Source: a virus. From it: a DNA stretch of 20,714 nt. This document shows, one piece after another, positions 1 through 20,714 of this stretch. Position 1 is the first letter of the stretch. The number at the start of each line of letters is the position of its first letter. The stretch is from the IMG/VR virus record IMGVR_UViG_3300021075_000325, positions 1-20,714 of that record, one strand, 5' to 3'. Position numbers and translations under genes: made by a program. The notes below the pieces were generated by a model. That model was given only the letters and a program-made list of their open reading frames with translations. It was not told the DNA's origin and searched no databases.

Positions 1-2418
1 GTGTCATGCGGATGCTCCGAAATTGAAGAGGTGGATCCTGCCACAGACCCATATATCCAGACTCGCAAGGGCTTCTGGAGGCAGCCTCTCGTCGATGTTC
101 TGGCCGGGACTCACCTGCCGAGGCTTTTGAGTGCCGAGGAGCACACCGCGCAATTGACTCATAACGACTCAAGCAGTGGCACGACCGTAATTGAAGATTA
201 CGAACTGCGCTTTCAGGACATCCTGCGCAAGGATGAGAAACCGATTGATGTGCTGAGTTGCACCACCACCATGGAGGCAGGTATCGACATCGGTTCACTC
301 GAGGCCGTCGGATTGAGAAACGTTCCTCCACAGCGGGAGAACTACCAGCAGCGCGCGGGCCGGGCCGGACGTAGAGGCTCAGCGATTTCGACCGTGGTCA
401 CCTATTGCCAAGGCAATCCTCACGACAACTACTATTTCCAAAACGTCCATCTCATCGCGTCCGGCAGCCCCCGCGAACTTATCGTGAAGAGTGACAATCC
501 AAAGATTGCACGGCGCCATGTCCATGCGTTTCTCCTCCAGGAATTTTTTGGCACACGAGCCGACTTGCACGCGAGCGCGGACATTCTCAGCAGCCTGGGG
601 AGTCTTTTGGATTTCTACACGAGCCAGGGCGACATCTCAAAAGAGGCGTTCATCTCATGGGTTGAGGCCGGTCTTGATGCGGGCCTTGCCGACTCGATTG
701 CAAAATGGGTGTGGTCTCTGCGCGATGTGGCTGATGTGAAGAAATGGGCGCGAGACACTTGCCTGAACTTCTGTGCGCAGATTGAGGGACTAACGACCAA
801 GGCAAATGCCGTAATTGCGAGAGAAGAACTCACCCCGGATGACCAAAAATCCGATTTGCTGAAGTTCTTGTTGGATGAGTCGCTCCTACCCAGCTATGCA
901 TTCCCGACCAATTTGTCGGCGTTTCAGGTCGAGGATGTGGTTTCCGATAACTCGGGGCAAAAGATCGGTATTGTTTACCGCCCATCCCAGAGCGCCACCC
1001 GTGCTTTAACCGAATATGCACCCGGACGGGTAATCACGATTGATAAAAAGGAATACCTGTCAGCGGCCGTGGTTGCCAATGCGAGCACGAAAGACGCCTA
1101 TCGCGCGCGCGCGCTATTCGATAATCCGCACCGGCGCCCATACGTCTTTTGCAGTGAAGCGAGTTGCTGCTATGTCGAAGATGTTGGCTCCGGTGACGCA
1201 TCGTTCCGCGTTGATATTCCTTGCCCGCTCTGTGCTGTGGGGCAGTTGCGCGTGATGGAAATGATAAGTCCGGAAATTTATCTGCCCGAGGGTTCTGCTC
1301 CCATTGCAAAACTTGACGAGGAGCCGGACATCACTCGCGCCACCCCAGCTCAGTTTCCGGTGCCGATACACCAAACCGATGAGGGCATGGAAGAGGTTGG
1401 CTCTCTTTCTGGGAGTATGACCATTCACCGAAGGGAGCAGGCTGAACTGGTGGTCGTCAATAAAGGCAACCCGGACGAACAACTGGGCTTCAGTGTCTGC
1501 CGCGAATGCGGCCTATCGAATGTCGTCGGAAACGGGAAAATATTTTCAACCCACGACACCCCATTCTATGTTCAAGAACAACCGGGACGCTCGCCAGGGC
1601 GCAGGAAATGTCGCGGCTCAATCGAAAATGTATTCTTGGGTCATCGTTTCAGCACTGACCTTTCAATTATTCGGGCCAACATCACGGCGCCGCTCTGCCA
1701 GGTGCCTCATGGACAAAGCGCGGATTTTTTGGCGCTCCAAAGTGCTTTACAGACTATCGCCGAAACCATGACGCTCGCGGCCGCTAAGCACTTCGACGTT
1801 GACTACTCGGAGTTCAGCGCTGGCTACCGGATTCAGAAAGCCACTGGAGATGCGCCGTTCGTTGCGGAACTCTACATGTTCGACACCCTGTCGGGTGGCG
1901 CGGGTTACTCCCAGCAACTGGCCGATGCGTTTGATGTCGTTTTGCGCAAACATGCCTTCGCGATTCTTAAATGCAGCGATGCCCAGGGAACCGGCTGTGA
2001 CCGTTCGTGCCACAAGTGCCTGCGGCACTACCACAATCAATATTACCACGCAGGGCTTGATCGCCGCTTGGCGACTGACCTTTTGAAATTCTTGCTCGAC
2101 GGCACCAAAATCAAAAATCCTGCTCCAGCGAAACAGAAGGCATTGTTGAAGGGCCTTGCTGACATGCTGACGTTCGATGGAATTGTGGTTGAGTTCGACG
2201 GCCTGATTGATGGGGTCAAGGTTCCACTTGTGGCCCGCGGGCAGCATCGCGATGTCGGAATCTACGTTACTCACGGCCTGGTTGCCCCAAACCATCTGAG
2301 TGGCCTGGTTGATGACCTGGATGGTTCGACTACGGCGATTTGCCCGCTGAATGAATTTTTCCTCACACGGAACCTGCCGTCTTCCTTCCTCAAGGTGAAA
2401 AAACATCTGGGAGAATGA
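1..2418 (+). CDS. Large DEAD/DEAH-type helicase with DUF1998 C-terminus, 5'-partial (probable defence helicase)
   Basis: Only the second motor domain and the C-terminus of a superfamily 2 helicase are present. Motif V-like TTTMEAGIDIG lies at residues 88-98 and motif VI QRAGRAGRRG at 117-126, preceded by the EEHTAQL stretch (46-52) typical of this helicase family. Walker A and the DEAH box are missing, so the gene almost certainly continues upstream of base 1; the GTG at position 1 is unlikely to be the true start. Cysteine clusters near residues 384-411 (CSEASCC, CPLC), about 499-502 (CREC) and 663-675 (GTGC, SCHKCLR) fit zinc-binding DUF1998-type modules. Related helicases with this layout occur in DISARM, Druantia and Mrf repair systems; I cannot assign it to one of them. 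It ends in an ATGA overlap with the nuclease gene, implying co-translation. Base composition looks lower in GC than the region after 7200. Confidence 0.85.
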   Translation: MSCGCSEIEEVDPATDPYIQTRKGFWRQPLVDVLAGTHLPRLLSAEEHTAQLTHNDSSSGTTVIEDYELRFQDILRKDEKPIDVLSCTTTMEAGIDIGSLEAVGLRNVPPQRENYQQRAGRAGRRGSAISTVVTYCQGNPHDNYYFQNVHLIASGSPRELIVKSDNPKIARRHVHAFLLQEFFGTRADLHASADILSSLGSLLDFYTSQGDISKEAFISWVEAGLDAGLADSIAKWVWSLRDVADVKKWARDTCLNFCAQIEGLTTKANAVIAREELTPDDQKSDLLKFLLDESLLPSYAFPTNLSAFQVEDVVSDNSGQKIGIVYRPSQSATRALTEYAPGRVITIDKKEYLSAAVVANASTKDAYRARALFDNPHRRPYVFCSEASCCYVEDVGSGDASFRVDIPCPLCAVGQLRVMEMISPEIYLPEGSAPIAKLDEEPDITRATPAQFPVPIHQTDEGMEEVGSLSGSMTIHRREQAELVVVNKGNPDEQLGFSVCRECGLSNVVGNGKIFSTHDTPFYVQEQPGRSPGRRKCRGSIENVFLGHRFSTDLSIIRANITAPLCQVPHGQSADFLALQSALQTIAETMTLAAAKHFDVDYSEFSAGYRIQKATGDAPFVAELYMFDTLSGGAGYSQQLADAFDVVLRKHAFAILKCSDAQGTGCDRSCHKCLRHYHNQYYHAGLDRRLATDLLKFLLDGTKIKNPAPAKQKALLKGLADMLTFDGIVVEFDGLIDGVKVPLVARGQHRDVGIYVTHGLVAPNHLSGLVDDLDGSTTAICPLNEFFLTRNLPSSFLKVKKHLGE

Positions 2419-3545
2419 ATGACTGTGGACCAGGCCCTATTGTCGCAATAACACCGCCGAAACGGTGGTCGTTTTCCAGCATCCGTAGCTTTAACCTCTG
2501 TCCCTTGAGGTGGGAACTGTCCAATGACAGCTCAACCCAGAAAAAACGGACTTTTACCGTTGCCTCAGTTGAGGGGGATTTGCTGCACCAACTCATTCAA
2601 TCCTACTTTGAACGCGACCCGGCCGAACCTTTTCGACAACGGAGAGCGTTACTGCAACTCATAGCGAACTATCCTGAGCAGCACCCGGAGGACAGCGCGT
2701 CTGTTAAAACTCTCGTCCAAAAAAGTTCCATCCAGGACATTTTGTTTAGTTTCATCAAGGCCCTTGAGATTATTCGCGCGGAAGGCGGGGCTGAATACAC
2801 TTTCAGGAGGCGAGTTTCCGCGGACCCCACCGTTGAACGAACATGCCATCCGAGGGGCGCTGCGGTGGCAAATGGAGTTGAGAAGTGGGTGGAGGTGACG
2901 GAAGTGGCGCTCTGTGGCCGACTGGACTACTACATTGATGGCGTCCTCATGGATTTCAAATCTGGCGCGGTGCACGATTGGCACCAGGAGCAGGTCATTT
3001 TTTACTGTGCGCTTATTCGCAAAAAGTTTGGCCACCCTCCGAGGAGGGCAAAAGTCTACTACACAGGCTCGGGCGTATCCGTCGAAGTCCCTGTTCCGAA
3101 TCAAGACGAATGCGAGGCGATTCTCGTTCGATACGCCTACATGGCCACAGCGGCCTCTGATATGCTGCGTTCAGGGAAAGTGGCAGCCTTGCCAGAGCGC
3201 GAAACCTGTTCGTTCTGCCCCTGCAAGCCGAACTGTGAGGAATATTGGCAGGTAATCGTGCCGCAACTCCTGCAAGACCCGAACTTGTCTGTTGTAGATG
3301 CAGTCGTCCCCGGTGACGCCACCGTTACCTCCAGTGCCGCCTACTTGGCTGTGAACTTCACTGCGTCCTACGGTTCCGTTGAAATCCTTTTCCCTCGCCA
3401 CACCCATCCAAACATTGCTGCGCATGACTTGATGGCTTGTCGTGTTCTACGAGCGCGGAAAAGGCAGAACGGAACACTCATCTCGGTTGTTTTAAATGAG
3501 CAATCCGAAGTTTTCTGGCCCAGAAAGGCTTACAACTGTATCTGA
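2415..3545 (+). CDS. Cas4/RecB-like PD-(D/E)XK nuclease with Fe-S cysteines
   Basis: This 376-aa protein carries the signature of the RecB/AddB/Cas4 nuclease superfamily. It opens with a SFSSIRSFNLCP-type segment (residues 19-30, C29), then an H58 in a GDLLHQL helix, then GRLDYY (D171), LMDFKSG (D180, K182) and a Q193/Y197 helix. A cysteine set at 265, 268, 270 and 274 with C29 can hold a 4Fe-4S cluster as in AddB and Cas4. The last 90 residues look like an extra beta-rich domain that I do not recognise. The ATG overlaps the helicase stop as ATGA, so the two proteins very probably act together in unwinding and degrading DNA, most likely as a defence or repair pair. Family assignment is from visible motifs; the pairing is inference. 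Confidence 0.85.
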   Translation: MNDCGPGPIVAITPPKRWSFSSIRSFNLCPLRWELSNDSSTQKKRTFTVASVEGDLLHQLIQSYFERDPAEPFRQRRALLQLIANYPEQHPEDSASVKTLVQKSSIQDILFSFIKALEIIRAEGGAEYTFRRRVSADPTVERTCHPRGAAVANGVEKWVEVTEVALCGRLDYYIDGVLMDFKSGAVHDWHQEQVIFYCALIRKKFGHPPRRAKVYYTGSGVSVEVPVPNQDECEAILVRYAYMATAASDMLRSGKVAALPERETCSFCPCKPNCEEYWQVIVPQLLQDPNLSVVDAVVPGDATVTSSAAYLAVNFTASYGSVEILFPRHTHPNIAAHDLMACRVLRARKRQNGTLISVVLNEQSEVFWPRKAYNCI

Positions 3546-3554
3546 GTAACGCGC

Positions 3555-4490
3555 ATGGTCAGGAGTTTTCAGTATTTGGGTGCTAAAGAAGTCTGGACAG
3601 CCAGGCTCCGCAAGCTGAACCCGAACGTCAGCAAGGCGAAGGGTGCCGGCAATGCGCGATTTGCGCCGCACAAGCCGCTGCTCCTGCTCTGCTTGATCGA
3701 CCTCACAGACGCTGGGGAGATTTCTGGTCAGGTTCTCAGGAAGTCGCCAGAGTTGCGGCTCCGGTTTGATTCGTATTGGCGGATCGTCGATCCCCGGTGG
3801 GGTGGGAAGCCGAATCTGGATCTGCCATTCTACCATCTGAGTTCTCAGGGATTCTGGATTCCCAAGACGAAGACGGGCCAGCGGGCGGAGAGTCCGGAGA
3901 GCACAGCATCGGTCGAACTGGATGCCGGATTTCTGTCCGCGTTATTGGACCGCGAGTGGCGGGATTTGGCTCGACGGATTCTTGTCGAGACGTGGTTTCC
4001 AGAACTCGAACAAGCCGCGCTCTACACGGCCCTTGGCTTCACCCCATCGAAAATCCGGCAACTCGGGTATCGGATGCAGGAAGACCCGGCGGACTACCAA
4101 TCGAAGGGCCGGGATGCCAGGTTCCGGGTGATCGTGGTCACGCAATACCGGTTCACCTGCGGACTGACAGGATACGGGATCCACACGAGTAAAGGAGCAA
4201 CGCTTGTCGAGGCGGCGCATATTCACCGGTTCTCACAATCTCGGAACGACAGCCCGGAAAACGGGCTCGCGCTGTCTCGCGATGCGCACTGGATGTTCGA
4301 CGAAGGACTATGGACCGTGACCGACACACACCGCGTCCGGGTGGCGCGGGAAGTCTTCACAGAATGGGGACCCGAGGTCGAATGGCTCAAGGCCCGCGAT
4401 GACAAGCCGCTCACATTTCTCGACGGCGTTATCCTCCGCCCAGCGAAAGCCCATCTCGCCTGGCACCGGTCGAATGTCTTTGCAGGGTAA
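3555..4490 (+). CDS. HNH endonuclease with McrA-like N-terminal recognition domain
   Basis: This 311-aa protein has a C-terminal beta-beta-alpha-metal HNH nuclease: CGLTG at residues 202-206, EAAHI with the catalytic-type H222, N236 and H245 in ENGLALSRDAHWMFD. The N-terminal half contains HKPLLLL (39-45) and LDLPFYHLSSQGFW (88-101). That pattern resembles the N-terminal domain of HNH proteins related to ScoMcrA, where it binds phosphorothioate DNA. A modification-dependent (type IV) restriction role is therefore plausible but not shown; sulfur-contacting residues cannot be confirmed by eye. The gene sits nine bases after the nuclease gene on the same strand, so it probably belongs to the same defence cassette, although it looks more GC-rich than the two genes before it. 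Start chosen at the first ATG; no strong ribosome site is visible. Confidence 0.85.
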   Translation: MVRSFQYLGAKEVWTARLRKLNPNVSKAKGAGNARFAPHKPLLLLCLIDLTDAGEISGQVLRKSPELRLRFDSYWRIVDPRWGGKPNLDLPFYHLSSQGFWIPKTKTGQRAESPESTASVELDAGFLSALLDREWRDLARRILVETWFPELEQAALYTALGFTPSKIRQLGYRMQEDPADYQSKGRDARFRVIVVTQYRFTCGLTGYGIHTSKGATLVEAAHIHRFSQSRNDSPENGLALSRDAHWMFDEGLWTVTDTHRVRVAREVFTEWGPEVEWLKARDDKPLTFLDGVILRPAKAHLAWHRSNVFAG

Positions 4491-4597
4491 CCGAAGATCG
4501 AATCGCTCTGGTCCGTTGTGCAGACACCCGTGGTGACACGGCTGGCGAGATCCGTGCCGCGGACAGAGATTTTTCTGATCCCGACACAATTTCTCGC

Positions 4598-4626
4598 TTG
4601 ACGGTTTCGCGGATGTTCGCCAGATT
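4598..4626 (+). promoter_or_regulatory. Candidate promoter of the XRE repressor gene
   Basis: TTGACG at 4598-4603 is one base from the sigma-70 -35 consensus, and a weak -10-like CAGATT lies 17 bases downstream at 4621-4626. The left arm of the operator fills the spacer, so a bound repressor would block polymerase. The -10 match is only three of six, so this is tentative. Confidence 0.35.
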
Positions 4627-4643
4627 GCGCGAACACTTGCGAA
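4606..4643. promoter_or_regulatory. Operator O1: symmetric four-half-site operator before the XRE gene
   Basis: TTCGCGGATGTTCGC (4606-4620) and GCGAACACTTGCGAA (4629-4643) form an interrupted palindrome with an 8-base spacer centred at 4624.5; 12 of 15 positions pair. Within each arm the core TTCGC or GCGAA repeats at exactly 10 bp, one helical turn. The site ends five bases before the repressor ATG, so it is a likely autoregulatory operator. A related site lies at 5719-5756. Confidence 0.7.
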
Positions 4644-4648
4644 TAGCT

Positions 4649-5032
4649 ATGAGAAAAACCCTTGGTCAACGAATCCGCGAACTCCGGCAGGAGCGTGACT
4701 TGTCGCTTCGGGATTTCGGCGACAAACTTGGCACCACCGCCAACCCGACATCCCCGGCCTTCCTCTCCGACCTCGAAAATGGCCGGCGTTTTCCATCGGA
4801 GGAAATGCTGGCCAAACTGGCCCAGGTCCTCGGCACCACGGAGGATGACCTGCGCAGCTACGACCAGCGTCCACCAAGCCGGGACATCCAAGACTTGGTT
4901 GAGCGCAACTCGCAATTTGGATTCGCCTTCCGTCGCGCCGTGGAAGCGATCCGCAGCCAAAATCTCACACCCGATGAATTTGCCAACCGAGTCGAAGGAA
5001 CCCCCGATGAAAAACCGCATCAACAAGACTAA
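4649..5032 (+). CDS. XRE-family transcriptional repressor (ImmR-like)
   Basis: A 127-aa DNA-binding regulator. The N-terminal 65 residues form a Cro/C1-type helix-turn-helix (LGQRIRELRQERDLSLRDFGDKLG ... PAFLSDLENGRRFPSEEMLAKLAQ...). The rest is a charged tail of no recognised fold. I chose the ATG at 4649 because the protein then begins with the normal MRKTLGQRIREL and the upstream TTG option (4598) coincides with the -35 element. The downstream ImmA-type peptidase gene overlaps its 3' end, the classic arrangement in ICEBs1 and many prophages, where the peptidase cleaves the repressor to induce the element. The palindromic operator just upstream suggests autoregulation, and the matching site at 5719-5756 suggests that it also represses the operon beginning at 5770. 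The HTH assignment is firm; the immunity role is inferred from context. Confidence 0.9.
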   Translation: MRKTLGQRIRELRQERDLSLRDFGDKLGTTANPTSPAFLSDLENGRRFPSEEMLAKLAQVLGTTEDDLRSYDQRPPSRDIQDLVERNSQFGFAFRRAVEAIRSQNLTPDEFANRVEGTPDEKPHQQD

Positions 5033-5691
5033 AGAAACCGGTCCATTTCTGCGGCAGGAGTTCATCCCGGAGAAGCGCATCCAGCGCTTCGCTGTGGAGG
5101 AACTGACCCGCTGCTCCCTGCTGCCGGGATCTCCAGGCCCTGTTGACATCGAGAAATTCTGCGACCGCAAATGGGGCTTCCCGGAGGACTACCAAGCACT
5201 GGATGCGGATGTCATGGGCCGCGCTTCCTTCACCTACAAAGGTTTTGACCGGATCGAGATCAACGCCACGTTGGTGGAAGACAGCACGCCGACAGGCGTG
5301 CGGCGGGTTCGTTCCACCCTCGCACACGAAATCGGCCATGCCGTTTTGCACGAGGGCCTGTTTGTGGAAAAACTGCTCTTCGACCGGAACCAGGGACTCC
5401 TCTTCGGCGATCTGGAGCGCAGTGACCGGTCTGCCATCGTGTGCAGGAATTCGGATATCTACATGCCCGCGAAGTCGAAGTGGTGGGAAATTCAGGCGAA
5501 CAAATTCATGGCGGCATTGCTATTGCCCAGACCGCTTTTTCTCCAAGTTGCAGAAACCAAGCTCGCCCTATTACGGCACGATCAACGAGGTGGCAGACGT
5601 CTTCAACGTGAGCCGGACAATGGCCACAATCGCAGTGGACGAATACCTCGCCAAAGGACGGAACAAAACTTCGGAGCATGCTTTGTTCTGA
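5007..5691 (+). pseudogene. ImmA/IrrE-type metallopeptidase, frameshifted
   Basis: The zinc peptidase motif HEIGH lies at residues 107-111 and the third-ligand region EIQANKFMAALLLP follows, as in ImmA/IrrE proteins that cleave XRE repressors. The start at 5007 has GAAGGA eight bases upstream and lies inside the repressor gene, so translation is coupled. After LLLPRP the starting frame turns into sequence with no family character and runs on to 5759. The +1 frame instead gives YYGTINEVADVFNVSR and a tail to a stop at 5689-5691, which matches the C-terminal 'VS' helix of the family. Dropping one T from the five-T run at 5536-5540 joins the two parts. Either the gene is broken, which could lock the element in the repressed state, or the base is a sequencing error. 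All active-site residues lie before the shift. Confidence 0.8.
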
Positions 5692-5718
5692 AGTGCAGTG
5701 CTTTTTATTGCCCGGATC

Positions 5719-5756
5719 GTTCGCACGAGTGGCGAACAAAGGCGAAACAACGCGAA
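5719..5756. promoter_or_regulatory. Operator O2: second copy of the repressor half-sites before the 5770 gene
   Basis: GTTCGC (5719-5724) and GCGAAC (5732-5737) are inverted with a 7-base spacer. Two more GCGAA cores follow at 5742 and 5752, so three direct half-sites sit at exactly 10-bp steps. The GCGAAC-N4-GCGAA block matches the right arm of O1 in spacing. The site lies 13 bases before the ATG at 5770 and probably lets the XRE repressor control the following operon. Confidence 0.6.
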
Positions 5757-5769
5757 TAACTCTCTTTTT

Positions 5770-6081
5770 ATGAACAACAAAAACGACAAGGCGATTGCCG
5801 GGCTCGAAAATGACATTCGGGAAATGAAGTTCGGGACCATTGGCGGCTTGCTGATCTGCAATGGACGAATCCGGGAGGAATCCCTCCCCCGCAAGCGATA
5901 CACGCGCAAGCCTCGCTCGTCTGCACCGCATGATCCGCAGTCCGGATCGATCAATCTTTTTGACGCCCTGCAGGATTTCCGCAGGGACATCGAAGAACTT
6001 CGGGGCGATTGGGCGGTCACCATCAAGGTGGCCCACAGCATGCCCCTGAGCTGGGACCGGGAACCCGTCGGGAGTTCCTGA
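5770..6081 (+). CDS. Hypothetical 103-aa early protein under O2
   Basis: I do not recognise this protein. From the ATG at 5770 it reads MNNKNDKAIAGLENDIREM, then a short hydrophobic patch (FGTIGGLLICNGRI), a basic stretch (PRKRYTRKPRSS) and an acidic C-terminal helix (NLFDALQDFRRDIEELRGDW). There is no signal peptide or membrane span. The reading frame is open upstream to 5698, but those codons cross operator O2, so the ATG at 5770 is the better start; no clear ribosome site precedes it. It is the first gene after the repressor-peptidase pair and would be the first product released on induction, which fits a small regulatory or host-takeover role, but that is inference only. Confidence 0.65.
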   Translation: MNNKNDKAIAGLENDIREMKFGTIGGLLICNGRIREESLPRKRYTRKPRSSAPHDPQSGSINLFDALQDFRRDIEELRGDWAVTIKVAHSMPLSWDREPVGSS

Positions 6082-6129
6082 GATCCACAGAAACAAACTC
6101 CCGACACAAACAAACCAGTAAGACCGACC

Positions 6130-6189
6130 GCAAAGCGGAGGTTGTTGCCGGTATCGCCGAAAGCGATACAGCAGCGCCTCCGCTTTTGC
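6130..6189 (+). other. Long structured RNA hairpin in the leader of the sigma-like gene
   Basis: GCAAAGCGGAGG (6130-6141) pairs with CCTCCGCTTTTGC (6177-6189) with one bulged T. Inside, TTGTTG and CAGCAG pair using two G-T wobbles, and TATCGC (6152-6157) pairs with GCGATA (6163-6168) around a CGAAA loop. Nearly the whole 60 bases fold into one stem. No U tract follows, so it is not a standard intrinsic terminator; it may be a processing site, attenuator or small RNA. The gene-free stretch 6082-6263 otherwise holds only the second hairpin listed next. Confidence 0.55.
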
Positions 6190-6237
6190 ATTCCAGCGGT
6201 CGTGTAGCGGTCCGTCTGTGATGTCGGCAGCGCCTCT

Positions 6238-6263
6238 CCTTTCCCGGTCGGGGAAAGGAACCC
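6238..6263 (+). promoter_or_regulatory. Hairpin masking the ribosome binding site of the sigma-like gene
   Basis: CCTTTCCC (6238-6245) and GGGAAAGG (6251-6258) form a perfect 8-bp stem with a 5-base loop. The right arm contains most of the AAAGGA ribosome site for the TTG start at 6264. When folded it should reduce translation of the sigma-like protein, so it may be a translational switch. Confidence 0.5.
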
Positions 6264-7079
6264 TTGAACAGGCAAAACCGATACGACCAACTCGATCCAT
6301 TCACCGTCAAAGTCATCAATAGCGAAGCCCGAAATCTCATCGGGACATACGCATTTACCGAGGCCGACTTCCACGATCTGCAGCAGGACCTGCACTTGCA
6401 CGTCCGGCGGCGGATGGCCAGCCACACAATCCCCGGTCACGAACAGCCCGCATTCATCCGGTGCATCGTGAAGAACTACATCCGCGACCTGATCAGCGAG
6501 CGCACGGCTGGCTGCCGGGATGTGAGAAAAAACGCATGGTCGCTGAACGAACCGCCAGAACCGGAAGCCGGTTCATGCGATCAGACCTCGATGGAGGATG
6601 TCGTGGACTGCCACTCGTTGCTCGACCGCTTCGGAATGCGGAAAGCCGATGAGTCGCGCATGCGAGATCTGCGGATCGACCTGGCGGATGCGATTGCGCG
6701 GATGCCGCGCAAATACGCGCCGATCATTTCGGCCCTCATGAGGCATGGGGGGAATGTTGTCGCCGCGGGCCGGGAGCTGAATCTCTCCCGAAAACAGATG
6801 GCGGCGGCCATGCGTTCATACGCGGGTTTCTGGAGGGCGCAAAAATTCTCTGAAAAATCCGGGACATTTTTTCTGGCGATCCCGTTTGGGCACTTACCGC
6901 GATCAACAACAAAGCGGCCCAAACACCACCATCATGAAGAAAAAATACATCTACTCGTTCCGCCATGGAGTCTCGATGCAGGAAGTCGCCGATTCGCTGT
7001 TCCTGGCGGCTCTGGCAACAGAATCCGTATTCGGGCGTTCGCTCTTCCGGTTGGAAGCCTCCTTCCGCTTGGAGACTGA
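6264..7079 (+). CDS. Sigma-70-like (ECF/phage-type) transcription factor, 3' end probably frameshifted
   Basis: The segment FHDLQQDLHLHVRRRM ... FIRCIVKNYIRDLISER (residues about 34-77) resembles sigma region 2. DLADAIARMPRKYAPIISAL ... ELNLSRKQMAAAMRSYAGFW (about 134-190) resembles the region 4 helix-turn-helix. TTG at 6264 is the only start between an in-frame stop at 6219 and the conserved part, and has AAAGGA just before it. As it stands the frame runs to 7079 and overlaps the next gene by 146 bases, with a low-complexity tail (HHHH and beyond) unlike the rest. Adding one T to the six-T run at 6867-6872 would instead end the protein at a TGA (6935-6937) overlapping the next ATG as ATGA, as elsewhere in the window. 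The real protein is therefore probably about 224 aa. It likely drives late or middle expression of the element. Confidence 0.65.
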   Translation: MNRQNRYDQLDPFTVKVINSEARNLIGTYAFTEADFHDLQQDLHLHVRRRMASHTIPGHEQPAFIRCIVKNYIRDLISERTAGCRDVRKNAWSLNEPPEPEAGSCDQTSMEDVVDCHSLLDRFGMRKADESRMRDLRIDLADAIARMPRKYAPIISALMRHGGNVVAAGRELNLSRKQMAAAMRSYAGFWRAQKFSEKSGTFFLAIPFGHLPRSTTKRPKHHHHEEKIHLLVPPWSLDAGSRRFAVPGGSGNRIRIRAFALPVGSLLPLGD

Positions 7080-7215
7080 CCGCCGGTCCTGCTCCATCGA
7101 CGGGTCAACGTCCATTGGCCGGACCCTCGCCTGCATCTTCCATGGATTCATCACCAGGCAAATCGGGGAGCGCCGATTCCGCATTCACCGCGCCCCCTCG
7201 GAAGGAGGAATGTAA
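6934..7215 (+). CDS. Conserved-looking 93-aa phage/element protein
   Basis: From the ATG at 6934 the protein reads MKKKYIYSFRHGVSMQEVAD, followed by a helix rich in Leu and Ala (SLFLAALATESVFGRS), a RLEASFRL strand, a CSID..TSIGRTLACIF segment and a C-terminal FITRQIGERRFRIHR. The regular pattern of predicted strands and helices and the GGAGGA site inside its last codons for the next gene argue that it is real. I think small proteins of this type occur at the head of similar replication modules, but I cannot name a family or function. It overlaps the run-on 3' end of the sigma-like gene in another frame; of the two, this frame looks more protein-like over 6934-7079. Confidence 0.7.
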   Translation: MKKKYIYSFRHGVSMQEVADSLFLAALATESVFGRSLFRLEASFRLETDRRSCSIDGSTSIGRTLACIFHGFITRQIGERRFRIHRAPSEGGM

Positions 7216-7216
7216 A

Positions 7217-8164
7217 ATGACAACTCTGAATGTCGTATCGGGCCGAGTTGCCCGGCCACAAAAGGCAGTTACTTACGGGCCGGAGGGTGTCGGGAAATCG
7301 ACGCTCGCCAGCCAGTTCCCTGATCCCGTCTTTCTCGACACCGAGGGAGGCACCCATCATCTCGATGTGGTGCGGTTCCCGGAGGTTTCGACCTGGGACG
7401 ACGTCACCGCCGCCGTTGCCCAGCTTGCGACGGGCGAGCACGGTTTCAAGACGCTGGTCATCGACACGGCAGACTGGTTGGAGAAACGTCTTGCCGAGCA
7501 CATCTGCCGGAAGGCCAACAAGGAATCCATCGAGGATTTCGGCTATGGAAAGGGCTACACCCTGCTGGCCGAGGAGTTCGCCAAGTTCCTGGCATCGCTC
7601 GATGCGCTGATCCGCCGTGGGATGCACGTCGTTCTGCTCGCGCATTCGACGGTGCGGAAATTCGAGTCGCCGGATCAGGCCGGCAGCTACGACCGTTATG
7701 AGCTGAAGCTGACCAAGCAGGTCGGGCCCCTGCTCAAAGAGTGGGCGGACCTGATCCTGTTCGCCAACTACGTCACCAAAGTCGCGGAGTCCGAAAGCGG
7801 CCGTAAACGCGGTGTCGGCGGACGCGAACGAATCCTCTGCACCACACATGCGGCGGCCTACGACGCGAAAAATCGGCACGGGCTCGACGAACGTCTGCCG
7901 TTCGCTTTTGAATCCATCGCCCGTGTGTTCGGAGTGGCCCCGGCCCAGGCTGTTGCCGCCCCGGCGAAATCGACTGCCGACCGACTCGCCGATCTGTTCA
8001 ACGGACATGAAGAATCGGTGAAGGCGTTTTTGGTCGCCCGCAGCCAGCTCAAGGCAGACGGCACCTGGACGGACATCCCGGAGGAGTATGCCTTGCGTGT
8101 CCTTTCCGCTCCCGAACGGTTCATGCAGTCCGTCGCGGAGTTCAAGGCGGGAGGTGTGGCATGA
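7217..8164 (+). CDS. Phage-type AAA_24 nucleotide-binding ATPase
   Basis: A 315-aa RecA/AAA-fold ATPase of the kind found in phage replication and recombination modules. Walker A is GPEGVGKST (residues 21-29), followed by FLDTEGG (39-45), Walker B KTLVIDTADW (78-87) and a sensor-like strand MHVVLLAHS near 134-142. The C-terminal 80 residues (after FGVAPAQAVAAPAKS) look like a linker and a small helical domain. The start is fixed by GGAGG nine bases upstream. It overlaps the DUF2800-like nuclease by ATGA. In related phages the set AAA_24, Cas4-like nuclease, DUF669 protein and helicase is thought to perform recombination-linked replication, and the order here matches. Confidence 0.9.
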   Translation: MTTLNVVSGRVARPQKAVTYGPEGVGKSTLASQFPDPVFLDTEGGTHHLDVVRFPEVSTWDDVTAAVAQLATGEHGFKTLVIDTADWLEKRLAEHICRKANKESIEDFGYGKGYTLLAEEFAKFLASLDALIRRGMHVVLLAHSTVRKFESPDQAGSYDRYELKLTKQVGPLLKEWADLILFANYVTKVAESESGRKRGVGGRERILCTTHAAAYDAKNRHGLDERLPFAFESIARVFGVAPAQAVAAPAKSTADRLADLFNGHEESVKAFLVARSQLKADGTWTDIPEEYALRVLSAPERFMQSVAEFKAGGVA

Positions 8165-9156
8165 GCCTGCGCCCATCCAATCTTCCCAAGCTGGCCGAAT
8201 GCCCCTGCTACGAATCCAACCCGAATCCGGGGCCGGCGGCGGAGCGGGGATCGGCACTCGACTCGATCTTCCGGAGCCGGATGGCCGGAACGCCCGATCA
8301 AGCAGATATGTTCTATCAGCCGACCGACGCGGACATTGCCGCCGTCGATTGGGCGGTTACAACGCTCCAGGCATTGGCGGGCGGGAACGAAGTCATCACG
8401 CGTGAGCAGGATTGCCGGGTCGAGATCCCGGGCTTCAAAAGTCCCGGCACCGCCGATGCATTGATCCCTGAAAAACTCGCCCACGCCGACCTGAAGACCG
8501 GCCAGAAGCGGAATTACCGGGAGCAGATGGCGGCCTATGCACTCGGGTTGATGGAACAGCATTTCGCCTCCGAGTGGACCGCGCACCTGTTGTTCTGTGA
8601 CCAGAAGGAGATCGTCACCCATCGGTTCACTTTCGAAGAAGCCAAGCGGATCGTGGCCGATGTCGTGTCGCGGTTCGAAGATCCCGCGAAACGTCCGGCG
8701 CTGTGCGAATACTGCGGCTGGTGCGCGAAAGAGCAAACCTGCGAGGCGCGGTTGGCCGTTGCCGACAAAGCACTGGCCGTCTCCCAGCCGGGCTTCGATT
8801 TCGCAACTGTGCTCGCGGACAACGGGAAACTCGGTCGCTTCCTGACCGCGTGCTCGATCCTCGACAACTTTCGTGAGCAGGCCGAGGCGGCCGCAAAGGA
8901 ACGGCTTCAATCCGGCGCGGAGATCCCCGGTTGGAAGCTTGTCACCCGTCGCGGGCCGGAGTTCGTCGATCACATCACGGTCGGCCACCACATCACAGAC
9001 CTTGGGTTCGGAGCGGTGCTCGCCGCCTACGGAAGCCTCGGGGCCAAGAAATTCCGGGAAATCTGGGCGGAGAAACAGCCTTCGAAGCAGTTCCCGGAGG
9101 AATTCGTGAAACACGGCAAAGCGAGCCTCTCGCTGCGCCAAACCAAAGACATCTAA
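8161..9156 (+). CDS. DUF2800-type Cas4-like PD-(D/E)XK exonuclease
   Basis: This 331-aa protein has the nuclease core GTADALI (D99), HADLKTG (D110, K112) and the QMAAYALGLM helix (Q122, Y126). Cysteines C182, C185, C188 and C194 (CEYCGWC ... C) with C14 or C16 at the N-terminus suit an iron-sulfur cluster as in Cas4 and AddB. The N-terminus (LRPSNLPKLAECPCYES) matches the phage DUF2800 family. It probably resects DNA ends for recombination or processes replication intermediates. The gene overlaps the ATPase before it (ATGA) and is six bases from the DUF669 gene. It is a different protein from the nuclease at 2415-3545, so the window carries two Cas4-like nucleases. Confidence 0.9.
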   Translation: MSLRPSNLPKLAECPCYESNPNPGPAAERGSALDSIFRSRMAGTPDQADMFYQPTDADIAAVDWAVTTLQALAGGNEVITREQDCRVEIPGFKSPGTADALIPEKLAHADLKTGQKRNYREQMAAYALGLMEQHFASEWTAHLLFCDQKEIVTHRFTFEEAKRIVADVVSRFEDPAKRPALCEYCGWCAKEQTCEARLAVADKALAVSQPGFDFATVLADNGKLGRFLTACSILDNFREQAEAAAKERLQSGAEIPGWKLVTRRGPEFVDHITVGHHITDLGFGAVLAAYGSLGAKKFREIWAEKQPSKQFPEEFVKHGKASLSLRQTKDI

Positions 9157-9162
9157 ACTACC

Positions 9163-9561
9163 ATGCCAAGCTACAAATCATCCGAACCAACCAGCCGCCC
9201 GGACTTCGTTCCAGCGGGAGACTACACCGTCGAAATCCTGAACGCCGATGAGTCGGTCTCCAAGCAGGGCAACGACCTCATCGAATTGAAGCTCAAGATC
9301 GAGCCATCCGGCGCGATCTGCTTCGACAACCTCGTGTTCACGCCGAATGCGTTCTGGAAGATCGACGCGTTCCGCGCATCGACCGGCGAGTCGGTCGTGC
9401 CCGACGAGGAGGTCAACATCGAGTGCGACGATCTGCTCGGGCGCACCGGACGTGCCCGCCTCATCGTCGAGGAATACAACGGTCGCAAACGCAACAAGGT
9501 CGCCGCCTGGCTGACACAGGAAATCTCGAAAGGAGGGCGCGATGACAACCAACCTTTCTGA
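9163..9561 (+). CDS. DUF669-type phage protein (probable ssDNA-binding/recombination accessory)
   Basis: A 132-aa protein with the DUF669 pattern: PDFVPAGDYTVEILNADES near the N-terminus, GNDLIELKLKIEPSGAICFDNLVF in the middle, a W near 63, and a C-terminal GRARLIVEEYNGRKRNKVAAWL strand pair ending in an acidic-aromatic tip (DDNQPF). The acidic tail ending in Phe resembles the protein-interaction tip of single-strand DNA-binding proteins, which is an inference from sequence. It sits between the Cas4-like nuclease and the helicase, the usual place for DUF669 genes in phage replication modules, and overlaps the helicase start by 20 bases. Confidence 0.85.
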   Translation: MPSYKSSEPTSRPDFVPAGDYTVEILNADESVSKQGNDLIELKLKIEPSGAICFDNLVFTPNAFWKIDAFRASTGESVVPDEEVNIECDDLLGRTGRARLIVEEYNGRKRNKVAAWLTQEISKGGRDDNQPF

Positions 9562-11077
9562 AAACCGGATCGCGCTCCGCCCCTACCAGATTCAAGCCCA
9601 GGAGGCGATCACGCGCGGGTTCGCTGAATACGACAAGCAACTCGCGGTGAAGCCAACGGGGGCGGGAAAAACCATCCTATTCGCGTCGCTCGCCCAACAT
9701 TATCAGCCGCGCCGGACGCTTGTGCTCGCCCATCGCGAGGAGCTGATCCAGCAGGCTGTGGACAAGATCCGCAAAGCAACCGGGCTTGAGGCGGAGATCG
9801 AGATGGCGGACCAGCGCGCGAGCCTGACCGCGCCGGTCGTCGTGGCGAGCATCCAGACGCTCCTGCGCGAGTCGCGTCGGTCGCGGTGGCCGCGGGATCA
9901 TTTTGGGTTGCTCGTGGTCGACGAGGCGCATCATTCGCTGGCCGACAGCTATCTCAACACCCTGCGGTATTTCGATGAGAACGCGTTCGTCCTCGGCGTG
10001 ACGGCGACCCCGGACCGGGGCGACAAGAAAAACCTCGGGCGTTACTACCAGAACATCGCCTACGAGGTGACGCTTCTCGATCTGATCAAGCAAAACTGGC
10101 TTTCGCCGATCCGGGTGAAGACCGTGCCTCTCTCGCTCGATCTTCGCGGGGTGCGGACCACGGCAGGCGATTTCAATGCCGACGATCTCGGGCACGCCAT
10201 CGAGCCATACCTCGAACGGATCGCCGATGTGATGGTCGAGCACCGGCACCGGAAGACACTCGTCTTCCTGCCGTTGATCCGGCTTTCCCAGCAGTTCGCG
10301 GCCATGTGCCGGGAACGGGGGATCGCCGCCGAACACATTGATGGGCAGAGCACCGAACGCGCGGCCTGTCTCGCCCGGTTCAACCGGGGCGACACCACGC
10401 TGGTCAGCAACGCCATGCTGCTCACGGAAGGTTACGACGAGCCGAGCATTGATTGCGTCGTATGCCTGCGACCGACCAAAGTCAGGAGTCTCTATTCTCA
10501 GATCATCGGGCGAGGCACACGGATTTGGCCGGGAAAGGATCATCTGCTCGTGCTGGATTTTCTCTGGCTGACCGAGGAGCACAACCTCGTCAAACCGGCC
10601 AGCCTGATCGCCCAGGACGCGGAGGAGGCCGACGAGATCACCGACGCGCTTGGAGGCGAAGGTGATCTTGAGGAGGCCCAGGCGGCAGTCGTTGCCGATC
10701 GGACCCGGCGTCTTCAGGAACGACTCCGACTCAATGCGAAACGAAGCAGCCGGATCTTCGATGCGCTCGAGTTCGCTGTCGGGATTGCCGACCCGGACAT
10801 CGCCGATTTCGTGCCGACGATGGGCTGGCACGGGGATCCGGTCTCGCCGAAGCAGGGTGACATTCTCGCCCGGTGGGGCATTGATCCGACGAGCGTCCGG
10901 TGCAAGGGGCAGGCCTCGTCAATCATCGACAAGCTGTTCCTGCGGCGCGAGCTCGGGCTGGCCACGGCCAAGCAGGTCCGCTGGCTGCAAAAGATGGGGC
11001 ATCCACATCCGGAGTTGGCGACGTTCGACGAGGCCACGGAGTTTCTTTCGGAGAAGTTCGGGCGGGCGACCGCGTAA
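9542..11077 (+). CDS. Phage-type DEAD/DEAH superfamily 2 helicase
   Basis: A complete 511-aa helicase. The Q-like RPYQIQAQ precedes Walker A PTGAGKT (38-44), then AHREEL (63-68), DEAH (127-130), TATPDR (154-159), a second motor domain with TLVFLP (239-244), LLTEGYDEPS (293-302) and motif VI QIIGRGTRIWPGK (320-332). The C-terminal part (about 430-505) has a KQGDILARWGI ... ATAKQVRWLQKMG segment common in phage helicases of this type. GGAGG ten bases upstream fixes the ATG. It most likely unwinds the element's origin or branched intermediates, working with the ATPase, nuclease and DUF669 protein encoded just before it. Confidence 0.92.
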   Translation: MTTNLSENRIALRPYQIQAQEAITRGFAEYDKQLAVKPTGAGKTILFASLAQHYQPRRTLVLAHREELIQQAVDKIRKATGLEAEIEMADQRASLTAPVVVASIQTLLRESRRSRWPRDHFGLLVVDEAHHSLADSYLNTLRYFDENAFVLGVTATPDRGDKKNLGRYYQNIAYEVTLLDLIKQNWLSPIRVKTVPLSLDLRGVRTTAGDFNADDLGHAIEPYLERIADVMVEHRHRKTLVFLPLIRLSQQFAAMCRERGIAAEHIDGQSTERAACLARFNRGDTTLVSNAMLLTEGYDEPSIDCVVCLRPTKVRSLYSQIIGRGTRIWPGKDHLLVLDFLWLTEEHNLVKPASLIAQDAEEADEITDALGGEGDLEEAQAAVVADRTRRLQERLRLNAKRSSRIFDALEFAVGIADPDIADFVPTMGWHGDPVSPKQGDILARWGIDPTSVRCKGQASSIIDKLFLRRELGLATAKQVRWLQKMGHPHPELATFDEATEFLSEKFGRATA

Positions 11078-11089
11078 CGGCAGGGAAAC

Positions 11090-12700
11090 ATGCGATACCG
11101 ATCCGTCGGGCTGCGACCCGCTCTGCCCAAACGAACCCTCGACTACCTCGAACGCGGTGCGTCGGAAGGAACACGCAATGCCGAGCTTTTCGATGCGGCC
11201 TGCCAGTTTCGTGATGCCGGAATTTCATCCGATGAAGCCGAGTCGCAATTGATTGTGCGGGCCGTGTCGGATGGGCTGGGGGAAGCCGAAGCACGCACGG
11301 CGATTCGCTCGGCATTTGCCCACACTCCACGCCAGCCGGTTCAACCCGGCGGCGTCCCCGCGCGTCCTCGTCCGGTATCCGCGCCCCCTCACCATGCTCC
11401 GCCCGTCCCCGGCCCGCGATTTACCCCAGAACCATTGCCGCTTCCATCGGCGGTTGATGGTGGATTTCTGCGGTTGCTCGAAGTGTGTTTCCGACCCGAG
11501 GAGTTCGTTGCCATCGCCCCGGCGACCGAGGACGACGAGGGAAACATCGTTCCGAAACGTGGTGTCACCCTGACCGTCGCCGAGTGGCGCAAGCGGGTTG
11601 ATACCAAGGGCGGCATCGAGCGGTGTTTCTCGACGAAGCTCGGCCTCTTCATCCGACTCAACCCGATGTGCGAAGGCGGGGCGAAAAACGATGACGTGAC
11701 GGCTTTCCGCCATGTCCTGGTCGAGTTCGACCGCAACGACAAAGGTGAGCCGATCCCGAAGGATATGCAGTTTGGTTCCATCGTTTCCAGCGGGCTCCCG
11801 GTCTCCGCCGTGATCGACTCCGGGAACAAATCCATTCATGCGTGGGTCCGGGTGGATGCACCAGATGCCGGCGAATATCGGCGGCGTGTGGACATCATCT
11901 GGGATTGGCTCGAAGGCCTGAGCCTCGACAAGCAGAACAAGAATCCGTCCCGGCTGTCCCGGTGCCCGGACGGCTGGCGCACGGTGGATGGCGAGAAACG
12001 CCGTCAGCAGCTTCTTGCGGTCAATATCGGCGCGAAGTCGTGGGTGGAATGGGAGAGCGCGAACTCGCCGGATGGATTGCCGAAGATCGTCTCGGCTGCC
12101 GAGTTCATGGGAACGCCACGTCCCGAGCCACCCCAACTCATCAAGGGTGTGCTGCACCAGGGCTGCAAGATGATCGTGGGCGGGGCGAGCAAGTCCCGCA
12201 AATCGTGGACGCTGATCGACATGACACTTTCCGTGAGCACGGGGGGCCTGTGGTGGGGATTCACGACCCAGCAGGGGCGAGTGCTCTACATCAACTTCGA
12301 GCTTCCTGAGTTCGCCTTCCAGCATCGATTGTCGGCCATCGCGGCGGCGAAAGGGATCACCGACTTCTCCGGGTGCGACCTCTGGAACCTGCGAGGGTTC
12401 GCCACGGATTTCTCAGTGCTGATCCCGAAGATCCTGGCACGGATCAAGGAATGCCGTTACGCGCTGATCGTCCTCGACCCGGTTTACAAGGGGCTGGGGA
12501 AACGGGACGAAAACAAGGCCGGAGACATCGCGTCGCTCTGCAACGAGATCGAGCAGCTCGCCGTTCAATCCGGCGCGGCCGTGGTATTCGGCGCGCACTA
12601 TTCCAAGGAATCTATTCGCAAAGACTACCCAAGGCAGGGGCGTTGCGATGATCGTTCAGTTTCTATGCGAATCAAAAAAAACGACTTCCCACATAAATGA
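11090..12700 (+). CDS. RepB-like primase fused to RepA-like ATPase, C-terminus apparently truncated
   Basis: This 536-aa replication protein has three parts. A primase-associated helical region (LPKRTLDYL ... DAACQFRDAG ... TAIRSAFAH) spans about residues 13-84. A RepB/archaeo-eukaryotic primase-like domain follows (GLFIRLNPM, HVLVEFDRNDKGEP, VIDSGNKSIHAWVRVD, NPSRLSRCPDGWR; about 185-305). The last part is a RepA-like hexameric ATPase with Walker A GGASKSRKSW (about 363-372) and Walker B ALIVLDPV (about 456-463). After GAHYSK (about 503-508) the usual RepA continuation is absent and the remaining 28 residues are unlike the family, so the helicase core seems cut short. The start has a GGGA site upstream. 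The gene probably initiates the element's replication. Confidence 0.85.
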   Translation: MRYRSVGLRPALPKRTLDYLERGASEGTRNAELFDAACQFRDAGISSDEAESQLIVRAVSDGLGEAEARTAIRSAFAHTPRQPVQPGGVPARPRPVSAPPHHAPPVPGPRFTPEPLPLPSAVDGGFLRLLEVCFRPEEFVAIAPATEDDEGNIVPKRGVTLTVAEWRKRVDTKGGIERCFSTKLGLFIRLNPMCEGGAKNDDVTAFRHVLVEFDRNDKGEPIPKDMQFGSIVSSGLPVSAVIDSGNKSIHAWVRVDAPDAGEYRRRVDIIWDWLEGLSLDKQNKNPSRLSRCPDGWRTVDGEKRRQQLLAVNIGAKSWVEWESANSPDGLPKIVSAAEFMGTPRPEPPQLIKGVLHQGCKMIVGGASKSRKSWTLIDMTLSVSTGGLWWGFTTQQGRVLYINFELPEFAFQHRLSAIAAAKGITDFSGCDLWNLRGFATDFSVLIPKILARIKECRYALIVLDPVYKGLGKRDENKAGDIASLCNEIEQLAVQSGAAVVFGAHYSKESIRKDYPRQGRCDDRSVSMRIKKNDFPHK

Positions 12701-12888
12701 TGGAGTCCACCATAGGAAATGGCCGAAAAGCATGGGAAAAGTGGGAAATTTGGAACGCTTGCTGGACAGGAATGAGCCGAACAAAGGGGCGGAGTTGGAA
12801 CGAGGAGAAAAAGCCGCTGAATGCCAGACTCGCTGGAGAAAAGTGAGCCCGCAAAACGCGGAAAAAGCGTTGACAGTCCGCCGCTGGC
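12701..12888 (+). other. Gap after the truncated primase gene: AT-richer, no firm gene
   Basis: This stretch is richer in A than its neighbours (for example the A8 run near 12674-12681, inside the end of the preceding gene). It holds two short open frames. One is a 24-codon frame from 12772 to 12846. The other starts at 12821 and reads MPDSLEKSEPAKRGKSVD then PPLAWRR; dropping into the next frame after RR would join it to the endonuclease SKLESKF. AGGAGA at 12803-12808 would serve the 12821 start at a rather long distance. I cannot support either as a gene alone. Confidence 0.4.
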
Positions 12889-13245
12889 ATGGCGGCGTCC
12901 AAGCTCGAATCGAAGTTTCTCTTTCTCTGGCGGTGTCTCGACGGACCTCCGCTGGAGCGAGAATACCGGTTTCATCCGAAGCGGAAATGGCGGGCGGATT
13001 TCGCGCATCTGCCCTCCCGAACGCTGATCGAGGTCGAGGGCGGCACCTGGGTTGGCGGCCGACACAATCGGGGCAGCGGTTTTGTGCTGGACGCCGAAAA
13101 ATATCTGGAAGCGACCTTGTCCGGCTGGCGGGTTGTGCGTCTGACCGAGCGGCAGTTGGAGGCCGACTGGATTGAGCGGGTTCGGAATTTCTGCGGCGAT
13201 CACGATGCGAACATTCGGCTTGAACTGTCCCCCACCAAAGGGTAA
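12889..13245 (+). CDS. Small VSR/PD-(D/E)XK-like phage endonuclease
   Basis: A 118-aa nuclease-like protein: SKLESKFLFLWR, YRFHPKRKWRADFAHLP (D at about 37), TLIEVEGGTW (E at about 47 and 49), GRHNRGSGFVLDAEKYLEA and GWRVVRLTERQLE. The D ... ExE plus Lys/Gln-rich helix pattern and the GFVLDAEKY segment are typical of small phage endonucleases related to VSR and DUF559 proteins. It probably nicks or cuts DNA during replication or recombination. The ATG at 12889 has no ribosome site, and the natural N-terminus may begin at 12821 in another frame (see the gap entry), so the 5' end is uncertain. Confidence 0.8.
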   Translation: MAASKLESKFLFLWRCLDGPPLEREYRFHPKRKWRADFAHLPSRTLIEVEGGTWVGGRHNRGSGFVLDAEKYLEATLSGWRVVRLTERQLEADWIERVRNFCGDHDANIRLELSPTKG

Positions 13246-13257
13246 TTGCTTCATTCA

Positions 13258-13425
13258 ATGAGCACCGTGATTGCAGTTCGAACCAGGAAAGAAGTGGATC
13301 AGGAAATCGAGGCCATGGATCGCGTTGCAGCCAAGATCACCCGCACCAAGGAAAGCGCGAAAGCGTTCCTGGTGAAACACGGTTTCATCACCAAGGGCGG
13401 CAGGCCGACGAAACGCTACAGCTGA
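13258..13425 (+). CDS. Small 55-aa protein, candidate antitoxin
   Basis: This short gene is real by context: its TGA shares a base with the next ATG (TGATG at 13423-13427), and it fills the gap between the endonuclease and the next gene. The protein reads MSTVIAVRTRKEVDQEIEAM, then a helix, then TKESAKAFLVKHGFITKGGRPTKRY. The pattern 'ESA..FL...G...K.G.P.K.Y' resembles the C-terminus of many short proteins that precede toxin genes. It carries no recognisable DNA-binding domain. Its coupling to the ADP-ribosyltransferase-like gene suggests an antitoxin that neutralises that protein. The pairing is inferred, not shown. Confidence 0.6.
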   Translation: MSTVIAVRTRKEVDQEIEAMDRVAAKITRTKESAKAFLVKHGFITKGGRPTKRYS

Positions 13426-14009
13426 TGCGAGCCCCCGCATTCGTCCTCGGGTATCACGGGTGTGATCGCACGGTTGGCGAGGATATTTTGTCAGGGGCCA
13501 AGCACCTGCGGGCAAGCGAGAATGACTACGACTGGCTGGGCTCGGGCATCTACTTCTGGGAGAACAGTGCCGCGCGAGCCTTGGAATGGGCTGAAGCGGC
13601 AATGGCGAACTCCATCTCCTCGGCACGAATCCGCAAGCCATTCGTGATCGGTGCGATCATCGATCTGGGAAATTGTCTCGACTTGTTGGAAGCCGAATCG
13701 ATCCGGATCGTCGGCAGCGCATACGAACGCCTTGTCGAGGCCTATGCGGAAGCAGGGGCCAAGCCGCTGGAGAACAGGGAAGTCGATGGCAAGCCGGTCA
13801 TCAGGCATCTCGATTGCGCGGTGATCAACTACGCGCACCTTCTCAGGGCCGAGGCGGGCCAGAAGACTTTCGATTCCGTTCGTGCGGCTTTCTTTGAAGG
13901 CGAGAGGCTCTACCCGAACGCCGGATTTCAGAGACACACTCACATCCAGATCTGCGTTCGGAGCCACCGCTCGATCATCGGATACTTCCGCCCGCTGGAC
14001 CTCACCTGA
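13425..14009 (+). CDS. ADP-ribosyltransferase-like (DUF3990-type) protein, candidate toxin
   Basis: The 194-aa protein starts with LGYHGCDRTVGEDILSG (residues 8-24), followed by DYDWLGSGIYFWE and a following AALEWA-like helix (about 36-62). The H-G-C/D start, the G-x-Y-F strand and the Ala-Trp helix are the layout of the DUF3990 and related ADP-ribosyltransferase folds. The catalytic acidic residue cannot be placed with certainty. The C-terminus (RHTHIQICVRS ... IIGYFRP) forms the expected last strands. The 55-aa gene in front overlaps the start codon, so the two form a likely toxin-antitoxin operon. If active, the toxin would modify a host protein or nucleic acid; the target is unknown. The gene converges on the ligase gene with only 22 bases between. 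Confidence 0.6.
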   Translation: MRAPAFVLGYHGCDRTVGEDILSGAKHLRASENDYDWLGSGIYFWENSAARALEWAEAAMANSISSARIRKPFVIGAIIDLGNCLDLLEAESIRIVGSAYERLVEAYAEAGAKPLENREVDGKPVIRHLDCAVINYAHLLRAEAGQKTFDSVRAAFFEGERLYPNAGFQRHTHIQICVRSHRSIIGYFRPLDLT

Positions 14010-14031
14010 GTCTCAATCGGATGGTTGGCGC

Positions 14032-14625
14032 TCAGTTCAGGAACCGGTGCTTTTGCCAGAGAGGGTAGTTCGCATGGGGACTCCTGAGTTGGATTGGATA
14101 GCTGCTGTCTGTGCGTTTCATCACTACTCCCTCGTAGAATGGTGCTCGCCAGAGTTGGTTCAACTTCCGCAACCGGGCGTAGATGTCGGCGGCCCCGGCC
14201 ATCGGGAACGACGGCACGAGCGAGACGCTTTCATGCGGGGGCTGGATGTCGATGGGAAGCGGTTCTCCAATCGCGGTCACGAGGTGGGGCCGCCGGTCAC
14301 GATAGGCACCAGGGATCACGGCATCCAGCACCATAAGGGTGCCGCGGCCAATCCCATGCCGCCGTTCCAAACCTTCGCAGTCAAACCAGTCGATCTCGTG
14401 GCATTCACCGATGCCCCGCAATGTGCGGAGGCCGGCGGCGAACTCTCCGGCAATCGAAAGCCATCCGCCGTGCCGGTTGAACGCCGTCATGGTCGGGGCG
14501 TGAACCAGCACCCGCCAACCGTTGAGCTTCGGCTCGGCACTCCACTCGCCGCGCTTGGGTGGTGCCAGCTCCAGACCCCCGCCGTTCACCGGCCTCGCCG
14601 GGAACGTGATTGGCACGACCTGCAC
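14032..14625 (-). CDS. Minimal ATP-dependent DNA ligase-like nucleotidyltransferase
   Basis: On the minus strand this about 197-aa protein has the core motifs of ATP-dependent DNA ligases: motif I EPKLNGWR (catalytic-type Lys at about 33, with Asn where most ligases have Asp), WFDCEGL (motif III region), TLMVLDAV (IIIa), FYEGVVMKR (IV) and PLWQKHR (V). The OB-fold domain is missing, so it is about half the usual length and resembles minimal viral or bacterial nucleotidyltransferases. I chose GTG at 14625 because GGGG sits six bases ahead; an upstream GTG at 14637 overlaps the previous stop and is possible. It is the last gene of a leftward operon, just after the 220-aa gene, and probably seals nicks during replication or repair. 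Confidence 0.75.
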   Translation of the reverse strand: MQVVPITFPARPVNGGGLELAPPKRGEWSAEPKLNGWRVLVHAPTMTAFNRHGGWLSIAGEFAAGLRTLRGIGECHEIDWFDCEGLERRHGIGRGTLMVLDAVIPGAYRDRRPHLVTAIGEPLPIDIQPPHESVSLVPSFPMAGAADIYARLRKLNQLWRAPFYEGVVMKRTDSSYPIQLRSPHANYPLWQKHRFLN

Positions 14626-14626
14626 T

Positions 14627-15289
14627 TTATTCCCCACCCTTCCCGAGTTTGGTTTTCACCATCGCAATGACCGGGACAATCTTGTCGATGGCGAGGTTTT
14701 GATCGGGAGCGAACGCCGCATGCCGGGCGGTGTGGAATTCCTTGGTCGGTTTGATGATCGCCTTGGCGCTCAGGGCGGCACCTGCGTTGTGGCGGGCGAA
14801 CAACTCCTGCAATTCTCCAATCAGGGATTCAGCTTCAGCCTCCGGGATTTCATCGCCGTTGATCCGCAGTTCAAACGACTGGCGGAAGTATTGCGCGGCG
14901 GCATCGCCGAGGAGTCGGCTGATCGCCTCGTCATCGTTGGTGGCTTTGTAGCGGTTCTGGAAGGTGACGAGCACCTCGGTTGAACCAGCCCTCGCGCTCA
15001 CGCTCGACGGAATTGCCGTCTTGCCCCGGCAGGCGTCGAAGTAGAACTGCTTGGCCAAGGCGGTCAGTTCCGCCTTCTCGACGTTCAGCGCCCCTTCGAG
15101 TGCCTCGACCTGCCGGCTGTGATCGGTGATCGCCTCGACCAGTTGGGCGATCTGGCCATCCGGGTCGGGCAGAACCGGGTATTCCTTGCCGGACTTCTCC
15201 GACTTCTGGGCGATCCCGCCGAGGTTGAGTTTCTTGATCCCGGTCGGCTTGGGAGTCGCCGGGGTGGTGTCTGTCATTTTTGTGCTCAT
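14627..15289 (-). CDS. 220-aa phage/element protein of unknown function
   Basis: Begins at the ATG read leftward from 15289, with AAAAGGAC in front. The N-terminus is Thr/Pro/Lys-rich and disordered (about 1-30). A helical region GQIAQLVEAITDHSRQVEAL ... KAELTALAKQFYFDACRG follows, then a beta segment (STEVLVTFQNRYKA) and another helical part with AEAESLIGELQELFARHN and a Lys-rich end. I cannot name a family. Its placement between the DUF2786 gene and the ligase gene, with short spacers, suggests a shared job in DNA metabolism. The longer frame upstream to 15409 is not used because the ATG at 15289 has the ribosome site. Confidence 0.75.
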   Translation of the reverse strand: MSTKMTDTTPATPKPTGIKKLNLGGIAQKSEKSGKEYPVLPDPDGQIAQLVEAITDHSRQVEALEGALNVEKAELTALAKQFYFDACRGKTAIPSSVSARAGSTEVLVTFQNRYKATNDDEAISRLLGDAAAQYFRQSFELRINGDEIPEAEAESLIGELQELFARHNAGAALSAKAIIKPTKEFHTARHAAFAPDQNLAIDKIVPVIAMVKTKLGKGGE

Positions 15290-15317
15290 GGTTTGTCCTT
15301 TTGGTTTGGTTTCAGCG

Positions 15318-15338
15318 CCCCGGCCGTCATGACCGGGG
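15318..15338. other. GC-rich hairpin between the 220-aa and DUF2786 genes
   Basis: CCCCGG (15318-15323) and CCGGGG (15333-15338) form a 6-bp stem with a 9-base loop. It lies in the 58-base spacer between the two minus-strand genes. No U tract follows on either strand, so it is more likely an mRNA stabiliser or processing site than a terminator. Confidence 0.3.
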
Positions 15339-15347
15339 AGAAGATGG

Positions 15348-16052
15348 TCATGCGTTGGCAAGCGGTCGGTTGATGCGGATCGTTGCGCCCTTGGCTTTTC
15401 CGGCGACATAGCTCTCGGAATTGACCCGCCGGTTCTGCTGACGGTGGTTGCGGAGCTTTCCGTATTTCTCAGCGACGTGGCGTTCGATGATCGCTTTGTC
15501 GTCCACGATCATGATCTCGTATTTTCCGCGCTGGTCAGCGGTGTAGGCATTCTCTGCCCGTTTCTTCGCCGCATTGAGTTCTGCTTTGAGTCCGTCGTGC
15601 AGCCCCCGGTAGTAGGACTTCCGGTCCGGGTTGGCCGTGGTCCGCTTGAACTCGTTCCAAGAGCGGAAGAACGTTTCGCGCAGGAAGTGGAGCACGAAGA
15701 CCGCATATTCGACATCCGTCGGTGTTCCGATGATGTCCACCGGCGTCTGCTTCAAGCCATGGAGCAGGATGACCCGGACATTGAAATGGCTCTGGAGCAG
15801 GGAGAGGATCAGCAGGTCTGCTGGGTTGAGCGTCTTCGGGAGATCGACCTTGCTGCTGTTGACCGTGAATCCGGCACCGCCTTCCGCTGCCTCGCGTTCC
15901 ATGCGGAGCATGGCCGAGTCGATGTTGTAGCGGGTCATAATCTCGTGCGCCTTGGCCAGCGCGACCTTCGCCTCGTTTTCAGTGGCTCCACGGGAAAGAT
16001 CGGCCAGGCGGAGGAGCTTGCGAACTTTATCGAGAATGGCGTCGTGGTTCAT
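15348..16052 (-). CDS. DUF2786 domain protein
   Basis: A 234-aa protein with the DUF2786 pattern at residues 5-45: ILDKVRKLLRLADLSRGATENEAKVALAKAHEIMTRYNID split across the helical hairpin. A middle beta-helix part (NVRVILLHGLKQTPVDIIGT, VEYAVFVLHFLRETFFRSWNEFKR) and a basic C-terminus (Lys/Arg-rich, ending ATIRINRPLANA) follow. DUF2786 is found in phage and bacterial proteins, often with a metallopeptidase-like or unknown second half; no HExxH is seen here. The start has GGAGGGA ten bases upstream and overlaps the 54-aa gene by ATGA. Confidence 0.75.
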   Translation of the reverse strand: MNHDAILDKVRKLLRLADLSRGATENEAKVALAKAHEIMTRYNIDSAMLRMEREAAEGGAGFTVNSSKVDLPKTLNPADLLILSLLQSHFNVRVILLHGLKQTPVDIIGTPTDVEYAVFVLHFLRETFFRSWNEFKRTTANPDRKSYYRGLHDGLKAELNAAKKRAENAYTADQRGKYEIMIVDDKAIIERHVAEKYGKLRNHRQQNRRVNSESYVAGKAKGATIRINRPLANA

Positions 16053-16213
16053 CGGGCATCCCTCCAGCGGATTTCCGCGGCGTTCTCGATGAGCCGTTCT
16101 ATGAATGCCTCGGCATTCTTCGCGTTGAGAAACGTCTTGCGTTTCCATTCTCCACTCGGGATGCGATAGGCGATCTCGGTGGCGGTATTCTCAGGTCTGG
16201 TTGTCTCTTTCAT
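16049..16213 (-). CDS. 54-aa leader protein of the leftward operon
   Basis: A short gene from the ATG at 16213. The protein reads MKETTRPENTATEIAYRIPS, then GEWKRKTFLNAKNAEAFIER and a final acidic-basic helix. It is the first gene of the leftward operon and overlaps DUF2786 by ATGA. Its first three codons share the 18-base inverted repeat with the divergent rightward gene, so both first genes have the same start context. I do not recognise the family; the compact beta-helix look suggests a small regulator or accessory protein. Confidence 0.65.
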   Translation of the reverse strand: MKETTRPENTATEIAYRIPSGEWKRKTFLNAKNAEAFIERLIENAAEIRWRDAR

Positions 16214-16496
16214 GTCCAGACTCTGCATGGCACCAATGGTGCGTCCATAGCTAAGTGACCTTAGATAAAAAAAGTCTGAAAGAGCCCAAGTTGGCATGGA
16301 GCCTGACTCACAAGTGCCATGCCAACATCTGCGATTTGCGGCACTCTATTATCGTGCCAAGCGCGATGGATGCGGCACTTGGCACGAAACCTGTTAAGGC
16401 AGGCACCGTGCCAAGTTAAAGGCTTTCAGACTATTTTTCATTAGCTCCACTTAGCCATAGACGTGCCTTGGCACTTAGGCAGAGTCTGGACATGAA
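16209..16496. repeat. Mirror-symmetric divergent control region (imperfect inverted repeat of about 288 bp)
   Basis: The whole space between the leftward and rightward operons is an imperfect palindrome centred at 16352.5. The outer 18 bases are perfect: TTCATGTCCAGACTCTGC (16209-16226) and GCAGAGTCTGGACATGAA (16479-16496), so both first genes share a start context. AGTCTGAAAG (16273-16282) and CTTTCAGACT (16423-16432) pair at the same centre, as do ATAGCTAAGT-like and TTGGCA-like blocks. Each half therefore looks like a copy of the same promoter-leader unit facing outward. Canonical -10/-35 boxes are not evident. There is no gene between the two start codons. Confidence 0.8.
16229..16474. 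promoter_or_regulatory. Array of GTGCC/GGCAC half-sites (operators or iterons)
   Basis: By eye the stretch has ten exact copies of GTGCC or its complement GGCAC: at 16229, 16314, 16340, 16354, 16374, 16381, 16402, 16408, 16463 and 16470. Several pair as palindromes, for instance GGCACCGTGCC (16402-16412) and GTGCCTTGGCAC (16463-16474), or as tandem repeats (GGCACTTGGCAC). This is far above chance. They may bind a repressor controlling both operons, or serve as iterons of a replication origin. Confidence 0.65.
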
Positions 16497-16740
16497 GGGG
16501 ATAGCCAGACACGACGAACTAACCCGACGGCACACCGGCTTCGATAGCTTCGAGGCACTGATCAACGCCAAGGGCGGCTACCGTCCGAGCATCGCGACGG
16601 AAGCAGTCGGGGCATGCCGACTGCAAAGCGGAGAGCGTATCACCGCCCGCCAGCGCCGACAGGAACTCCGGGCACTGGCCGACATCTATGACAACGCCCA
16701 GCAAGCGCGGGGCGACATCCGGAGGGCATTCCGCTCATGA
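16492..16740 (+). CDS. 82-aa first gene of the rightward operon
   Basis: The protein reads MKGIARHDELTRRHTGFDSF, then EALINAKGGYRPSIATEAVG, a Cys, and a helical basic C-terminus (ITARQRRQELRALADIYDNAQQARGDIRRAFRS). I do not recognise it. The ATG at 16492 is chosen because the inverted repeat and start context match the opposite operon; a TTG further upstream (16468) lies in the operator array. It is coupled to the next small gene by ATGA. Being mostly charged and helical, it may bind DNA or RNA, but this is not supported by a motif. Confidence 0.65.
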   Translation: MKGIARHDELTRRHTGFDSFEALINAKGGYRPSIATEAVGACRLQSGERITARQRRQELRALADIYDNAQQARGDIRRAFRS

Positions 16741-16829
16741 ACCAGACTTTCACCACGACCGAACCGGCTCTGCTGGCGACCGGCGCGGTCCACCACAACC
16801 AGCCAGCATTGGAGAACACAACGCCATGA
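16737..16829 (+). CDS. Hidden 30-aa protein coupled at both ends
   Basis: This very short frame exactly fills the gap between its neighbours. Its ATG (16737) overlaps the previous stop as ATGA, and its own TGA (16827-16829) overlaps the next ATG as ATGA; GGAGGG lies about 11 bases ahead of the start. The peptide is rich in Thr, Ala and Asn (MNQTFTTTEPALLATGAVHH and ten more residues) with no known family. The double coupling makes it a likely translated peptide, or at least a frame that keeps ribosomes moving along the operon. Confidence 0.55.
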   Translation: MNQTFTTTEPALLATGAVHHNQPALENTTP

Positions 16830-17002
16830 GCGAAAACACAACCATCGTATTCCGCAAATTGCGGGACACTAAAAACACCGTCCGGTTCGAGGAGGAAGTC
16901 CCTCCCGGTAAACCGCCGGTCATCGGCACCATCTACGTCCAGAAATGGTTCGCAGGCGATGCCGACAAACTCACCATCACCATCGGCAAGGAGGGCAACT
17001 GA
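16826..17002 (+). CDS. 58-aa small beta-rich protein
   Basis: ATG at 16826 has GGAGA about ten bases ahead. The protein reads MSENTTIVFRKLRDTKNTVR, then FEEEVPPGKPPVIGTIYVQK, then WFAGDADKLTITIGKEGN. The strands VRFEEEV, GTIYVQK and KLTITI give a compact beta fold. I believe similar tiny proteins are common in element and phage operons, but no function is known to me. It is coupled to the 30-aa gene upstream, and the next gene starts two bases after its stop. Confidence 0.7.
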   Translation: MSENTTIVFRKLRDTKNTVRFEEEVPPGKPPVIGTIYVQKWFAGDADKLTITIGKEGN

Positions 17003-17003
17003 C

Positions 17004-17483
17004 ATGGACAAGCTCTACTACATCGTCTGTGAGGAGAAGGGCGAACCATTGTTCGAAGGCCGGTTCCAAGGCCGGACGCGTGGGGCTGCGATCAAGTTCC
17101 TCAAGGATCAGATCGGACGGCCGGGATTGAACGGCACGGTTTTCACCATCACCGAGATCCCGGTGCCGCTGATCCGTGAAATCGTCGAGGCGATCATGAA
17201 AGGAGAACCGGTTCTGACGGGAGCCACGGTGGCGACCGCCGAAGCGAACCCCAAGAAAGTCGCCAGGTTCGATGCCTTCGAGCAGCACAACCAGCACCCG
17301 GTTGAGGAACACAACCTCGACAATGGTCCCGAGAAGCCGGAAAGCTGGCCCGCGAAGGGAACCGACTGGAAGGCAGTGAAGAGGTTCTACGCCAAGTGCC
17401 GGAGCCCGAAGCAAACCGCTGAGGAATTCCGGCTCTCGGTCAATACCGTCAAAACGAGGATCCGCCGGGAGGAATGGAAATGA
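17004..17483 (+). CDS. 159-aa protein with C-terminal HTH-like segment
   Basis: The N-terminus reads MDKLYYIVCEEKGEPLFEGR, followed by a small alpha-beta region (GAAIKFLKDQIG, TVFTITEIPVPLIREIVEAI). A linker rich in Glu, Asn and Pro follows (about 95-118). The last 27 residues (SPKQTAEEFRLSVNTVKTRI and RREEW) have the pattern of a helix-turn-helix in which the second helix would recognise DNA. AGGAGG lies about 11 bases before the ATG at 17004. I suspect a small regulator, but the fold of the N-terminal part is unknown. Confidence 0.7.
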   Translation: MDKLYYIVCEEKGEPLFEGRFQGRTRGAAIKFLKDQIGRPGLNGTVFTITEIPVPLIREIVEAIMKGEPVLTGATVATAEANPKKVARFDAFEQHNQHPVEEHNLDNGPEKPESWPAKGTDWKAVKRFYAKCRSPKQTAEEFRLSVNTVKTRIRREEWK

Positions 17484-17677
17484 CCGCCGTTGAGGCCGAA
17501 ATCAAACAGGCCAAACGGCTCGTCGGGTTCGCCGTCGAGGGCGTCTGCCACACGGAGGACGGCACATCTTTCGGGCTGACGCTCCGGCGGGGAAGTGCCC
17601 GATTGACCGTGTGGGTGGACTGCGATCCCGAGGGCAACGGCCCGGGCCATCTGAACATCGAGGAGGAGCGACCATGA
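17480..17677 (+). CDS. 65-aa hypothetical protein
   Basis: The ATG at 17480 overlaps the previous stop by ATGA; an ATG two codons earlier sits too close to the GGAGGA site. The protein is MTAVEAEIKQAKRLVGFAVE, then GVCHTEDGTSFGLTLRRGSA, then RLTVWVDCDPEGNGPGHLNI and an acidic end. It has alternating strands with D/G turns, and no known family that I recognise. Coupling on both sides shows it is part of the operon. Confidence 0.65.
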   Translation: MTAVEAEIKQAKRLVGFAVEGVCHTEDGTSFGLTLRRGSARLTVWVDCDPEGNGPGHLNIEEERP

Positions 17678-17805
17678 TCCGCATTTGCCGCTACAACCGC
17701 TATTGGGCTGTCTGGTGTGGAGAGCAACTGATCGCGGTGACCGTCTATCGCAAAGGGGCGGTAGCGGTCGCCGCGCTGGCCGGTCGGCTGGAGGCACAAA
17801 CATGA
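17674..17805 (+). CDS. 43-aa hypothetical protein
   Basis: ATGA overlaps on both sides (17674 and 17802) and an AGGAGGAG site in front support translation. The peptide reads MIRICRYNRYWAVWCGEQLI, then AVTVYRKGAVAVAALAGRLE and three more residues. Its Trp, Tyr and Cys-rich start and a hydrophobic Ala-rich second half could suit a small beta-hairpin plus helix. I do not recognise it. Confidence 0.6.
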   Translation: MIRICRYNRYWAVWCGEQLIAVTVYRKGAVAVAALAGRLEAQT

Positions 17806-18275
17806 GCCCGCGCTACAAGTTCTCGACCTACGAGGTCCGGGTCCAGCGGCTCAACGAATGCCCCGGTTCGCTCAAGGTGGATGCACCCGTGGAGGCGCTG
17901 ACCTACTGGCGGGAGAAGATCACGAAAGCCCCCTGGCATGACCCCGAAAAGGAGATGCTCGTGGCGATCATGCTCAACACCCGCTACGTCGCGATGGGCC
18001 ACACGATGGTCAGCATCGGCACGATGAACGAATGCACCGCCCACCCGCGGGAGATTTTTCGCCCGGCGGTCGCCATCGGAGCCTACGGGATCCTTGTGAT
18101 GCACAATCACCCGAGCGGGGACCCGTCCCCGAGCGAGGCCGACACCCGTCTCACCCGGCGGCTCTCCGAGGCGGCAGGCATCCTACAGGTGAGCATTCTT
18201 GATCATGTGATTGTCGGAACGCCGGCCGAATCCCGACCCGGCTATTTCAGCTTCAAGGAAGCGGGCATCTTATGA
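17802..18275 (+). CDS. RadC/JAB-domain protein
   Basis: This 157-aa protein has the RadC-type JAMM metal site HNHPSGDPSPSEAD at residues 101-114, preceded by the strand GAYGILVMH and with an upstream Glu in EKEMLVAIML (about 48-50). RadC-family proteins are common on phages, ICEs and plasmids, where a deubiquitinase-like JAB fold with uncertain DNA-related function is assumed. The N-terminal helix-hairpin-helix part of full-length RadC is absent, so this is the short element-borne form. It is ATGA-coupled to neighbours on both sides. Confidence 0.88.
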   Translation: MSPRYKFSTYEVRVQRLNECPGSLKVDAPVEALTYWREKITKAPWHDPEKEMLVAIMLNTRYVAMGHTMVSIGTMNECTAHPREIFRPAVAIGAYGILVMHNHPSGDPSPSEADTRLTRRLSEAAGILQVSILDHVIVGTPAESRPGYFSFKEAGIL

Positions 18276-18928
18276 AAACGCTCAGAAGAAACCCAAGACA
18301 ACTGATGCCTTCGCCGCTGGCATGGCGTCCGTCCGGGCCTGATGACCTGATTGGTCATGCGGGCGAGGTCGCGGCATCCCTGCTGGCGAAAGCGGGGGCG
18401 GTGAAGAACAACGGACGGCATCCGATCAAGGTGCTTCTCTACGGTCCCCCCGGGGTTGGGAAAACGAGTATCGCCGAAATGCTCGCCGCGAAATTGGCGG
18501 GATCACCGTTCGCCGTTGAGGATTTCAACGGAAAACTCGTCGGGATCGAAACCGTAAAGGCATGGATGGGCGGGCTGGCCTACGGCAGCCTGTTCGGGGA
18601 TTTCTCCGTGCGGATCGTGAACGAACTCGACCGATGCTCGCGGGACGCGCAGGACTTGCTCCTGACCTATCTCGACAAGCTTCCGGCGGGCCGGGCGTTC
18701 ATCGGCACGAGCAACCTGCAACTCGACCTGCTCACCGAGCGGTTCCAGACACGGTTCCAAGCGATCAAACTTCGGGCTCCGGACACTGATGAAATCGCGG
18801 GGTTCCTGGTCGGGCGGTGGGACATTGATCCGAAGATCGCCGCACAGATTGCGGTCGGGAGCGGCGGATGCGTCCGGGCGGCACTGGCCGACTTGGAAAA
18901 CTGGCTTGATGCCCGGAGGTCCCCATGA
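18272..18928 (+). CDS. Small clamp-loader-like AAA+ ATPase
   Basis: The 218-aa protein has Walker A YGPPGVGKTS (about 56-65), a Walker B-like strand VRIVNELDRC (about 110-119; the usual DE is ELD here), a sensor-1-like FIGTSNLQ and an arginine-finger-like QTRFQ. A C-terminal lid reading GGCVRAALADLENWLD resembles the RFC/DnaX lid. It probably remodels a DNA-bound partner, such as a helicase or sliding clamp. No clamp gene is visible, so it may act on the host clamp. It begins with an ATGA overlap with RadC. Confidence 0.8.
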   Translation: MKTLRRNPRQLMPSPLAWRPSGPDDLIGHAGEVAASLLAKAGAVKNNGRHPIKVLLYGPPGVGKTSIAEMLAAKLAGSPFAVEDFNGKLVGIETVKAWMGGLAYGSLFGDFSVRIVNELDRCSRDAQDLLLTYLDKLPAGRAFIGTSNLQLDLLTERFQTRFQAIKLRAPDTDEIAGFLVGRWDIDPKIAAQIAVGSGGCVRAALADLENWLDARRSP

Positions 18929-19455
18929 GCACCCGGCTTTACCGACTGACCTTCGATGCAAAGGGCCGCATTGCCAGGGCTGAGTTCCGCTGCCGGGAAA
19001 CCGGCATCCGGCGTCCGATTCGCGTGGCGGTGGTCTGGAAGGACGTGGCCGGAGACTGGTGCTGGTTCAAGGCCGGATGGTGCAGCCCGGAAAACTGGCG
19101 GCAGGTCCAGGGCAAGGCGTTCATGAACGAGTCGAATGCCGGGAATATCTGCTTCCGCCTCGACTACGAATCGGGCATCCGGCTGGGGGATTTTCAGGAC
19201 AAACCGAAGGTGCAGAAATACCACACGGAAAAAGAATTCCACTCGCTCTTTATCGGCCTCTTCCGCTCTGTTAAAGTTGCGGAAATGAGCAACAACGTCA
19301 CCGCGATCTGTGCCAGCGCCAGGGCGGTGGATGTTGCACGGCTCCGGGAGGCCATCGAGTTTGAGTTCGATCTTCCATACCCGGACGGCACGCGGATGGG
19401 CTTGATTGCCGAAGCGAAAGCCGCCTTTGAGAAACGACTGGGGGTGGAGCTGTGA
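18925..19455 (+). CDS. 176-aa hypothetical protein
   Basis: This protein starts MSTRLYRLTFDAKGRIARAE, followed by Cys and Arg-rich strands (FRCRETGIRRPIRVAVVWK, DWCWFKAGWCS) and a Lys/Glu-rich middle (about 95-112). Its C-terminal half is helical with a SARAVDVARLREAIEFEF segment. I see no catalytic motif and do not recognise a family. It is coupled to the AAA+ gene before it (ATGA) and to the HAD-like gene after it (GTGA), so it probably works with them. Confidence 0.7.
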   Translation: MSTRLYRLTFDAKGRIARAEFRCRETGIRRPIRVAVVWKDVAGDWCWFKAGWCSPENWRQVQGKAFMNESNAGNICFRLDYESGIRLGDFQDKPKVQKYHTEKEFHSLFIGLFRSVKVAEMSNNVTAICASARAVDVARLREAIEFEFDLPYPDGTRMGLIAEAKAAFEKRLGVEL

Positions 19456-19955
19456 TCTATCTCCTCGATCTCAACTACACTCTGATTTCCAACTCCGCCC
19501 CGCACGGCACCCATCCGGAGCCGATGCACAAGCGAATGCAGACTGAGCTTTACCGGGAGTGGCTCGTGGGCTTGCTCCGCCCGCATAAAGTCATCCTGAT
19601 CACGGCCCGGCCCGACCGGTGGAGGGAGCCGACGATGGCCCGGATCGAGGAACTCACCGGCTGGCAGCCAATGGATGCGTATTTCGACGACGGCATGATC
19701 CGGACACCGCCTGCAATCAAACGGCGTATCCTGCTCACCAAGATTTTCCCGAAATACGGTCGGGGCGACTATTACGGGATCGAGAGCAATCCGAAGACCC
19801 GCGACGTGTATGCCACGCTCGGGATTCCGTCGGTATGGGTGAGCAAGACCGCCAAGGCGCTACGGGATCACCGGCGACTGTTGCGGGAGTTACCGTCAGA
19901 ACTGCCTCAAGCGCGTCTCGACTTTGCGAGTGACGAAATAGAGCCAGATCGTTGA
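19452..19955 (+). CDS. HAD-fold phosphatase-like protein
   Basis: The 167-aa protein has HAD motif I YLLDLNYTL (D6, with Asn at the +2 position), motif II VILITARP (T51), a Lys at 97 as candidate motif III and YYGIESNP (107-114) as motif IV. The +2 Asp used by most HAD phosphatases is Asn, so hydrolysis may be weak, or the substrate may differ. Phage proteins of this size include polynucleotide 3'-phosphatase and deoxynucleotidase types. GTG start overlapping the preceding stop (GTGA). Confidence 0.75.
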   Translation: MIYLLDLNYTLISNSAPHGTHPEPMHKRMQTELYREWLVGLLRPHKVILITARPDRWREPTMARIEELTGWQPMDAYFDDGMIRTPPAIKRRILLTKIFPKYGRGDYYGIESNPKTRDVYATLGIPSVWVSKTAKALRDHRRLLRELPSELPQARLDFASDEIEPDR

Positions 19956-19970
19956 CAGCGCTCCTCGGGC

Positions 19971-20714
19971 ATGGATCAGCCCGAGACTTCCGCCCCCGAG
20001 AACCGCGATCACGACCTGCCGCAGGACAAATGGGAATTCAACGCGGAGGTCACCGATGTGTTCGAAGAAATGCTTCGACGCTCGATCCCGCAGTATGAAG
20101 TGATGCGGAATGCTGTCTTCGATATTGCGAGTCGCTTCGCCAGGGAGAAGACCGCCATCGTAGATCTCGGATGCTCGCGTGGTGACGCCCTCTCTCCCCT
20201 CGTGGCCCGGTTTGGCGCATACAACCGGTTTGTCGGCGTAGAGGTCAGCCAGCCAATGCTCGAAGCGGCACGTAAACGCTTCCAAGGCTACATCGACTGC
20301 GGGGTGGTTTCGATACGGGAGATGGACCTCCGCCACCAGTTTCCACCGGATCGGTCGAGCGTAATCCTTTCGGTGCTCACTCTCCAGTTCACTCCCATCG
20401 AATACAGGCTCAAAATCGTCCGGGAGGCGTTCAATGCGCTGATCCCTGGCGGCGCTTTGATTCTCGTCGAGAAGGTTCTGGGTGCGAGTGCCGACCTCGA
20501 CGCCATGTTGGTCGATCTCTACTACGGTATGAAACGCGGGAACGGCTATTCACAGGAGGAGATCGACCGCAAACGACTCTCGCTCGAAGGCGTGCTTGTC
20601 CCGGTCACTGCCGCGTGGAACGAGCAGCTTCTTCACCAATGCGGGTTCTCCGAGGTGGACTGCTTCTGGCGTTACCTGAACTTCGCCGGGTGGGTCGCGG
20701 TGCGCCCGGCTTGA
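19971..20714 (+). CDS. CmoA-like SAM-binding methyltransferase-fold protein
   Basis: A 247-aa Rossmann-fold SAM enzyme. DLGCSRG (65-71) is the SAM-binding loop, VGVEVSQPML (88-97) the acidic-end strand, TLQF and the PGGALILVEK segment follow, and NGYSQEEIDRKRLSLEGVL lies near 190-209. The W-E-F-N...RS-IP-Y start and the last block resemble E. coli CmoA, which makes carboxy-SAM for tRNA wobble uridine. No CmoB partner is in this window, so the role here could be in another nucleic acid modification. It starts 15 bases after the HAD-like gene and ends at the window edge. Confidence 0.8.
   Translation: MDQPETSAPENRDHDLPQDKWEFNAEVTDVFEEMLRRSIPQYEVMRNAVFDIASRFAREKTAIVDLGCSRGDALSPLVARFGAYNRFVGVEVSQPMLEAARKRFQGYIDCGVVSIREMDLRHQFPPDRSSVILSVLTLQFTPIEYRLKIVREAFNALIPGGALILVEKVLGASADLDAMLVDLYYGMKRGNGYSQEEIDRKRLSLEGVLVPVTAAWNEQLLHQCGFSEVDCFWRYLNFAGWVAVRPA

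Follow-up and report, generated by a model that had tools for sequence, protein, structure and literature searches.

The window, a term used here for the whole stretch of DNA analysed, is a complete IMG/VR record of 20,714 bp, and it begins within a gene. Three ORFs occupy its left end, all on the + strand, at 1-2418, 2415-3545 and 3555-4490. The 5' end of ORF 1 is missing, and the GTG found at base 1 is not its true start codon. The stop of ORF 1 and the start of ORF 2 overlap as ATGA, and a gap of 9 nt separates ORF 2 from ORF 3. This layout was described in the original prediction, and the ORF coordinates and the sequence agree with it. The protein families it named are also recovered by Pfam. 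These are Helicase_C and MZB (the MrfA Zn-binding, DUF1998 family), found together in the single ORF 1, for a DUF1998-type helicase; PDDEXK_1 (PF12705, E 2.3e-17) for a PD-(D/E)XK nuclease in ORF 2; and HNH_2 (PF13391) for an HNH protein in ORF 3. The features of the locus and of the phage genes beyond it are as follows.

1..2418, + strand: druE, helicase of the YprA family from type I Druantia, of which the C-terminal ~805 aa are on the contig (PADLOC, Pfam, invariant residues)
2415..3545, + strand: DruE-linked Cas4/RecB/Dna2-like PD-(D/E)XK nuclease (PF12705, alignments, AlphaFold2, profile)
2499..2501, + strand: nuclease N-terminal C29, partner of C265/C268/C274 (invariant in 15-17 aligned members)
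2925..2960, + strand: nuclease catalytic core D171 ... D180-x-K182 (D171 and K182 invariant, D180 in at least 90%)
3207..3236, + strand: nuclease cysteine cluster C-x2-C-x5-C, C265, C268 and C274 (sequence and alignment)
3555..4490, + strand: SBD-HNH endonuclease, type IV-like, a relative of phosphorothioate-dependent restriction enzymes (PF13391, NF045808, 8h0l, motifs)
4598..5032, + strand: HTH repressor-like gene (PF13560/PF01381), lying where the cassette meets the phage replication module
7214..12700, + strand: phage replication module with Sak4-like AAA protein, DUF2800 exonuclease, ssb-like gene, ResIII helicase and primase (Pfam/PHROG)

GC content is 0.547 in druE (GC3 0.61) and 0.533 in the nuclease gene (GC3 0.59). 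It is higher elsewhere, at 0.595 in the HNH gene and 0.59-0.64 in the replication genes; the lower GC and separate composition predicted for the first two genes are thus borne out.

By profile and tree, ORF 1 is the DruE of Druantia type I. It matches the PADLOC model PDLC00013 (DruE1) with E 8.6e-228 and 757.9 bits, over model positions 1002-1774 of 1776; the contig start cuts the gene, so that the protein lacks about 1,000 N-terminal residues. Druantia types II-IV were rejected, since DruE2, DruE3 and DruE4 score only 288.7 (E 2e-86), 231.4 and 250.2 bits. Helicase motifs V and VI are intact (TTTMEAGIDIG at aa 88 and QQRAGRAGRRG at aa 116), as is the zinc site, which consists of the four cysteines C658, C666, C670 and C673. 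A tree built from 87 DruE sequences places the window DruE at the end of a long branch within a clade of 13 rows (SH-aLRT 96); DruA is present on the fetched locus of nine other rows in this clade. The four best plasmid matches to DruE were opened first, and annotated DruA adjoins three of them; the fourth record is unannotated. The original prediction did not recognise the three genes as DISARM, Druantia, Dpd or Mrf. Profile scores uphold this for DISARM and Dpd. For Druantia it is wrong, because of the DruE1 profile match and the grouping with DruA-bearing Druantia I helicases: even truncated, the ORF is recognisable by HMM as the helicase of a known system. Any druA-D genes would be off-contig, because the record begins inside druE; no DruA match lies within the 20.7-kb window.

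The C-terminal tail of the window DruE (aa 715-805) is weakly conserved, and across 75 aligned DruE1 sequences no conserved D...(D/E)xK nuclease motif is present in these residues. This is consistent with the report of Bell et al. (2025) that the C-terminal Vsr domain of type I and II DruE is inactivated (PMC12458937). Type III DruE, on the other hand, has been described as a helicase-nuclease effector which engages intermediates containing single-stranded DNA (PMC13192584).

ORF 2 has a RecB-type core followed by a beta-rich C-terminal domain ending in SEVF, an ending that is shared across the family alignment. C29, P30, G54, H58, D171, K182 and Q193 are invariant in this alignment and D180 is nearly so; the C-x2-C-x5-C cluster is present in most members. 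No stretch of the alignment is conserved enough for a pattern scan. The arrangement of cysteines is one which we take to be that of AddB/Cas4/Dna2-type Fe-S nucleases, and by analogy with that known family they may have an Fe-S-cluster-like role. An AlphaFold2 model of the nuclease (pLDDT 74.6, pTM 0.73) gives Foldseek matches to Dna2 (E 4.5e-8), the Argonaute-associated Cas4 protein ACE1, AdnA and Cas4. CRISPR Cas4 itself was rejected; the score against NCBIfam TIGR00372 is 20.9 bits, below the cutoff of 65. Single-protein scans of IMG/VR with the nuclease, the window DruE or the HNH protein, and of the genome collection with the nuclease, found no close relatives, and tblastn against plasmids with the nuclease gave no match.

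Relatives of the nuclease were found with an iterative profile on 100 fetched DruE loci besides the window (L002-L008 and L010-L102). A nuclease homologue starts at or near the druE stop in 15 of these (L007, L035, L039, L048, L050, L056, L058, L064, L069, L072, L079, L081, L084, L093 and L096). The hosts belong to at least seven phyla (Pseudomonadota, Thermodesulfobacteriota, Myxococcota, Actinomycetota, Acidobacteriota, Planctomycetota and Deinococcota), and two viral contigs are also among the 15; L079 is from Halotalea alkalilenta. Two of the nuclease-bearing loci, L048 and L064, were examined upstream of DruE, and both have genes there that match DruA (E <1e-179) and DruD (E <1e-108); these loci are therefore Druantia I operons with an added nuclease gene. 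Among relatives of the window system, druA is found either upstream or downstream. The association is also seen starting from the nuclease. Searching 398 genomes from one phylum and 396 from a second with the family profile gives four full-length matches (390-554 bits), two of them seeds and two new, and DruE is directly upstream in all four. All other matches in this survey are partial matches to the superfamily of at most 63 bits; none of the nine that were checked has DruE within 1.5-kb flanks.

The window nuclease is a divergent member of this family, at about 20% identity. It has the catalytic D..DxK, the cysteines, the C-terminal domain and the position after druE. Against a profile built without it, it reaches 80.4 bits, with an alignment that takes in the C-terminal domain and extends to position 425 of 430; the highest-scoring unrelated RecB-type superfamily protein has 67.6 bits, and its alignment ends near position 330. 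Membership, as judged from these alignments, is thus assigned with a modest margin in score, and it is the match to the C-terminal domain alone that separates the two clearly. Two shorter archaeal Cas4-like genes which also follow DruE (L005 and L089) were dropped from the family, as they score 31 and 19 bits with a profile made without them; they may represent an independent pairing.

The nuclease-bearing DruEs cluster on the tree, but they do not form one clade. A single clade containing all of them was rejected by the AU test (p 2.45e-5, with the Meiothermus row left out for its long branch). Many type I Druantia systems are without the nuclease, including the other sampled members of the clade to which the window DruE belongs. 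Given this clade and the AU result, the nuclease is not obligatory. On the tree, the gene appears to have been recruited or lost several times; the data fit either.

ORF 3 resembles the phosphorothioate (PT)-dependent endonucleases. Its match to the PT-DNA restriction endonuclease model NF045808 is nearly full length (E 1.5e-27), and the McrA-like N-terminus noted in the original prediction proves to be a sulfur-binding domain (SBD), with a match to SBDHga (8h0l) at E 2.5e-8. The sulfur-pocket residues H39-K40 and P91 are present and correspond by motif to H116, R/K117 and P165 of ScoMcrA (PMC6224610); the HNH motif is H222/N236/H245. ORF 3 thus shares with the SBD-HNH enzymes SprMcrA and EcoWI the order of the two domains, the H-K and P pocket and the HNH motif. 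It differs in score, reaching 96.5 bits against a curated cutoff of 180. The gene is most plausibly a type IV-like neighbour, independent of the Druantia unit, and PT dependence is predicted.

Several known systems were compared with the helicase-nuclease pair. In DISARM, the helicase DrmA and the DUF1998 protein DrmB are encoded by separate genes; DISARM was rejected here as Helicase_C and MZB share one ORF and the DrmA models reach only E 6e-10. Dpd was rejected as well, since DpdF reaches only E 1e-3 and 7-deazaguanine genes have no Pfam match among the window genes scanned. Druantia type I, as Doron et al. are said to have defined it in 2018, consists of druA-B-C-D-E. The window has its DruE1 helicase, and relatives of the pair have DruA and DruD upstream; the window differs in having an extra Cas4/RecB-like nuclease coupled to druE, on a contig which begins within druE. 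Of the Druantia-labelled nuclease models in PADLOC, the PD-(D/E)XK models named DruK are the best for the family; the bacterial members that were tested match them at E 1e-12 to 1e-17. The matches, however, are mostly partial, at 44-60 bits over the nuclease core; the window nuclease scores 48.9 bits over residues 156-281 only, in a library which has no curated cutoff. An earlier link was made by Hudaiberdiev et al. (2017), who associated a pfam12705 Cas4-like nuclease with a YprA/DUF1998 helicase and proposed a joint, uncharacterised role in defence (PMC5704561). The same two families are paired here, a match by family and not locus by locus; that work predates the name Druantia, did not call the helicase DruE and did not define the nuclease family. 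The DruE-nuclease pair is probably a variant of Druantia type I, and of a kind already known, since a Cas4-like/DUF1998 link was printed in 2017 and the DruK models match the nuclease family weakly. In the open-licence literature, no statement was found of the pair as Druantia I or of a nuclease replacing the dead DruE domain.

On balance the contig probably opens with the 3' part of a Druantia type I operon, in which DruE has a dedicated Cas4/RecB/Dna2-like nuclease acting in trans; we hold this with somewhat better than even confidence. The operon would be defence cargo of a temperate phage. The other Druantia proteins, presumably encoded by druA-D upstream of the contig start, would detect infection, and DruE would then translocate along phage DNA in which single strands are exposed. 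The coupled nuclease, brought to DruE by a putative interaction, would cut or degrade this DNA as the candidate effector, and so supply in trans the activity described as absent in type I and II DruE. The SBD-HNH restriction enzyme would be separate and follow by chance. A broader proposal is more tentative, its chances being a little short of even: a widespread subset of Druantia I may carry an Fe-S Cas4/Dna2-like nuclease after druE as an effector in trans which replaces the dead DruE domain, with independent recruitment or loss across DruE1 lineages.

The original prediction took the three genes as one unit, and it was right that the families are linked to defence and that helicase and nuclease are coupled. 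A distinct defence system, in which DUF1998 helicase, Cas4-like nuclease and HNH nuclease act together, would account for three co-directional genes with an ATGA overlap and a 9-nt gap, and a search of the gap between the nuclease and HNH genes found no terminator-like or promoter-like site. The neighbourhood data largely refute it. The predicted gene order holds as far as the nuclease, which travels with DruE, but not for the HNH gene, as an SBD-HNH homologue is beside DruE in 0 of the 100 loci. The helicase is moreover a DruE1, the composition of the HNH gene is unlike that of the first two genes, and its best plasmid relative adjoins dnd genes; a three-gene system is very improbable. It should also be considered that the nuclease is an accessory enzyme for DNA processing or self-protection, carrying out Dna2/AddB-like end processing of DruE intermediates while another type I subunit cuts. 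That most type I loci are without the nuclease fits such a role, and its fold matches include the repair nucleases Dna2 and Adn. However, its close stop/start coupling to DruE recurs across phyla and it occurs exclusively with DruE; both point to an integral partner, and we regard the accessory role as unlikely.

The remaining alternatives concern the phage. The cassette adjoins a replication module which has a RecB-like exonuclease and a helicase of its own, and could conceivably serve the phage's replication or recombination instead of defence. This is highly doubtful: the helicase lies in a defence family and clade, and eleven related IMG/VR contigs (L103-L113), whose replication modules have 66-83% nucleotide identity to that of the window, show no match to either DruE or the DruE-linked nuclease. 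Where these relatives have sequence to the left of Sak4 they carry other genes there, several of restriction or defence type: an AAA_23/SMC-like ATPase in L103, HsdM in L109 and a DNA methylase with ResIII in L111. L112 has at this site two genes of no assigned family, with a serine recombinase on their outer side. This suggests that the cassette occupies a slot for defence cargo in a temperate phage. Alternatively, bases 1 to about 4500 could be host chromosome, a defence island left by an untrimmed prophage edge; this would concern location only and is compatible with Druantia. The contig ends inside DruE, the GC of DruE and the nuclease is below that of the phage module, and no integrase or att site is visible within the window; with no integrase there, a host flank keeps some plausibility. 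Against it, L103, L109 and L111 have genes of defence type directly adjoining the left side of this module and L112 has its recombinase, and a host origin is on the whole less probable, though by no means negligible.

To our knowledge, DruE is the only protein common to all Druantia types. In types I and II the nuclease domain of DruE has been described as dead, against a helicase-nuclease reported for type III, and this puts the source of type I cutting in question. The nuclease family described here, found in the genomes surveyed only beside DruE1, is a direct and testable candidate for that cutting. The link made in 2017 between a Cas4-like nuclease and a DUF1998 helicase would also be tied to a named system, Druantia.

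The DruE-linked nuclease, a Cas4/RecB/Dna2-like protein, is encoded between DruE and DruA in a Meiothermus taiwanensis plasmid (L007, 11238-12419); the PLSDB gene table of this plasmid has no entry for the gene. Shorter Cas4-like genes overlap the druE stop in two archaeal DruE loci:
L005, 10177-11175, shorter Cas4-like gene
L089, 12357-13193, shorter Cas4-like gene
Their products cannot be told from generic Cas4-like proteins, and the archaeal genes are therefore possibly an independent pairing with DruE.

Other genes are also found directly after DruE. In other DruE1 lineages the next gene encodes a NERD-domain/UvrD-like helicase, which is possibly another accessory:
L004, 11832-13553, NERD-domain/UvrD-like helicase gene
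L006, 11989-13719, NERD-domain/UvrD-like helicase gene
L021, 12817-14625, NERD-domain/UvrD-like helicase gene
A Dam-like DNA adenine methylase gene occupies this position in L059, L067, L077, L080, L082, L083 and L087. The methylase sequences contain a DPPY motif, and the DruE1-like loci with this arrangement are mostly from Bacillota.

Among plasmid proteins, the one most closely related to the HNH protein encoded beside the druE-nuclease pair comes from a Candidatus Chlorohelix plasmid (L009, 5962-6951), where its gene adjoins dndBCDE. This neighbourhood is unusual, as SBD-HNH enzymes are reported to be rarely linked to dnd. To the right of the window's cassette is an ImmA/IrrE-like peptidase ORF (Peptidase_M78, HEIGH motif; 5004-5700); its reading frame shifts near 5560, reflecting either a frame break or an assembly error.

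Phage contigs which share the window's replication module carry the following immediately to its left:
L103, 1-1890, SMC-like ATPase
L109, 540-1352, HsdM
L111, 1-2075, DNA methylase and ResIII
L112, 333-4938, recombinase with unknown genes
Since the defence-type genes beside this shared replication module differ among related phages, the site is likely to be a hot spot for defence cargo.
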